DNA from: Candidatus Thiodiazotropha sp. LNASS1
GTDB taxonomy: Bacteria > Pseudomonadota > Gammaproteobacteria > Chromatiales > Chromatiaceae
Direction of reading: 5' to 3'
Assembly: GCF_964212655.1 (NCBI RefSeq)
Contig: NZ_OZ156465.1
Span: forward strand, 2,294,001-2,358,000
Length of the DNA: 64,000 bases
Shown here: piece by piece, positions 1 to 64,000 of the stretch
How positions within the stretch are numbered: position 1 is the first letter of the stretch
Layout of the letters: every line of letters starts with the position of its first letter
Position numbers and translations under genes: made by a program
The notes under the pieces: model-generated
The model's database searches: none
The model's input: the letters and a program-made list of their open reading frames with translations, nothing else
What the model was told of the DNA's origin: nothing

Positions 1-2270
1 AGCCGGTTGATGAATTCGGGACGGAAGTTCTGCCGAACCGTCTCCATCACCGCCGCCTTCATCTCCTGATAGTGTTCCTCACCGGATATCTCCTGGATTA
101 CCTGTGATCCCAGATTGGAGGTCATCACGATGACTGTATTGCGGAAATCCACTGTTCGACCCTGCCCGTCGGTGAGACGGCCGTCATCGAGTACCTGAAG
201 CAGCACGTTGAAGACATCGGGGTGGGCCTTCTCGACCTCGTCCAACAACACCACCGAATAGGGGCGACGGCGTATCGCCTCGGTCAGGTAGCCGCCCTCT
301 TCATAACCGACATAGCCGGGGGGGGCGCCAATCAGTCGGGCCACCGAGTGTTTTTCCATGAACTCCGACATATCGATGCGCACCATCGCCTCCTCGGTAT
401 CGAAAAGAAACTCCGCCAAGGCCTTGCACAGCTCGGTCTTACCGACACCGGTGGGTCCGAGAAAAAGAAACGAGCCATTGGGCTGGTTGGGATCGGAGAG
501 CCCGGCCCGGGAGCGGCGTATGGCATCGCTTACTGCACGTACGCCCTCTTCCTGACCGATTACCCGTCTGCCAAGCTCCTCTTCCATACGCAGCAGCTTG
601 TCCCGCTCCCCTTCCAGCATCTTGGAGACGGGGATGCCGGTCCATTTGGCTACCACATCGGCGATTTCCTCTTCCGAGACCTTGTTGCGCAACAGTCTCA
701 TCTCCTGCATCTCGACCTGGGCCGCCATGTCGAGCTGTCGCTCCAGTTCGGGAATGCGGCCATATTGCAACTCGGACATGCGTGTCAGATCGCCGGCCCT
801 GCGCGCCGTCTCGAGTTCCAGCCTGGCCTCTTCCAGGGACTCTTTGATATGCGTGGTACCCTGCAGCGCCGCCTTCTCCGACTTCCATATCTCTTCCAGA
901 TCGGAGAATTCCCGCTGCAGGCGATCGATATGCGCCTCGAGTTCCGCCAGGCGCTTCTTCGAGGCCTCGTCCGACTCCTTTTTGAGCGCTTCACGCTCTA
1001 TCTTGAGCTGAATCAGGCGCCGTTCGAGCCGGTCCATCTCCTCCGGTTTGGAGTCGATCTCCATGCGGATCTGGGAGGCCGCCTCATCCACCAGATCGAT
1101 GGCCTTGTCCGGCAGCTGGCGGTCGCTGATATAGCGGTGGGAAAGGGTTGCAGCCGCCACGATGGCGGGATCGGTGACATCCACCCCGTGGTGGACCTCG
1201 TAGCGCTCCTTCAGACCGCGCAGAATGGCAATGGTGTCTTCCACACTGGGTTCTTCCACCATCACCTTTTGGAAACGGCGTTCCAGCGCGGCATCCTTCT
1301 CCAGATATTGGCGATACTCATCCAGGGTGGTGGCCCCGACACAGTGAAGTTCACCCCGCGCCAGTGCGGGTTTCAACATATTTCCCGCATCCATGGAGCC
1401 TTCGGCCTTGCCTGCGCCGACCATGGTATGCAGCTCGTCGATGAACAGAATGATCTGCCCCTCCTGCTTGGCCAGGTCGTTGAGCACCGCCTTGAGGCGC
1501 TCCTCGAATTCACCGCGGAATTTGGCCCCGGCGATCAGGGCGCCCATATCGAGAGAGAGCAGCCGCTTGCTCTTCAGACCCTCCGGCACCTCACCGTTGA
1601 TGATGCGTTGTGCCAGCCCCTCCACGATGGCGGTCTTGCCCACACCGGGCTCGCCGATCAGAACCGGATTGTTCTTGGTACGACGTTGCAGTACCTGAAT
1701 GGTGCGACGAATCTCGTCGTCACGCCCGATCACGGGATCCAGCTTGCCCTGCTCCGCGCGCTCCGTCAGATCGATGGTGTACCTCTCCAGTGCTTGGCGC
1801 TGATCCTCTGCATTCGGATCATCAACATTCTGTCCACCACGCAGTTTCTCGATACTCTGCTCCAGGGCGGCCTTGGATCCGCCCGCTGTACGCAGTATCT
1901 CTCCCAGTTCCCCTTTATCCTCCGCAGCAGCGAGCACAAACAGTTCACTGGAGATGTACTGGTCGTTACGTTGTTGAGCCAGCTTGTCGGTCTGGTTTAG
2001 CAGCCGTCCCAAGTCATTCGAGATATGCAGATCTCCCGCCGCACCCTCGACGCTGGACAGCCTTTCCATGGCGGCGCTCAGGCTCGAACGCAGCTGGTTG
2101 ACATTGACATCGGACTGGGTGAGCAGGTGGCGGATAGTCCCCCCATCCTGATTGAGCAGGGCGATCATCAGGTGCACCGGTTCAATGAACTGATGATCAC
2201 GCCCGACAGCCAGGCTCTGGGCATCCGCCAGCGCCATCTGGAATTTACTGGTCAAACGGTCCATTCGCAT
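1..2270 (-). CDS. clpB: ClpB disaggregase, 3' end cut by window edge
   Basis: Hsp100 AAA+ protein that works with DnaK to dissolve protein aggregates in the cytoplasm. The gene runs off the left edge: about 756 codons are present, so roughly the last 100 residues of the usual ~857 are missing. In order one sees the Clp N-domain (about 1-145), a first Walker A GEPGVGKT at 206-213, a long charged coiled-coil middle domain (about 405-525), and a second Walker A GPTGVGKT near 606. The start [10 protein letters not shown] matches E. coli MRLDRLTNKF, and GGAG lies 8 nt upstream of the ATG. I recognised no heat-shock promoter. The upstream gap is filled by an inverted-repeat element. The identification is secure. 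Confidence 0.97.
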
Positions 2271-2361
2271 GGGTAATACTCCGAAAAATTCTTAGATACC
2301 CTACAGATTGGGGAGAAACTCCGGCATTTCAACCTAGTAAGTGTAGCTGGACGGGGTAAAT

Positions 2362-2559
2362 AGTCCGCAAATGAACGCTAATGAACGCAAATTTTTAAGA
2401 AGATACTCTGCTCTCTTTTCCATACTCCTGTGTGGGAATGCAGATATCAGCGAGTAGTGGGACAAAGTATGGATTCCCACGGTGGACCGTGGGAACCAGG
2501 GGACGCGCTAATAAAGTATTTCGCACTTATTTGCGTTCATCAGCGTTCATTTGCGGACT
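2362..2559. repeat. MITE-like element with 31-bp inverted ends
   Basis: Most of the 305-bp gap between clpB and purE is one element. Its left arm (2362-2392) and right arm (2529-2559) are inverted copies of a 31-bp sequence starting AGTCCGCAAATGAACGCT, with one mismatch seen by eye. Each arm also repeats ATGAACGC internally. The ~136 bp between the arms hold a perfect 9-bp hairpin (2474-2495, TTCCCACGG, loop TGGA) and no credible ORF. The arrangement resembles a non-autonomous miniature element or a palindromic intergenic repeat. No target-site duplication could be established. Confidence 0.7.
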
Positions 2560-2575
2560 TTTATACTAGGCAGTA

Positions 2576-3076
2576 TTAGCCACCTTGTTGCTTCGCCATC
2601 GCCTCGACCTTGGACATCACCATCGTCTCAAGGGCCTGCTTGAAGTCGATGATGCGTTGTCGCAGCTCGGGCTGGGCGGTGCTGAGAATCTGTGCCGCCA
2701 GGATACCGGCATTACGCGCGCCATTGATGGCGACGGTGGCAACCGGCACACCCGGCGGCATCTGCACGATGGAGAGCAGCGAATCCTCGCCGCTCAGGGT
2801 CGAGGTCTTCACCGGTACGCCAACGACCGGTAGTGGTGAGATAGCAGCCACCATGCCCGGGAGATGGGCAGCGCCGCCCGCACCGGCAATGACCACCTGC
2901 AGACCCCGGTCTGCCGCCTGTTGGGCATAGTCATAGAGTCTGTCAGGTGTGCGATGCGCCGAAACGATGGTCATCTCATAGGGTACCTGCAGCTCCTGCA
3001 GCACCTTCGCCGCCTCCTGCATGACGGGAAGATCGGAATCGCTTCCCATGATAATGCCCACAACTGGTTGGTTCAT
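2576..3076 (-). CDS. purE: N5-carboxyaminoimidazole ribonucleotide mutase PurE
   Basis: Class I PurE. It moves the carboxyl group of N5-CAIR to C4 to give CAIR in de novo purine synthesis in the cytoplasm. At 166 residues it is typical of bacterial PurE. Family motifs are GSDSDLPVM near residue 11, SAHRTPDR near residue 40 (with the catalytic His) and AGAGGAAHLPGM near residue 65. Its ATG overlaps the purK stop in an ATGA arrangement, so the two consecutive pathway enzymes are translationally coupled. The stop lies only 17 bp from the inverted-repeat element, which may form the transcript end. Confidence 0.98.
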   Translation of the reverse strand: MNQPVVGIIMGSDSDLPVMQEAAKVLQELQVPYEMTIVSAHRTPDRLYDYAQQAADRGLQVVIAGAGGAAHLPGMVAAISPLPVVGVPVKTSTLSGEDSLLSIVQMPPGVPVATVAINGARNAGILAAQILSTAQPELRQRIIDFKQALETMVMSKVEAMAKQQGG

Positions 3077-4230
3077 GGATGCTGTTCTCCGTTAATTTTA
3101 ATCAGATCGCGCACACGCTCCGCTTTATTTCTGGCCGCATCGAGATCCGGATCGAGCACGGTGACATGCCCCATCTTGCGGTAGGGTGTCACTTCCGCCT
3201 TACCATACAGATGCAGACAGACACCCTTTATCGACAGGGCCGCCGCCATATTCTCGATCACAGGCCTACCGTGGGCCGCGCTATCACCGAGCAGATTGAT
3301 CATCGCCGCAGGGGAAAGCAGGTCGGTGGCGCCCAAGGGCAGACCCAATATGGCTCGCAGATGCTGTTCAAACTGATCGGTGATACAGGCCTCGATAGTA
3401 TGATGACCTGAGTTGTGGGTACGCGGAGCGATTTCATTGACCAATAGTTGGTCATTCCGGGTGAGAAACATCTCAACACCAAATACGCCCACCCCTTGCA
3501 GCGCATCGATGGTGCGCGTTGCCAGTGCCTCCGCCGCCGCGGCTATCTTTGCACTCACAGCAGCAGGGCAGAGCAGCAGATCGAGGACATTCTCACCCGG
3601 GCGAAAACACATCTCCACCGTGGGATAGGCAATGCACTCCCCTTCCTGGTTGCGGGCAACCATCACCGCCAGTTCCTTCTTGGCGTCCACGAATCGCTCC
3701 ACCAATGAAGCCACTGGCAGATGTTTGTCGAAATCCTCCGCAACCGGCATCACCGAGACACCGCGACCGTCATAGCCTCCGCGACGCGCCTTTTGCACCA
3801 GTGGAAAGCCAAATGATTCAAAGGCTTGTAACTCGGGTTCCGGCATCTCCACAAACTCTGCCGTGGGAATGCCGTTGTGTGCCAGAAACTGCTTCTGCAA
3901 CAGCTTGTCCTGCAACACCGAGAGCAAAGCGGGAGCAGGGTTGATGCGATGCCCCTCGCGCTCTAGCTGGATCAAAGTTTCTGTATCGATATTTTCCAGC
4001 TCGAATGTCACCACATCGCAGGATTCCGCCAGCTCGCGCAATTTTGCAGGATCGTGATATCCACCGATTATCTGATGCCCGGCAACCTGTCCTGCAGGGG
4101 AACCAGGATACGGGTCGAGGACCACGCAAGTGCACCCCAGGCGCTTTGCCGCCTTGACCATCATGCGTCCCAGCTGTCCGCCGCCAATGAGGCCGATTCG
4201 AGCTACTGGGAATGGGAAACTGTCCTTCAT
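3073..4230 (-). CDS. purK: N5-carboxyaminoimidazole ribonucleotide synthase PurK
   Basis: ATP-grasp enzyme that uses ATP and bicarbonate to carboxylate AIR to N5-CAIR, the substrate of PurE. The N-terminal nucleotide-binding turn GLIGGGQLGRMM lies near residue 12, the ATP-grasp core follows, and NEIAPRTHNSGHHTIEAC is the conserved metal and substrate segment near residue 265. About 385 residues is a usual length. An in-frame GTG sits directly before the ATG; I prefer the ATG, but neither has a strong Shine-Dalgarno. It is the first gene of purKE and is followed by a 4-nt overlap with purE. Confidence 0.97.
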   Translation of the reverse strand: MKDSFPFPVARIGLIGGGQLGRMMVKAAKRLGCTCVVLDPYPGSPAGQVAGHQIIGGYHDPAKLRELAESCDVVTFELENIDTETLIQLEREGHRINPAPALLSVLQDKLLQKQFLAHNGIPTAEFVEMPEPELQAFESFGFPLVQKARRGGYDGRGVSVMPVAEDFDKHLPVASLVERFVDAKKELAVMVARNQEGECIAYPTVEMCFRPGENVLDLLLCPAAVSAKIAAAAEALATRTIDALQGVGVFGVEMFLTRNDQLLVNEIAPRTHNSGHHTIEACITDQFEQHLRAILGLPLGATDLLSPAAMINLLGDSAAHGRPVIENMAAALSIKGVCLHLYGKAEVTPYRKMGHVTVLDPDLDAARNKAERVRDLIKINGEQHP

Positions 4231-4342
4231 CACTTTCTACTAAAAAAGGTTGATTATCGCCAAGGGAGGAGAGTATACCCGGCAAACAGGAGGAATGCCT
4301 CTATGGATGTGAAACCCAAGGCATTTCAAAACCCTATTGCCC

Positions 4343-5050
4343 TCAAGTGGGTGAAATTTCCCGGTTGATCTTGCCGGTTATATCCGCAAATTCGAGCAGC
4401 CCTTTCTCATCCAGCACCTCCACCCGGCTGCCATCCACATGGATCAATCCCTGATTGGAAAAATTGTGCAATATGCGGGAGAAGGTCTCCGGTGTCACTG
4501 AAAGCCTGGAGGCAATTACCCCTTTCGGGGTCTGAAGCTCAAAACTGTTGCTGCTGTCTATCCCGGTATGCCATCTTTTCCATAGGAAACTGGCAACACG
4601 ACAGCTGGCGCTCTGCAGGGTCAATTCATCAATTTCTCGAATGAGATTCTTGAGACGATGACTCATATCCCCCATGAGTTTGAAGCAGGTGTCAATGGAA
4701 CCCCGCAGTATCTCGAGAAACGGGGCGCATTCGAAACTTAAAAGATAGGTATCACCGATGGCAACGGCATTGACAGGATATTCCGGGTGCTCACCAAACA
4801 TCAGCGCCTCTGCGAAGGTCTGTCCCGGTGTAATAATCTCGATCACCTTTTCCTGCCCCTGCATGGAGAGGCGTGTCAGTTTCATCTGTCCCTGCAGCAC
4901 CAGGAAAAAGTGGGTGGCCGGATCGCCCAATTGAAAAAAGAGCTGACCATCCCTGAGCCTTACTTGATGAGCCATCTTTTTCACATGTTCGAATTGACTA
5001 TCATCCAGGTGAGCAAACAGATAACACCGCTTGAGATCAAAATACACCAT
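4343..5050 (-). CDS. Crp/Fnr-family transcription regulator
   Basis: Cytoplasmic DNA-binding regulator of 235 residues. An N-terminal cyclic-nucleotide-binding-like beta barrel (about 10-125) contains FFQLGDPATHFFLVLQG. A dimerisation helix is followed by a C-terminal winged HTH with recognition helix VTPETFSRIL near residue 190. The N-terminal cysteine cluster of true FNR is absent, so it is not an obvious 4Fe-4S oxygen sensor. It could be a DNR-like heme/NO sensor or an effector-free member, which sequence alone cannot decide. GGAGG lies only 3 nt before the ATG, an unusually short spacing. It stands alone between purK and the ilvD unit, with no clear target box beside it. Confidence 0.88.
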   Translation of the reverse strand: MVYFDLKRCYLFAHLDDSQFEHVKKMAHQVRLRDGQLFFQLGDPATHFFLVLQGQMKLTRLSMQGQEKVIEIITPGQTFAEALMFGEHPEYPVNAVAIGDTYLLSFECAPFLEILRGSIDTCFKLMGDMSHRLKNLIREIDELTLQSASCRVASFLWKRWHTGIDSSNSFELQTPKGVIASRLSVTPETFSRILHNFSNQGLIHVDGSRVEVLDEKGLLEFADITGKINREISPT

Positions 5051-5148
5051 CCGCCTCCGGCTGATTACACCTTACTCAGGTTTTTTTATATCCCTAATGA
5101 ATCAGGGTGAATACTTGTCATGGCTATGTAATTAAACGTTATAGTTAT

Positions 5149-5562
5149 TCAGTTATTATATTTCCAGATCCGATAATAGGATAAACCTCGGCTTCGGTCT
5201 GTTAATAGCCAGCGACCATTGTCAAACTTGAATCTGGTCTCCTTGGAAACCTGGCAGACCAGTCCGCTATACGGCCGCTGAAGGTTATCATCACCGCTAA
5301 CGGTATGGAACCAGTCCACCATTTCTTCGCAATCGCGATAGGCATATTCAGCCTCATTGCGAGGATGCAGGGTCGTCAACTTGGGAGATAGTTTCAACCA
5401 GGCATCGAAACCGCGCACCATGGTACCCCCTTCGGCCAGGATATCCACTTCATCGAGAGCGTTCTCAAACGCGTCCTCGAAAATCAATACGGGATTGGTG
5501 GCTGTCGGATCACCTCCACTACAACCCGCAATGATAAAAAACAAAATAAAGTGTGGCCGCAT
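5149..5562 (-). CDS. small predicted lipoprotein coupled to ilvD
   Basis: A 137-residue protein of unknown function. The N-terminus is a short hydrophobic signal ending in the lipobox IIAGC, so the mature protein should be lipidated at Cys 14 or 15. The remainder is polar and rich in Trp, Tyr and Asp, with DCEEMVDWFHTVSGDD and KFDNGRWLLTDRS. Two later cysteines could pair in the periplasm. Its ATG shares one base with the ilvD stop (TGATG), which indicates translational coupling. A GTG one codon upstream is also possible. No link between a lipoprotein and branched-chain amino-acid synthesis is known to me. I do not recognise the family. Confidence 0.75.
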   Translation of the reverse strand: MRPHFILFFIIAGCSGGDPTATNPVLIFEDAFENALDEVDILAEGGTMVRGFDAWLKLSPKLTTLHPRNEAEYAYRDCEEMVDWFHTVSGDDNLQRPYSGLVCQVSKETRFKFDNGRWLLTDRSRGLSYYRIWKYNN

Positions 5563-7415
5563 CACACCTTATCGAGTTGAGTAAGATCCCGGACAGCGCC
5601 GCGGGCAGCCGAAGTTGTCAATGCGGCATATGCCTTCAAGGCTTGAGATACTGTCCGCTCTCTGCCGGCCGGTTGCCAGGCCTGGTTACCCCTTGCGATC
5701 ATGGTCTCACGCCTTTGCTGCAGCACATCATCGCCCAACGCTACCTGTATGCTGCGCCCCGGAATATCGATTTCGATGATATCGCCCTCCTCCACCAAAC
5801 CGATATTTCCACCTTCCGCCGCCTCGGGCGAACAGTGTCCGATGGATAACCCGGATGTACCGCCGGAAAAACGACCATCCGTAATCAACGCACAGGCCTT
5901 GCCCAATCCCTTTGACTTGAGATAACTGGTCGGGTAGAGCATCTCCTGCATACCCGGTCCCCCTTTCGGACCCTCATAGCGAATGATGACCACATCGCCC
6001 GCCTGGATGTTGTCATTCAGTATCGCCTCTACAGCACTCTCCTGACTCTCGAAGATACGTGCCGGCCCGCGAAACTTCAGATTCGATTCATCTACACCGG
6101 CCGTCTTGACGATACATCCCTGTTTTGCCAGGTTGCCATATAGGACGGCCAATCCCCCGTCTTGGGAGTAGGCGTGTTCGAGATCCCGAATACAGCCCTG
6201 TTCTCTATCGAGATCCAGGTCGGGCCAGCGGGACGACTGGCTGAAAGCTACCTGTGTGGGCACGCCACCGGGTGCCGCCAGATAGCGGTTTCGCGCCTCC
6301 TCCTCCATGCTGCGAACGATGTCCCAGCGATCGATCGCTTCACCGATACTGGCCGCATGGACAGTCGGCACATCGCGATGAACCAAACCTGCACGGTCCA
6401 GTTCTCCCAGGATGCCGATCACCCCACCAGCCCGATGCACATCCTCCATATGAAACTGTTGCGTGGCGGGGGCGACCTTGCAAAGGTTAGGCACTTTACG
6501 ACTCAACCGGTCGATATCGGCCATGGTGAAATCGACTTCACCCTCATAAGCAGCGGCGAGCAGATGCAGTACGGTATTGGTGGAACCACCCATGGCGATA
6601 TCCAGACTCATGGCATTCTCAAAGGCCTTGAAGGTCGCCACATTGCGCGGCAGGGCCGCGGCATCCTCCTGCTCGTACCATCGTTTAGCCAACTCGACGA
6701 CACGATGCCCCGCTTCCAAAAAGAGCTGTTTCCGGTCGGCGTGGGTCGCCAGCAGCGAACCATTACCGGGCAACGACAGCCCTAAGGCCTCGGTGAGGCA
6801 GTTCATGGAGTTTGCGGTGAACATGCCTGAGCATGAGCCACAGGTGGGACAGGCGGATCGCTCGATCTTCTCTACATCCTCGTCGCTCTCATCCGGATTG
6901 GCAGCCGATACCATGGCGTCGACAAGATCAAGGTGGTATTCCTTGCCATGCAACCGGACCTTGCCCGCTTCCATGGGACCACCGGAAACAAACAGGGTCG
7001 GGATGTTCAATCTCAGTGCAGCCATCAGCATGCCCGGGGTAATCTTGTCGCAATTGGATATGCAGACCAGCGCATCGGCACAATGTGCATTGACCATATA
7101 CTCCACGGAGTCGGCTATGATATCCCTTGATGGCAGGGAATAGAGCATGCCGCCATGCCCCATCGCGATGCCATCGTCCACGGCAATGGTATTGAACTCT
7201 TTGGCCACTCCACCAGCCGCCTCGATCTCTCTTGCAACCAGCTGCCCAAGATCCTTCAGATGTACGTGGCCCGGAACGAACTGGGTAAACGAGTTGGCGA
7301 TCGCAATAATCGGTTTATCGAAGTCGCCATCCTGCATGCCTGTGGCCCGCCACAAGGCCCTGGCACCGGCCATATTGCGCCCATGGGTGGTCGTACGGGA
7401 ACGGTATTGCGGCAT
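5562..7415 (-). CDS. ilvD: dihydroxy-acid dehydratase
   Basis: Iron-sulfur enzyme that dehydrates 2,3-dihydroxy-3-methylbutanoate and its isoleucine analogue to the 2-oxo acids in valine, leucine and isoleucine synthesis. At 617 residues it matches the E. coli length of 616. Conserved motifs are NCDKITPGM with Cys122, [11 protein letters not shown] with Cys189, 192 and 195 (cluster ligands and neighbours), and [15 protein letters not shown] near the C-terminus. The start [20 protein letters not shown] is the family start. It is followed by a coupled lipoprotein gene and is not flanked by other ilv genes here. Confidence 0.98.
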
Positions 7416-7530
7416 CGGTCACTCCGGATAATCTGTCGAAAACGCCCATTATGCACGCTTTTCCTTGCCGCAAACAAACACCCTCGACACGGTTTTAGCG
7501 ACCTGCCATCCCGTGCGGACAGTAAACGCT

Positions 7531-10179
7531 TTAAGGCGACGCACTATCCTCACACGGCAGATTGAGTGTAAACACCGCACCGCCATTCTTCCCATTATTC
7601 GCCGCTACCGATCCATGATGCTTTTCCGCGACCACCTTGACAAAACTCAGCCCCAGACCAACACCTTTTTTGCGCAGGATTTGATTTGAATCCGCCTGCA
7701 TAAACGGCATAAAGATGTCATTCAACTGGTGCTCCGGGATACCGGGACCCTGATCCTCGATTTCACATATCAGTCGAGAGTGTTTGATCGACAGGGTCAT
7801 CGTCACCTGGCTCTGTGGCGGAGAGAATTTAATCGCATTCTCCAGCAGGTTGACCAGGGCCCGCTCCAGCAAGCCCAAATCACCCCGCAACCACATTTCA
7901 TCCTCGTTAAACAGCCGCTGCAGCCTTACCTGCTTGGCTTTGGCCTGGACATAGACCTCGTCTACGGCATTATGTGCCACCTCAATAAAATTGGTATCGG
8001 TGAATGAGGTGGTTTCGGCAACCTCGGCCCGTGCCAGGCGCAGGAAGTTATCCGCCAATTTTAGCGAGCGGCGCGCCAAAGGCTGAATCTGTTCGGCCAT
8101 CTCCTTTGCACTCCCATCCAACAGCTGCCTGGACTGAGTCAATGAGAGCAGAGAGGTGATGGGAGAACGGATATCGTGGGAGAGAAAATTAAGCATCTTT
8201 GCCCGCGTGCGTTCTGATCGCTTCAACGCGCCGATATACGAGAGGTTAATGATCATACCCGGAAACTCAGTATCAACCGCTTCGAGGGCCTTCAGCTGGA
8301 CAAACAGTTCAGTGTCGGGGGGTCGAACGGCTTCAAAACGTACAGGCTCTTTATGCAGCAATACCTTCCTGAAGACTTCCTGCCAGGTATCCGCACCCTG
8401 TATCTCCAATACGCTCAACAGGTGATAGGCATCCTCGCCCAACAGCTCCTTTTCGGCCGGATGGCCAAGATAGAAGGAGGTTCGGGGATTTGACATCACA
8501 ACCTGCCCCAGGCCATTGATGACCATCAGCCCGTCATCCATCTGTCCCACCGCATTACTGATCAGATGGCGAAAGCGCTGCAAACGGGCATTGGCCTCCT
8601 GCATCTGCTGCATACGCAATTCCACTCTTTCCAGCACACTGTCCTGTTTGGCTTCTGATTCAAGTGAGAATTGCAGGGCGAACTCATCGACCAGTTTCAT
8701 CGAGCGGCCCACAGGCACCTCATTTCTCGGCCAGACCAAACCCAACCGCCAGGCCGTATCCGGTCGTTGTATCTCAGTCCATAGCTCTGCGCCTGATCGC
8801 TGCCATGCGCCGATTGCCAGAGACTCCAACGGCGGCCCCAGTGCGGTGCCGTTTTGCAGCAGTTGCTTGCCGCTGCCGGCATCGTAGAGCACCCATCCCT
8901 GCAACGGCATTAATCTGGCAAGAAACTCCATTGCCGTAGTCATATCGCTGGGAGGCTGTTCTACCGGCAATAGACGCTGTTCACTTTGCATGCGTTCAAG
9001 CTGTTCGTTGAGATAACGCACCGCTTGATCAAGGCGTCGCCAACTCCATAGTGGATAACTCAGCAACAACCCGAGCAAGGCGGCGGATGGCGGGAACCAA
9101 TACTCTGCCCCACGCAGTAGTGCAATGGTAAAAAGAAAAAAGCCAACCAGAAGAACCAGTGACACGAGCGGTGCCGCTCGGGTGGGAAAGTAGGGGTAGA
9201 GGACAAAGGGAAGAACCACGACCAGGGCGCTGCCCAACAAATGGGGCAGATAGGGAACCGGGGTAATCGCCTCATCCTGTCTCAAACTCTGCAGGACATT
9301 GGCGTTGATCTCCACACCAGGCATAGGCACCCCATAGCCGGACACAGGGGTAGGCAGGGCATCGCCTATCCCAGTCGCCGTAACACCAACCAATACAACC
9401 TTGTCGCGGAAGAGATCGGGTAAAAAATCGCCATCGAGTACCTGACTGTAGCTGTATCGGTGATAGTGACCTGCCGGACCATAAAAGGGTATCAGGCGAT
9501 GGGTATGTCGGTTGATTGTGTGGATATTCGGCGCCTGCCGGCTGGTGGGTGCGGTACGCATTCCCTCCCTCCCGGGCTCTAACCAGTTCAACACAGACAG
9601 CATCAAATGCGGCCAATACGCCTGGCCCAATCCTTCATAGAGAAACACGCCACGGGCAATACCGTCGGCATCCAGATCCATATGCACATGCCCCAGCCCC
9701 GCAGCCACATTTGAGAGCGCCGGCAATGGCATCGACTCCACCAACATTCCTCCCTGCCGATGCTCTTCCAGAATAACCGGCATAAACACGCGTTCACTGG
9801 CGGCGATTGCCTGGATCAGTTGGTTGTCTGATTCGGGATCGATTCGGTCTGGCTCGGCGAACAGGATATCGAGGATAATGGCTCTGGCCCCTGCCTGGGT
9901 GAGCCGGTCCACAAGCTTTGCGTGTATCTGACGCGACCAGGGCCAGCGTCCCAGGGCTTCCAGGCTCTTCTCGTCCACCGCGACGATAATGATATCTTCA
10001 GCAACGGGTTTGGAGATAAAACCCATCTGTAAATCATACAACAGCAGATCCCATCGCCAGAGCCAGTTGCTGGCCGCCAACAAGCTGGTTAGCAGCAACA
10101 TGATCAAAGCACTGCGTGTACGTTCTGAGTACGTCTTGGATCGTGTCACCGTGCCTGTAGGATTTATGTCATCCCTCAT
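7531..10179 (-). CDS. CHASE2-PAS sensor histidine kinase
   Basis: Membrane-bound two-component sensor of 882 residues. It has one TM segment near 25-43, a large extracytoplasmic CHASE2 domain (about 45-310, with DIIIVAVDEKSLEALGRWPW), then three closely spaced TM helices (about 310-385). A cytoplasmic PAS-like region (about 535-650) and a kinase core follow. Kinase motifs are the H-box FLSHDIRSPIT with His668, the N-box LVNLLENAIKF near 775, G1 DQGPGIP near 809 and G2 KGVGLGLSFVK near 838. AGGT precedes the ATG by 6 nt. It is the last gene of a set with a LysM-FecR exported protein and a response regulator, probably the periplasmic partner and the output. The stimulus is unknown. Confidence 0.93.
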   Translation of the reverse strand: MRDDINPTGTVTRSKTYSERTRSALIMLLLTSLLAASNWLWRWDLLLYDLQMGFISKPVAEDIIIVAVDEKSLEALGRWPWSRQIHAKLVDRLTQAGARAIILDILFAEPDRIDPESDNQLIQAIAASERVFMPVILEEHRQGGMLVESMPLPALSNVAAGLGHVHMDLDADGIARGVFLYEGLGQAYWPHLMLSVLNWLEPGREGMRTAPTSRQAPNIHTINRHTHRLIPFYGPAGHYHRYSYSQVLDGDFLPDLFRDKVVLVGVTATGIGDALPTPVSGYGVPMPGVEINANVLQSLRQDEAITPVPYLPHLLGSALVVVLPFVLYPYFPTRAAPLVSLVLLVGFFLFTIALLRGAEYWFPPSAALLGLLLSYPLWSWRRLDQAVRYLNEQLERMQSEQRLLPVEQPPSDMTTAMEFLARLMPLQGWVLYDAGSGKQLLQNGTALGPPLESLAIGAWQRSGAELWTEIQRPDTAWRLGLVWPRNEVPVGRSMKLVDEFALQFSLESEAKQDSVLERVELRMQQMQEANARLQRFRHLISNAVGQMDDGLMVINGLGQVVMSNPRTSFYLGHPAEKELLGEDAYHLLSVLEIQGADTWQEVFRKVLLHKEPVRFEAVRPPDTELFVQLKALEAVDTEFPGMIINLSYIGALKRSERTRAKMLNFLSHDIRSPITSLLSLTQSRQLLDGSAKEMAEQIQPLARRSLKLADNFLRLARAEVAETTSFTDTNFIEVAHNAVDEVYVQAKAKQVRLQRLFNEDEMWLRGDLGLLERALVNLLENAIKFSPPQSQVTMTLSIKHSRLICEIEDQGPGIPEHQLNDIFMPFMQADSNQILRKKGVGLGLSFVKVVAEKHHGSVAANNGKNGGAVFTLNLPCEDSASP

Positions 10180-10219
10180 CTTTTACCTGTCATGGAAGCT
10201 CCACCATCACACTGCGCCA

Positions 10220-11542
10220 TCACCAAACAGGTATACCGATACGGTATATATCGGATCGTGATCGATCATCGTTAATCGCAGATAGCGCCTCCACACCGAT
10301 AAAGTAGTGCCCTGGGGGCAAGGGTTGCAAAATGAATGCGTTATCTTCGGACAACCTGGTGAAAAGCTTATCCTCAAGTTCGATATCTCTGGCAAGAATC
10401 AACCTATACGCCCAAGCACCCGCTACCTGTGTCCAACGGATATGGATACCATGACGACTGAACTGCGGTCGAAAGAGCGTCGGCGCTGTCAGTCCTTCAG
10501 GCTCCGCCCGCACAGGTAATGGCGCCACCGCTTCCAGGGTGAAATTACGATAGGCATTGAATCCCTCAAATCCCAATTCGTCAATACCTCTCAATACGAT
10601 CCGGTAATCACCCGCAAGCAGTCGCGGCAACTCAATACGATTGTCCGAACTCATTCCCCCTGCGACCATCATTTCCTCCCTGTTGATAAGCTGATAGCGA
10701 TAAGCAGCCGCCCCGTCAAGCGGTGACCATTCAATCACCACGCCATCCATCGTGAATTGGTGTGTCATTTCCGTCAGATCCGGCTGTGCCAACAGCGCAC
10801 GCGGGGGAGACGGGGGCTTACCCTTTTCTATCAGAGTCCCCTCTCCCTGTTCAACCAATACAGTCTCACCTTCAGCGGTGATGTTGACCCCCCCCTCAGT
10901 CACTTCACTGCGGGTCTGTTCATCCCCGGCATCCGAAAAGACGCGAAATTTCGTGCCACGGACCATGGTCACTGCGGCCGGGGTGTGTATTTCATATCGA
11001 TATTCCGGCTTTCTAAGTGGCTTGATGCGATTCTCGATTCGCCCCCGTTGCAGGCGAATCCTAGTATCCAGCATACCCATGCCATGAAAAGATGAGAGTG
11101 CATCGAATACCACTTCACTCTCTTCGCCAATCAACAGTGTGGAATTATCCGCGAATTGTAATGAAACTGAAGCACCGACACCGGTAGAAATTCTATCACC
11201 AGCATTGAGCATCGTACCTGCTACCAAAACGATTGATACGCTCGCTCCCGTTCGCTGCAGAGAGGCATCCCCGAAAACACTTTTGACCTTTACGCCCGCA
11301 AGCACCTCTTTCAGCCAGTCGATCGGCACACGGATCTCAGTTCCGATCGGAATTTCTGTGTTATTGGCGATACCGTTGTAGATCTGTAATTGCTCGGGGG
11401 TGAATTCCGACTTGAGGAAGCGTTCTGCGACGATGGAAAGATTCTCTCCCTCGTGAATTCGATAGGCCCAGTCTTCCGACCATGCCTGTCCCGTTATCAC
11501 GACTAGGACGAAGAACAGGAGCGATGTGATGATTCTAGTCAT
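10220..11542 (-). CDS. exported LysM and FecR-domain protein
   Basis: A 440-residue protein with an N-terminal signal peptide (hydrophobic 4-20, likely cleaved after QAWS). A LysM-like segment lies near 26-75 (YRIHEGENLSIVAERFL), which suggests peptidoglycan contact. A FecR domain follows at about 90-220, with GDRISTGVGASVSLQFAD. Two beta-rich repeats, each with the pattern IxWxxLxGAxxYR (near 280 and 370), resemble fibronectin-type modules. FecR-LysM genes next to CHASE2 kinases are a recurrent gene pair in proteobacteria, so a role as periplasmic sensor partner is likely. It is not a TonB sigma regulator here, because no sigma factor or receptor gene is nearby. Confidence 0.88.
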   Translation of the reverse strand: MTRIITSLLFFVLVVITGQAWSEDWAYRIHEGENLSIVAERFLKSEFTPEQLQIYNGIANNTEIPIGTEIRVPIDWLKEVLAGVKVKSVFGDASLQRTGASVSIVLVAGTMLNAGDRISTGVGASVSLQFADNSTLLIGEESEVVFDALSSFHGMGMLDTRIRLQRGRIENRIKPLRKPEYRYEIHTPAAVTMVRGTKFRVFSDAGDEQTRSEVTEGGVNITAEGETVLVEQGEGTLIEKGKPPSPPRALLAQPDLTEMTHQFTMDGVVIEWSPLDGAAAYRYQLINREEMMVAGGMSSDNRIELPRLLAGDYRIVLRGIDELGFEGFNAYRNFTLEAVAPLPVRAEPEGLTAPTLFRPQFSRHGIHIRWTQVAGAWAYRLILARDIELEDKLFTRLSEDNAFILQPLPPGHYFIGVEALSAINDDRSRSDIYRIGIPVW

Positions 11543-11713
11543 CTTGCCAGTTACTCATCGACCACAATTTGGACTTGAAGATCACTCAATCGGCTTCCGC
11601 TCCGGACCTTCGAAATGACCCTATGTGTTCGATTTCAGGATAATATTACTGGCGATCCATGCCGGAATCAGCATGCAATAGGATATACCCGCTCAAGCCG
11701 GGATTCCAGCGAA

Positions 11714-12400
11714 CTACTCTTGCTCGGTCAGCTGCTCGAGACGGTAACCTTGGTGATAGACCGCCTTCAGACGCCATCCGTTCTCCGGTGTCAGACCGAG
11801 TTTACGGCGGAGTCGACTGATATGAGTATCCACAGTACGGGTCATCAGGCCCGGTCCGAATCCCCATATGCTCTCCAGCAGATGGTCGCGGGAAAGCAGG
11901 CGTCCGATGTTGGTGAAGAGCATCCACGCCAATTGAAATTCCTTCTCCGTCATATCCACAGGCTCACCGTTCAAGGTGAGCGTTTTGTTATCCTTGTTAA
12001 GTGAAAAACCACTCACTTCCAAATGATCGCGCCGACCACTATGCCGCCTGACCAGGGCTTTGATCCGTGCCAGCATGATTTCGCGGTTGACCGGTTTCGC
12101 CAGGTAGTCATCGGCACCTTTTTCCAGCGCTTCGATGATGTCAGCTTCACCATCCCTGTGGGTGATAAAGAATACGGGCAGATCCCACTCCCGGTCGCCT
12201 CGCAACCAGGAGAGCACCTCTACACCGCTTTTTTCCGGTAATTCCCAATCCATTATCAACAAATCATAGGTTTCATGACGCAACTCACGCATAAAAGCAT
12301 CAGCATTATCAAATGCCCTGCAGACATAGCCTTCAGCTTCCAACCATTCCTTCATTACCGCTGACTGCACTTTATCATCTTCCAAATAGGCTATTCGCAT
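11714..12400 (-). CDS. OmpR/PhoB-type response regulator
   Basis: Two-domain DNA-binding response regulator of 228 residues. In the receiver, Asp8 and Asp9 form the acidic pocket, Asp51 in LLIMDWELP is the phosphoacceptor, Thr80 is the switch residue and Lys102 lies in YLAKPV. A winged-helix effector follows at about 125-225, with LLSRDHLLESIWG and TVDTHISRLRRKLG. The start at MRIAYLEDD is chosen over an ATG-less extension of 23 codons because GGAG lies 7-8 nt upstream and the receiver begins there. It is the first gene of the LysM-FecR and CHASE2 kinase set and presumably the kinase's partner. A 171-bp gap to the next gene leaves room for an internal promoter. Confidence 0.93.
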   Translation of the reverse strand: MRIAYLEDDKVQSAVMKEWLEAEGYVCRAFDNADAFMRELRHETYDLLIMDWELPEKSGVEVLSWLRGDREWDLPVFFITHRDGEADIIEALEKGADDYLAKPVNREIMLARIKALVRRHSGRRDHLEVSGFSLNKDNKTLTLNGEPVDMTEKEFQLAWMLFTNIGRLLSRDHLLESIWGFGPGLMTRTVDTHISRLRRKLGLTPENGWRLKAVYHQGYRLEQLTEQE

Positions 12401-12632
12401 AGATGACTCCAAGGTAGTTAACGTCATACAATCCCACCATACTGGCGAGGATTCAAACACACCGGACATACCTGCTGCGGCTGTTCAGGATTCAGCTGAT
12501 CCATGCCTACTAACTGACCACTGCCTGGCGATGGTGTCAACATAAGTGTTCTCATAATACGCAGTAAGTTCCAGGCAACAGCATGACAAAAGTCAAGCTG
12601 TTGCCTTAATGAACATTGTTTATTGACAATAT

Positions 12633-13451
12633 TTAGTCAAGTTTCAATTCGACACGCCGATTCTGCGCGCGCCCTTCTGCTGTTGCATTGTCGGCAACGG
12701 GAGACGCTTCCCCCATCCCCTTGGTGGTGAACAGTGCGCCATTCACTCCCTGTGCCTTAAGATTGTCAGCCACTGCCTTCGCACGCCTCTCGGAAAGGGA
12801 CTGGTTATAGGCCGCAGAACCCGTGGAGTCGGTATGTCCGATAACCTCAATCGATTTGATATCGGGACGTGCCTTGAGTGAATCGGCAATTTGGTTCAAT
12901 GTGGATGTGTATTCACCGCTGACCTTATCGCTGTTGAGATCAAACAGGACATTCTGCAAGACGATCTGAACCGCGCACCCGGCATCGGTTACCGTAGCGC
13001 CGGCAGGCGTATTCGGGCAGTCATCCTTACTGTCGGCCACGCCGTCGCCATCACTATCCAGCTCACAGCCACTGGCGTCGACCTTTGCGCCGGCAGGCGT
13101 ATCCGGGCATTTATCACTGCTGTCGGCCACACCGTCTCCATCACTGTCGAGGGCGCATCCTTTGTCATCGACCTGTACCCCGGCTGGCGTACCGGGGCAC
13201 TGGTCCTTACTATCCACAACACCATCATTGTCGGCATCGCCTTCAGCCTTTGTCATTTCCATTGCCGGCTCACCGAAACAGCTGGTATCAGCCGGTGCCT
13301 TGTCACGGTGGGAGGTGGTCCAACACTCACCATAGCCGGTACGCCAAACCGAATTAACACTATCGTAGGCCAGTCCCTTTTCTGCCACTGCGTGACTACT
13401 GATCAGTATCGGCGTTAAGGCCAGGGCTATGGCAATTCTTTTAATGTGCAT
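12633..13451 (-). CDS. OmpA-family protein with thrombospondin type 3 repeats
   Basis: Exported cell-envelope protein of 272 residues. A signal peptide ends near SSHAVA. A short N-terminal region (to about 75) is followed by three clear calcium-binding TSP3 repeats (about 75-160), each of the form DSDGDGVADSxDxCPxTPAG. The C-terminal OmpA domain (about 165-272) has the peptidoglycan-binding signature GHTDSTGSAAYNQSLSERRA. There is no N-terminal eight-strand barrel of the E. coli OmpA type. The ATG has GGAGG 7 nt upstream; a TTG two codons earlier is unlikely. It probably tethers the outer membrane to the wall. It stands alone between the response regulator and mscS. Confidence 0.93.
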   Translation of the reverse strand: MHIKRIAIALALTPILISSHAVAEKGLAYDSVNSVWRTGYGECWTTSHRDKAPADTSCFGEPAMEMTKAEGDADNDGVVDSKDQCPGTPAGVQVDDKGCALDSDGDGVADSSDKCPDTPAGAKVDASGCELDSDGDGVADSKDDCPNTPAGATVTDAGCAVQIVLQNVLFDLNSDKVSGEYTSTLNQIADSLKARPDIKSIEVIGHTDSTGSAAYNQSLSERRAKAVADNLKAQGVNGALFTTKGMGEASPVADNATAEGRAQNRRVELKLD

Positions 13452-13500
13452 AATCAAACCTCCAGGTTTTTTTAAATTACGGATACGGCGGCTACAACTC

Positions 13501-14319
13501 CTAGGCAGCCGTCGCTTGAATCATATGAATATCCCGTTGCGGGTAGGGAATACTGATACCCTGCTTATCAAATGTCGCCTTGATGGCTTCAAGCAGCGCT
13601 GCCCGCGTCACCCAGTAATCCCCAGATTTCACCCAGGGACGTACAGCAAAATCGACGCTGCTCTCGCCCAATTCCAACAACATAATCGTCGGCGCGGGAT
13701 CTTTTAGCACTGTGCTATCGGCATCGAGGATCTGCTGCAGCAGGTCTCTTGCCTTTTTAATGTCATCGTCATAACCGATACCGATCACCAGATCGATTCG
13801 TCTTGTGTTCCTGGCGGAATAGTTGATGATAGTGCCGCTATATATTTGCGCATTGGGCATGGTGATCTCGCGGTTGTCACCGGTCTTGAGAACCGTGTGG
13901 AAGATGCGGATCTCCTCAACCACGCCGGACACACCGCCTGCTTCGACGAAATCCCCCAATTTAAACGGCCTGAAGATGATCAACATCACACCCGCAGCAA
14001 AGCTTGCCAACGAATCCTTCAATGCCAAACCGACGGCCAGGCCTGCAGCACCCAGAATAGCCAGTGCAGATGTTGTATTGACACCGAGTTGCTCCAACGC
14101 GGCAAGCACCACCACTGCCAGCAGTACTGCGTATGCGATATTACCGAGGAAACTGATCAGCATCTGGTCGATGTCCCCTCTCTCCATGAGTCTTTTCAGC
14201 GTACGGGTCAGCAATTTTGCTATCCATCGACCGATAATGAACACCAACAGTGCCATAACGATCTTGGTTCCCCAGGGAATAATGTAAGTGTTCAAAATAG
14301 TCTCTATTGTAAGATCCAT
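13501..14319 (-). CDS. mscS: small-conductance mechanosensitive channel MscS family
   Basis: Inner-membrane channel of 272 residues that releases solutes during hypo-osmotic shock, close in size to E. coli MscS (286). Three TM helices are visible: about 20-45, 60-85 and the pore helix 90-115. The pore helix has the Gly/Ala pattern ALAILGAAGLAVGLALKDSL and is followed by the beta domain LGDFVEAGGVSGVVEEI. The C-terminus is cytoplasmic alpha/beta. The ATG at MDLTIET is chosen because GGGAGA lies 6 nt upstream and TM1 follows at once. A longer frame adds a low-complexity stretch without a ribosome site. Its upstream neighbour is another small membrane stress protein. Confidence 0.94.
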   Translation of the reverse strand: MDLTIETILNTYIIPWGTKIVMALLVFIIGRWIAKLLTRTLKRLMERGDIDQMLISFLGNIAYAVLLAVVVLAALEQLGVNTTSALAILGAAGLAVGLALKDSLASFAAGVMLIIFRPFKLGDFVEAGGVSGVVEEIRIFHTVLKTGDNREITMPNAQIYSGTIINYSARNTRRIDLVIGIGYDDDIKKARDLLQQILDADSTVLKDPAPTIMLLELGESSVDFAVRPWVKSGDYWVTRAALLEAIKATFDKQGISIPYPQRDIHMIQATAA

Positions 14320-14374
14320 GAATCTTCTCCCGTCATTGTTGCGATACTGTCTCTCTGCTTGGCCAAATTGATGT

Positions 14375-14617
14375 TCAACGCTTGTTGGCCAGTCCGGTGA
14401 TGGTAAGAACAAGTATCGCGCCAGCTGTTGCAGTGATCAATGACGGGAGCAACCCCTTGCTGTCGACCGCAAAAAATTCAAAAAGATATCCACCTATCAA
14501 TGCCCCCAGAATCCCCAGAAACAGATTACCCGATAGCCCATGGCCATGGCCTTTCATAACCACCCCGGCCAGCCAGCCGGCAGCCATACCAACCAATAGA
14601 AAAGCCAGTACGCTCAT
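14375..14617 (-). CDS. GlsB/YeaQ/YmgE-family small membrane protein
   Basis: An 80-residue transglycosylase-associated protein family member, widespread and linked to envelope or general stress. Three glycine-rich hydrophobic helices are seen (2-20, 29-49, 57-76). The signature is GMAAGWLAGVVMKGHGHG followed by GNLFLGILGALIGGY. No enzymatic residues are apparent, and the historic transglycosylase label has no support in the sequence. It lies 55 bp upstream of mscS on the same strand, so the two may be co-transcribed under osmotic or stress control. Confidence 0.9.
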   Translation of the reverse strand: MSVLAFLLVGMAAGWLAGVVMKGHGHGLSGNLFLGILGALIGGYLFEFFAVDSKGLLPSLITATAGAILVLTITGLANKR

Positions 14618-14807
14618 ATCTGTCTCGGCCTTTGAGTACTGCCTGCAGCTTAGGGCAATCCCTGCACCGGAATAAACCCAAAGCCTGTGAAGAATTGTTA
14701 AATCGATATTTCATTTTCCAAATGCCAACCACTCATCCATGCCCAATCCAGGGTAAAATATCTCAGATGTATACTATGGTTGTGTTGAGAGATTCAGAGA
14801 GCGAGTC

Positions 14808-15143
14808 ATGTCGGTAATATTGGAATTCAGTATCTTCCCCCTGGACAGAGGGGTGAGCGTCAGTGAAGAAGTGAGCCGGGTGATCGAAATGATCGACAGC
14901 ACTGGAATCGAATACCAATTGACAGCGATGGGAACCTTGATAGAAACCCCGAATATCACCCAGGCCCTGGCGATTGTTGAGCAGGCTGCCCAGATTATTC
15001 ATGGGACTGGATGCCAGCGCGTTTATGCCGCGATAAAGATCGACAGCCGCCCAGCCAGAGAACACGGCCTTCAAGGTAAAATAGAGTCCATTCAAAAACG
15101 GCTCGGAGAGGTTAACCTCAATCCGGGCATCGAGTCTGATTAG
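14808..15143 (+). CDS. MTH1187-family thiamine-binding protein
   Basis: A 111-residue cytoplasmic ferredoxin-like-fold protein of the MTH1187/YkoF-like group, whose members bind thiamine or related pyrimidines as small oligomers. Family features are the opening beta strand VILEFSIFPLDRG, the segment GIEYQLTAMGTLIE near residue 35 and a late strand RVYAAIKIDSR near residue 85. The ATG is preceded by a weak GAGAG. It transcribes away from the glsB-like gene and precedes a HugZ-like gene on the same strand. There is no visible TPP riboswitch and no thiamine gene beside it, so its in vivo ligand is unproven. Confidence 0.87.
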   Translation: MSVILEFSIFPLDRGVSVSEEVSRVIEMIDSTGIEYQLTAMGTLIETPNITQALAIVEQAAQIIHGTGCQRVYAAIKIDSRPAREHGLQGKIESIQKRLGEVNLNPGIESD

Positions 15144-15186
15144 CAGAACTACAAAGCTTTAACTGAACCACGGTGAGAACAATAAA

Positions 15187-15912
15187 ATGAATACCGAATC
15201 ATCAACGGGAGAGCTGTTAAAAGATATAAACAAACTCTGGTCGGAAAGCTATCACGGTTTACTGTCTACTCATTCAGTAAAATACCAAGGTTACCCATTT
15301 GGTTCACTTTTGCCCTTTTGCCGCGATACGAAGGGCAACCTTCTATTGCTGATTTCTCACCTGGCGCAACATACAAGGAACCTCGAGCACGACCCTCGCT
15401 GTTCCCTGACACTGACTGGCCAGGGGGATGGCGATGTGCAGCAGCTGGCGCGGCTTACTTGCCTGGCGCAGGCCGAAACTGTCAATTCAACTGCCGCAGC
15501 CGAGCGATACTTTCGTTTCTATCCGGAGGCACGCCGCTATCGGAAAGAGCTCAACTTCCGTTTCTATCGACTGGATGTGAAACACTATTACTATATCGGC
15601 GGATTCGGATCTGCCCGCTGGTTTGATCCAAGCCGTATCCCGCCGCCCATCCCCTTTTCAACTGCGGATGAAGCGGAATTGCTTTACCAGTTGAACTCCC
15701 ACAACCATGATCTGCCGAAACAACTGCTCGATAGCAATGGCATACCGGCCGATACCCCCGTCGAAGTTGTCGGTCTTGATCCCTTCGGATTGGATGTCCG
15801 CCTGACCACGGGCTTGAGGCGCCTCCAGTTTAAAACCAGTTGCGAAGATAAATCAGCATTCCTGAAACACATTTTTGCACTCTCCAACGCTTCCACATCA
15901 GACACGCCTTAG
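15187..15912 (+). CDS. HugZ-like pyridoxamine-phosphate-oxidase-fold protein
   Basis: A 241-residue split-barrel flavin/heme-binding family protein. The N-terminal split barrel (about 10-155) has LSTHSVKYQGYPFGSLLPFC and HLAQHTRNLEHDPRCSLTL, and then YYYIGGFGSARWFDP. The C-terminal DUF2470-like alpha/beta domain (about 160-240) is typical of HugZ heme-utilisation proteins and of plant GLUTR-binding homologues. Its role may be heme degradation or heme-linked redox work, but the substrate cannot be read from sequence. It lies 43 bp after the thiamine-binding gene. A short T-rich weak hairpin follows its stop (near 15919-15941). Confidence 0.86.
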   Translation: MNTESSTGELLKDINKLWSESYHGLLSTHSVKYQGYPFGSLLPFCRDTKGNLLLLISHLAQHTRNLEHDPRCSLTLTGQGDGDVQQLARLTCLAQAETVNSTAAAERYFRFYPEARRYRKELNFRFYRLDVKHYYYIGGFGSARWFDPSRIPPPIPFSTADEAELLYQLNSHNHDLPKQLLDSNGIPADTPVEVVGLDPFGLDVRLTTGLRRLQFKTSCEDKSAFLKHIFALSNASTSDTP

Positions 15913-16022
15913 ACCGGATTCCTAAAACCAGGATTTTTTTGGGGTGGAAACAGACTGGTATTTCACATTAAACTTCGCTTCGAAAATAACCTACCTTTTT
16001 AGTTGGTAATAGGAGAGGCAAA

Positions 16023-16322
16023 ATGAATACAGAACTACCCGAGCGCGATGGAGATGGTTATCTCGCCGATATGAACGCATGGACCCCGGAAGTCGCCAGA
16101 GCCATGGCAGAAGACGACGAGTATGAACTCACCGATGAGAAATGGCAGCAGATCCTGAAAGCTCGGGAGTATTATGATGAGTTCAACGTAGTGCCGCCTA
16201 TCCGCAAATTCTCAAAATATCTCGGCGCCGATCAGAAAGCCATGTTCAAGCTCTGGCTTACGGGTCCGATGAAACCGATTACCAAATATGGCGGGCTGCC
16301 AAAACCCACCGGCTGCGTCTAA
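16023..16322 (+). CDS. tusE: TusE/DsrC-family sulfur-relay protein with one cysteine
   Basis: A 99-residue small cytoplasmic sulfur-transfer protein. The family core is present: GYLADMNAWTPEVARAMAE, then LTDEKWQQILKAREYYDEF, and the C-terminal arm GLPKPTGCV with the reactive Cys98 next to last. It has no other cysteine. The position of the second DsrC cysteine, 11 residues upstream, is Thr87, and the DsrC-specific insertion is also missing. It therefore looks like a TusE or DsrC-like paralogue rather than the DsrAB partner. A strong AGGAGAGG precedes the ATG by a few bases. An inverted repeat follows the stop, so it is probably monocistronic. Confidence 0.9.
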   Translation: MNTELPERDGDGYLADMNAWTPEVARAMAEDDEYELTDEKWQQILKAREYYDEFNVVPPIRKFSKYLGADQKAMFKLWLTGPMKPITKYGGLPKPTGCV

Positions 16323-16347
16323 TAATGAGTTTATCCCCTATGACTAA

Positions 16348-16382
16348 CCTCACCCTGCCGGGATCCGAAGCCTAGGGTGAGG
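16348..16382 (+). terminator. hairpin after tusE-like gene
   Basis: A perfect 9-bp inverted repeat (CCTCACCCT / AGGGTGAGG) encloses a 17-nt loop 25 bp after the stop. It is not followed by a T run, so it may stabilise an mRNA end or act only as a weak or Rho-assisted terminator. Confidence 0.45.
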
Positions 16383-16476
16383 CTTGACGTACTATAACCT
16401 GAGAACTGTCGGTAGACTTCCCCCCAATATATCCCTCCGTTAACATAGTCAGCTTTGTCGAACGGAAAAGGGTGAT

Positions 16477-17682
16477 ATGACCTCAACCACACTGCTTGGC
16501 CAACTGAGCAGTCTGCATGCATCGCAGATTGATCTATTGACGTCCATTCCAGCCGCAGATTGCGCCAGACAATTTCATCCACGACTTGCCTCACTCAACT
16601 GGTATTTCGGCCGTGGCGTCTATCTGGAACTGCTATGGCTCAGAGAGCGGTTGCAACACGATGACGACCTTTCCATGAGAGTTGAACAACTCTTTTCTCC
16701 GAATGCATTGACTCTGGAACAACAATGCAGCCGGTTGCCATCTGTTGATCACCTGATCAACTGGGGTTCGGAGATTCATGACGAACATCTGCGCAGACTA
16801 GCCACTCCATCTGCACTGCCCGATCATCCCTGGCTCCATCATGACAGACTCCCCTGGTTCCTGCTGCAAGAGCAGGCGAAACTCTATGAAGCCATGTTGA
16901 TCCTTCTTAACCAGCGATCTCTCCAGGAACGGGATCAGGCATATCAATGCAAGGAACCGCTTGAACCCGGCATACCCAAGTGGGAAACCAGGGAGATTTC
17001 CCAGGGACACTATCGCATCGGCGCCCGGGATGAACCACGCGCTTACGATAATGAGCTGCCACCACAAGCCGTTGAACTCAGCAGTTTTCGGATAGCACTG
17101 ACGCCGGTATCAAATGCGCAATATCTCAGTTTTATGCAGGCGGACGGTTATAACGATGATTCGCTGTGGATTAACGAAGGTTGGCAGTGGCTGAATCATC
17201 ATGGTCACAGACACCCCGAATATTGGCGGCAGGATCATAGGGGTGGATGGTATGAAGTGGCTATCAACGGTATCTCTCACCTGCCGCCCAATGAACCGGT
17301 TACCGGTATCTCCCACTATGAGGCCCAAGCCTTCTGCAACTGGGTTGGCCGCCGTGAAAACGGTGAATTCTCAGGTGCCGTGATCCAGCATGAATATCAG
17401 TGGGAATTGGCAGTGCGCACGGGTGTTGTGAGCCAAATGGGGCGCGCCTGGGAGTGGTGCGGTAACAAATATCACCACTATCCCTCATTTCAACCCTTTC
17501 CCGATGACAGGGCTTCAACCCAGGCTGTAGGCGATAAACACTACTCTCTGCGGGGTGCCAGCTTACACACGCAACCCACGCTGCGTCGCGCCAGCTTCCG
17601 TCACTGGGCCTTGCCCTCTGACCACCACCAGTTCACAACCGTCCGGCTGGTCTTCCCGCCACGCCATCAATGGGCTTCATAG
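16477..17682 (+). CDS. EgtB/FGE-like protein with altered metal site
   Basis: A 401-residue protein built like ergothioneine-synthase EgtB. An N-terminal DinB-like helical domain (about 1-150) precedes a formylglycine-generating-enzyme-like sulfatase-modifying domain (about 165-395). The latter has NEPVTGISHYEAQAFCNWVG and the EgtB-type end WEWCGNKYHHYPSF then LRRASFRHWALP. True EgtB binds iron with a helix-1 His and an HxxxH pair. Here the aligned positions read Arg46 (in NWYFGRG) and Gln131 and Lys135 (in LLQEQAKLYE). It may have lost sulfoxide-synthase activity or use another site. No EgtD methyltransferase gene lies nearby. AAGGGTG precedes the ATG closely. Confidence 0.83.
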   Translation: MTSTTLLGQLSSLHASQIDLLTSIPAADCARQFHPRLASLNWYFGRGVYLELLWLRERLQHDDDLSMRVEQLFSPNALTLEQQCSRLPSVDHLINWGSEIHDEHLRRLATPSALPDHPWLHHDRLPWFLLQEQAKLYEAMLILLNQRSLQERDQAYQCKEPLEPGIPKWETREISQGHYRIGARDEPRAYDNELPPQAVELSSFRIALTPVSNAQYLSFMQADGYNDDSLWINEGWQWLNHHGHRHPEYWRQDHRGGWYEVAINGISHLPPNEPVTGISHYEAQAFCNWVGRRENGEFSGAVIQHEYQWELAVRTGVVSQMGRAWEWCGNKYHHYPSFQPFPDDRASTQAVGDKHYSLRGASLHTQPTLRRASFRHWALPSDHHQFTTVRLVFPPRHQWAS

Positions 17683-17839
17683 GCCTGCTATCACAAACCC
17701 TGTAGCCCCCCACCCTCGGGAACGGAATTCACCAATTCGACCACCCACCCCCTATTTAAGAACGAATCAATTAAAGAATCGGGAAAAACTGCCAACAAAC
17801 GGATTAGAACGGCTGTATTTAAAGGAAGCTGCATCTATC

Positions 17840-18076
17840 ATGGGTATCAATTCGATAACAGGACCGGCACTTCAGGGGATTCAAAAGGGATTCCAGGGGA
17901 TGCGTCGTGTAGCATCGGAGATCGCCAGCACCCAGCAGACCAATCAAGCCAAACCGACTGATCTCTCCCGTGCCATGGTTGAACTGCAACAACATGCCAA
18001 CCATACCAAGGCGCAAGTGAAAACCCTGAAAACCGCCAATGAACTGATCGGCACACTGATCGATGAGCGCGTATAG
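17840..18076 (+). CDS. 78-residue protein resembling flagellar rod proteins
   Basis: Small soluble, largely helical protein. The start is an internal ATG with AGGAAG about 11-13 nt upstream; the open frame extends upstream but that part is not protein-like. The N-terminal helix GPALQGIQKGFQGMRRVA and the C-terminal helix VKTLKTANELIGTLIDERV recall the paired termini of FlgB/FlgC-type axial proteins, which form a coiled coil around the rod. There is no central domain and no flagellar gene within the window. It could be an orphan rod-like or unrelated coiled-coil protein. The function is unproven. Confidence 0.6.
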   Translation: MGINSITGPALQGIQKGFQGMRRVASEIASTQQTNQAKPTDLSRAMVELQQHANHTKAQVKTLKTANELIGTLIDERV

Positions 18077-18088
18077 AAACAGGGTTGT

Positions 18089-18931
18089 TTAGTCTATAAA
18101 CAACATCGAGAGATCAACTGCCCTGACATCCTTGGTCAAGGCTCCGACAGAGATATCATCCACGCCCGTTTCGGCAATCGAGCGTATTGTCTCGAGGTTA
18201 ACGCCGCCGGAAGCCTCAAGCCTTGCCTGTCCGGCATTCATCGCCACCGCCTCACGCAACATCTTCAGCCCAAAGTTATCCAACAGTATCCTTTTGGCTC
18301 CGGCGGACAACGCCTCATCAAGCTGAGCCAAGGATTCCACCTCCACTTCGATCTCCACCCCGTCGGTTGCGATCTGGTTAGCCCGTTTCAGTGCGGCCCC
18401 AATCGATCCGGCAATTTGCACATGATTCTCTTTAAGGAGGATGGCGTCATACAGACCAATACGGTGATTCCGGCCGCCACCACAGGCCACCGCATATTTC
18501 TGCTGCACCCTAAGGCCGGGAATGGTCTTTCGGGTGTCGAGTATGGTCACACCCGTTCCCTCCACTGCCTCCACATAGCGACGTGTCACCGTTGCGGTTG
18601 CCGATAGGGTCTGTAGATAATTGAGTGCCGTCCGTTCACCGCTCAACAATGATCTATTGTTACCCTGCAACCTGCAAAGCAACGAGCCGGGAGTGACAGA
18701 GTCTCCATCTGCAACCCGCCAATCGAGTTCAATGCTACCATCCAATTGACCGAAGACTTGATTCACCCAGGCAACACCACATATCACGGCATGTTGTCGG
18801 CAGATAATGTGTGCTCGCGCTAGAACGTGCTCATCCAGCAACTCGGCAGTCAAATCGCCAGTGCCAAGATCCTCCGACAATGCCTGTCCAACCTGTTCAT
18901 TGATCAGGTTGAGGGGCGGCAGCCTGCTCAT
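18089..18931 (-). CDS. nadC: quinolinate phosphoribosyltransferase
   Basis: Decarboxylating transferase that makes nicotinate mononucleotide from quinolinate and PRPP in de novo NAD synthesis. At 280 residues it is the usual size. Motifs include [13 protein letters not shown] at the N-terminus, [20 protein letters not shown] near residue 130 with the Arg/Lys substrate cluster, [20 protein letters not shown] near residue 150, and [18 protein letters not shown] at the end. Its ATG overlaps the stop of the FKBP gene by 4 nt, which couples their translation. It converges on the 78-residue gene. Confidence 0.97.
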
Positions 18932-19275
18932 CCCTCGACGGAAAGTAGTTCAACATCGAATACCAATGTGGCATTCGGAGGGATCACGCCACCGGCTCCC
19001 TGAGCGCCATACCCCAATTGCGGTGGAATTGTCAGCCTTCTTTTGCCACCCACCTTCATGCCGGCAACCCCCTCATCCCATCCGGCAATCACCATGCCCT
19101 TGCCTAAAGTAAAATCAAAGGGTTGGTTACGATCCAGGGAGGAGTCGAATTTTTCTCCATCGAGCAGCCAGCCGGTATAGTGTACCGAGACCCGATTACC
19201 GGATATTGCAATATCCCCTGTCCCCTTGTTCAGATCTTCAAACTTCAGCCCGGAATCTGTGATTTTTTCACTCAT
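18928..19275 (-). CDS. FKBP-type peptidyl-prolyl isomerase
   Basis: A 115-residue single-domain FKBP that isomerises prolyl peptide bonds. It has no signal peptide and so should be cytoplasmic. The complete fold is visible: [52 protein letters not shown] and [15 protein letters not shown], including the conserved Tyr, Phe, Asp, Trp and Tyr pocket residues. The ATG is chosen over a TTG two codons earlier. Its stop overlaps the nadC start (ATGA). An FKBP coupled to nadC has no obvious biochemical reason. Confidence 0.95.
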
Positions 19276-19459
19276 GATCAACCCTGTCCTCTTAACGGTG
19301 CAATAAAACAGTTAACTGACCGTGTACGGTCGATTGGAATTTCTTATCAGCTGCTTATGCATGGCGTCAAGCCATCGCTTTGTGTGGTATGTGGCGCCTG
19401 ATAGGGATAAATCTGCTTCTTTAACAGGCTAGGGCCTGTTAACACTCATCCAATCGGCC

Positions 19460-21799
19460 CTAGGCTGATGCAGAGGTTGAAGTTGTTTTCTTCAAAGCAT
19501 CGAGCATTGCATCCAGGGCTCGATCCATGATCGGCTTGGCTGAAAGTTCCACCTTTTTCGCCGTGCCTTCACGCAAACGCTTGGCCAGGCCGAAGGTGGT
19601 GAGTTCCATGGCTTTCATGCCTTTACGGTTAACGAAGATATAGGTATCTGTAACATTGCTTTTCCACGACAATTTGACCCGAACCTTACTGCTTCCATCA
19701 ATGATTTCAAGCCATTCACCGGTTTCCAGATCAACCGCCTGCTGAGTGAAATCATCATTCTCACTGATCGCTTCTTCAGCCATTTCATGCAGCTGGCTGT
19801 TGGGATCAGCCACAAGTTTGCTATCCGGAAAATGGATCTCATACTGGTTAACCGGCATCGTTCCAGCGGTATGTATCTGACTGCTGTCTCCGCCACGCAA
19901 GACGCCGATATGGCAGTTTTGCAACTCTTTAAACAACTTGGCCATTTTATGTTGATCAAATGAGATGCTATTCAGCCGTTCGCGGATATTTCTCAACAGT
20001 TCAGGGATACCGCGCAGTAATTGCTGCCTTTCCCCATATTCGGACTTGGGTTGTACACTCCACAACAGCCTGTCAACGATTTCCAATGCCTCGCTCCAGC
20101 CTTTACTCTCCGATCCTTCACGCAGGTAGATAAGTAACAGTACATCTTTCCAGCCGTCCTCAAGAATAGACATCACCGCCTCGGGAATGACATTTTGAGT
20201 GCGTAACCGCTTGTTTAGCTCTTCAGAAACGATCTGCTTGGCTGATTTGAGCTGCTCTTTTCCCTTGGTTATCTGATTGGTGCGCTGCTCCGCAATCTGT
20301 GCGCCTCGCTGCTCCTTCTGCCACCAACTCGAGAAATCCTCTTCCAACTCCGCAAACAGACCGGGATCGTCGTGGAACTCGTTCAAAACCCTTTTTACTA
20401 CCTGCTCGATCTTTTTATACAGGGTGTCGTTGGCACGATCACCTGTATCATTCCAGCCAACAGCTGCCTGAGCCAGGCTGTTGAGTAAACGCCTTGCGGG
20501 ATGAACCTTCTGACTGAAAAAAGTCTTGTCGATGATCGCCACTTTCAGCATGGGTATCTGCAGACGACTGATCAGTGCCTTCATGGCATCGGGCAGGCTG
20601 TAATCATCGAGGATAAACTCGAAGATCATGGAGATGACATCGATAGTATCGTTGTCCGCATCCCCAAGAGAGCGTACGACCTGACCATCTCTGGCGATCT
20701 GCAGATCAGTGACCAATTGAGCCCGCATCTCATCGGGTGTCAGGGGCTGATTGACTCGACGCCCTTGTGGCAGCATCACCACATTCGACTGCTGGATAGC
20801 TGAGAGCGCACCCAGGAGTTCACCTGTATCGACAACTGGAACATTGCCGGCCGGTGGGGTAAGCATCAGACTGGATGCCAACAGACTGCTTCCACCGGCA
20901 CTTGCACGTCTGAGGTTGAGCAGTTGCTGCAGGTTTGAAAACAACTCAGCCTGGATCACCTCTTCCGTTGCGGCTGTTGCGGTGGATGCGGGTGCGGATG
21001 AACTCATATAGGATGAGTCACTTGCCATGTAGCTTTCGCCCCCATCACCACGCAAGCTTGGGGAAACCGGATTGCGGCGGACCTTTGGTGTCAGCTTGGG
21101 TATGACACCGGCACGGCCCAAGAGCAGATTGATCTCATCATACAGGCCACCGATATAGTGCATCACGTGGCGGTCAAACAACTTGTAGACAACCAATTTG
21201 ACCGGCAGCTCAACTGGAACACCCGCCATCGAGATCTGGAATGCGTTACAGATGACACCCGGCGCCAGTGGGGTGTGTTGGGCCATAGTCTCATCGACAG
21301 ATCCACCCCCGATCAGGTAGCCGAAACGTTGACTCATGGCGTAGAGTTCGCGAGTGTAGCGGCTCTCGGATTTGCTGACCATATTAGTGACGGCTAATGA
21401 GTCTTCCAGATCCTCATCATCCACCAGCGACATTTCCGATTCCAGACTCAGTTCATCGAGGGTCGGTTGTTGGATCGTTATTTCGCCCGTTTGCCAGTAA
21501 CTATCGTAGGCCCGCAGGACTTCCTGGTTAAACCTGCGATCGATACCTGACCGCTGCTTGCGGAGCTCTCGCATGGAGTCGAAATAGATATTCTGCAGGG
21601 CGTTGCTCTCGGATTTGTTGGCCATTTCATAGAGAGCATCATCGAGATTCTCGAATAGGCCGCTCATCAATTTTGGTAACGTTTTACCTACGAGATTGCG
21701 ACACTCAGACGCAATCCTACGTCCGTTCACGTCAAGAGTGATTTTTTTTCGACGGGGCACAGCTGAGCCGAATGTAATAATGTTGTCTTGCCTTCGCAT
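19460..21799 (-). CDS. DUF1631 family protein
   Basis: Large soluble protein of 779 residues, of the kind often mis-named thymidine phosphorylase. The N-terminal part (1-175) begins with FGSAVPRRKKITLDVNGRR and LPKLMSGLFENLDDALYEMA. A low-complexity Ser/Ala/Thr linker follows at about 245-285, then a helical body. The C-terminal small beta module (about 690-760) has TGEWLEIIDGSSKVRVKLSW, as in other DUF1631 members. There are no membrane segments and no recognised catalytic motif. The family is common in gammaproteobacteria and may be regulatory, but the role is unknown. It is monocistronic and faces away from the DUF1538 operon. Confidence 0.88.
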   Translation of the reverse strand: MRRQDNIITFGSAVPRRKKITLDVNGRRIASECRNLVGKTLPKLMSGLFENLDDALYEMANKSESNALQNIYFDSMRELRKQRSGIDRRFNQEVLRAYDSYWQTGEITIQQPTLDELSLESEMSLVDDEDLEDSLAVTNMVSKSESRYTRELYAMSQRFGYLIGGGSVDETMAQHTPLAPGVICNAFQISMAGVPVELPVKLVVYKLFDRHVMHYIGGLYDEINLLLGRAGVIPKLTPKVRRNPVSPSLRGDGGESYMASDSSYMSSSAPASTATAATEEVIQAELFSNLQQLLNLRRASAGGSSLLASSLMLTPPAGNVPVVDTGELLGALSAIQQSNVVMLPQGRRVNQPLTPDEMRAQLVTDLQIARDGQVVRSLGDADNDTIDVISMIFEFILDDYSLPDAMKALISRLQIPMLKVAIIDKTFFSQKVHPARRLLNSLAQAAVGWNDTGDRANDTLYKKIEQVVKRVLNEFHDDPGLFAELEEDFSSWWQKEQRGAQIAEQRTNQITKGKEQLKSAKQIVSEELNKRLRTQNVIPEAVMSILEDGWKDVLLLIYLREGSESKGWSEALEIVDRLLWSVQPKSEYGERQQLLRGIPELLRNIRERLNSISFDQHKMAKLFKELQNCHIGVLRGGDSSQIHTAGTMPVNQYEIHFPDSKLVADPNSQLHEMAEEAISENDDFTQQAVDLETGEWLEIIDGSSKVRVKLSWKSNVTDTYIFVNRKGMKAMELTTFGLAKRLREGTAKKVELSAKPIMDRALDAMLDALKKTTSTSASA

Positions 21800-22251
21800 C
21801 TATTGCCACTTGAAGGTATCCATCAATATCCAAAAAGATGCCGACCGGTCCCTGATACCCGCATCTAGCCTAAGGCTATGTTACTTCACGGATATCGTTT
21901 GAGAATAACCTCACATTAAGCGCCTTTCAGCGATAAGAAATGAAGCTAAATACCCAGGGCACAAAGGGAAAATTAGCACCAAACGCACGTATAATCAATG
22001 AGTTCTACAAAAAACCAATCATATGGTCGTAATACCAGCCGGCACCATCCCAGCTGAGTGCCTCATACTTTTGCGAAATTAATTCCGATTCGCCATTCTT
22101 CCACCCATCGATGAAGAGAAAATCTCGCCCGACTTGGCAGGTGGATAGATACCTATGGGCGTTTTTTCCATCAAAACGGATCGACCCGATCTCCAATATA
22201 GGGTAATTTGAGGAATAGAAGCTGACGTGAATCTAAGGTATCGTTCAATGA
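21800..22251. other. 452-bp intergenic stretch with no firm gene
   Basis: Divergent space between the DUF1631 gene and the DUF1538 operon, more AT-rich than its flanks, that should hold the promoters of both. I could not place convincing -35/-10 pairs. It contains one short protein-like reading frame on the minus strand, listed separately, and no hairpin terminator or repeat that I could recognise. Confidence 0.5.
22005..22196 (-). pseudogene. short protein-like frame, possible gene remnant
   Basis: A 63-codon frame with an amino-acid composition like a real globular protein end (FDGKNAHRYLSTCQVGRDF then LFIDGWKNGESELIS). It has several Trp, Tyr and Gly residues and a clean stop. The only start is TTG, without a Shine-Dalgarno sequence. 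The frame stays open upstream for another dozen codons to an in-frame TAG (22233-22235), with no ATG. It may be the 3' remnant of a decayed gene or chance coding. I do not recognise the family. Confidence 0.3.
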
Positions 22252-23055
22252 TTGCGGAATAGCTCCAAAAGGCCTGTCCCAAAGAAGAGCAATAAACGAC
22301 CTGAAACAGCCCCACCTCCATCGATGCGCCTACTCAAACGCCTATTCTCTTCCCTCGCCGACAGCATCCGTGATCTGCTGCCGATTGTACTGGTCATCAC
22401 CTTTTTTCAGTTGGTGGTCCTGCAGCAGCCAATACCCAATCTCGGCACCATCCTCATAGGATCGGTGCTGGTCCTGCTGGGCCTGACCCTGTTTATCGAG
22501 GGCTTGAATCTTGGCCTATTTCCAATCGGCGAAGGCATGGCATGGGATTTTGCAAGGAAGGGCAGCCTGACCTGGCTGCTGCTGTTCGCTTTCGCCCTCG
22601 GATTCGGTACAACGGTGGCTGAGCCCGCATTGATCAAAATCGCCCAGGAGGCAGCCAATGTGGCCGCTGTCGGCGGTATGATCGAAAATACAGCCCATGC
22701 ACAAGAGGAGTATGCCCAAGGATTACGCTACACCGTAGCGATATCCGTCGGATTCGCAATTGTGTTCGGCGTAGTGCGTATCGTTAAGGGCTGGCCCGTG
22801 GAGTATCTGATCATTGGCGGTTATCTTGGTGTTGTATTAATGACAGCTATAGCACCAAAAGAAATTATTGGTATTGCATATGACTCAGGTGGGGTCACCA
22901 CATCCACAGTCACCGTTCCCCTGGTTACCGCCCTTGGCGTAGGACTCGCCTCCAGCATCAAGGGCCGCAATCCAATGACCGATGGATTCGGCCTGATCGC
23001 CTTTGCCTCTCTGACCCCGATGATCTTCGTCATGGGATATGGATTACTGCTATGA
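22252..23055 (+). CDS. DUF1538 membrane protein, first subunit
   Basis: Integral membrane protein with about six to seven TM helices. The family signature appears at [18 protein letters not shown] (about residue 118) and at [20 protein letters not shown] (about residue 220), a motif shared almost word for word with the next gene. From memory, paired DUF1538 proteins (UmpAB) have been reported as a two-subunit Na+(Li+,K+)/H+ antiporter in Halomonas; here that role is inference. The frame opens with TTG and a basic, proline-rich tail of 24 residues before an ATG at 22324, so the true start is uncertain. It overlaps the second subunit by 4 nt. Confidence 0.87.
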
Positions 23056-23834
23056 ACGAAGCCTTGCAGCACTTCTTCGCAGTGATGATAGGCACGATCC
23101 TCGATGTCCTGCCGATCGCCGGTATCCTTATTGGCTTCCAGTTCCTGGTTCTGCGCAGACCGATAAAAAACCCTAAAGAGGTCCTGTTTGGCTTTCTTCT
23201 GGTTCTGTTTGGCCTGGTATTTTTCCTGGAGGGGCTGGATCTGGCCCTCTTCCCACTGGGCGAGTTGATGGCGAATCAGCTCACCTCCCCTGAAATACTC
23301 AATATTCCCACTACGGCCGGTACCGTTCAATGGCACCACTACTTCTGGGTCTATCTGTTTGCGGCCAGCATCGGCTTCTCCACCACCATTGCAGAACCCT
23401 CCCTGATTGCTGTCGCCATCAAGGCGAATCAAGTCTCTGCAGGCGCCATCAGTCAGTGGGGATTACGCATTGCGGTCGCCATCGGCGCTGCGGTCGGTGT
23501 CTCCCTGGGTTGCTACCGGATAATTTCCGGCACGCCTTTACACTGGTACATCATGGTGGGTTATGTGGTGGTGATTGTGCAGACAGTCTATGCCCCCCGT
23601 TCGATCATCGCCCTGGCTTACGATTCCGGAGGGGTAACCACTTCCACTGTCACGGTTCCACTAGTTGCGGCTCTTGGACTTGGACTATCGAGTAATATAC
23701 CGGGACGCAATCCTGTGATGGACGGCTTTGGCCTCATCGCCTTTACCTGCCTTTTTCCGATCATGTCAGTCATGGCCTACGCTCAGCTGAGCGAATGGCG
23801 TTCGAAAAGAAAGACAGATGATACAACGAGGTAA
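23052..23834 (+). CDS. DUF1538 membrane protein, second subunit
   Basis: A 260-residue paralogue of the preceding gene, with the same architecture: paired hydrophobic hairpins, [20 protein letters not shown] near residue 113 and [20 protein letters not shown] near residue 198. The two proteins probably form a heteromeric transporter, with the conserved EP and DSGGVTTS segments lining the path. Its ATG overlaps the upstream stop (ATGA). A PII-like gene starts 5 nt after its stop. Antiport of monovalent cations is the best current guess from the family. Nothing in the sequence fixes the ion. Confidence 0.9.
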
Positions 23835-23839
23835 ATCTC

Positions 23840-24190
23840 ATGCACTTCAAACTCATCATCGCCCTGGTAGAAGACACTACAACCGAAAAGGTTCTTGAGG
23901 CTGCCCGATCCGCAGGAGCCACAGGCTCCACAGTCATCAATCATGCGCGTGGCGAGGGCGTCAACCAGTCAAAGACATTTCTCGGTTTGACCCTTGATAC
24001 TCAACGGGATGTATTGTTGCTGCTGGTCGAGGAGCATCTCAGTCGTACCATTCTGGAGACAATATCAAAAGCCGGCCAGTTTGATGAAGAACCGGGAAAT
24101 GGCATCGCCTTTCAACTAGACATCGAAGATGCGGTCGGCGTCAGCCACCAGATCCAGACACTCACACAAGTTATCGAGGAGGAGTTATGA
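23840..24190 (+). CDS. PII-like signalling protein
   Basis: A 116-residue ferredoxin-like trimeric-type protein of the P-II superfamily. The first beta-alpha-beta is LIIALVEDTTTEKVLEAARS, a glycine-rich turn AGATGSTVINHARGEG leads into the T-loop region, and a second repeat starts at VLLLLVEEHLSRTILETI. The T-loop is short and the protein contains no tyrosine, so GlnD-type uridylylation at Tyr51 is impossible. It lies between a DUF1538 transporter pair and a CBS gene, with GAGG 8 nt upstream. The context suggests a dedicated transporter regulator, like SbtB with SbtA, rather than nitrogen control. The ligand is unknown. Confidence 0.88.
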   Translation: MHFKLIIALVEDTTTEKVLEAARSAGATGSTVINHARGEGVNQSKTFLGLTLDTQRDVLLLLVEEHLSRTILETISKAGQFDEEPGNGIAFQLDIEDAVGVSHQIQTLTQVIEEEL

Positions 24191-24600
24191 ACGATCGACA
24201 ACTAATCAGGGTTCGGGATGTCATGAAAACCGACTTTGACATGGTCGACGGGATGGATACCGTACTAATGGCACTTGAACGCATGATCCATATAGAGACC
24301 AAATCGTTGATTGTCAAAAAACGCAATGACGACGACGAGTATGGATTGGTGATGCTTTCCGATATTGCCCGCCAGGTACTGGCCAAGGACCGGGCGCCGG
24401 AGCGGGTCAATATTTATGAAATCATGACCAAGCCTGCATTGACCGTCTCTTCAAGTATGGACATTCGCTACTGCGCAAGAATCTTCAGCCGCTTTGACCT
24501 TTCCAGAGCGCCTGTCGTGGACAACCGCGAAATCGTGGGTATCGTCAGCTATACCGATATGGTGTTGAAAGGGCTCAAAACCAAATCGGAACTGAGTTGA
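24187..24600 (+). CDS. tandem CBS-domain protein
   Basis: A 137-residue cytoplasmic protein made of two CBS motifs (about 10-65 and 75-132), with RVRDVMKTDFDMVDGMDTV and IYEIMTKPALTVSSSMDIR. A pair of this kind usually binds adenine nucleotides and senses energy status. The spacing and the VVDNREIVGIVSYTDMVLK ending are canonical. Its ATG overlaps the PII-like stop by 4 nt, and its own stop overlaps the next start. It therefore belongs firmly to the DUF1538 operon and may give the transporter a second nucleotide sensor. Confidence 0.9.
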   Translation: MNDRQLIRVRDVMKTDFDMVDGMDTVLMALERMIHIETKSLIVKKRNDDDEYGLVMLSDIARQVLAKDRAPERVNIYEIMTKPALTVSSSMDIRYCARIFSRFDLSRAPVVDNREIVGIVSYTDMVLKGLKTKSELS

Positions 24601-25151
24601 TCCAATCTGAAGACATTCTACTGGATTGCGCTGAGTTTCACCCATCGGAAAACATGGATGACCGACCTCCTGAAACTGAGGTCGACCTGCTTGTCATTCA
24701 CAGTATCAGCCTGCCTCCCGGCGAGTTTGGAGGGGGCTGGATCGATGATCTGTTCATGAACAAACTCGATGTTACGGCAGACCCATATTTTACCGAAATA
24801 AAAGCACTCAAGGTCTCTTGTCACCTACTCATCCAGCGCACAGGCAAAATAACGCAATATGTCCCCTTGAACCGGCGGGCGTGGCATGCCGGGGAATCTC
24901 ATTATTGCGGTCGGAACTGCTGCAATGATTTCTCCATCGGCATCGAACTTGAAGGCTCGGACGAGATACCCTTCACAGATGATCAATACCAGGCCCTGCA
25001 GCAAGTCACCAGAGAAGTCATGCACCACTATCCTGCGATCACCCACGATCGTATAACAAGCCATGCCGCCATTGCGCCGGGGCGTAAAACAGATCCCGGG
25101 CCGATGTTCGACTGGCCACGCTATTTAGACTCGATATCAGCACCGGAGTGA
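24597..25151 (+). CDS. ampD: 1,6-anhydro-N-acetylmuramyl-L-alanine amidase AmpD
   Basis: Cytoplasmic zinc amidase that cleaves the peptide from anhydromuropeptides during cell-wall recycling. It is 184 residues long, as in E. coli (183). The zinc ligands His35 (LLVIHSISLPPGEF), His156 and Asp166 (in APGRKTDPGPMFDWPR) are all present, as are Glu117 and Lys164 of the active site. The TTG start gives a full match to the AmpD N-terminus and overlaps the CBS stop (TTGA); no ATG fits. It is the last tightly linked gene of the DUF1538 operon, an unexpected place for wall recycling. ampE follows after 219 bp. Confidence 0.95.
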   Translation: MIQSEDILLDCAEFHPSENMDDRPPETEVDLLVIHSISLPPGEFGGGWIDDLFMNKLDVTADPYFTEIKALKVSCHLLIQRTGKITQYVPLNRRAWHAGESHYCGRNCCNDFSIGIELEGSDEIPFTDDQYQALQQVTREVMHHYPAITHDRITSHAAIAPGRKTDPGPMFDWPRYLDSISAPE

Positions 25152-25370
25152 CCCTCCCTGCCGTCATATAATGAGAATCCTGCTTCCGGGGAAGATCCAA
25201 CCATTGCCTGGTGATGGCGATGTATGCTTCGCTGGGCATGTCCCTGTCGAGGCATAACATCGATAAGGGAGCCAACTTGTAAGGGTTGAATCCCATACAA
25301 AGTTGCATAACATGCCTCAAACCTCAGGATATGTATTGAAACTTATCTTCGATTATCTGACACTTGCCCG
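25152..25370. other. 219-bp gap between ampD and ampE
   Basis: An unusually long space for an ampD-ampE pair. It contains no convincing promoter or terminator that I can see. A 7-bp inverted pair GAGGCAT / ATGCCTC is about 65 bp apart near 25250-25320. A minus-strand frame here looks like non-coding sequence. Confidence 0.35.
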
Positions 25371-26258
25371 ATGACTCTGACGATCATTTTAATCTGCCTG
25401 ATAGCAGAACGTTTTCTACTCGGTTACAGCGAATTGCGTAACAATGGCTGGTTGACTACCTATTACCAGTGGTTTGACCGGCACCAGCTACCCCAACGGA
25501 TGAGGCAGGGTGTCATCGGGGTACTGCTGTTGATACTGCCACCCGTGCTTGCGCTGTCAATATTGCAACATCTGTTTGAAGATGCCCTGTTCGGATTGCT
25601 CTGGTTCGCACTCTCGGTGGCAATTCTGCTCTACTGTCTGGGTCCCAATGACCTGGACTCGCAAGTCAACCGCTATATCGAGGCCGTCGATAGTGATGAG
25701 GATAACGAAATCAGGGCCACTGCCGCCGCGCTTCTCAAGGATGAACCGCCAACCAGCGAACCGGCACGCTCTCAAGCGGTGGCCGAAGGCGTGCTGGCCC
25801 AGGCAAACCAAAGTCTGTTTTCAGTACTCTTTTGGTTCATACTGTTGGGTCCAATCGGCTCGATGGCCTATCGCATCGCCACCTGGCTGCCGACAATGGA
25901 GCAGGCCAATCAAGATCCCGATTTCCACCTCAACAGCAAACAGTTGGTCACAATCCTTGATTGGATTCCTGCTAGATTAACCGCTTTCTGTTACGCCATC
26001 GCAGGCAGTTTCGAGGACGCCCTTTACGGCTGGCGCAGCTACCACGAAAACCGATTCAGCGAATTCGCCGACAGCAACAGCGGAACCCTGATCTGTACCG
26101 GCGGCGGTGCCATGCGGCTCTCGACGCTGATCAACGAAGCGAATGAGGGAATGCAATCCTTCAGCTTTCTTGCCAAAGCCGCCATGGCCCTCGTCTGGAG
26201 ATCGCTTGTTGTCTATCTGGTGATAGTCGCACTTCTCACATTCAGCGGACTGGTTTAG
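25371..26258 (+). CDS. ampE: AmpE-like membrane protein
   Basis: A 295-residue inner-membrane protein of the AmpE family, related in fold to CobD/CbiB. TM helices lie at about 1-15, 45-85, 143-165 and 265-292. The family segment RFLLGYSELRNNGWLTTYYQ is near the N-terminus, and a polar loop CTGGGAMRLSTLINEANEG is near residue 243. In enterobacteria it neighbours ampD and is linked to beta-lactam induction. Here the amp regulator ampR and an ampC gene are absent from the window. The ATG has no strong Shine-Dalgarno. Confidence 0.9.
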   Translation: MTLTIILICLIAERFLLGYSELRNNGWLTTYYQWFDRHQLPQRMRQGVIGVLLLILPPVLALSILQHLFEDALFGLLWFALSVAILLYCLGPNDLDSQVNRYIEAVDSDEDNEIRATAAALLKDEPPTSEPARSQAVAEGVLAQANQSLFSVLFWFILLGPIGSMAYRIATWLPTMEQANQDPDFHLNSKQLVTILDWIPARLTAFCYAIAGSFEDALYGWRSYHENRFSEFADSNSGTLICTGGGAMRLSTLINEANEGMQSFSFLAKAAMALVWRSLVVYLVIVALLTFSGLV

Positions 26259-26861
26259 GTGGCTGACAGGGTCACCAGGATCGATCTGTTGCGCCATGGA
26301 GAACCTGTCGGCGGGAGGCGCTATCGGGGACAGATTGATGATCCCTTGAGTGACCGCGGATGGGAACAGATGTGGCAAGCCGTTTCCGGTGGACGCCCCT
26401 GGCAGGCCATTGTCAGTTCACCCCTGCGTCGTTGCAGCGAATTTGCCACTGCCCTGGGACGTGAACTCAAGATTGCCGTAGAGCTTGATGAACGGCTGAA
26501 AGAGGTTGGTTTCGGCGACTGGGAAGGCCAAACGGGTGACCAGCTCCGCATGCGTGACCAGGCAATCCTGTCACGCTTTTACCACGACCCAATTCAAAAC
26601 CGGCCTCAACAGGCCGAGGATTTGAATCATTTTAATGAACGGGTTCTTGACGCCTACAGCAACGCCTGTGAGCGTTTTCTGGGCCAGCATCTGCTGCTTG
26701 TGGCCCATGCGGGCGTGATTCGCTCGATTATCAACCACACCCTGCAAGCCCCCCTCAATTCCATGTACCGGCTTTCCATTGCCACCGCAAGCCTTACGCG
26801 TATCAGGATAGACAGCGAGCGCCCCCCCACGCTGATCTTCATGGGCAGGTCCCGTCTTTAA
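26259..26861 (+). CDS. histidine phosphatase family protein (CobC-like)
   Basis: Cytoplasmic phosphoglycerate-mutase-fold phosphatase of 200 residues. The catalytic RHGE motif is at 12-15, with phospho-accepting His13. SSPLRRCSEFA near residue 53, the proton-donor Glu in LKEVGFGDWEGQT near residue 85 and VAHAGVIRSII near residue 148 complete the site. Its GDWEG signature resembles alpha-ribazole phosphatase CobC, but no cobalamin genes are adjacent and the substrate is open. It starts with GTG immediately after the ampE TAG, so translation is likely coupled by reinitiation. Confidence 0.9.
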   Translation: MADRVTRIDLLRHGEPVGGRRYRGQIDDPLSDRGWEQMWQAVSGGRPWQAIVSSPLRRCSEFATALGRELKIAVELDERLKEVGFGDWEGQTGDQLRMRDQAILSRFYHDPIQNRPQQAEDLNHFNERVLDAYSNACERFLGQHLLLVAHAGVIRSIINHTLQAPLNSMYRLSIATASLTRIRIDSERPPTLIFMGRSRL

Positions 26862-26873
26862 TTGCAAACGAAT

Positions 26874-26896
26874 GTGAACTAATTCACGCTTTTTTT
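26874..26896 (+). terminator. short hairpin with seven-T tail
   Basis: GTGAA, loop CTAA, TTCAC, then GC and seven T residues, starting 12 bp after the phosphatase stop. The stem is only 5 bp and AT-rich, so it is a weak but well-placed candidate terminator for the ampE-phosphatase transcript. Confidence 0.45.
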
Positions 26897-27007
26897 AAGC
26901 CTTTCTTAAGCTAACTCAGTTATATATCACATAAAACTGACTGTATCTGATCTATGGTTGGCGTAACTGGCTCAGTGCAGTTCAAACATAATAAGAGGAG
27001 AAATCAA

Positions 27008-27091
27008 ATGACATGGTTACTACTCGCGTCACTGACTGTCATTGTTGTGTCCGTGTTAACGATGAAATCTATAGAATTCCCTGATCGATAG
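27008..27091 (+). CDS. candidate 27-residue membrane peptide
   Basis: A short frame MTWLLLASLTVIVVSVLTMK followed by seven polar residues and TAG. It predicts one TM helix (about 3-18) and a short charged tail. A near-ideal Shine-Dalgarno (AGAGGAG, 7-8 nt before the ATG) and an upstream AT-rich stretch with TATATA argue that it is translated. It lies alone in the gap between the phosphatase terminator and the convergent methyltransferase gene. I know no homologue. It could be a single-helix regulator of a membrane complex or a small toxin-like peptide, and neither is shown. Confidence 0.5.
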   Translation: MTWLLLASLTVIVVSVLTMKSIEFPDR

Positions 27092-27141
27092 ATTTTAGCT
27101 ATATCGCTGGTCGGCATGTGTCCCAATCGGGAAAACCCGGG

Positions 27142-27699
27142 TCACACTGGACTCTGATGCTGGCGCACATACTCGTACATAACGATAGATGCCGCCACCG
27201 AGACATTCAGACTCTCCACCTGCCCGAATTGAGGAATGGACACCGACAGGATATCCGGGTAGTCCTCCTCATTGAAGCTGTGACCCCACTCCTCATGGCC
27301 CAGAACAAAGGCAATCCTGCTATCCATACTGAAATTGGTTAGTATGCGCTTACACCCCCCTTCCAGCTTTACAATCTGGTATCCACGTTTAGTAAGTTCC
27401 CGATAACTTTGATCGAAGCTGTCGAAAAAAAGCGCCGGTACCTTTTTAAATGCCCCTTTCCCTGGCGCAGGATCAAAAGGACCAATATTCACCAAGTGAA
27501 CTTCGTGCGCGCCGAAAGCCTCGGCACTGCGAAAGATCTTCGCCACGTTGAACCCGGCCTTCATCTGATCCAGTACCAGGATAAACTGATGTACACCGGG
27601 CTTCGCCAACAGGTTTCTCTGGCGCTGCTTGGTGTACCGCAGCATTGCCTGATCCCGCTCAACTCTGCGTTCTTTTTTGCTTTTTCTCTCTCTGATCAT
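27142..27699 (-). CDS. TrmH/SpoU-family RNA 2'-O-methyltransferase
   Basis: SAM-dependent knotted methyltransferase of 185 residues acting on tRNA or rRNA. SPOUT motif 1 is FNVAKIFRSAEAFGAHEVHL near residue 55, motif 2 is RIAFVLGHEEWGHS near residue 130, and motif 3 is SIPQFGQVESLNVSVAASIV near residue 155. The basic N-terminal tail (RERKSKKERRVERDQ) may bind RNA. The ATG at the start of this tail is preferred over a longer frame whose first 90 codons are not protein-like. The exact target nucleotide cannot be assigned. Confidence 0.9.
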   Translation of the reverse strand: MIRERKSKKERRVERDQAMLRYTKQRQRNLLAKPGVHQFILVLDQMKAGFNVAKIFRSAEAFGAHEVHLVNIGPFDPAPGKGAFKKVPALFFDSFDQSYRELTKRGYQIVKLEGGCKRILTNFSMDSRIAFVLGHEEWGHSFNEEDYPDILSVSIPQFGQVESLNVSVAASIVMYEYVRQHQSPV

Positions 27700-27853
27700 A
27701 ATAAATCCGGGTGGTCGTTGATTTGACAACAGCCTGCCGGGATACATCCAATCGGCACAAAGACCATGACAATTGTCCAGGCTATTCTCGTTCCGTTGTT
27801 GGATTATGCATGCTGTAATACCACCACGAAAGTGAGTAGGCGGGTGATTGAAT

Positions 27854-28516
27854 ATGCAGGTAACTAATGTCAGCCGGGTCCTGGTCTGGAGCAGTAGACT
27901 CAGACTCGCCCACTGGATTCTCGGGCTCTCCTGCATCGGGTTGCTGATCACCGGTTGGCTCATGAACAATACACCCCTGATGGCACAAAGCGCTGCCGAG
28001 ATTCACTTTATGCTCAGCGGCCTGTTTCTGCCAGCACTGCTGTTGAGAATTTACCTGCTCCTATTTGGTAAAGGCAGCGAACACCTCTCCTCCTGTGAGC
28101 CGGACCTGCATCGTCTGTCGCAAGCATGGTTAGTGTTGAAGTTTTATTTAACTCTCGGTAAAGCACCCTTACCCAAATGGTACAGCCACAACCCGCTTTG
28201 GGGACCTGCCTACCTGGCACTCCACTTTTTCATGCTTTTGATTGCTGCCAGCGGTCTGTTTCTGCTCAAGGGTATCTCGATGATTGGCGGGTTGAGTCTC
28301 AACGATCTGCATCACTTGAGTTACCTGGTGATAGCAACTTTTACCCTGCTCCACATCATTGCGGTTTTCAGCCATGATCTTGCTGGCAAGGGTTCGGACA
28401 TATCTGGCATGATTAATGGGCAACGTATCTTTGAAACAGATAACCCCCGGCACGACGACAACATTGGAACCCAGAGCATTGCACTTGAGGAACTGATGAA
28501 AAGTTTGAAACGCTGA
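27854..28516 (+). CDS. cytochrome b561-type diheme membrane protein
   Basis: Inner-membrane electron carrier of 220 residues with four main TM helices (about 18-38, 50-70, 118-140, 165-185). Candidate heme ligands are His in LRLAHWILG, EIHFML, LALHFFML, NDLHHLSYL and LLHIIAVFSH. The pattern fits the bacterial b561 / Ni-hydrogenase-type cytochrome b family, which passes electrons between quinones and periplasmic partners. No partner cytochrome or dehydrogenase gene is adjacent. The ATG is chosen over a TTG two codons earlier. It is divergent from the methyltransferase gene and convergent with the ribosomal cluster. Confidence 0.85.
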   Translation: MQVTNVSRVLVWSSRLRLAHWILGLSCIGLLITGWLMNNTPLMAQSAAEIHFMLSGLFLPALLLRIYLLLFGKGSEHLSSCEPDLHRLSQAWLVLKFYLTLGKAPLPKWYSHNPLWGPAYLALHFFMLLIAASGLFLLKGISMIGGLSLNDLHHLSYLVIATFTLLHIIAVFSHDLAGKGSDISGMINGQRIFETDNPRHDDNIGTQSIALEELMKSLKR

Positions 28517-28574
28517 CCTTGCTCCGGTTTCTAGTATTCAATACCTGGTTAATCTGCATTATGACGCGCATAAA

Positions 28575-28602
28575 AAAACCCACATCAATAGATGTGGGTT
28601 TT
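28575..28602 (-). terminator. strong terminator after rplQ
   Basis: A perfect 12-bp stem AAAACCCACATC / GATGTGGGTTTT with loop AATA. On the minus strand it is followed by a run of T (28572-28574 and the stem's own T residues), ending the whole ribosomal cluster 24 bp after the rplQ stop. Four T residues on the other side may let it serve the b561 gene as well. Confidence 0.92.
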
Positions 28603-28626
28603 CAGAGCCTGATTAGTTGCTCTGGC

Positions 28627-29037
28627 TTAGGCTTCTTCAGCCTCAGTTTCGTCTTCGCTGTCCTGAGGCTCTTCAGGCAGCGGGCGGTCAACCAGCTCCA
28701 CATAAGCCATAGGCGCCTGATCGCCGGGGCGATAACCACACTTCATGATGCGTAGGTAACCTCCTGGGCGTTCCTGATAACGAGGACCCAGTTCAGCGAA
28801 CAGCTTTCCAACTGCAGCCTTGTCCCGCAGCCGGGTGAAGGCTAGGCGGCGCTTTGCCACACTGTCCGTCTTGGAGAGAGTGATAAGCGGCTCGGCGACA
28901 CGTCGCAACTCTTTTGCCTTGGGCAGGGTTGTCTTGATCATTTCATGATTGATCAGAGAGACGGTCATGTTTCTGAACATGGCATTGCGGTGGCTGCTGT
29001 TACGATTTAGCTGCCGTCCTGATTTGCGATGGCGCAT
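28627..29037 (-). CDS. rplQ: 50S ribosomal protein L17
   Basis: Large-subunit protein of 136 residues (E. coli 127). It begins [20 protein letters not shown], the invariant L17 start. The body has [20 protein letters not shown] and a globular end [20 protein letters not shown]. The last 15 residues are an acidic tail rich in Glu and Asp. It closes the alpha operon, 49 bp after rpoA, and is followed by the strong terminator. The acidic tail is longer than in E. coli. Confidence 0.98.
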
Positions 29038-29086
29038 GATTCGACTTCCACAAATTCAAAAGTTAATAAATAGTCAGTGCAACTGC

Positions 29087-30085
29087 TTAGTGAGTCAGCT
29101 GCTCTTCGATGTTTTCCGGTGGCCAATGCTCAAGGCGCATACCCAGCGAAAGTCCGCGGCGGGCAAGTACGTCCTTTATCTCGGTCAGTGATTTCTTGCC
29201 GAGATTCGGGGTTTTCAACAATTCCACCTCAGTGCGCTGGATGAGATCGCCAATAAGGAAGATATTTTCCGCCTTCAGACAGTTTGCAGAGCGTACCGTC
29301 AGTTCGAGATCATCCACGGGACGCAGCAGTATGGGATCGATTGCCGGCTCTTCGGGCTCGGATACCGATTCTGCGGCTTCAGCTTCCAGATCGACAAACA
29401 CGGAGAGCTGATCACGCAATATGCTGGCGGAGCGTCTGATAGCCTCTTCCGGATCGATTGTACCGTTTGTCTCCAGTTCTATGACAAGACGGTCAAGGCC
29501 TGTATTCTGCTCGACACGGGCCGCTTCGACACTGTACGCCACTTCTCTTATCGGGCTGAATGATGCATCCACCTGCAACATGCCGATCGGACGCTCATCC
29601 CCTGCGCTACCCGCGCGGGCAGCCGCCGGATGGTAACCACGTCCGCGGCGTACATTCAGCGTCATGTTGATTTCACCTGACTTCGTCAGGTTGGCGATAA
29701 CCAGATCCGGGTTGGCAATCTCCACATCGTGATCCAGAGTGATATCGCTGGCAAGCACTTGTCCCGGACCCTTCTTCTGCAATTTCAGGGTCGCCTCATC
29801 GCGTGCATGCATAATGATCGCAACCTGCTTGAGATTAAGCAGCACATCAAGCACATCTTCCTGAATACCTTCCATCGTGGTGTATTCGTGAAGTACATCG
29901 GCGATCTCCACTTCAGTGATCGCGCTGCCAGGCATCGATGAGAGCAGGATGCGCCTTAATGCATTCCCCAAGGTGTGGCCAAAGCCCCGCTCCAACGGCT
30001 CAAGGGTCACTTTCGCACGTGTAGCCGTGAGGGGCTGAACGTTTACTATCCGGGGCTTGAGAAATTCCGTAACGCTATCGATCAT
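29087..30085 (-). CDS. rpoA: RNA polymerase alpha subunit
   Basis: A 332-residue subunit that dimerises to nucleate RNA polymerase assembly and contacts UP elements and activators. The N-terminal domain (1-230) has [21 protein letters not shown] flexible acidic linker (about 232-250) precedes the C-terminal domain (about 250-325), with [20 protein letters not shown] and [21 protein letters not shown]. coli RpoA has 329 residues. It sits between rpsD and rplQ in the alpha operon with 20- and 49-bp gaps. Confidence 0.99.
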
Positions 30086-30105
30086 GTATATTCCCTCGTC
30101 AAGGC

Positions 30106-30726
30106 TTACTTGGAGTAGAGCTCGACGACCAGTTGTTCATTAATCTCTGCTGACAAATCTGATCGATCCGGTACACGTTTCAGCTTGCCTTTCATCGCTT
30201 TCGGATCAACTTCAACCCAATCGACAAAACCATACTGCCCTTGCAGTTCGAGTGCCCCCTGAATCCTGAGCTGTTTCTTTGCCTTTTCCCGGATAGAGAC
30301 TTCATCTTCCGCTGTAACTTTGAATGAGGGTACGTTAACTACCTTGCCATTGACCTCTATCGCCTTATGGCTCACAAGTTGACGCGCTTCAGCTCGGGTA
30401 GAGCCAAAACCCATTCGATAGACAATGTTGTCGAGACGTGTCTCAAGCAGTTGCAGCAGGTTCTCACCGGTTGCGCCTTTACTCTGCGCAGCAGTTTTGT
30501 AGTAGTTGCGGAACTGCTTTTCCATTATGCCGTAGATACGACGCACCTTCTGCTTCTCGCGCAGCTGCAAACCGTAATCGGATACCCGACGACGGCGATC
30601 TCCCATCTGCCCGGGCACCTTCTCCATATTGCATTTGGAATCGAGTGAACGCACGCGGCTCTTCAGGAAAAGATCAGTACCTTCCCTGCGGCTTAGCTTA
30701 CACTTGGGTCCGATGTACCTTGCCAT
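30106..30726 (-). CDS. rpsD: 30S ribosomal protein S4
   Basis: A 206-residue primary 16S rRNA-binding protein, the same length as in E. coli. The start [20 protein letters not shown] is canonical. It also has [19 protein letters not shown] and the S4 RNA-binding domain (about 97-160) with [20 protein letters not shown]. In E. coli S4 represses the alpha operon by binding the rpsM leader. Here 107 bp precede rpsM and could hold such a pseudoknot, which I did not verify. The N-terminus lacks the zinc-binding cysteine set, having only one early Cys. Confidence 0.99.
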
Positions 30727-30744
30727 TTTCAGTAACTCCAGTAA

Positions 30745-31134
30745 TTAGACGCGGCGCTTCTTGGGAGGACGGCAGCCATTGTGTGGAATGGGCGTAACAT
30801 CAGAGATGCTCGTGATCTTGAATCCCGCATTGTTCAGGGAACGCACAGCGGATTCGCGGCCAGGCCCGGGGCCTTTCACGTTCACATCAAGATTTTTGAC
30901 GCCATACTCCTTGACCATCTGTCCGACGCGATCAGCAGCCACCTGGGCCGCAAACGGGGTGCTCTTTCTAGAACCGCGGAATCCCGATCCACCAGCGGTG
31001 GCCCAAGCCAGCGCATTGCCCTGGCGGTCACTAATGGTAATGATTGTGTTGTTGAAAGAGGCATGTATATGCGCGATCCCATCGGTCACACTCTTCTTTA
31101 CCTTTTTCTTACCACGGATACTAGGTTTAGCCAT
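30745..31134 (-). CDS. rpsK: 30S ribosomal protein S11
   Basis: A 129-residue platform protein of the small subunit, identical in length to E. coli. Clear motifs are [20 protein letters not shown] and [20 protein letters not shown], with the basic end [12 protein letters not shown]. The ATG at [10 protein letters not shown] is chosen over an upstream in-frame start three codons earlier because it gives the family N-terminus. It is third in the alpha operon, 18 bp before rpsD. Confidence 0.99.
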
Positions 31135-31168
31135 CTTCTGCACCTACAGATTCATAAATATGGTTTGT

Positions 31169-31525
31169 TTAACGCTTGATCGGGCGACGTGGCCCTTTGC
31201 GTGTCCTGGCATTGGTACGGGTACGCTGGCCACGGAGCGGTAGTCCGCGACGATGGCGTATCCCACGATTGCAGCCGAGGTCCATCAGACGTTTGATATT
31301 CATGGAGATTTCACGACGGAGATCGCCTTCGACGGTGTAGCGCGCAACGATTGTACGTATGCTCTCCACCTGGTCCTCACTGAGTTCCTGGATCTTGACG
31401 TTCGGTTCTATACCGGCCTCTTTACAAATATCGCCCGCACGAGAACGCCCGATACCGTATATCGATGTCAGTGCAATGACCGCATGTTTTCGGTCTGGAA
31501 TGTTGACCCCTGCAATTCGAGCCAT
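31169..31525 (-). CDS. rpsM: 30S ribosomal protein S13
   Basis: A 118-residue head protein that contacts the 50S subunit and P-site tRNA, the same length as in E. coli. It starts [20 protein letters not shown] and ends with the basic tail [19 protein letters not shown]. The ATG has AGGAG 8 nt upstream; a ten-codon extension in frame is not conserved. The gap to rpmJ is 107 bp, long for this cluster, and is the expected place for S4-mediated control of the alpha operon. Confidence 0.98.
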
Positions 31526-31632
31526 CTCTAAATCTCCTGAACAAACCCCTGGCACTCTGCCAAAGGGAAACGCGCAATATTACTCTACACAACCGCTTGC
31601 ATCAAGCGGATGTGGCACTAATTTTGCCCTGA

Positions 31633-31746
31633 TTAACCCTGACGCTGCTTATGACGCCCTTCTTTACAGATCACTCTGACGACGCCATTCCGGCGTACAA
31701 TTTTGCAATTTCGGCAGATCTTTTTTACCGATGCACGCACTTTCAT
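31633..31746 (-). CDS. rpmJ: 50S ribosomal protein L36
   Basis: A 37-residue zinc-ribbon protein, the smallest of the large subunit. It reads [19 protein letters not shown] and ends GRHKQRQG, with Cys11, Cys14, Cys27 and His32 as zinc ligands, so it is the zinc-binding (C+) form. It sits between secY and rpsM at the end of the spc operon, as in E. coli. Confidence 0.97.
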
Positions 31747-31785
31747 GATTCAGACTCCAAATATTTAAAACTGTAGCGCTCGACG

Positions 31786-33138
31786 CTAGCGTAACAATCC
31801 CGCACCGCCGCCCTTCAGATTGGCCTTTTTCATCAGCCCATCGTATTGATGCGACATCATGTGCGCCTGTATCTGCGCCATGAAATCCATAACCACCACG
31901 ACAATAATCAGCAATGATGTACCACCAAAATAGAAGGGGACATTCCAGCCCACGATCAGGAACTCAGGCAGCAAACAGACCAGGGTGATGTAGATCGCAC
32001 CCCAAAAGGTCAATTTACTCATCACACCGTCGATGTACTTGGCCGTTTGTTCCCCCGGACGGATACCGGGTATGAACGCACCTGATCGCTTCAGATTGTC
32101 GGCGGTCTCCCGTGAATTGAAGACCAACGCAGTGTAGAAAAAACAGAAAAAGATTATCGCCGCTGCGTAGGCCATTACATATACCGGCTCACCTGGAGAC
32201 AGCTTGGCGAATATATCCTGTATCCAGCGTGTGCCCTCAGTATTACCGAACCACTGCCCGAGTGTTGCCGGAAAGAGGATGATACTGGACGCAAAGATCG
32301 GCGGAATTACACCTGCCATATTCAATTTCAACGGCAGATGCGTGCTTTGCGCGGCCAGCATTTTTCTGCCCTGCTGACGTTTGGCATAATTGATTGTAAT
32401 CCTGCGCTGCCCCCGTTCAACGAAGACAACGAAGGCGGTTACAGCAATCGCCAATACAAAAAGGAAAAGGATCGTCAGCGCATTAAGTTCACCGGTACGG
32501 GCAAGTTCCAGCGTACCACCGATAGCGGATGGAAGACCTGCAACGATACCGGCAAAGATGATTAGCGAAATACCGTTGCCAATGCCACGCTCGGTGATCT
32601 GCTCACCCAGCCACATCAGGAACATGGTGCCTGTTACCAGCGATACGGCAGCAGTAACGACAAAACCCATACCCTGGTGGATAACGATGGTTTCGCCGCC
32701 GACGGTCTGGCTCTGCAACGCTATCGAAATACCCACGGCTTGGAAAGTCGCCAAAACGACCGTGCCGTAACGGGTATATTGGGTTATCTTTCTACGCCCC
32801 GACTCACCCTCTTTTTTCAACTGTTCCAAAGATGGAATGACTGCAGACATCAGCTGCATGATAATCGACGCGGATATATAGGGCATGATGCCTAGCGCGA
32901 ACAGGCTGGCACGTTCCAGGGCACCCCCGGAAAACATGTTGAACATGTCCAGAATTGATCCCTGGGCCTGTTCAAAAAGAGCTGCCAATGCTACCGGATT
33001 GACACCAGGCACAGGTATAAAGGTACCGATGCGGAACACCAACAGCGCACCTGCGACAAACAACAGCCGTTGACGAAGCTCCGTCAATCGGCCCATGCTG
33101 CCAAGCGCACCCATCATTTGTGTTCCCTGATTGGCCAT
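31786..33138 (-). CDS. secY: protein translocase subunit SecY
   Basis: Channel-forming subunit of the SecYEG translocon in the inner membrane. It has 450 residues with ten hydrophobic segments (E. coli 443). Recognisable segments are [20 protein letters not shown] at the N-terminus, the plug and pore region [14 protein letters not shown] through [20 protein letters not shown], and the cytosolic loop [20 protein letters not shown] that contacts SecA or the ribosome. Only 2 bp separate it from rplO upstream. Its partner secE lies 25 kb away within the same large cluster. Confidence 0.99.
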
Positions 33139-33140
33139 GA

Positions 33141-33572
33141 TTACTCGACCTTGCCACCAGCCGCTTCGATTGCTGCCTTAGCGCCCTTGGTCACAGCAAT
33201 ACCTTTCACGGTAACGGCACGATCAATATTGCCCGAAGCGAAGATCTTCGCTCTTTTTATCGATCGTGTGACCAGGTTTGCCTTTTTCAGGGCGTCAAGA
33301 TCGATCACTTCTGCATCGACCTTCGCCAACTCGCCTAGACGTACCTCAGCCGCTGCCAAAGAGACACGCGAAGTGAAACCAACCTTCGGCAGGCGTCTTT
33401 GCAGTGGCATCTGGCCACCTTCAAATCCAACCTTGTGATAGCCGCCGGAGCGTGATTTCTGTCCTTTGTGGCCACGACCACAGGTCTTACCAAATCCACT
33501 GCCGATACCTCGCCCGACCCGTTTACGGGCGGTCTTGCTGCCAGCGGCAGGTTGTAGTGTATTCAAGCGCAT
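33141..33572 (-). CDS. rplO: 50S ribosomal protein L15
   Basis: A 143-residue late-assembly protein (E. coli 144). The start [20 protein letters not shown] and the glycine-rich [20 protein letters not shown] extension, which reaches into 23S rRNA, are typical. It is packed 2 bp after rpmD and 2 bp before secY, so these three are surely co-translated. Confidence 0.98.
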
Positions 33573-33574
33573 CT

Positions 33575-33763
33575 TCAGGCCTCCACAACCTTGACCATAT
33601 AGTTGACTTTATTCACCATGCCTCGTGTTGCTGGAGTATCCTCCACTTCTACGATCTGGTGCATACGTCGTAATCCCAACCCGGCGACACACGCTTTATG
33701 GCTTGCCAATCTGCCACTTGTGCTGCGCACCAGAGTCACACGCATCATTTTTTTCTTAGCCAT
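33575..33763 (-). CDS. rpmD: 50S ribosomal protein L30
   Basis: A 62-residue protein (E. coli 59) with the characteristic [20 protein letters not shown] and [20 protein letters not shown]. The first residues MAKKKM form a short basic extension. Only 3 bp follow rpsE. L30 is absent from some bacteria, so its presence here fits gammaproteobacteria. Confidence 0.98.
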
Positions 33764-33766
33764 GAC

Positions 33767-34273
33767 CTACCCCAGGATATCCTCGACGCTCTTGCCGCGC
33801 TTCAGAGCAGCGGACTCGGCATCTGTCATCTCTTGCAAGCCGTTGATGGTCGCCCGAACAACGTTCATTGGATTGTTCGTCCCGATACACTTCGCCAGTA
33901 CATTCTGTACACCCAGCACTTCAAAAACGGCACGCATCGCACCGCCGGCGATAATGCCGGTACCGTCAGAGGCTGGCTGCATATGTACCTTTGCAGCACC
34001 ATGTCTGCCTGTAACGGGATATTGCAAGGTAGAACCGCTGAGGCGAACCGATACCATGTTCTTGCGTGCCGTCTCCATGGCCTTTTGAATTGCCACCGGA
34101 ACTTCACGCGCCTTGCCGGTACCGAAACCGACTCGTCCTTTGCCATCACCGACAACAGTCAGTGCGGAGAATCCGAACTGACGGCCGCCTTTAACTACTT
34201 TTGCCACCCGGTTTACATTGACCAGCTTTTCAAGAAACTCGTCGCCCTCAGGCTTTGCATTGAAATTAGCCAT
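33767..34273 (-). CDS. rpsE: 30S ribosomal protein S5
   Basis: A 168-residue protein involved in mRNA helicase activity and decoding fidelity (E. coli 167). The double-stranded-RNA-binding-like domain has [20 protein letters not shown], and the second domain has [20 protein letters not shown]. The N-terminus [17 protein letters not shown] is slightly divergent. It is in the spc operon, 12 bp after rplR. Confidence 0.98.
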
Positions 34274-34285
34274 AATCCAGAACCT

Positions 34286-34642
34286 TTAAAATTGAAGACC
34301 GGCTTCACGCGCCGCTTCTGCGAGTGCTTTGACCCGCCCATGGTAACGAAAACCTGAGCGGTCGAAGGCCACATTCTCTACACCGGCGGATTTAGCCCGC
34401 TCAGCGATATATTTACCGACGATCTTTGCCGCATCGACATTACCGCAGGCACCCTCGATCTCACCCCGAATCGCTTTATCGAGTGTCGAGGCGCTGGCAA
34501 GCACATTGCCGCCATCCGGGCTGATCACCTGAGCATAGATATGTCGGGGCGTGCGATGAATAGAGAGACGATGCGCGCCAAGCTCCTGAATCTTTGCCCG
34601 AGTACGACGTCCACGACGTATGCGTGATATTTTCTTTTCCAT
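34286..34642 (-). CDS. rplR: 50S ribosomal protein L18
   Basis: A 118-residue 5S rRNA-binding protein (E. coli 117). Features are the basic start [20 protein letters not shown], the strand [20 protein letters not shown], and the end [20 protein letters not shown], all conserved. It lies in spc order between rplF and rpsE with short gaps. Confidence 0.98.
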
Positions 34643-34651
34643 CGTTCTACC

Positions 34652-35185
34652 CTATTTCTTCTTGGCTTCTTTACGCGCCACATATTCGTCTACATAACGT
34701 ACGCCCTTGCCTTTGTAAGGCTCCGGCGGACGAAAAGCGCGAATTTCCGCTGCCACCTGACCGACACGCTGTTTGTTGCTTCCACTGACGACTATTTCAG
34801 TGGCCGAGGGTGTCGCAATACTGATACCCTCAGGAACCGGATAGTCAATGGGATGCGAGAAACCCAGATTGAGGTTGAGTGATTTACCACCGGCTTGGGC
34901 ACGGTAACCGACGCCAACTAATTGTAATTTCTTCTCAAATCCCTGACTGACACCGGTCACCATATTGTTGACCAGCGCCCGCATGGTGCCAGCCATGGCC
35001 CAGGTTGCCTTGTTCTCGCTCTTCGGCGCTACCTTAAGGGAGTTTTCCTCTTCGGAAACATCTATCGATGGGTGTATCTCCATCGCCATTTCACCCTTGG
35101 GTCCCTTGACACTGAGCGACTGCTCACTCTTTTTGACCGTAACACCGGATGGAAGTGTAATCGGGCTCTTAGCTACACGTGACAT
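34652..35185 (-). CDS. rplF: 50S ribosomal protein L6
   Basis: A 177-residue protein near the factor-binding site, the same length as in E. coli. It has two similar domains: [20 protein letters not shown] opens the first, and [20 protein letters not shown] opens the second. The C-terminal [20 protein letters not shown] is invariant. The ATG at MSRVAK is preferred over a 22-codon upstream extension that overlaps rpsH, and GGGGGA lies upstream at a suitable distance. Confidence 0.98.
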
Positions 35186-35198
35186 CTCATCATCCCCC

Positions 35199-35594
35199 TT
35201 ACGCAACGTAGGCGATGACTTCACCGCCCTGACCCGTCTCCCGGGCAGCACGGTCGGACATCACACCTTTTGAGGTGGAGATAATCGCCACACCCAGACC
35301 ACCACGCACCTTGGGCAGTTCATCCTTGCCCTTGTAGACACGCAGCCCGGGCCGACTGACTCGCTTGATCAAATCGATAACAGGGCGACCTTGATAGTAG
35401 CGCAGCTCCAAAACCAGCGTCGGTTTCTTGGATTCGCTATTGATTGAGACTTCCTGAAGAAAACCTTCATTTTTCAGAAGGTTAGCAATTGAGAGCTTAA
35501 GCTTTGAGGAGGGCAGCTCTACAGTCGTCTTCTTGGCTGCCTGGCCATTACGGATGCGTGTAAGCATATCCGCGATGGGATCTGACATACTCAT
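35199..35594 (-). CDS. rpsH: 30S ribosomal protein S8
   Basis: A 131-residue primary 16S rRNA-binding protein and, in E. coli, the repressor of the spc operon through a site near rplE (E. coli 130 residues). It starts [20 protein letters not shown], with AGGAG 6 nt upstream of that ATG. The C-terminal [20 protein letters not shown] and [19 protein letters not shown] form the RNA-binding half. A 102-bp gap separates it from rpsN. Confidence 0.98.
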
Positions 35595-35696
35595 AATGAG
35601 CTCCTGTGGTCAGTCCGCCTTTGTGGCGCGATACCGAAACATAAAATAACAAAACGGGCCAGCAGCTGACCCGAGTAAAGGCGCGCAATTATACGC

Positions 35697-36002
35697 TTAC
35701 CAACTGGCTTTAACAAGCCCCGGAACATCGCCGCGCATCGCGGCTTCGCGCAGTTTATTTCTGCAGAGTCCGAATTTGCGATAGACACCGTGTGGCCGAC
35801 CTGTCACCCGACAGCGGTTCTGCTTGCGGGATGGACTTGCATCCCGAGGCAGCTTCTGCAGTTTCAGCGTCGCCTCTTCGATCTGCTCGAATGTGCTGTT
35901 TGGATTCTTGATAACCGCCTTCAGGGCACTACGCTTGGCAGCATATTGGGAGGCGATTCGGGCACGCTTGTTTTCGCGTGCGATCATGCTCTTTTTTGCC
36001 AT
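35697..36002 (-). CDS. rpsN: 30S ribosomal protein S14, long zinc-free form
   Basis: A 101-residue protein, exactly the E. coli length. It begins [20 protein letters not shown] and ends [20 protein letters not shown] followed by [18 protein letters not shown]. The CxxC pairs of the short zinc-binding S14 are missing, so this is the long, zinc-independent type. It lies between rplE and rpsH with a 9-bp upstream gap. Confidence 0.98.
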
Positions 36003-36011
36003 ATTCCGGAC

Positions 36012-36551
36012 TCAGTTCTTAAAAGGAAATTTGAAGGCTTCCAGCAACGCACGACCCTCTTCATCGGTCTTCGCCGTAGTGGTAATGGTGATATCCAAGC
36101 CACGAATAGCGTCGATCTTGTCGTAATCGATCTCTGGAAACATGATTTGCTCTTTAACGCCCATGGAGTAGTTCCCACGGCCGTCGAATGACTTGCCGTT
36201 CAGGCCACGGAAATCCCGAATTCTGGGTATCGCTATGTTGATCAGGCGATCGAGAAATTCGTACATCCGCTCACGGCGCAGGGTCACCTTACAACCGATC
36301 GGCCATCCTTCACGCACCTTGAAACCGGCGATGGATTTGCGGGCATGGGTAATGACCGCTTTTTGACCCGCGATTTTTTCCATATCACCGACCGCGTTTT
36401 CCAGGACTTTCTTATCGCCGATCGCCTCGCCCACTCCCATATTCAGAGTGATCTTGGTGATCTTGGGAACCTGCATGACGCTGCCGAACTGAAACTTGTC
36501 CATCAACTCCTGGACAATGGTTTCACTATATTGTTGCTGTAATCTTGCCAT
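36012..36551 (-). CDS. rplE: 50S ribosomal protein L5
   Basis: A 179-residue 5S rRNA-binding protein, the same length as in E. coli, that forms an intersubunit bridge. Motifs are [20 protein letters not shown] near residue 25, [20 protein letters not shown] near residue 75 and [20 protein letters not shown] near residue 140. In E. coli the S8 target lies around this start. It is 13 bp after rplX. Confidence 0.99.
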
Positions 36552-36564
36552 GTCTGATCACGCC

Positions 36565-36885
36565 TCAGATGTCGACGACTTCTTGATTCGATTTGAAGAT
36601 TCGAACCTTCTTGCCATCTTCAAGAATTTTAAAGCCGACCCGGTCACCCTTATCGGTTGCCGGATTGTAGAGGGCCACGTTGGAAATGTGTAAAGGCATC
36701 TCTTTATCAAGTATGCCGCCAGGCTCTCCGCGATTTGGATTGGGCTTGGTGTGTTTTTTTGCCATATTGACATTTTCAACAACCAGCCTGTCGTCCTGCA
36801 GCATTCTGACTACAGTACCGCGTTTGCCTCTGTCTTTTCCGCTGATGACGATTACCTCGTCGCCCTTTTTAATCTTGCTTGCCAT
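36565..36885 (-). CDS. rplX: 50S ribosomal protein L24
   Basis: A 106-residue early-assembly protein (E. coli 104) with an N-terminal KOW motif [20 protein letters not shown], the middle [20 protein letters not shown] and the end [20 protein letters not shown]. It is the second gene of the spc block, 10 bp after rplN. Confidence 0.98.
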
Positions 36886-36895
36886 TGATGCCGCC

Positions 36896-37264
36896 TCACA
36901 AAACTTCTGGTGCGAGCGAAATGATCTTCATAAATCGCTCACTCCTTAATTCACGGGTCACGGGGCCAAAGATACGCGTACCTATGGGCTGCAGTGCGTT
37001 GTTCAACAGCACGGCAGCGTTGGTGTCGAAACGGATCACTGATCCGTCCGGACGACGAACGCCCTTCTTGGTTCTGACTACAACCGCATTGTAGACATCA
37101 CCTTTTTTCACTTTACCTCTAGGTATGGCATCTTTGACACTGACTTTTACGATATCTCCGATCCCTGCATAGCGGCGATGAGAACCACCCAGCACCTTTA
37201 TGCACTGAACCTGCTTCGCGCCACTGTTGTCAGCAACACTGAGGTTGGTCTGCATCTGAATCAT
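36896..37264 (-). CDS. rplN: 50S ribosomal protein L14
   Basis: A 122-residue protein (E. coli 123) that sits at the subunit interface and binds the silencing factor RsfS in other bacteria. [20 protein letters not shown] opens it, and [20 protein letters not shown] and [20 protein letters not shown] follow. It is the first gene of the spc operon by E. coli convention, but only 53 bp separate it from rpsQ of the S10 set. Confidence 0.99.
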
Positions 37265-37317
37265 GGTATTGCCCTAATTCCAAATAGTTTCGATTGGACG
37301 CACTCTGAGAACAGCTC

Positions 37318-37578
37318 TCAGCCGGCACGCTCCAGCACTTTAACCAAACGCCAAGTTTTGGTTTTCGACAGTGGACGACACTGTTCCACCATCACGGTAT
37401 CGCCTTTCTGGCACTCATTCGCTTCGTCATGCGCATGTACCTTTGTCGAACGGCGCATGAATTTCCCATAAACCGGATGCTTTACACGGCGTTCGACGGA
37501 TACAGTGATCGATTTATCCATCGCGCTACTGACAACCTGTCCAATCAGCGTCCGGTTTGTTGCCTGCTGTTCACTCAT
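37318..37578 (-). CDS. rpsQ: 30S ribosomal protein S17
   Basis: An 86-residue primary 16S rRNA-binding protein (E. coli 84). The OB-fold has [20 protein letters not shown] and [20 protein letters not shown], with the end [20 protein letters not shown]. Its ATG overlaps the rpmC stop by 4 nt. It is the last gene of the S10 operon in E. coli order. Confidence 0.98.
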
Positions 37579-37775
37579 GATGCCTCACCCGACTTCTGTT
37601 CATTCATAAGAGTCTTTACACGTGCTATATCCTTGCGAACTTCCCTCATGCGCGACGGCTTGGCCAACTGGCCTGTGCCCCGCTGCATACGCAGATTAAA
37701 CTGCTCTTTCAGAAGCTCTTCGAGCGTAGTTGTCAGCTCTTGTTGGGACTTCTCTCTTAACTCTGATGCTTTCAT
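37575..37775 (-). CDS. rpmC: 50S ribosomal protein L29
   Basis: A 66-residue helical hairpin protein at the exit tunnel rim (E. coli 63). It begins [20 protein letters not shown] and has [20 protein letters not shown]. The start shares one base with the rplP stop (TAATG) and the stop overlaps rpsQ by 4 nt, so three genes are translationally chained. Confidence 0.98.
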
Positions 37776-38188
37776 TACATTACCGTCCGCTTCACGAATG
37801 TGGTCGAAACAGGCAACTTGGCAGAAGCAAGCGCGAATGCCTCGCGGGCCAGCTCTTCGGAAATACCTTCAATCTCATAGAGCATGCGGCCGGGTTGAAT
37901 CTGAGCAACCCAGTACTCAACGTTGCCTTTACCTTTACCTTGGCGAACTTCCAGAGGCTTCTTAGTGATCGGCTTGTCCGGAAAGATTCGGATCCAGATT
38001 TTTCCACCACGCTTTACATGCCTGGTAATAGCACGACGAGCAGCCTCGATCTGTCTTGCGGTAATACGGCCCCGTCCGGTTGATTTAAGTCCGTATTCAC
38101 CAAAAGAGACATCGCTGCCTTTGATCGCCAATCCGCGATTGCGCCCTTTATGCTGTTTGCGAAATTTTGTCCGTTTAGGTTGCAACAT
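37775..38188 (-). CDS. rplP: 50S ribosomal protein L16
   Basis: A 137-residue protein next to the A-site tRNA elbow (E. coli 136). It starts [20 protein letters not shown] and has [20 protein letters not shown] and [20 protein letters not shown]. The arginine hydroxylated by YcfD in E. coli lies in the last of these segments. It is separated from rpsC by 3 bp. Confidence 0.99.
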
Positions 38189-38191
38189 TGC

Positions 38192-38875
38192 TTACGACCT
38201 CTTACCCGACGAGGTAGTCTTGGTTTCTACTTCAACTTCCTCATTATCACCGTAGACTTCACCTTTGAAGACCCATACCTTGACACCGATGATACCGTAG
38301 GTTGTATTCGCTTCAGCAAAACCGTAATCGATATCCGCACGCAGCGTATGCAATGGTACACGCCCCTCCCGATACCATTCGGAACGTGCAATTTCAGCAC
38401 CGTTGAGCCGTCCACTGATATGGACCTTGATACCCTCTGCACCGAGACGCATGGCATTCTGTACAGCCCGCTTCATAGCACGCCTGAACATGACACGTCT
38501 TTCCAGCTGCTGCGCAATACTCTCGCCGACCAACTGAGCGTCAAGTTCCGGCTTGCGGATCTCCTCGATACTCATGTGTACGGGAATCCCCATCATGCCG
38601 GACACTTCGGATCTCAAGGCATCGATGTCCTCGCCCTTTTTGCCAATTACCAGTCCGGGCCGTGCCGTGTGGACGGTAATGTGGGCATTATTCGCCGGAC
38701 GATCGATCTGTATTCGACTGACTGACGCCTGTGACAGCTTCTTTTTCAAAAAATCTCTGACTACGAGATCATTGTTCAACAGATCCGCGTAGTGCTTGGA
38801 ATCCGCGTACCACTTGGAAGTCCAGTCTTTTACAATGCCAAGACGTATCCCGGTTGGATGTACTTTTTGACCCAT
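38192..38875 (-). CDS. rpsC: 30S ribosomal protein S3
   Basis: A 227-residue head protein at the mRNA entry site (E. coli 233). It opens [20 protein letters not shown]. The KH domain contains [20 protein letters not shown], and the C-terminal domain has [20 protein letters not shown]. It is 18 bp after rplV. The C-terminal tail is a little shorter than in E. coli. Confidence 0.99.
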
Positions 38876-38893
38876 TTCGGCCTCTCTTGCCTG

Positions 38894-39226
38894 TTACTTT
38901 TCCGCCACAGTCACATTGATGTGACTAGTGCGTTTGAGAATCCTGGTTGCACGTCCTTTGGCACGTGCGCGAATACGCTTCATGGTCGGCCCTTCATCGA
39001 CACTGACGGCTGCCACCTTCAATTCATCGATGTCCGCACCATCATTGTGCTCTGCATTGGCGATCGCCGATTCAAGCACCTTTTTTACCAGCCCGGCACC
39101 CTTCTTCTTACTGAACGACAGAATATCAAGGGCCTGCTCAACCGGAAGGCCGCGAATCTGATCGGCGATCAGTCGCCCTTTCTGAGCCGAAATCCGGGCA
39201 TGACGCAATTTTGCTGTAGTCTGCAT
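38894..39226 (-). CDS. rplV: 50S ribosomal protein L22
   Basis: A 110-residue tunnel-lining protein, the same length as in E. coli. [20 protein letters not shown] opens it. The extended loop that reaches the tunnel constriction is [20 protein letters not shown]. The ATG, with GAGGAA 7 nt upstream, is chosen over a GTG two codons earlier. It is 14 bp after rpsS. Confidence 0.98.
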
Positions 39227-39240
39227 CGTCACTTCCTCTA

Positions 39241-39510
39241 CTAGGACTTCTTATCAGCGGCGTGGCCACGATAAGTGCGGGTCAGTGCAAACTCACCCAG
39301 CTTGTGTCCGACCATGTTCTCCGATACCAACACCGGGACATGCTGCTTGCCGTTGTATACAGCGATCGTCAGTCCCACCATCTCCGGCGCCACGAGAGAT
39401 CTGCGTGACCAGGTCTTGATGGGACGTTTGTTGTTCTGGGCTACCGCCTCATCCACCTTCTTCATCAAATGGTGGTCAATGAATGGGCCTTTTCTGATTG
39501 AACGTGGCAC
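39241..39510 (-). CDS. rpsS: 30S ribosomal protein S19
   Basis: An 89-residue head protein (E. coli 92) that reaches the A-site tRNA. It has [20 protein letters not shown], then [20 protein letters not shown] and [20 protein letters not shown], which are diagnostic. It lies between rplB and rplV with short gaps. Confidence 0.98.
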
Positions 39511-39529
39511 GACTCTAACCCCTAATCAA

Positions 39530-40357
39530 TTATTTACGGTTTCTACGGCGCACAATCATCTTGTTTGTGCGTTTGTTGGTACGGGTTTTATACCCCTTGG
39601 TTGGCACACCCCATGGCGATACCGGATGACGGCCGCCCGAGGTACGACCTTCACCACCACCATGCGGATGATCAACAGGGTTCATGACAACACCACGCAC
39701 AGTCGGGCGTATACCCTTCCAACGTGTGGCTCCCGCCTTGCCTAATGAGCGTAGCGTGTGCTCGGAGTTTGAAACCTCACCGATAACTGCTCGGCAATCA
39801 GCGGGGACCTTGCGCATTTCACCAGAGCGGAGACGCAGGGTGGCATACTCGCCTTCCCGTGCCACCAATTGCACCGATGCACCGGCGGAACGTGCAAGCT
39901 GGGCACCCTTGCCTGGTTTCATCTCGATACAATGCACCACGGAACCCATCGGCATGTTCCTCAACGGCAGGCAGTTACCCACCTTGATCGCCACACCCGA
40001 CCCTGATTCGACCTGGTCACCCACATGCAGGTTGCTGGGCGCAATGATGTAGGCGCGTTCACCGTCTGCATAACGGATCAGTGCAATATGCGCGGTCCGA
40101 TTCGGATCATATTCAAGGCGTTCAACTGTTGCCGGAATACCTTCCTTGTTACGCTTGAAATCGATGATGCGGTAGCGCTGTTTATGTCCACCGCCACGAT
40201 GACGCGTAGTTATACGACCGTTATTGTTACGCCCGCCGGTTTTACTCTTTTTTGCCACCAATGGACCATAGGGCGCACCCTTATGGAGCTCATCGTTGAC
40301 GACCTTGACCACAAATCTGCGGCCTGCGGAGGTCGGTTTTGATTTAACGACTGCCAT
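39530..40357 (-). CDS. rplB: 50S ribosomal protein L2
   Basis: A 275-residue protein essential for subunit association and peptidyl transfer (E. coli 273). It starts [20 protein letters not shown]. The peptidyl-transferase-adjacent segment is [20 protein letters not shown], with the conserved His. The end [20 protein letters not shown] is strongly basic. It is 23 bp after rplW in the S10 operon. Confidence 0.99.
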
Positions 40358-40380
40358 AATCCAAATCCTATCTTATTTGC

Positions 40381-40677
40381 TCATGCACCGGCCGCGAAAT
40401 CGATATCGTTACCAGGCTTGAGACGAACATATGCCTTTTTCCAGTCAGAACGTTTACCGTTGACTTGACCAAAGCGTTTGGTTTTGCCCTTGCAATTTAC
40501 AACCTGTACCCGCTCGACTTCGACCTCGAACAGCTTTTCGACCGCCTGTGCGATCTCCCGCTTGGTCGCATCGGTAGCCACGCGAAATGTGTATTGCTGG
40601 TTGGCATCGGCAACCACGCTGCTCTTCTCAGATACCACGGGACTCAGAAGAACCTTCATGAGACGCTCGTTATTCAT
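40381..40677 (-). CDS. rplW: 50S ribosomal protein L23
   Basis: A 98-residue exit-tunnel protein (E. coli 100) that docks trigger factor and SRP. The opening [20 protein letters not shown] and [20 protein letters not shown] are typical. Its ATG overlaps the rplD stop (ATGA), as in many S10 operons. Confidence 0.98.
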
Positions 40678-41285
40678 GCCAGTGTCTCCTCGAGTTTCTT
40701 CACTGCGCTTTCGGTAACCAACACCTTCTCATAAGCCACCAGACTTACCGGATCGATCTCATCGATATCACGCACATCAACACCATAGAGGTTCCTGGAT
40801 GCCAGATAGAGGTTCTCATCCGGATCGGGAGTCACAACCAATACATCGCTCAGCTCCATACCCTTCAGCTTCTCAACCAGCTCCTTGGTTTTGGGTTTGG
40901 AAACGCTGATTTCATCCACCACGACCAGTCTATCCTGCCGATTGAGCTCAGAGAGTATCGAGCGAATCGCGCCGCGGTACATCTTGCGGTTAATCTTCTG
41001 GGCGTAACTGCGCGGGGAAGCCGCGAAGTTCACGCCGCCACTGCGCCAGATCGGGCTGCGATTGGTACCGGCACGCGCACGACCTGTACCCTTTTGACGG
41101 AAAGGCTTGGCGCCGCCACCGGCAACTGCAGAGCGGTTTTTCTGTGCCTTGGTGCCGGCACGGGCACCTGCCATGTAGGCCGATACCACCTGATGCACCA
41201 GTGATTGCTTAAACTCTGCACCGAAGACCTCGTCAGAGACCTTCAGCGTTTGTGCACCTACTGCTGTTTGTACATTGAGTTCCAT
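40674..41285 (-). CDS. rplD: 50S ribosomal protein L4
   Basis: A 203-residue tunnel protein (E. coli 201). In E. coli it also represses its own operon through the S10 leader. It has [20 protein letters not shown], the loop [20 protein letters not shown] and [20 protein letters not shown] near residue 60. The ATG giving MELN is chosen over a GTG three codons earlier that overlaps rplC. The upstream leader used for autogenous control in E. coli has no room here, because tufA lies 6 bp from rpsJ. Confidence 0.98.
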
Positions 41286-41290
41286 CAGAC

Positions 41291-41941
41291 TCACCCTTTA
41301 TTAATCATCTTCACAGCGGGGGTGATAATCAGATCACCACCTTTTGAGCCTGGCACAGAGCCCTTCACCAACAACAGGTTACGCTCCGCATCGACGCGCA
41401 CGACTTCCAGATTCTGCTGGCAGCGCTGTACTGCACCCATCTGTCCGGCCATCTTCTTGCCTTTGAATACACGCCCCGGCGTCTGACACTGTCCGATCGA
41501 TCCGGGTGCACGATGTGACAACGAGTTGCCGTGAGTGGCATCCTGCATGCGGAAGTTATGGCGCTTAACACCACCTTGATACCCTTTACCCTGGGATCGT
41601 CCACGTACATCGACTATCTGCCCAGCCTCGAACTGGTCAGCCTTGATTTCACTGCCTACTTCAATGCCGTCGATGTCGGATTCCTCAGCACGGAACTCCC
41701 ATACACCACGTCCGGCCTCGATGCCTGCTTTCGCAAAATGGCCTGAAGCGGGCTTGTTCACACGCGAGCTCTTACGATCACCGGTGGTGACCTGAATAGC
41801 CAAGTAACCATCATTCTCGTCACTTTTCATTTGCGTGACACGGTTGGGTTCAACCTCGATCACCGTAACCGGGATGGATTCTCCCTGCTCGGTAAATATC
41901 CTGGTCATTCCTGCCTTCCGGCCGACTACTCCAATCGCCAT
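41291..41941 (-). CDS. rplC: 50S ribosomal protein L3
   Basis: A 216-residue core protein near the peptidyl transferase centre (E. coli 209). It begins [20 protein letters not shown]. The long extension has [20 protein letters not shown] followed by [20 protein letters not shown], including the Gln methylated by PrmB in E. coli. It is 11 bp after rpsJ. Confidence 0.99.
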
Positions 41942-41952
41942 CGTTGTTAACC

Positions 41953-42264
41953 TCAGTTCAGTTTGATCTGCACGTCGACGCCGGCAGCCAAATCGAGCTT
42001 CATCAGCGCATCCACGGTCTTATCGGTCGGCTCGACGATATCGAGCAGACGTTTGTGGGTGCGAATCTCATATTGATCACGTGCATCTTTGTTGACATGC
42101 GGTGAAATCAAAATGGTATATCGCTCATTCTTTGTCGGCAGTGGAATAGGACCACGCACATGTGCGCCGGTACGCTTAGCGGTCTCCACTATCTCACGTG
42201 CAGATTGATCAATCAGTCGATGATCAAATGCTTTCAGACGAATTCGTATTCTCTGGTTAGCCAT
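41953..42264 (-). CDS. rpsJ: 30S ribosomal protein S10 / NusE
   Basis: A 103-residue head protein that also acts as NusE in antitermination, exactly the E. coli length. It has [20 protein letters not shown] and [20 protein letters not shown]. The ATG two codons into the frame is the family start. The tufA stop lies 6 bp upstream, so this S10 operon is a direct continuation of the str operon without its own leader. Confidence 0.99.
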
Positions 42265-42270
42265 TATCAC

Positions 42271-43461
<1,191 letters not shown>

Positions 43462-43480
43462 AGTGCTACCCCTATACCCG

Positions 43481-45577
43481 TTACTGTTTCTTGATGATGG
43501 CGTCGGCGATATTTGCCGGCACCTCTGAATATTTGGCGAACTCCATGCTGTAGTTCGCACGACCCTGTGTGGCCGAGCGCAGATCGGTGGCGTAGCCGAA
43601 CATCTCGGACAGTGGCACTTCGGCCTTGATCTGCCTGCCTGCAGGCGTGTCATCCATACCCTGCACGATCCCGCGACGACTGTTGAGATCGCCCATCACA
43701 TCGCCCATATACTCTTCCGGTGTGATGACTTCCACCTTCATCATCGGTTCGAGCAGGACAGGCTTCGCCTTGGCGGCACCCTCCTTGAAACACATGGAGC
43801 CGGCGATCTTGAAGGCCATTTCACTGGAGTCGACATCGTGGTAGGAACCATCATAGAGGGTGACTTTCACGTCCACTACAGGATAACCGGCTTTGATGCC
43901 GTTGCCCATGGCCTCCTGCACACCCTTGTCGACCGCAGGGATATATTCGCGGGGAACCGCTCCACCCACGATCTCATTCGCGAATTCATAGCCGGAACCC
44001 GCCTCCTGGGGCTCGATGCGCAGGTAGACATGACCGAACTGGCCGCGACCACCGGACTGACGTACGAACTTGCCTTCCTGCTCGATGGAGCTGCGAATGG
44101 TCTCGCGGTAGGCCACCTGAGGTGCGCCCACATTGGCCTCCACCTTGAATTCACGCTTCATGCGATCGACGATGATATCGAGATGCAACTCGCCCATACC
44201 GGAGATGATGGTCTGACCCGATTCCTCGTCGGAGCTGACCCGGAAGGATGGATCCTCCTGTGCCAGCTTGGAGAGTGCGATACCCATCTTCTCCTGGTCG
44301 CCCTTGGTCCTGGGCTCCACCGCAACCGAGATGACCGGCTCGGGGAACTCCATACGCTCCAGGGTGATCGGCTTGTCAATGGCACACAGGGTATCACCGG
44401 TCGTGACGTCCTTCAGACCGACTGCCGCGGCAATATCGCCTGCCAGCACCTCTTTGATCTCCTCCCGGGAGTTGGAGTGCATCTGCAGGATACGGCCAAT
44501 ACGCTCTTTTTTGCCTTTTACCGGATTGAACACAGAGTCACCCGACTTGAGCACACCTGAATAGACCCTGAAGAAAGTCAAAGTACCGACGAATGGATCT
44601 GTCGCGACCTTGAACGCCAGAGCGGCGAACGGCGCATTGTCATCAGAGGGCCGAGACTCTTCAGTCCCCTCAGCATCATCCAGCAGACCGGTTATCGCCG
44701 GCACGTCCACAGGAGACGGCATGACCTCAATGATTTTATCGAGTACGGCCTGAACGCCTTTGTTCTTAAAGGCCGAGCCGCAAGTTACCGGCACAATCTC
44801 GAGTCGCAGGGTACGCTCACGCAGACCGGCTAGAATCTCTTCTTCTGAAAGATCACCTTCTTCCAGATATTTTTCCATCAATTCATCGGTTCCCTCCGCA
44901 GCTGCCTCAACCATGTGCTCACGCCACTCATCACATGTATCCTGCAGATCGGCGGGGATATCAGTGTACTCAAACTGAGCACCCATATTCTCCTCGCTCC
45001 AGACGATTGATTTCATCTTAATGAGGTCGATAACGCCCTTGAAGCCCTCTTCAGCCCCAACAGGCACTTGAATCGGGACCGCATTTGCGCCCAGACGGTC
45101 TTTCAGATGACCGACAACACGAAAGAAATCCGCGCCCATACGGTCCATCTTGTTGACGAATGCCATACGGGGAACATTGTACTTATTGGCCTGACGCCAA
45201 ACAGTTTCAGATTGAGGTTCGACGCCGCCTACGGCGCAAAGCACAAATACCGCGCCGTCAAGTACACGCAGAGAACGTTCCACTTCGATGGTGAAGTCGA
45301 CATGCCCGGGAGTATCGATGATATTGAAACGGTGCTCGGGGAATTGTTGAGCCATACCGCTCCAGAAACAGGTTGTGGCCGCGGAAGTGATGGTGATACC
45401 ACGCTCCTGCTCCTGCTCCATCCAATCCATGGTGGCCGCACCATCGTGCACCTCACCAATCTTGTGAGACACACCAGTATAGTAGAGCACACGCTCTGTC
45501 GTTGTCGTCTTGCCAGCATCGATGTGCGCCATGATACCGATATTGCGATAGCGCTCGATAGGAGTTTTCCGTGCCAC
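43481..45577 (-). CDS. fusA: elongation factor G
   Basis: Translocase GTPase of 698 residues (E. coli 704). G1 is [15 protein letters not shown] near residue 17, G3 is [20 protein letters not shown] near residue 88 and G4 is NKMDR near residue 142. Domains II-V follow, with the C-terminal [20 protein letters not shown]. The start codon is GTG, preceded by AGGT about 8 nt upstream. It sits between rpsG and tufA in the classic str order. Confidence 0.99.
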
Positions 45578-45627
45578 GTTACAAACCTGTTTTTTAAAGA
45601 GCTAAGTTAGAGTTAATTAAGTTTCGC

Positions 45628-46107
<480 letters not shown>

Positions 46108-46142
46108 TCAAACTCGTTGAATTCTGTCTGACCAGCAGACCG

Positions 46143-46517
46143 TTAACTTTTCGGACGCTTCGCGCCGTACTTGGATCGACCTTGACGCCGCTTCTCGACA
46201 CCCGAAGTATCGAGGCTGCCGCGCACCACATGATAGCGAACACCTGGCAAGTCCTTTACACGACCGCCACGAATCAGTACCACCGAGTGCTCCTGCAGAT
46301 TGTGTCCCTCACCACCGATATAACTCGAAACTTCATAACCGTTGGTCAGCCTGACACGAGCAACCTTACGCAACGCGGAGTTGGGTTTTTTCGGTGTGGT
46401 GGTATAGACACGGGTGCAGACGCCACGTCGCTGCGGACAGGCATCCAGCGCCGGCACATTACTCTTTTGTACTTTACGTTTCCTGGGCTTGCGCACCAGT
46501 TGGTTGATTGTCGCCAT
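46143..46517 (-). CDS. rpsL: 30S ribosomal protein S12
   Basis: A 124-residue decoding-centre protein, the same length as in E. coli. It starts [20 protein letters not shown]. The streptomycin region [15 protein letters not shown] carries wild-type Lys (residue 43), and [17 protein letters not shown] carries wild-type Lys (residue 88), so the sequence predicts streptomycin sensitivity at this target. It is the first gene of the str operon, 260 bp downstream of rpoC. Confidence 0.99.
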
Positions 46518-46684
46518 CTATTCCGTCTCCAGGGACGTGATGTTTGTACTTTGCATAAAAAAAACCGGAGAAGCCGAATCCTTTCTGCTGATACCGAGAC
46601 AACAGAAAGTGAAAGCAATTTCTCTGGTCAGAATAAGCCTTACTCAACAACGTCTTAGACGAATAATTGAGAGGCAGAAACGAG

Positions 46685-46704
46685 AGGCCGGCAAAGGCCG
46701 GCCT
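46685..46704 (-). terminator. hairpin between rpoC and rpsL
   Basis: A perfect 8-bp GC-only stem (AGGCCGGC / GCCGGCCT, 4-nt loop) begins 74 bp after the rpoC stop on the minus strand. The following bases (CTCGTTTCTG) are only moderately T-rich, so termination may be partial. It is the natural boundary between the rpoBC and str transcripts. Confidence 0.6.
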
Positions 46705-46777
46705 GTCTAAGGAGCGCGCATTCTATGCCCGCTCCACCCTGTTGTCAAGGGACTGTCATGAAATCCCTGTCGAACAG

Positions 46778-49700
46778 CTACTCCGATTCGGGTGTATTGA
46801 GCGCTTCCTTGAACGCCTGTTCCACCTCTTCCACAACCAGTTCGGGTTTCGCCTCAGACGCCATCAGCTCCTCATGACGCCTACGGTGACGCTCGGTGTG
46901 GTAGGAGAGCCCCGTACCGGAGGGTATCAGGCGTCCCACGATGACGTTCTCTTTCAATCCATTCAGACGATCCGACAGGCCGCGTACCGCCGCCTCCGTC
47001 AGAACCCGGGTCGTTTCCTGGAAGGATGCCGCAGAGATAAAAGACTCAGTAGCCAGAGACGCCTTGGTGATACCGAGCAACAAGGGCTCATACAGTGCGG
47101 GATGTTTCTCCTCACCACGCAGTTTTTCCGCCTCTTCCAGCAATGCGGACTTCTCCACCTGCTCTCCTTTGAGGAAGCGGCCGTCACCGGTTGCCGTGAC
47201 TTCGACCTTGCGCAGCATCTGGCGAATGATGACCTCGATATGCTTGTCGTTTATCTTCACACCCTGCAACCGGTAGACGTCCTGAATCTCTTTTACCAGA
47301 TACTCGGCAAGATCTGTCACACCTTTCAGGCGCAGGATGTCATGGGGGTTGAGCTCGCCATCCGAGATGGTCTCCCCTTTCTCAACATGCTCACCTTCGA
47401 ACACATTCACATGCCGCCACTTCGGAATCAGCTCTTCGTGATGCTCACCTTCCGAGTCGGTGATGACGAGTCGCTGCTTACCTTTCGTATCCTTGCCAAA
47501 ACTGACGGTACCCGTAGCTTCCGCCAGAATCGCTGGATCCTTGGGTTTACGCGCTTCGAACAGGTCGGCGACACGAGGCAGACCACCTGTGATATCACGA
47601 GTCTTGGATGACTCTTGAGGTATGCGGGCGAGTACGTCACCAACCCCTACATCAGCCCCGTCCTGCACATTCACCACCGCGTTGGCGGGCAGATAATAGT
47701 GTGCCGGAATGTCGGTACCGGCAATATTGAGGTCCTTACCCTTGGCATCCACCAGTTTGACCATCGGCCGTATGTCTTTACCCGCCGCAGGACGCTGCTT
47801 GGGATCGATGACCTCAAGGGAACTCAAACCCGTCACCTCATCGGTCTTCTTCTGCACAGTCACGCCATCGACAAAATCCTCAAACCGCAACACGCCCGCC
47901 ACTTCGGTAATAACCGGGTGGGTATGGGGATCCCAGTTGGCAACGATTTGACCACCATCCACTGCAGTACCGTCGTCGATCTGCAGAGTCGCACCGTAGG
48001 GAACCTTATAGCGCTCTCTCTCGCGGCCCACCTCATCGACTACCGTCAATTCGCCGGAACGAGAGGTCGCTACCAGATGTCCGCTCGAGTGCTTGACTGT
48101 CTTGATATTATGCAACCTTACTGTACCTGCAGCCTTTACCTGAATATTGTTCACGGAAGCTGCACGCGAAGCGGCACCACCGATATGGAAGGTCCGCATG
48201 GTCAGCTGAGTACCCGGTTCACCAATCGACTGCGCCGCGATGACACCCACCGACTCACCTCGATTCACCAGATGTCCGCGCGCCAGATCACGGCCATAGC
48301 ACTTGGAACAGACACCCACTTTTGCATCACAGGTGATGGCGGAACGCACTATGACCTGGTCGACACCTGCCATCTCGAGTCTTTCCACACCCTCTTCATC
48401 CAACATCACCCCGGCATCGCAGACCACTTCATCACTGTTTGGACGATACACGGGCACGGCGGTGACACGGCCGAGAATCCGCTCGCGCAATGGCTCGACG
48501 ACATCGCCACCCTCGATGATAGGCTGCATCAGCAAGCCCTCTTCGGTACCGCAATTCTCTTCAAGCACCACCATGTCCTGGGCTACATCCACCAGACGCC
48601 GTGTCAGATAACCCGAATTGGCGGTTTTCAACGCCGTATCAGCCAGACCTTTTCGGGCACCATGGGTAGAGATGAAGTACTGCAAAACATCGAGACCCTC
48701 ACGGAAGTTCGCCGTAATCGGGGTTTCTATGATGGAGCCATCAGGTTTCGCCATCAGACCACGCATACCCGCCAACTGACGAATCTGGGCGGCAGAGCCA
48801 CGGGCTCCGGAATCGGCCATCATGTAGACGGAGTTAAAGGAGTCCTGCTCCACATCGTTACCGTTGCGATCGACCACCTTCTCCTTGCCCAGCTTGGACA
48901 TCATCGCCTTTGCCACCTGGTCATTGGTGTGGGACCAGATATCGACCACCTTGTTATAGCGTTCGCCGTTGGTGACCAAACCGGAGGTGTACTGATTCTC
49001 GATCTCTTTCACCTCGGCCTCGGCCTGGCTTAGGATCTGACTCTTCTCCTCTGGCACCACCATGTCATTGGAACAGAAAGAGACCGCGGCGCGGGTGGCG
49101 AAGCGGAATCCCATATACATCAGTTGATCGGCAAAGATGACAGTATCCTTCAAACCCAACCTGCGATAACAGGCGTTGATCAGGTTTGAGATCACCTTTT
49201 TACCCATCGGCTGGTCGACCAGTGCAAAGGGTAGACCTTTGGGAACGATATCGAATACCAGGGTCCGACCGATGGTAGTGGAGAATACCTGGACGCTCTC
49301 GTCCCTGTTTCCATCTTCATCGACGATTACCTCGTTCAGGCGTACTTTAACCCTTGCCTGCAGATCGACAGCGCCTGACTCATAGGCACGCTTGGCCTCT
49401 TTGATGTCACTGAAGACTGACCCCTCGCCTTTGGCATTGACCCGTTCACGGGTCATGAAGTAGAGACCCAACACCACATCCTGAGAAGGAACGATGATGG
49501 GATCGCCATTGGCGGGAGACAGAATATTGTTGGTCGACATCATCAGGCTGCGCGCCTCGAGCTGGGCCTCCAGCGAGAGCGGCACATGGACCGCCATCTG
49601 ATCACCGTCAAAGTCGGCATTGAATGCAGTACAGACCAATGGGTGGAGCTGGATCGCCTTACCTTCGATCAGCACAGGTTCGAAGGCCTGGATACCGAGT

Positions 49701-50992
49701 CGGTGCAGGGTCGGTGCACGGTTCAGCATCACCGGGTGCTCGCGGATCACCTCTTCCAGGATATCCCAGACATCGCCCGTGCCACGCTCCACCAGTTTCT
49801 TCGCTGCCTTGATTGTCGTGGCCAGGCCACGCAGTTGCAGCTTACTGAAGATAAAGGGCTTGAACAGTTCCAGCGCCATCCGCTTCGGTAGGCCGCACTG
49901 ATGCAGCTTCAGGGTCGGACCCACCACGATGACCGAACGCCCGGAATAGTCGACACGCTTGCCAAGCAGATTTTGACGGAAACGCCCCTGCTTGCCTTTG
50001 ATCATATCCGCCAAAGATTTCAGCGGGCGCCGATTGGTACCGGTAATGGCGCGTCCACGGCGTCCGTTATCGAGCAGCGCATCCACCGACTCCTGCAGCA
50101 TGCGCTTTTCGTTGCGCACGATGATGTCCGGTGCATTCAGATCCAGCAGCCTTTTCAGCCGGTTGTTCCGATTGATGACACGACGATAGAGGTCATTCAG
50201 GTCTGAGGTAGCGAATCGACCGCCATCCAGGGGAACCAGCGGTCGCAATTCCGGCGGCAACACCGGGAGAACGGTCATCACCATCCACTCCGGCCGGTTG
50301 CCCGATTCGTTCAGGGATTCAAGCAGTTTCAACCGCTTGGTGAATTTCTTGATCTTGGTCTCCGAGTTGGTGCCTTCGATATCCTCCCGCAGACGCTTGA
50401 TCTCTTCCGGGATATCAATGGTCTTCAACAACTCATAGACCGCCTCCGCCCCCATACGGGCATCGAATTCGTCTCCGTTCTCCTCGATGGCATCCAAATA
50501 CTGTTCGTCAGTCAACAACTGACCACGCTCAAGTGGGGTCATGCCCGGATCGACGACCACAAAAGACTCGAAATAGAGTACCCGCTCGATATCCCGCAGG
50601 GTCATATCCATCAATAAACCGATACGCGACGGCAATGATTTGAGGAACCAGATATGGGCCACCGGACTGGCAAGCTCAATATGTCCCATGCGCTCGCGCC
50701 GCACCTTGGCCAGAGTGACTTCTACGCCACACTTTTCGCACACCACGCCTCGGTGCTTGAGCCGCTTGTACTTGCCGCACAGGCACTCATAGTCACTGAC
50801 CGGACCAAAGATCTTGGCACAGAACAGACCATCCCGTTCCGGCTTGAAGGTACGATAGTTGATGGTCTCCGGCTTTTTAACTTCGCCATAGGACCAGGAA
50901 CGGATCATATCCGGTGATGCCAGACCGATACGGATAGCATCGAAGTCTTCGGTCTGACCCTGCTGCTTTAGAATATTCAGTAGATCTTTCAA
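46778..50992 (-). CDS. rpoC: RNA polymerase beta' subunit
   Basis: A 1404-residue catalytic subunit (E. coli 1407). The N-terminal zinc site has [20 protein letters not shown] near residue 70. The rudder and active-site segment [20 protein letters not shown] near residue 460 holds the three magnesium-binding Asp residues. The trigger-loop region has [20 protein letters not shown], and the second zinc site has [19 protein letters not shown]. It is 41 bp after rpoB. The stop is followed by a hairpin rather than directly by rpsL. Confidence 0.99.
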
Positions 50993-51033
50993 GATCGTCT
51001 CTCCTGCATTCGGTTACTGACCAGCGTCAGTCC

Positions 51034-54000
51034 TCAGTCCTGTTCCAGTTCTATGTTGATGCCCAGCGAACGGATCTCTTTGACCAGTACGTTGAACGAC
51101 TCGGGCATCCCGGCTTCCATCTGATGGTTACCATCCACAATGTTCTTGTACATACGGGTACGGCCGTTGACGTCGTCCGACTTGACGGTGAGCATCTCCT
51201 GCAAGGTATAGGCAGCACCATAGGCCTCCAGTGCCCACACCTCCATCTCACCGAATCGCTGGCCTCCAAACTGTGCCTTACCGCCCAAGGGCTGCTGGGT
51301 TACCAGGCTGTAGGGACCGGTGGAGCGTGCATGCATCTTATCGTCGACCAGGTGATTCAGCTTCAACATGTACATATAGCCAACCGTTACCTCGCGTTCA
51401 AACGGGTCTCCGGTTCGGCCGTCGAAAAGCTTGCATTGACCGCTCTCCGGCAATCCTGCCAGTTCCAGCATATGCTTGACTTCTGATTCGTGGGCGCCAT
51501 CGAACACCGGCGTTGCCATCGGCACACCTTGTCTGAGGTTTTGACACATTGCCACCACTTCATCATCGTTCAATGACTTGATATCCTCGGATTTGCCACT
51601 GGTGTTATAGACCTTCTCGAGAAACTTACGCAGTTCCACGATCTTGCCCTGGGCATCCAACAGAGCGCCTATCTGACGCCCTACACCCTTGGCTGCAAAA
51701 CCGAGATGGGTCTCGAGCACCTGCCCCACATTCATTCGAGAGGGTACGCCAAGGGGGTTGAGCACGATATCCACCGGCTCGCCATTCTCATCGAACGGCA
51801 TGTCTTCGACAGGTACAATGGTAGAGATAACACCCTTGTTACCATGACGTCCGGCCATCTTGTCGCCCGGTTGTATACGACGCTTTACCGCCACATAGAC
51901 CTTGACCATTTTCAGTACTCCGGGGGCAAGATCATCCCCGGCGGTCAGTTTGCGTTTCTTCTCTTCGTATTTGTCACGGAAGAGTTCGCGCTGGGCCTTG
52001 ATCTGCTCGGCAATGGCCTCCAGTTGAGCGGCAGACTCCTCATTGCGCAGACGGATCTCCAACCATTTGTCACGCTCCATCTCGGTAAGATAGGCCTTGG
52101 TGACCTTGGCGCCGGCCTTGATCTGGTTGGGACCACCGTCGACCACTTTACTCATCAGCATCTTTTCGACACGCTGAAAGGTATCATCCTCCATGATGCG
52201 CAACTGATCATCGAGATCCTTGCGCACGCGATCCAGCTCCACCTGTTCTATCTGCAGCGCCCGGGCGTCCTTCTCGACACCGTCACGGGTAAAGACCTGG
52301 ACATCGATGACGGTTCCGACCATTCCGGAAGAGACACGCAGCGAGGTATCTTTTACATCAGACGCCTTCTCGCCGAAGATTGCCCGTAACAGCTTCTCTT
52401 CCGGCGTCAGTTGCGATTCACCTTTGGGCGTCACCTTACCGACCAGGATATCCCCTTCACGCACCTCTGCGCCGATATAGACAATACCTGATTCATCCAG
52501 TTTCGAGAGTGCCGCTTCACCCACATTCGGGATATCGCCGGTGATCTCTTCAGGACCGAGTTTGGTATCACGGGCCATACAGGTCATCTCTTCAATATGG
52601 ATCGAGGTAAAACGATCCTCCTGTACGACACGCTCCGAGATCAGGATCGAATCCTCGAAGTTGTAGCCATTCCAAGGCATGAAGGCGACCCGTAAATTTT
52701 GACCCAGCGCCAATTCACCCATATCGGTGGACGGACCATCGGCCAATACATCACCCCGGGCAATCACATCACCAACATTCACCAAAGGCCGTTGGTTGAT
52801 GCAGGTATTCTGATTTGAGCGGGTGTATTTGGTCAGGTTGTAGATATCGACACCCGGCTCTCCCGCCTCGGTCTCATCGTCGTTGACCCGCACCACGATG
52901 CGCGCCGCATCAACCGATTCGATTTCACCGCCGCGTTTGGCAACCACGGTAACACCGGAGTCGACCGCCACCACACGTTCGATGCCGGTACCTACCAGGG
53001 GCTTTTCAGCGCGAAGAACTGGCACAGCCTGGCGCTGCATGTTCGAACCCATCAGCGCCCGGTTGGCGTCATCATGCTCCAGGAAAGGTATCAACGAAGC
53101 CGCAACAGAGACAATCTGCTTGGGAGAGACGTCGATATATTGCACCTTGTCCGGGCTGGAAAGGGTGAACTCATTCTGGAAACGGGAGGAGACCAGCTCA
53201 TCCGTCAATATGCCCTTGGCATCGATCGAGGCATTGGCCTGCGCGATGACGAAGCGTCCCTCCTCGATTGCGGAGAGGTAGTCGATCTGATCGGTCACCC
53301 TGCTGTCCACCACCTTGCGGTAGGGAGTCTCCAGGAATCCGTATTTATTGGTGCGCGCATAGACCGCTAACGAGTTGATCAAACCGATGTTGGGTCCTTC
53401 AGGCGTTTCGATGGGGCAAACACGACCGTAATGCGTGGGATGCACATCGCGCACCTCAAAACCGGCCCGTTCCCGCGCCAGACCACCGGGACCGAGGGCA
53501 GAAACACGCCGCTTGTGGGTCACCTCGGACAGGGGGTTGTTCTGATCCATGAACTGGGACAGCTGGCTGGAGCCGAAAAACTCCTTAATCGCGGCCGAGA
53601 CCGGTTTGGCGTTGATCATCTCCTGGGGCATCAGGCCTTCGGACTCAGCCTGAGTCAAACGCTCTTTCACCGCCCGTTCGACGCGTACCAGCCCGACACG
53701 GAACTGATTCTCGGCCATCTCGCCGACACAGCGTATGCGACGGTTACCCAGGTGATCGATATCGTCCACCACTCCATTGCCGTCACGTATATTGATCAGC
53801 TCTTTCAGGACGTCGATGATGTCCTCTTTCGACAACACGCCTTCCCCGACTTCATCCTCTCGGCTCAGACGGCGGTTGAATTTCATTCGGCCAACAGCTG
53901 ACAGATCGTAACGGTCCGAAGTAAAAAAGAGGTTGTTGAACAGGTTCTGCGCGGCCTCTTTGGTCGGCGGCTCACCGGGACGCATCATGCGATAGATTTC

Positions 54001-55110
54001 AACCTGGGCTTCCAGCTCATTGGTGGTCGGATCGATGCGCAGGGTATCGGAAATGAAGGCCCCGTGATCAAGGTCATTGGTGAACAGCGTGTTCAGCTTC
54101 TTCACCCCATTCTCGACCAGACTCTCAAACAGCTCATCTGTGATCTCGGTATTGGCTTCAGCAATCAGCTCACCCGTCCCCTTATCGACGACGTTGTGCG
54201 CCAACACCTTGCCGTAAACGAAATCACGCGGCACATCCAGCTTTTTCACACCGGCCTTTTCAAGGTCGCGTATGTGACGTGCGGTAATACGCCTACCGGC
54301 CTCGACTATGACCTTGCTGCTTACCTTGATATCGAAGCTGACGGTCTCGCCACGCAAACGCTCCGGTACCAGATCCACTTTCAGGGTCTTTTTGGTGAGG
54401 CTGAAGGTGTCGGTCTCGAAGAACATCTCGAGGATCTGTTCCGCATCGTAACCCAGCGCGCGCAACAGAATAGTCGCGGGCAGTTTGCGCCGGCGATCGA
54501 TACGCACGAAAACATTGTCCTTTGGATCGAATTCGAAATCGAGCCAGGATCCGCGATAGGGAATAACCCGGGCAGAAAAGAGCAGTTTGCCGGAGGAGTG
54601 GGTCTTTCCGCGATCGTGGTCGAAGAAGACACCGGGAGAGCGGTGCAACTGTGACACGATGACCCGCTCAGTGCCATTGATGACAAAGGTACCGGTGTCG
54701 GTCATCAGGGGAAGTTCTCCCATATAGACTTCCTGCTCACGGATATCCTTGACAACCTTGGAGCCTGCAGGCGCCTCTTTATCGTAGATAACCAGACGCA
54801 CCAGCACACGCAGGGGTGCCGCATAGGTGGTTCCTCGCAGTTGGCACTCCCGGACATCGAATACGGGTTCACCAAGCTTGTAGTTAACATATTCGAGCAC
54901 TGCGTTACCCGAATAGCTGGTAATCGGCATTACCGACTTGAACGCCGCATGCAATCCGATGTCCTGTCGCTCCTCGGGCGGAACCCCATCCTGTAAGAAC
55001 CCGCGATAGGAATCGATCTGGGTGGCTAAAAGAAACGGTACATCCAGGATGCTGGGTCGTTTACCGAAGTCTTTGCGGATACGCTTTTTTTCGGTGAAAG
55101 AATAGGCCAT
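51034..55110 (-). CDS. rpoB: RNA polymerase beta subunit
   Basis: A 1358-residue catalytic subunit (E. coli 1342). The family start [20 protein letters not shown] fixes the ATG, and GAGG lies 9 nt upstream. A further in-frame ATG 18 codons earlier lacks a ribosome site. The rifampicin region reads [20 protein letters not shown] and then [11 protein letters not shown], all wild-type residues. The C-terminal [20 protein letters not shown] is invariant. A leader with an attenuator separates it from rplL. Confidence 0.99.
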
Positions 55111-55285
55111 GCTGCCGTCCCTCAGTGTCAAAGGCTTGGTGATTGCGAAGTCAAAATCCGACATCCAGCCGGCTGATGATCAACGCCTATATAATCTAAA
55201 TACCTGAATCGTAATCGGTTCAGTTCTACAAGGGGCAATCAATACCATTTCATAGGGATTGGTAAACACCCTTGTGACAAGCGGG

Positions 55286-55313
55286 AAAAGGCCGGCGGCT
55301 TACGCCACCAGCC
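55286..55313 (-). terminator. rplL-rpoB attenuator
   Basis: In the 241-bp gap after rplL, the minus strand forms a 10-bp stem GGCTGGTGGC / GCCGCCGGCC (two G-U pairs) with loop GTAA, followed by TTTT. It lies 39 bp after the rplL stop. This matches the position of the partial terminator that lowers rpoBC expression relative to rplJL in E. coli. Confidence 0.75.
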
Positions 55314-55351
55314 CCAACCGCACCTGCCTGCAGACGATCGAGACGAGAATC

Positions 55352-55732
55352 TTATTTGATCTCGACTTTGGCGCCCGCCTCTTCCAACTGCTTTTTGGCC
55401 TCTTCAGCCTCTTCCTTGCTGATACCTTCCTTCAGCGTGGACGGTGCGCCTTCAACCGCCTCCTTCGCCTCTTTAAGGCCCAGACCGGTCATACCGCGAA
55501 CAGCCTTGATGACGGCAATCTTGTTGCCGCCGATCTCAGCCAATACCACGTCGAACTCGGTCTTCTCTTCTGCAGCGGCTTCACCGCCGCCTGCTGCCGC
55601 TACCGGCGCAGCAGCCACAGCCGCAGCCGCGGATACGCCAAATTTCTCTTCCATTGCCTCGATCAAAGCAACCACGTCCATGACGGACATCTCGGCGATC
55701 GCATCGAGGATCTCTTCTTTAGAAACAGCCAT
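55352..55732 (-). CDS. rplL: 50S ribosomal protein L7/L12
   Basis: A 126-residue stalk protein (E. coli 121) that recruits translation GTPases. An N-terminal dimerisation domain (1-35) is followed by an Ala/Glu-rich hinge [20 protein letters not shown] (about 36-60). The C-terminal domain has [20 protein letters not shown] and [20 protein letters not shown]. It is 55 bp after rplJ. The hinge is slightly longer than in E. coli. Confidence 0.99.
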
Positions 55733-55787
55733 TATTGAACTCCTGAAAAAATGTTTTGCACGTTGATGTGTAATAAGTTAAAGCCGA

Positions 55788-56315
55788 TCAGGCCGCCTCT
55801 TTGGCGTCCTTGATCGCAGCCACAGTCCGGACCAGCTTGCCAGGCACTTCGTTCAGCGTACGAGTCAGCTTCTCCACCGGCGCCTTCATGACAGCCATCA
55901 GCATGCTGATAGCCTGATCATAGGTCGGCATCTTGGCCAGTGCATCGATATCACCGGGTGCAAGCATCTTGCCGCCGATGGATACCAGTTTGACCTCGAG
56001 AAGTTTGTGCTCTTTGGCAAAGTCCTTAATGACGCGTGCTGCAGAACCCGGATCCTCCTGGGAGAAGGCGAGGAGCAGAGGCCCCGTCATACCTTCCTGC
56101 ATACAGGCAAAATCGGTGTCCTCGAGAGCGCGCTTGGCGAGAGTGTTTCTCACCACCCGCATATAGACACCGCTATTGCGCGCTTCACGTCGCAGTAGGG
56201 TCATCTCATCAACCGTCAGCCCCCGATATTCAGCGGCTATAGCTGACAATGCGCTGTTCGCTACGTCATTGACTTCGGCAACGATGGCTTTCTTTTGCTC
56301 AAGATTAAGTGGCAA
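55788..56315 (-). CDS. rplJ: 50S ribosomal protein L10
   Basis: A 175-residue stalk-base protein (E. coli 165) that binds L12 dimers through its C-terminal helix. It starts MPLNLEQKKAIVAEVNDVAN and has SALSAIAAEYRGLTVDEMTL and VRNTLAKRALEDTDFACMQE. AGGAGG lies upstream of the ATG. In E. coli the L10-L12 complex represses its own mRNA leader, and a matching leader lies upstream here. Confidence 0.98.
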   Translation of the reverse strand: MPLNLEQKKAIVAEVNDVANSALSAIAAEYRGLTVDEMTLLRREARNSGVYMRVVRNTLAKRALEDTDFACMQEGMTGPLLLAFSQEDPGSAARVIKDFAKEHKLLEVKLVSIGGKMLAPGDIDALAKMPTYDQAISMLMAVMKAPVEKLTRTLNEVPGKLVRTVAAIKDAKEAA

Positions 56316-56399
56316 AGTCGTTACCTCCTGATAATGGGGAAAATCTCATTCCCATATACATACATGGCACCTTCGGCACCACAACCACACGCACACCAT

Positions 56400-56490
56400 C
56401 ATCAGGATATTCCTGATTGGGGGCGCCCCGTCTGCGCAGGCGGTAATTAAGCATGCCGATTCATGCACCTGCGGTCTTTGACAGCACCGG
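56400..56490 (-). ncRNA. ribosomal protein L10 leader RNA
   Basis: The 249-bp gap before rplJ contains, on the minus strand, AGACCGCAGGTG followed about 30 nt later by GCCTGCGCAGACGG. These elements closely resemble the L10-binding leader of the E. coli rplJL transcript and can pair through GCAGG/CCTGC. A further perfect hairpin ATCAGG-AATAT-CCTGAT follows (56401-56417). The leader should bind L10-L12 and repress rplJ translation. The boundaries are approximate. Confidence 0.75.
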
Positions 56491-56564
56491 CCAGGCCGGT
56501 ACCCCAAAGTTCCAGATTGCTGCAAGGTACTCTGTGCAAGATGCCTGGCAGCGTAAAATTTCTA

Positions 56565-57260
56565 TCAAACGGCAAGAGATGCCTGATCCAGCGTCAATCC
56601 AGGCCCCATGGTTGTGGAGACTGTCACTTTTTTCAGATAGACGCCCTTTGCCGAGCTCGGTTTTGCCTTCACCAACGCAGTCAGCAGAGACTCCAGGTTC
56701 TCCTTCAACTTCTGCGGTTCGAAATCAGCCTTGCCGATCGAACAGTGAATAATGCCCGCCTTATCGGTACGGTAACGCACCTGTCCGGCCTTGGCATTCT
56801 GCACCGCCTCAGCCACATTGGGTGTAACGGTACCGACCTTGGGGTTCGGCATCAGGCCACGAGGACCCAGGATCTGTCCCAACTTCCCGACCACGCGCAT
56901 CGCATCCGGTGAGGCAATCACCACATCAAAATCCAGATTTCCGCCCTTGATCTCATCGGCAAGGTCTTCGAAGCCGATCTTGTCGGCGCCCGCCTCTTTG
57001 GCGGCATCAGCATTTGCACCCTGTGCAAATACGGCAACCCTCACTGTCTTACCAGTGCCGTGAGGCAGCACCGAGGCGCCACGTACGACCTGATCGGATT
57101 TGCGCGCATCGACACCCAGGTTGACGCTGACATCCACGGATTCACTGAATTTCACCGTCGATAGCTCATTCAATAGACCGAAAGCCTCTTCTGCCGGATA
57201 GAGCTTACCGGCCTCGAGTTTTTCCCGGATCGCCTTGGCCCGTTTCGTCATCTTAGCCAT
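56565..57260 (-). CDS. rplA: 50S ribosomal protein L1
   Basis: A 231-residue L1-stalk protein (E. coli 234) that releases E-site tRNA. It has [40 protein letters not shown] near residue 67, and [20 protein letters not shown] near residue 122, which is the rRNA-binding signature. L1 represses rplKA translation in E. coli. Only 3 bp separate it from rplK. Confidence 0.99.
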
Positions 57261-57263
57261 GAT

Positions 57264-57698
57264 CTACTCCACCCCCTCAACATTGAGACCCATCTGCATG
57301 GCGCTGCCCGCAATGGTGCGAACCGCTGCATCCATATCCGCTGCAGTCAGGTCCGGCATCTTGGTTGTGGCAATCTCCTCAAGCTGCTGGCGGGTGACCG
57401 TGCCGACCTTGGTCGTGTTCGGGGTAGAGCTGCCTTTTTGCAGTCCCGCCGCCTTTTTCAGCAGAACAGCAGCTGGCGGCGTCTTGGTGATGAAACTGAA
57501 AGAGCGATCGTTGTAGACGGTAATCACCACGGGTATGGGCAACCCCTTCTCCACGCTCTGGGTCTTCGCATTGAAGGCCTTGCAGAACTCCATGATATTC
57601 ACACCGTGCTGACCCAGGGCGGGACCAACCGGCGGACTCGGATTCGCTTCACCAGCTTTCACTTGAAGCTTGATGTAAGCCATTATCTTCTTAGCCAT
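57264..57698 (-). CDS. rplK: 50S ribosomal protein L11
   Basis: A 144-residue protein at the GTPase centre (E. coli 142). [20 protein letters not shown] opens it, followed by [20 protein letters not shown] with the conserved prolines that contact thiostrepton-type antibiotics. The C-terminal domain binds 23S rRNA with [20 protein letters not shown]. It is 81 bp after nusG. Confidence 0.99.
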
Positions 57699-57779
57699 GT
57701 TTACCTCTATTTTGGGTGCAAACGCCTGGGACTCTCACCCAGGCTCCCCTATTTCACTATGAAAAATCTTTCAGGGTAA

Positions 57780-58313
57780 TCAGCCCTTCTCAACCTGGCC
57801 AAACTCCAGGTCCACCGGGGTTGAGCGACCGAAAATCAGTACGGATACCTTCAATCGGCTCTTGTCGTAGTCGACCTCCTCTACAACGCCTGTGAAATCG
57901 TTGAAGGGCCCATCGATAACACGTACCACTTCGCCGGGTTCGAACAGTACCTTTGGCCGGGGTTTTTCGACCCCCTCCTGTACCCGCTGCAAAATGGCAT
58001 TCGCCTCCTTTTCGGAGATTGGTGCCGGGCGGTCACCGGTACCGCCGATAAATCCCATAACTTTTGGTACATCCTTGACCAGATGCCAGGTATCGTCGGT
58101 CATCTCCATCTGTACCAGCACATAGCCGGGAAAAAATTTACGCTCACTTTTGCGCTGTTGGCCAGCACGCATCTCCACCACCTCTTCGGTAGGGACGAGA
58201 ATGTCGCCAAATTTATCCTGCATGCCATAACGTTCAATACGCTCCTTGAGTGAACGCTGGACCTGGGATTCAAAGCCGGAGTAGGCATGGACCACATACC
58301 AATGCATTGCCAT
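57780..58313 (-). CDS. nusG: transcription antitermination factor NusG
   Basis: A 177-residue elongation factor (E. coli 181) that couples RNA polymerase to the ribosome or Rho. The NGN domain has [20 protein letters not shown] and [20 protein letters not shown]. The KOW domain (about 125-177) has [20 protein letters not shown]. It is 9 bp after secE, the standard pairing. Confidence 0.99.
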
Positions 58314-58322
58314 AACGTCTCC

Positions 58323-58697
58323 TTATCCAGTTCCGGTCAGCGCCTTGAGGATTGCGCTCAACATCATATCGAACAGCCAGAGTACGATACCCATGATCAG
58401 CACCATGACAAATACAATCAGGGTGGTCTGCATCGTCTCTTGACGACTTGGCCAAACCACCTTGCGCACCTCGACCTTGGAGGAGGAGGCAAACTCCCAT
58501 ACGGTACGGCCCACTGCCGTCGTATAGGCGATAAATGAGGCCACCCCTACCAGGGCCAGCAGACCCAAAACGCGTAAAAGTTGTGAATAGCTATCCAGGT
58601 AATAGAACCCGTAAATGCCGCTCACAATGATCCCCACCGCCAGCAGGAGCTTGACAGTATCGAGACTCGATGCCTCTACCTGGGACTTCGAATTCAT
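58323..58697 (-). CDS. secE: protein translocase subunit SecE
   Basis: A 124-residue inner-membrane clamp subunit of SecYEG, of the three-TM gammaproteobacterial type. TM helices lie at about 16-35, 40-60 and 95-118. The conserved amphipathic segment VEVRKVVWPSRQETMQTTLI precedes TM3. The ATG at MNSKSQVEAS is chosen because longer frames run into tRNA-Trp. It is 21 bp after the tRNA gene. Confidence 0.96.
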   Translation of the reverse strand: MNSKSQVEASSLDTVKLLLAVGIIVSGIYGFYYLDSYSQLLRVLGLLALVGVASFIAYTTAVGRTVWEFASSSKVEVRKVVWPSRQETMQTTLIVFVMVLIMGIVLWLFDMMLSAILKALTGTG

Positions 58698-58718
58698 AGT
58701 TCCGTATGCCGATATGTA

Positions 58719-58794
58719 TGGCAGGCCAAGAGGGAATCGAACCCCCAACCTGCGGTTTTGGAGACCGCTGCTCTACCAATTGAGCTATTGGCCT
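58719..58794 (-). tRNA. trnW: tRNA-Trp (CCA)
   Basis: A 76-nt cloverleaf with acceptor AGGCCAA pairing UUGGCCU, discriminator G and encoded CCA. The anticodon loop CTCCAAA reads CCA. The T-loop GTTCGATTC is normal. It lies between tufB and secE and is likely processed from a secE-nusG transcript. Confidence 0.97.
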
Positions 58795-58796
58795 TG

Positions 58797-58834
58797 AAAA
58801 AGTAAAAGCGGGGCGGGCCTTCGACCCACCCCGC
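58797..58834 (-). terminator. tufB terminator
   Basis: On the minus strand a 10-bp stem GCGGGGTGGG / CCCGCCCCGC (one G-U pair, 7-nt loop) is followed by TTTTACTTTTT, 18 bp after the tufB stop. The T tract ends only about 2 bp before the tRNA-Trp 5' end, leaving no space for a separate promoter downstream. Confidence 0.9.
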
Positions 58835-58852
58835 AGACATCAAATACCGAAT

Positions 58853-60043
<1,191 letters not shown>

Positions 60044-60108
60044 GAGTGCTCTCCAGGTTCTCTATTGTATAAAGATAAATTCGCGCGCTTCCGCACGCCG
60101 TCGTCAAA

Positions 60109-60184
60109 TGGAGCCCAGAAGCAGATTTGAACTGCCGACCTCACCCTTACCAAGGGTGTGCTCTACCAACTGAGCTATCTGGGC
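60109..60184 (-). tRNA. trnT: tRNA-Thr (GGT)
   Basis: A 76-nt cloverleaf. Acceptor GCCCAGA pairs with TCTGGGC, and the encoded end is TCCA. The anticodon loop TTGGTAA reads GGT. It lies 65 bp upstream of tufB and is probably cut from the tRNA-tufB primary transcript, as E. coli thrT is. Confidence 0.97.
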
Positions 60185-60302
60185 AAAATTCTCCGTACAA
60201 TCCCTTGCCACCCTCAGGGGCAAGCCCGCCGGGATCACAACGAGCGGCAGCACTGCAACCACAGCACTGCCGCTACCTGCACAATGAAGTACAGAATCAT
60301 AT

Positions 60303-60376
60303 TGGAGCGGGTGATGGGAATCGAACCCACGTATTCAGCTTGGAAGGCTGAAGTTCTACCATTGAACTACACCCGC
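60303..60376 (-). tRNA. trnG: tRNA-Gly (TCC)
   Basis: A 74-nt cloverleaf. Acceptor GCGGGTG pairs with CACCCGC, and the encoded end is TCCA. The anticodon loop CTTCCAA reads TCC. It is second in the tRNA-Tyr, Gly, Thr, tufB unit and corresponds to E. coli glyT. Confidence 0.97.
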
Positions 60377-60479
60377 GCAGCCAAGCGACGCTTCGCTCAC
60401 CACAACCGCTAACCCTAATTTTCTTAGCCGGAGGGGCCGGAGGTTGTTCACGGCCTCCTTTTTTTCCCTCTCCGTCAAT

Positions 60480-60632
60480 GCCTTGACGCATTGTTCGAAG
60501 CCGCTTCCAGCGCCTTCGTCGAACCTCTTATCGGTCCGCATCCTCCCCTTGAAAAATAGTCTGGAGGACACTTCGAGTCACCTGGTCAATACCGCCAATT
60601 TCCCGATTTCACCTGGTGGAGGGGGGAGGATT
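60480..60632 (-). repeat. tyrT-like direct repeat, distal copy
   Basis: Copy of a ~150-bp unit lying in the 427-bp gap between tRNA-Gly and tRNA-Tyr. From 60491 to 60632 it matches the proximal copy (offset 190 bp) with three mismatches in 142 bp. Read on the minus strand, it begins with 19 bp identical to the tRNA-Tyr 3' end (60614-60632) and continues into the spacer. It contains no complete tRNA and no credible ORF. Confidence 0.9.
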
Positions 60633-60670
60633 ACTCCAAGCCTTTGGCTTTCCGCCCTCCGGACCAACGC

Positions 60671-60822
60671 GCCTTGCGCGTTGTTCGAAGCCGCTTTCAG
60701 CGCCTTCGTCGAACCTCTTATCGGTCCGCATCCTCCCCCTGAAAAATAGTCTGGGGGACACTTCGAGTCACCTGGTCAATACCGCCAATTTCCCGATTTC
60801 ACCTGGTGGAGGGGGGAGGATT
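60671..60822 (-). repeat. tyrT-like direct repeat, proximal copy
   Basis: This copy begins inside the tRNA-Tyr gene, with its 3' 19 bp at 60804-60822, and runs downstream on the minus strand. With the distal copy it forms a tandem array with a 190-bp period, separated by 38 bp of unmatched sequence. Frames through it translate to proline- and arginine-rich nonsense. Confidence 0.9.
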
Positions 60823-60888
60823 CGAACCTCCGAAGGCGGAGCCGTCAGATTTACAGTCTGATCCCTTTGGCCACTCGGGAACCCCTCC
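60804..60888 (-). tRNA. trnY: tRNA-Tyr (GTA)
   Basis: An 85-nt class II cloverleaf with a long variable arm. Acceptor GGAGGGG pairs with CCCCTCC, then A and encoded CCA. The anticodon loop reads GTA (GACTGTAAATC). It is the first gene of the tRNA-tufB unit, with a promoter just upstream. Its 3' end is the origin of the downstream direct repeat. Confidence 0.97.
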
Positions 60889-60896
60889 AAGCGAGA

Positions 60897-60932
60897 GCCG
60901 GGCATTCTGACGCCTAGACCGAGCAAAGTCAA
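60897..60932 (-). promoter_or_regulatory. tRNA-Tyr operon promoter
   Basis: On the minus strand TTGACT (60932-60927) is followed by 17 bp and CAGAAT (60909-60904), and then a GC-rich discriminator GCCCGGC. The expected start point is 8-10 bp before the tRNA. A GC-rich discriminator is typical of stable-RNA promoters repressed by ppGpp. Confidence 0.7.
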
Positions 60933-61162
60933 TACAACATTCCAAACAATTTTTTGTCTATTGCATAGGCCCGATATGGCGTGACCATTATCGATATTGA
61001 TAGATCCTCGTTACGGGATTGCAGCTGGGCATCCGGCGTGGCAATCGCAGCCTGCCTGCTTGATGCACTTCAAACTACGGTTTGACGACACAGGCATAAG
61101 GCGCCGGAAGCGCGAGAGAACACTTGCAGTGAGCGCGAATTACCTTTATTACTACTAAACAT

Positions 61163-62896
61163 ATGCATATCAACCAGCAAATTAAGCAACTTCTGATTGT
61201 ACCGAGCCTGCTGCTCTCCGCTTGCGCCAACAATCCGACCAGCACATCGGGTCTTCCGGTCACAACGGATGAAGCGATAAAACAGACTCCGCAGACCTAT
61301 GCCACAGATGGTCTCAGCAGGGACCTGATCTACAACACCCTCACCGGTGAAATCGCCGCCCAGCGAGGACACGGCAAACTTGCCTTCGAGCACGCATTCC
61401 AGGCTGCCAAGGAGTCTCGGGATGAGGGTGCCGCGGAACGTGCGACAGGTCTTGGCCTACAGTCAAATATGCCGGACGCCGCACTGGAGGCAGCAACACT
61501 GTGGGTTGAAATCTCACCAAACTCTCTCAAGGCCCGCCAGATCGCATCAGTCCTCTATATTCGCAAGGGTGAACTTAATAAGGCGATTCAAAACCTGCAA
61601 AAAGTGGTAGAAATCGCAAACAGTCATGGGCATTCCGGATACCTCCAGGCAGCCGCCATTGCCGAAAAGTCTGCAGCGCCTGATCAGGCGCTGCTCATCA
61701 TGCAGCAGCTCGTCAATGAAGAGAGCCAGGACCCGAAGGCGTTTTACGCCCTCGCCTTGACCGCCAATCGCGCCAAACAGAACAATCTCGCACTGAACTA
61801 CATCGATCGCTCCCTCGCACTCGATCCAGCATCCACCCAAAGTCTGGTGCTCAAAACACAAACCATCATCTCAATGGAGCAAAAAGAGCAGGGACTGGCG
61901 TTTATCGAGCAGGCATATCTCAATGCACCTGAAAATATTCAATTGGGAAAAGCATACGCCAGATTGCTGCTTGAAATGAATAAGACAGAAGCGGCTCTCG
62001 GCATTTATCAATCTCTCTATGAACAGGCTCCCGATGACAGCGACATCGCCTTTTCCCTTGGTATCATCAATCTACAGCAGGAACGATATCAAGAAGCAAA
62101 GACTTATCTGAAATCACTGGTCGATAAAAGGAAGAAGCGCAACCAGGCCAGCTTCTACCTGGGGATGATCGCCGAGGAGGAGGAGGAACCAGGGCAGGCA
62201 TTGGACTGGTATAGCCGGGTGGAAGGAAAAAATGTAATCGATGCACAGATTCGAATCGCCAAAATTCTGGCTGACCAGGGAAACCTGAATCAGGCCCGTG
62301 AAACACTGCAACGGCTTCGCATCACCCAGAGCGCACACGAGGTAAGATTCTATATCATAGAAGCTGAGCTGATGCGCGAGGCGAGGGATTATGAGACCGC
62401 CCATCAGATATATACCAAAGCCCTGGATTTGTTTGAGGACAACACAGACCTGCTCTATGCCCGGGGGTTGAATGCGGCCGATTTGAAACGGATCGATCTG
62501 CTGGAGAATGATCTGCGTAAAATCCTCGCGTCCCAGCCGAAACACGCCGATGCTTTGAACGCTCTCGGCTATACCCTTGCCGATCAGACTGATCGTCTGG
62601 AAGAGGCCAAAGATTACATAGCGCAGGCCCTGGCATTGAAACCTGAGAGTCCCGCCATACTCGACAGCATGGGATGGGTCGAATTTCGCATGGGCAACCT
62701 GGAATCTGCTCTGGAGTTCCTCAACAAGGCTGCCACAATCAGCCCCGATGCTGAAATCGCTTCCCATCTGGGAGAGGTATTATGGCATTTAGGTCAGCAA
62801 CAGCGCGCCATTGAGGTGTGGAATGCAGCCAATGAGCGCGATCCCGGTAATCGGTTTATCAATCCGGTCATGAGGCGCCTGGGCGTCAACAACTGA
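61163..62896 (+). CDS. TPR-repeat lipoprotein
   Basis: A 577-residue exported protein. The signal ends in the lipobox LLSAC (Cys21) and the following Ala-Asn-Asn suggests outer-membrane delivery. The rest is tetratricopeptide repeats; clear ones are AFYALALTANRAKQNNLALN near residue 194, DIAFSLGIINLQQERYQEAK near residue 294 and DALNALGYTLADQTDRLEEA near residue 465. Orthologues sit directly upstream of lolB-ispE in many gammaproteobacteria. Here the next gene, 8 bp on, is ispE. The function is unknown; a scaffold role at the outer membrane is likely. Confidence 0.9.
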   Translation: MHINQQIKQLLIVPSLLLSACANNPTSTSGLPVTTDEAIKQTPQTYATDGLSRDLIYNTLTGEIAAQRGHGKLAFEHAFQAAKESRDEGAAERATGLGLQSNMPDAALEAATLWVEISPNSLKARQIASVLYIRKGELNKAIQNLQKVVEIANSHGHSGYLQAAAIAEKSAAPDQALLIMQQLVNEESQDPKAFYALALTANRAKQNNLALNYIDRSLALDPASTQSLVLKTQTIISMEQKEQGLAFIEQAYLNAPENIQLGKAYARLLLEMNKTEAALGIYQSLYEQAPDDSDIAFSLGIINLQQERYQEAKTYLKSLVDKRKKRNQASFYLGMIAEEEEEPGQALDWYSRVEGKNVIDAQIRIAKILADQGNLNQARETLQRLRITQSAHEVRFYIIEAELMREARDYETAHQIYTKALDLFEDNTDLLYARGLNAADLKRIDLLENDLRKILASQPKHADALNALGYTLADQTDRLEEAKDYIAQALALKPESPAILDSMGWVEFRMGNLESALEFLNKAATISPDAEIASHLGEVLWHLGQQQRAIEVWNAANERDPGNRFINPVMRRLGVNN

Positions 62897-62904
62897 CTCA
62901 TCCC

Positions 62905-63774
62905 ATGTCGGTACGCAGTAGGTCTGACCAAAGCTCCGTCTATCTTGCACCTGCGAAACTGAACCTGATGCTGCGTATCACCGGCAGGCGCAGTGATGGC
63001 TACCATCAACTGCAGACCGTATTCCAATTTCTCGATATTCATGACCGGCTCCACATCAAAAGACGTGATGACAGCCAGATCATCCTACATGACGATGCAA
63101 GTGGTATTTCACCGGCGGATAACCTCATTTATCGCGCGGCCCGACTACTGCAATTGACCAGCGGTTCAGATCAAGGCGCTGAAATCACATTGGAAAAACA
63201 CCTCCCCATGGGTGGTGGACTTGGCGGGGGCAGTTCGGATGCAGCAACGACATTGATGGCCCTCAATCGGTTGTGGGGACTCTCGCTCAACCAGTCGGAG
63301 TTAACAAAACTCGCCCTGACCCTTGGCGCGGATGTGCCCATATTCATCCATGGCCATGCAGCATGGGCTGAAGGTATCGGTGAGGAATTGACCGATATCG
63401 ATCTCCCGGAGAAGTGGTATCTGGTATTGCAACCGCCATGTCACGTCTCCACCGCAGAGGTATTCAACCAACCTGATTTGACACGCCACTCACCCCGGAT
63501 CAAAATACGCGCCTTTCTGCAGGGTGATTGTCGGAACGATTGTCTACCCGTGGTACGCAGACGCCACCCTGAAGTGGCGGAAGCATTGGATTGGCTGAAC
63601 CAGTTTGCAGATGCCCGGCTTACCGGCACCGGCGCCTGTGTATTCGCCGCCTTTGCTGATCAGCGGTTGGCTCGCAACCTGCTTCAAAGGAAGCCGGCGA
63701 GTCTGAATGGTTTTGTTGCGCGCGGGATCAACCGTTCCCCGCTATTGGAGTTACTCCAACCCGAACTGAGTTAA
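62905..63774 (+). CDS. ispE: 4-diphosphocytidyl-2-C-methyl-D-erythritol kinase
   Basis: GHMP kinase of 289 residues. It phosphorylates CDP-methylerythritol in the non-mevalonate isoprenoid pathway. It begins at VYLAPAKLNLMLRITGRRSD with the catalytic Lys region. The ATP-binding loop is LPMGGGLGGGSSDAATTLMA near residue 100, and the C-terminal GHMP motif LTGTGACVFAAF is near residue 237. The ATG follows the TPR stop by 8 bp. tRNA-Gln begins 1 bp after the stop, so the tRNA is in the same transcript. Confidence 0.97.
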   Translation: MSVRSRSDQSSVYLAPAKLNLMLRITGRRSDGYHQLQTVFQFLDIHDRLHIKRRDDSQIILHDDASGISPADNLIYRAARLLQLTSGSDQGAEITLEKHLPMGGGLGGGSSDAATTLMALNRLWGLSLNQSELTKLALTLGADVPIFIHGHAAWAEGIGEELTDIDLPEKWYLVLQPPCHVSTAEVFNQPDLTRHSPRIKIRAFLQGDCRNDCLPVVRRRHPEVAEALDWLNQFADARLTGTGACVFAAFADQRLARNLLQRKPASLNGFVARGINRSPLLELLQPELS

Positions 63775-63775
63775 T

Positions 63776-63850
63776 TGGGGCGTCGCCAAGCGGTAAGGCA
63801 CTGGGTTTTGATCCCAGCATTCGTAGGTTCGAATCCTGCCGCCCCAGCCA
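63776..63850 (+). tRNA. trnQ: tRNA-Gln (TTG)
   Basis: A 75-nt cloverleaf. Acceptor TGGGGCG pairs with CGCCCCA, then G and encoded CCA. The anticodon loop TTTTGAT reads TTG. It is wedged between ispE and prs, the usual place for a tRNA-Gln in this gammaproteobacterial locus. Confidence 0.97.
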
Positions 63851-63890
63851 TTTCATAGCAATCCACTGTTTGATAAAGGGGATCAAAACC

Positions 63891-64000
63891 GTGCCTGCCA
63901 CTGCCATGATGGTCTTTTCCGGAAACGCCAACCCGGAACTGAGCGATGAAATCGTAGCTCACCTCAGCCTCCCACTTGGAAAAATGCATGTCGGTCGCTT
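63891..64000 (+). CDS. prs: ribose-phosphate pyrophosphokinase, 5' end only
   Basis: The first ~36 codons of a PRPP synthetase, which feeds purine, pyrimidine, NAD, His and Trp synthesis. The conserved opening MMVFSGNANPELSDEI and the following PLGKMHVGRF match the family start. A GTG is taken as the start because AAGGGG lies about 9 nt upstream; an ATG five codons later is possible. The rest lies beyond the right edge. The ispE, tRNA-Gln, prs order supports the call. Confidence 0.88.
   Translation, partial: MPATAMMVFSGNANPELSDEIVAHLSLPLGKMHVGR

Follow-up and report, generated by a model that had tools for sequence, protein, structure and literature searches.

The window (the whole 64,000-nucleotide stretch analysed) carries five chained genes at 22324-25151, in the order umpA-umpB-PII-CBS-ampD. 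We consider it probable that the first four encode one regulated transporter, in which a PII-like protein would gate a cation/proton antiporter. Gene order, conservation, a PII fold, lost ligand residues, an opposite charge bias of the two membrane proteins and synteny form the basis of this reading, and the complex, its gating, its ligands and its substrate are proposed from them. The DUF1538 pump, a two-part system for sodium, potassium and protons, is little studied; the Halomonas UmpAB study was the only functional work on DUF1538 proteins in the literature searched. The DUF1538-PII-CBS regulatory partnership is undescribed in that literature. No paper tying PII or CBS genes to DUF1538 was found in it, the search covering open-access publications. 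A PII-like sensor gene, often accompanied by a CBS gene, is conserved behind the pump, which suggests that many bacteria steer it by metabolic signals.

The gene chain and its membrane pair

All five genes lie on the forward strand. The DUF1538 membrane proteins are encoded by umpA (22324-23055, 243 amino acids; PF07556, E 1.1e-68) and umpB (23052-23834, 260 amino acids; E 3.5e-67), and the tandem pair scored 231.1 and 226.2 bits against a cut-off of 22.6. They are followed by genes for a PII-like regulator (23840-24190, 116 amino acids; PF00543 (P-II), E 3.6e-12) and a stand-alone CBS-domain pair (24187-24600, 137 amino acids; PF00571, E 7.7e-17). The last gene is ampD (24597-25151), for the 1,6-anhydro-MurNAc-L-Ala amidase (Amidase_2, E 2.9e-33; PRK11789 AmpD equivalog, 269 bits, cut-off 143). 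The umpA stop ends at 23055 and the umpB ATG lies at 23052, which gives an ATGA junction. A gap of 5 nt separates umpB (end 23834) from the PII-like gene (start 23840), the PII-like gene (end 24190) overlaps the CBS gene (start 24187) by 4 nt, and the CBS gene (end 24600) joins ampD (from 24597) through TTGA. The original prediction had described this chain, these junctions and a 15-residue motif common to UmpA and UmpB, and all of them were found again in place.

The start of umpA was checked by translating the region upstream of its Met in three relatives (L073, L077 and L074). Because these have in-frame stops there, umpA most likely starts at the ATG at 22324, which replaced the TTG at 22252. 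A promoter and terminator scan gave 2 promoter-like sites versus 4.6 in shuffles, and 8 terminator-like sites versus 3.9 (SD 2.1). An Rfam search of 17500-28000 returned nothing at gathering score.

Among the NCBIfam models, each of the two membrane proteins matched the one of its own name best, UmpA for the first gene and UmpB for the second. Both scores lay under the equivalog cut-offs (379.6 bits for UmpA, cut-off 490; 350 bits for UmpB, cut-off 500). By these scores the window pair is an UmpAB homologue outside the NCBI equivalog. In one alignment, counts of K and R favoured an inside N-terminus in 43/43 UmpA rows and an outside N-terminus in 69/69 UmpB rows. The window proteins are predicted accordingly, UmpB with a basic C-terminal tail inside. 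From this opposite charge bias, an antiparallel (dual-topology) UmpA/UmpB heterodimer is predicted. A clear topology prediction is thereby gained for a transporter family of which no structure was found. UmpB was modelled by itself, because in the alignment of a natural fusion (L096) rows of both proteins had ended up over a single half. No solved fold in the PDB stood out from noise when compared with the AF2 model (pLDDT 92.6): the best Foldseek match had E 0.76, and VIA gave Z 5.6. Matches of this strength speak neither for nor against SbtA-, NhaA- or UraA-like folds; SbtA was absent among those listed.

Halomonas zhaodongensis UmpAB, a homologous membrane pair likewise encoded by overlapping genes, is described as a hetero-dimer carrying out Na+(Li+,K+)/H+ exchange when expressed in E. 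coli KNabc (PMC5484666). Its text makes no mention of CBS, nitrogen regulator, topology, antiparallel or inverted. Since UmpAB by itself was active in E. coli according to that study, the regulators would not be needed for activity; they might brake it, tune it or do otherwise. This was counted against the gated-antiporter reading.

Conceivably, UmpAB is gated by PII but has a main physiological substrate other than Na+, K+ or H+, so that the KNabc rescue was a side activity and PII provides a link to another metabolite or ion, like SbtB in bicarbonate uptake. We regard this as unlikely, though it is the strongest of the alternatives. Antiport was demonstrated by expression in that one strain, in the sole functional study found (PMC5484666). 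The scores under the NCBI cut-offs and the occurrence of PII-CBS genes behind a malic enzyme gene (see below) point in the same direction, and the lack of a solved antiporter match above noise for a confident UmpB model may do so. Against this stand the best matches of the two window proteins, each to the model of its own name, and also the hosts, several of which we take from the names in the record titles to be marine or haloalkaliphilic genera, as would fit cation exchange. Furthermore, a model of growth pH is reported to have DUF1538 among its key features (PMC13255231).

Conservation beside DUF1538 genes

The PII and CBS genes were found behind the DUF1538 pair in 79/80 loci of named relatives, where L038 and L140, with both genes inside over-long ORFs, were counted as present. 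A wider set comprised 40 loci from 39 other genomes, hand-picked for family spread among the best-scoring places listed. Here, PII followed the pair in 37/40 and CBS in 28/40. The 12 wider loci without CBS, of which one lies at the end of a contig, were counted against the gated-antiporter reading; the place of the CBS pair seems to be taken in other lineages by a second PII-like protein or domain. A lack of PII and CBS genes beside DUF1538 pairs in other genomes had been named beforehand as refuting the original prediction, and these searches did not refute it.

The same association was seen at the genome level. Among 398 genomes, a PII-like gene (E 1e-10) was present in 120 of the 126 with DUF1538 versus 6 of the 272 without. 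Counting strong matches only, the numbers were 100/126 and 5/272 (Fisher p 3e-62, kinship ignored). The search of a second group found DUF1538 in 8/148 genomes, with PII adjoining in 7 of the 8 loci, one of which also belongs to the 80 named relatives. On clostridial plasmids, a fused DUF1538 protein was followed by a PII protein in all three records opened (four matched). The leftover, mostly divergent fused DUF1538 genes had PII directly downstream in 13 of 15 loci; 16 regions had been fetched and L215 was left out. A plasmid search with UmpB (E 1e-5) matched two Methylocystis records only. PII is near-universal beside DUF1538, and one large group commonly has CBS there as well.

At the named loci, the PII and CBS genes overlapped by exactly 4 nt in 66 of the 76 measured, and the umpA-umpB overlap was 4 nt in 39/77 and 1 nt in 24/77 (start codons set by script). 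By these recurrent overlaps, the gene chaining exceeds chance. A mirror-tree comparison over 20 loci gave a partial r of 0.60 for UmpB-PII versus 0.63 for the control PII-AmpD given nadC, and the two were not separated.

PII-CBS genes also occur away from DUF1538. In f60 genomes they lie behind a malic enzyme-PTA gene in 3/3 loci, with no DUF1538 adjoining, and in two of these genomes the DUF1538 pair was inspected and lacks a neighbouring PII gene. PII-like paralogues in f48 adjoin dusB and NtrC-type genes. Both observations were counted against the gated-antiporter reading. The f60 loci would suit a free-standing metabolic regulator that is co-expressed with UmpAB but has an enzyme, malic enzyme for example, as its target. 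This we hold to be improbable, as the adjacency to DUF1538 persists through split, fused and highly divergent forms.

The regulators and the proposed gating

The PII-like protein scored 47 bits with PF00543 (cut-off 25). Its model (pLDDT 81.2) showed the PII fold, with VIA Z 12.6 and an rmsd of 3.1 over 85 residues aligned to 1ufl_B, and Z 11.9 against the GlnK structure 2ns1_B. Profile and model place it in the PII superfamily. The protein is acidic, with 19 D/E versus 8 K/R in 116 residues. Similarity to SbtB (6n4a) was weak (E 0.039), and a NCBIfam search at E 0.01 gave no match for this protein or for three others tried.

In E. coli GlnB, we take R38, K90, R101 and R103 as the ATP-phosphate residues, Q39 and K58 as the 2-oxoglutarate residues and Tyr51 as the uridylylated tyrosine. 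The first four correspond to V41, I89, G100 and S102 in the window protein; the two other PII genes of this genome retain all four. Among 101 PII-like homologues, R occurs at position 38 in 2 and at position 103 in 5, position 90 is I, V, L or M in all and position 101 is G in all. Q39, K58 and Tyr51 correspond to N42, a gap and T54, in a T-loop alignment that is uncertain owing to a 5-residue gap, and position 39 is Q in 9/101 homologues. Judged from these residues, the regulator falls outside the nitrogen PII proteins of the GlnB/GlnK type. Its lack of the canonical readout residues makes it less likely that it senses ATP and 2-oxoglutarate as PII proteins usually do. The public records opened label the PII-like partner "P-II family nitrogen regulator", which is a probable misannotation and would be corrected if the partnership is real.

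The best solved relative of the CBS pair was CBS-CP12 (PDB 5nmu, E 2.4e-19 over residues 7-129), reported to bind AMP (PMC9406205). The CBS protein is a putative adenylate sensor, its ligand most likely AMP or ATP. An adenylate-type ligand had been anticipated for it and is borne out at the level of sequence. The anticipated cation antiporter gated by energy or metabolite signals is thus partly supported, through the conserved PII and CBS neighbours; binding of the regulators to the pair and gating by them are its proposed parts.

In the gated-antiporter reading, UmpA and UmpB, as homologous seven-helix proteins inserted in opposite directions, would assemble into an antiparallel heterodimer for the exchange of monovalent cations against protons, by analogy with Halomonas UmpAB. 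Translated from the same mRNA, the PII-like protein would dock through its conserved KTFFGL T-loop on the cytoplasmic face, at the basic UmpB tail and loops, and open or lock the transporter as GlnK does on AmtB and SbtB on SbtA. It would read neither 2-oxoglutarate nor the ATP triphosphate canonically. The CBS pair may supply an adenylate energy signal, most likely AMP or ATP, via PII or straight onto UmpAB. If this partnership is real, PII control reaches alkali-cation/proton exchange, and a stable module of two to four genes offers a direct way into how ion and pH balance relate to energy state. More tentatively, and at somewhat less than even confidence, the module may represent a widespread class of metabolite-gated ion exchangers, undescribed in the literature searched: an antiparallel 7+7-helix heterodimer for which no solved relative was detected, with a near-obligate PII-like gate that reads another signal in place of 2-oxoglutarate and the ATP phosphates, an exchangeable second sensor (an AMP-type CBS pair in one lineage, a second PII protein or domain in others), and a PII-CBS unit portable to targets such as malic enzyme. 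Such an exchanger would link the control of pH and sodium to the energy state of the cell.

The proposed gating can be read as a further version of the GlnK-AmtB and SbtB-SbtA logic. GlnK, a PII protein, is described as blocking AmtB by binding to it, and SbtB, an AMP-bound PII-like trimer, as locking the Na+-coupled SbtA (PMC10710835). GlnK shares the PII fold with the window regulator; however, AmtB belongs to another transporter family than UmpAB, and the GlnK-type ATP/2-oxoglutarate residues and uridylylated tyrosine are gone from the window protein. With SbtB-SbtA the window shares a PII-like gene beside a putative Na+-handling transporter, whereas SbtA is a bicarbonate importer. We know of no CBS partner in either system. 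The PII-NG group is reported to be encoded with CzcABC metal proton-cation antiporters (PMC7726332), again a PII-like group beside a proton-cation antiporter, but one of a different family. PII-gated transporters are said to be restricted to those able to act as trimers (PMC10710835); UmpAB is reported as a hetero-dimer, and this was counted against the gated-antiporter reading.

Both regulators might instead be c-di-AMP receptors, a Gram-negative version of DarA and DarB tied to potassium balance. DarA is a PII-like protein and DarB a CBS pair, so that a PII-like and a CBS protein would again serve ion balance. DarA and DarB are reported to be bound by c-di-AMP and to serve potassium and osmotic balance (PMC7900238), PstA is described as a PII-like c-di-AMP receptor (PMC4316997), and in many f40 genomes a diadenylate cyclase domain occurs alongside DUF1538-PII-CBS. 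However, the synthase domain PF02457 (E 0.001) was found neither in the window genome nor in 21 other DUF1538 genomes of the same class, and the nearest solved CBS relative binds AMP. For the window genome, c-di-AMP was rejected as the common signal because no synthase domain was found, and as a whole this explanation is very improbable.

The nadC/ampD neighbourhood

The original prediction had also hinted that ampD might tie the operon to turgor or to wall recycling, or might reflect gene packing only. An operon joining ion or turgor control to wall recycling has the least probability of the explanations considered, although ampD lies 3' of CBS in 20/80 named loci, the two genes overlapping by 4 nt in 8 of the 20, since an upstream nadC on the opposite strand is present in 19 of these 20 loci and in the window, and in E. 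coli nadC adjoins ampD-ampE with nothing between. The single exception is L075, where a nadC match was absent. A profile from one AmpD detected no ampD in the remaining 60 named loci, some of which end early, or in the 40 wider loci. The module thus has ampD beside it because it sits inside a nadC/ampD-ampE neighbourhood. This synteny accounts for the position of ampD, which on this ground was rejected as a functional member; it is probably a positional neighbour outside the regulatory set. In the window, nadC (18092-18946, reverse strand; 49% identity over 293 amino acids to nadC of L135) lies on the far side of the module's site, and genes for an FKBP-type and a DUF1631 protein lie between it and umpA. 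Downstream of ampD, an ampE-like gene (25371-26258, forward strand), a long-standing neighbour of ampD as the E. coli order indicates, matched PF17113 with E 1.4e-14 and CobD_Cbib with a better score (E 5.9e-19).

The ump operon and its conservation

The window was taken from positions 2,294,001-2,358,000 of a 4.75-Mb genome on one contig, which encodes a single DUF1538 pair. Candidatus Thiodiazotropha are symbionts that oxidise sulfur. Upon re-reading of the sequence, the five-gene chain and its junctions were found as originally predicted, with all genes on the + strand: umpA (22324-23055), umpB (23052-23834), the PII-like gene (23840-24190), the CBS pair gene (24187-24600) and ampD (24597-25151). 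Both membrane proteins carry the motif [15 protein letters not shown], as had been proposed. The start of umpA had been placed at 22252. It was moved to the ATG at 22324, because the frame is closed by stops upstream of this Met in the three relatives that were translated.

The PII-like and CBS genes had been described as one set with the DUF1538 pair, and this order was found again in other genomes. We analyzed the best 80 of 591 confirmed UmpB-profile matches, a set biased to close relatives; the closest named ones are Candidatus Thiodiazotropha genomes with UmpB up to 95% identical. In 79 of the 80 loci the pair was followed by PII and CBS genes, the exception being L130, where a different gene begins 289 nt after umpB. 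A wider set of 40 loci from 39 genomes was chosen by hand for family spread. Here, PII was present in 37 loci (absent from L057, L059 and L064) and CBS in 28, one of the 12 loci without it being cut by a contig end. Of 76 named UmpB-profile loci in which the junction was measured, 66 had a 4-nt overlap of the PII and CBS genes, which are therefore probably co-translated.

Some loci had unusual arrangements. Three consecutive DUF1538 genes precede PII and CBS at L185:5058-7264, and one cluster (L038:2496-6687) holds a split DUF1538 pair, a fused DUF1538 gene, two PII genes and one CBS gene. At L062:6609-9213 and L063:1-2307, the latter cut by a contig end, DUF1538-PII operons that lack the small CBS gene adjoin CNNM/CorC-type genes with CBS domains (one of them assigned by Pfam).

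Pairing of PII-like and DUF1538 genes across genomes

The association was tested in both directions across 398 genomes of the phylum, of which 126 contained DUF1538. A profile built from 28 of the PII-like proteins also matched in 126 genomes (threshold E 1e-10). These matches fell in 120 of the 126 DUF1538 genomes versus 6 of the 272 without DUF1538. With the stricter subset of strong matches the values were 100/126 versus 5/272 (Fisher p 3e-62, kinship of genomes ignored). Positions were compared between 121 strong PII matches and 96 DUF1538 places, the latter limited to one per genome or contig. Among the matches listed, a strong PII match lay no more than 3.5 kb from 92 of the 96 places, and 93 of the 121 PII matches had a DUF1538 place within that distance. 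The other 28 PII matches include short contigs, three cases in family f60 and paralogues from f48 and further families; among them, genome G036 has a DUF1538 place outside the matches listed and G109 a DUF1538 fragment beside PII. Six DUF1538 genomes had no PII match (G172, G218, G236, G245, G272 and G281). Three of these were opened: the PII gene of G172 is present and interrupted by masked bases, in G281 the contig ends, and no PII gene was seen at the opened locus of G245.

Only weak PII matches were obtained in 20 of the 120 genomes with both. DUF1538 was inspected in eight of them, and all eight were single open frames of 425 to 612 codons with two DUF1538 matches each. We opened 15 leftover loci, among them fused and divergent ones. 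In 13 (L203 included) DUF1538 was directly followed by a PII gene; L208 had none there and L213 stops at the contig edge. A second, weaker PII-like gene followed the first in 5 of 12 of these PII-bearing loci by profile matches, and the only one tested in Pfam (L202) stayed under the P-II cut-off of 25, with 17.8 bits. In a set of 148 genomes around that of L122, whose record bears the title Nitrospirae, DUF1538 occurred in eight; seven of the eight loci had PII next to it and six had CBS. Three of the four Bacillota records that matched were opened. The plasmids from Paraclostridium and Peptoclostridium each carry a fused DUF1538 gene (product ~500 aa) and, next after it, a gene for a 222-aa 'P-II family nitrogen regulator' (L192:4129-4797, L193:4132-4800), and by our own ORF calls a Subdoligranulum plasmid has the same fused DUF1538-PII layout. 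In the L192 protein, the one tested, Pfam P-II was reached by the C-terminal half only; the N-terminal half resembles a further, PII-like lobe. A Methylocystis plasmid has the order DUF1538-DUF1538-PII. Because PII recurs with DUF1538 across split, fused and plasmid-borne forms, it is the constant partner, with CBS common in one large group. Outside that group, in our reading, a second PII protein or domain takes the place of CBS.

PII-CBS can also sit behind other genes, which counts against a regulator dedicated to UmpAB. In the f60 genomes of L057 and L064 the unit is found on a separate contig, where it follows a malic enzyme-phosphotransacetylase gene. This order was found in all three f60 loci (L164-L166; G084, G116 and G156), although the contig of the third genome includes no more of the upstream gene than its end. 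In G084 and G116, the two opened, the DUF1538 pair is on a different contig from PII-CBS. PII and CBS may together form a portable cassette for regulation. PII-like paralogues without DUF1538 lie upstream of dusB and NtrB/NtrC-like genes at L155 and L163 (neighbours assigned by Pfam) and at L154 and L157 (by eye), with an amino-acid-kinase (ArgB-like) gene near that of L163.

The proteins and a possible mode of regulation

The window PII-like protein has a PII fold (Z 12.6). Residues of 101 homologues were compared with E. coli GlnB. T29 (101/101) and the glycines of the loops, G37 (100/101), G87 (97/101) and G89 (100/101), were kept, and R38 (99/101), K90 (101/101), R101 (101/101) and R103 (96/101) were replaced. 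Q39, K58 and Tyr51 were mostly or wholly gone, in regions where the alignment is less certain. In GlnB, R38, K90, R101 and R103 serve the phosphates of ATP, Q39 and K58 serve 2-oxoglutarate, and Tyr51 is uridylylated; the two other PII genes of the window genome retain all of these residues. Since the fold is kept and these residues are lost, the protein is, judged by sequence, a PII superfamily member and not a nitrogen PII. NCBIfam models at E 0.01 did not match it or three other PII-like proteins. A new conserved surface comprises KTFFGL (G49 and L50 invariant), Q55-R56-D57, E64-E65-H66, D97, G100 and Q104. With a net charge of -8.8 on average (74 sequences) the PII-like protein is acidic, and the UmpB C-tail is basic.

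UmpA and UmpB of the window are 49% identical. Lys and Arg were counted in the loops as defined from the UmpB model, in aligned rows from the window and the 80 loci. The counts favoured N-in for UmpA (43/43 sequences) and N-out for UmpB (69/69), therefore the pair should form a predicted antiparallel heterodimer. This fits five natural fusions (L034, L036, L038, L039 and L047), whose linkers by eye look too polar for an additional helix; a sixth (L096) has a longer linker and is less clear. For Halomonas UmpAB, seven helices per protein were predicted and co-immunoprecipitation showed a hetero-dimer; that paper (PMC5484666) uses none of the words topology, antiparallel and inverted. In the UmpB model, which is confident (pLDDT 92.6, pTM 0.84), helices are broken near TTIAEP and [13 protein letters not shown]. 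No match to a solved structure rose above the noise (best E 0.76 in Foldseek, Z 5.6 in VIA), which is not proof of a new fold.

Most likely, the set works as a PII-gated, CBS-tuned UmpAB. A PII trimer would dock on the cytoplasmic face of UmpAB and would gate cation/proton exchange, and the CBS pair may contribute an adenylate signal. Linkage, gene overlap, fold, lost residues and charge bias are observed steps of this mechanism; we infer the complex, the direction of the effect, the ligands and the substrate. UmpAB alone is reported to be active in E. coli (PMC5484666), and this counts against a PII/CBS-gated antiporter, as does the lack of CBS in 12 of the 40 wider loci. A mirror-tree test did not tell UmpB-PII apart from the control, and open-access papers yielded no literature tying PII or CBS genes to DUF1538.

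The best solved match of the CBS protein was cyanobacterial CBS-CP12 (E 2.4e-19), which binds AMP (PMC9406205). A c-di-AMP parallel with PstA/DarA and DarB was also tested. Diadenylate cyclase domains were absent from the window genome and from 21 other same-class genomes with DUF1538, and present in most f40 genomes.

Probable insertion site of the module

The ampD tail had been read as a link with turgor or wall recycling, or only as gene packing, and the second option is favoured. In 20 of the 80 loci, and in none of the 40 wider ones, ampD follows CBS. In 19 of those 20, as in the window, nadC lies upstream on the opposite strand; L075 had no nadC match. In E. coli K-12, nadC is directly divergent from ampD-ampE. 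Insertion of the ump module between nadC and ampDE would explain this most simply, with ampD reflecting packing, not function. A DUF1631 gene (19460-21799, - strand) is divergent from the operon, and 12 of the fetched loci have related genes upstream.
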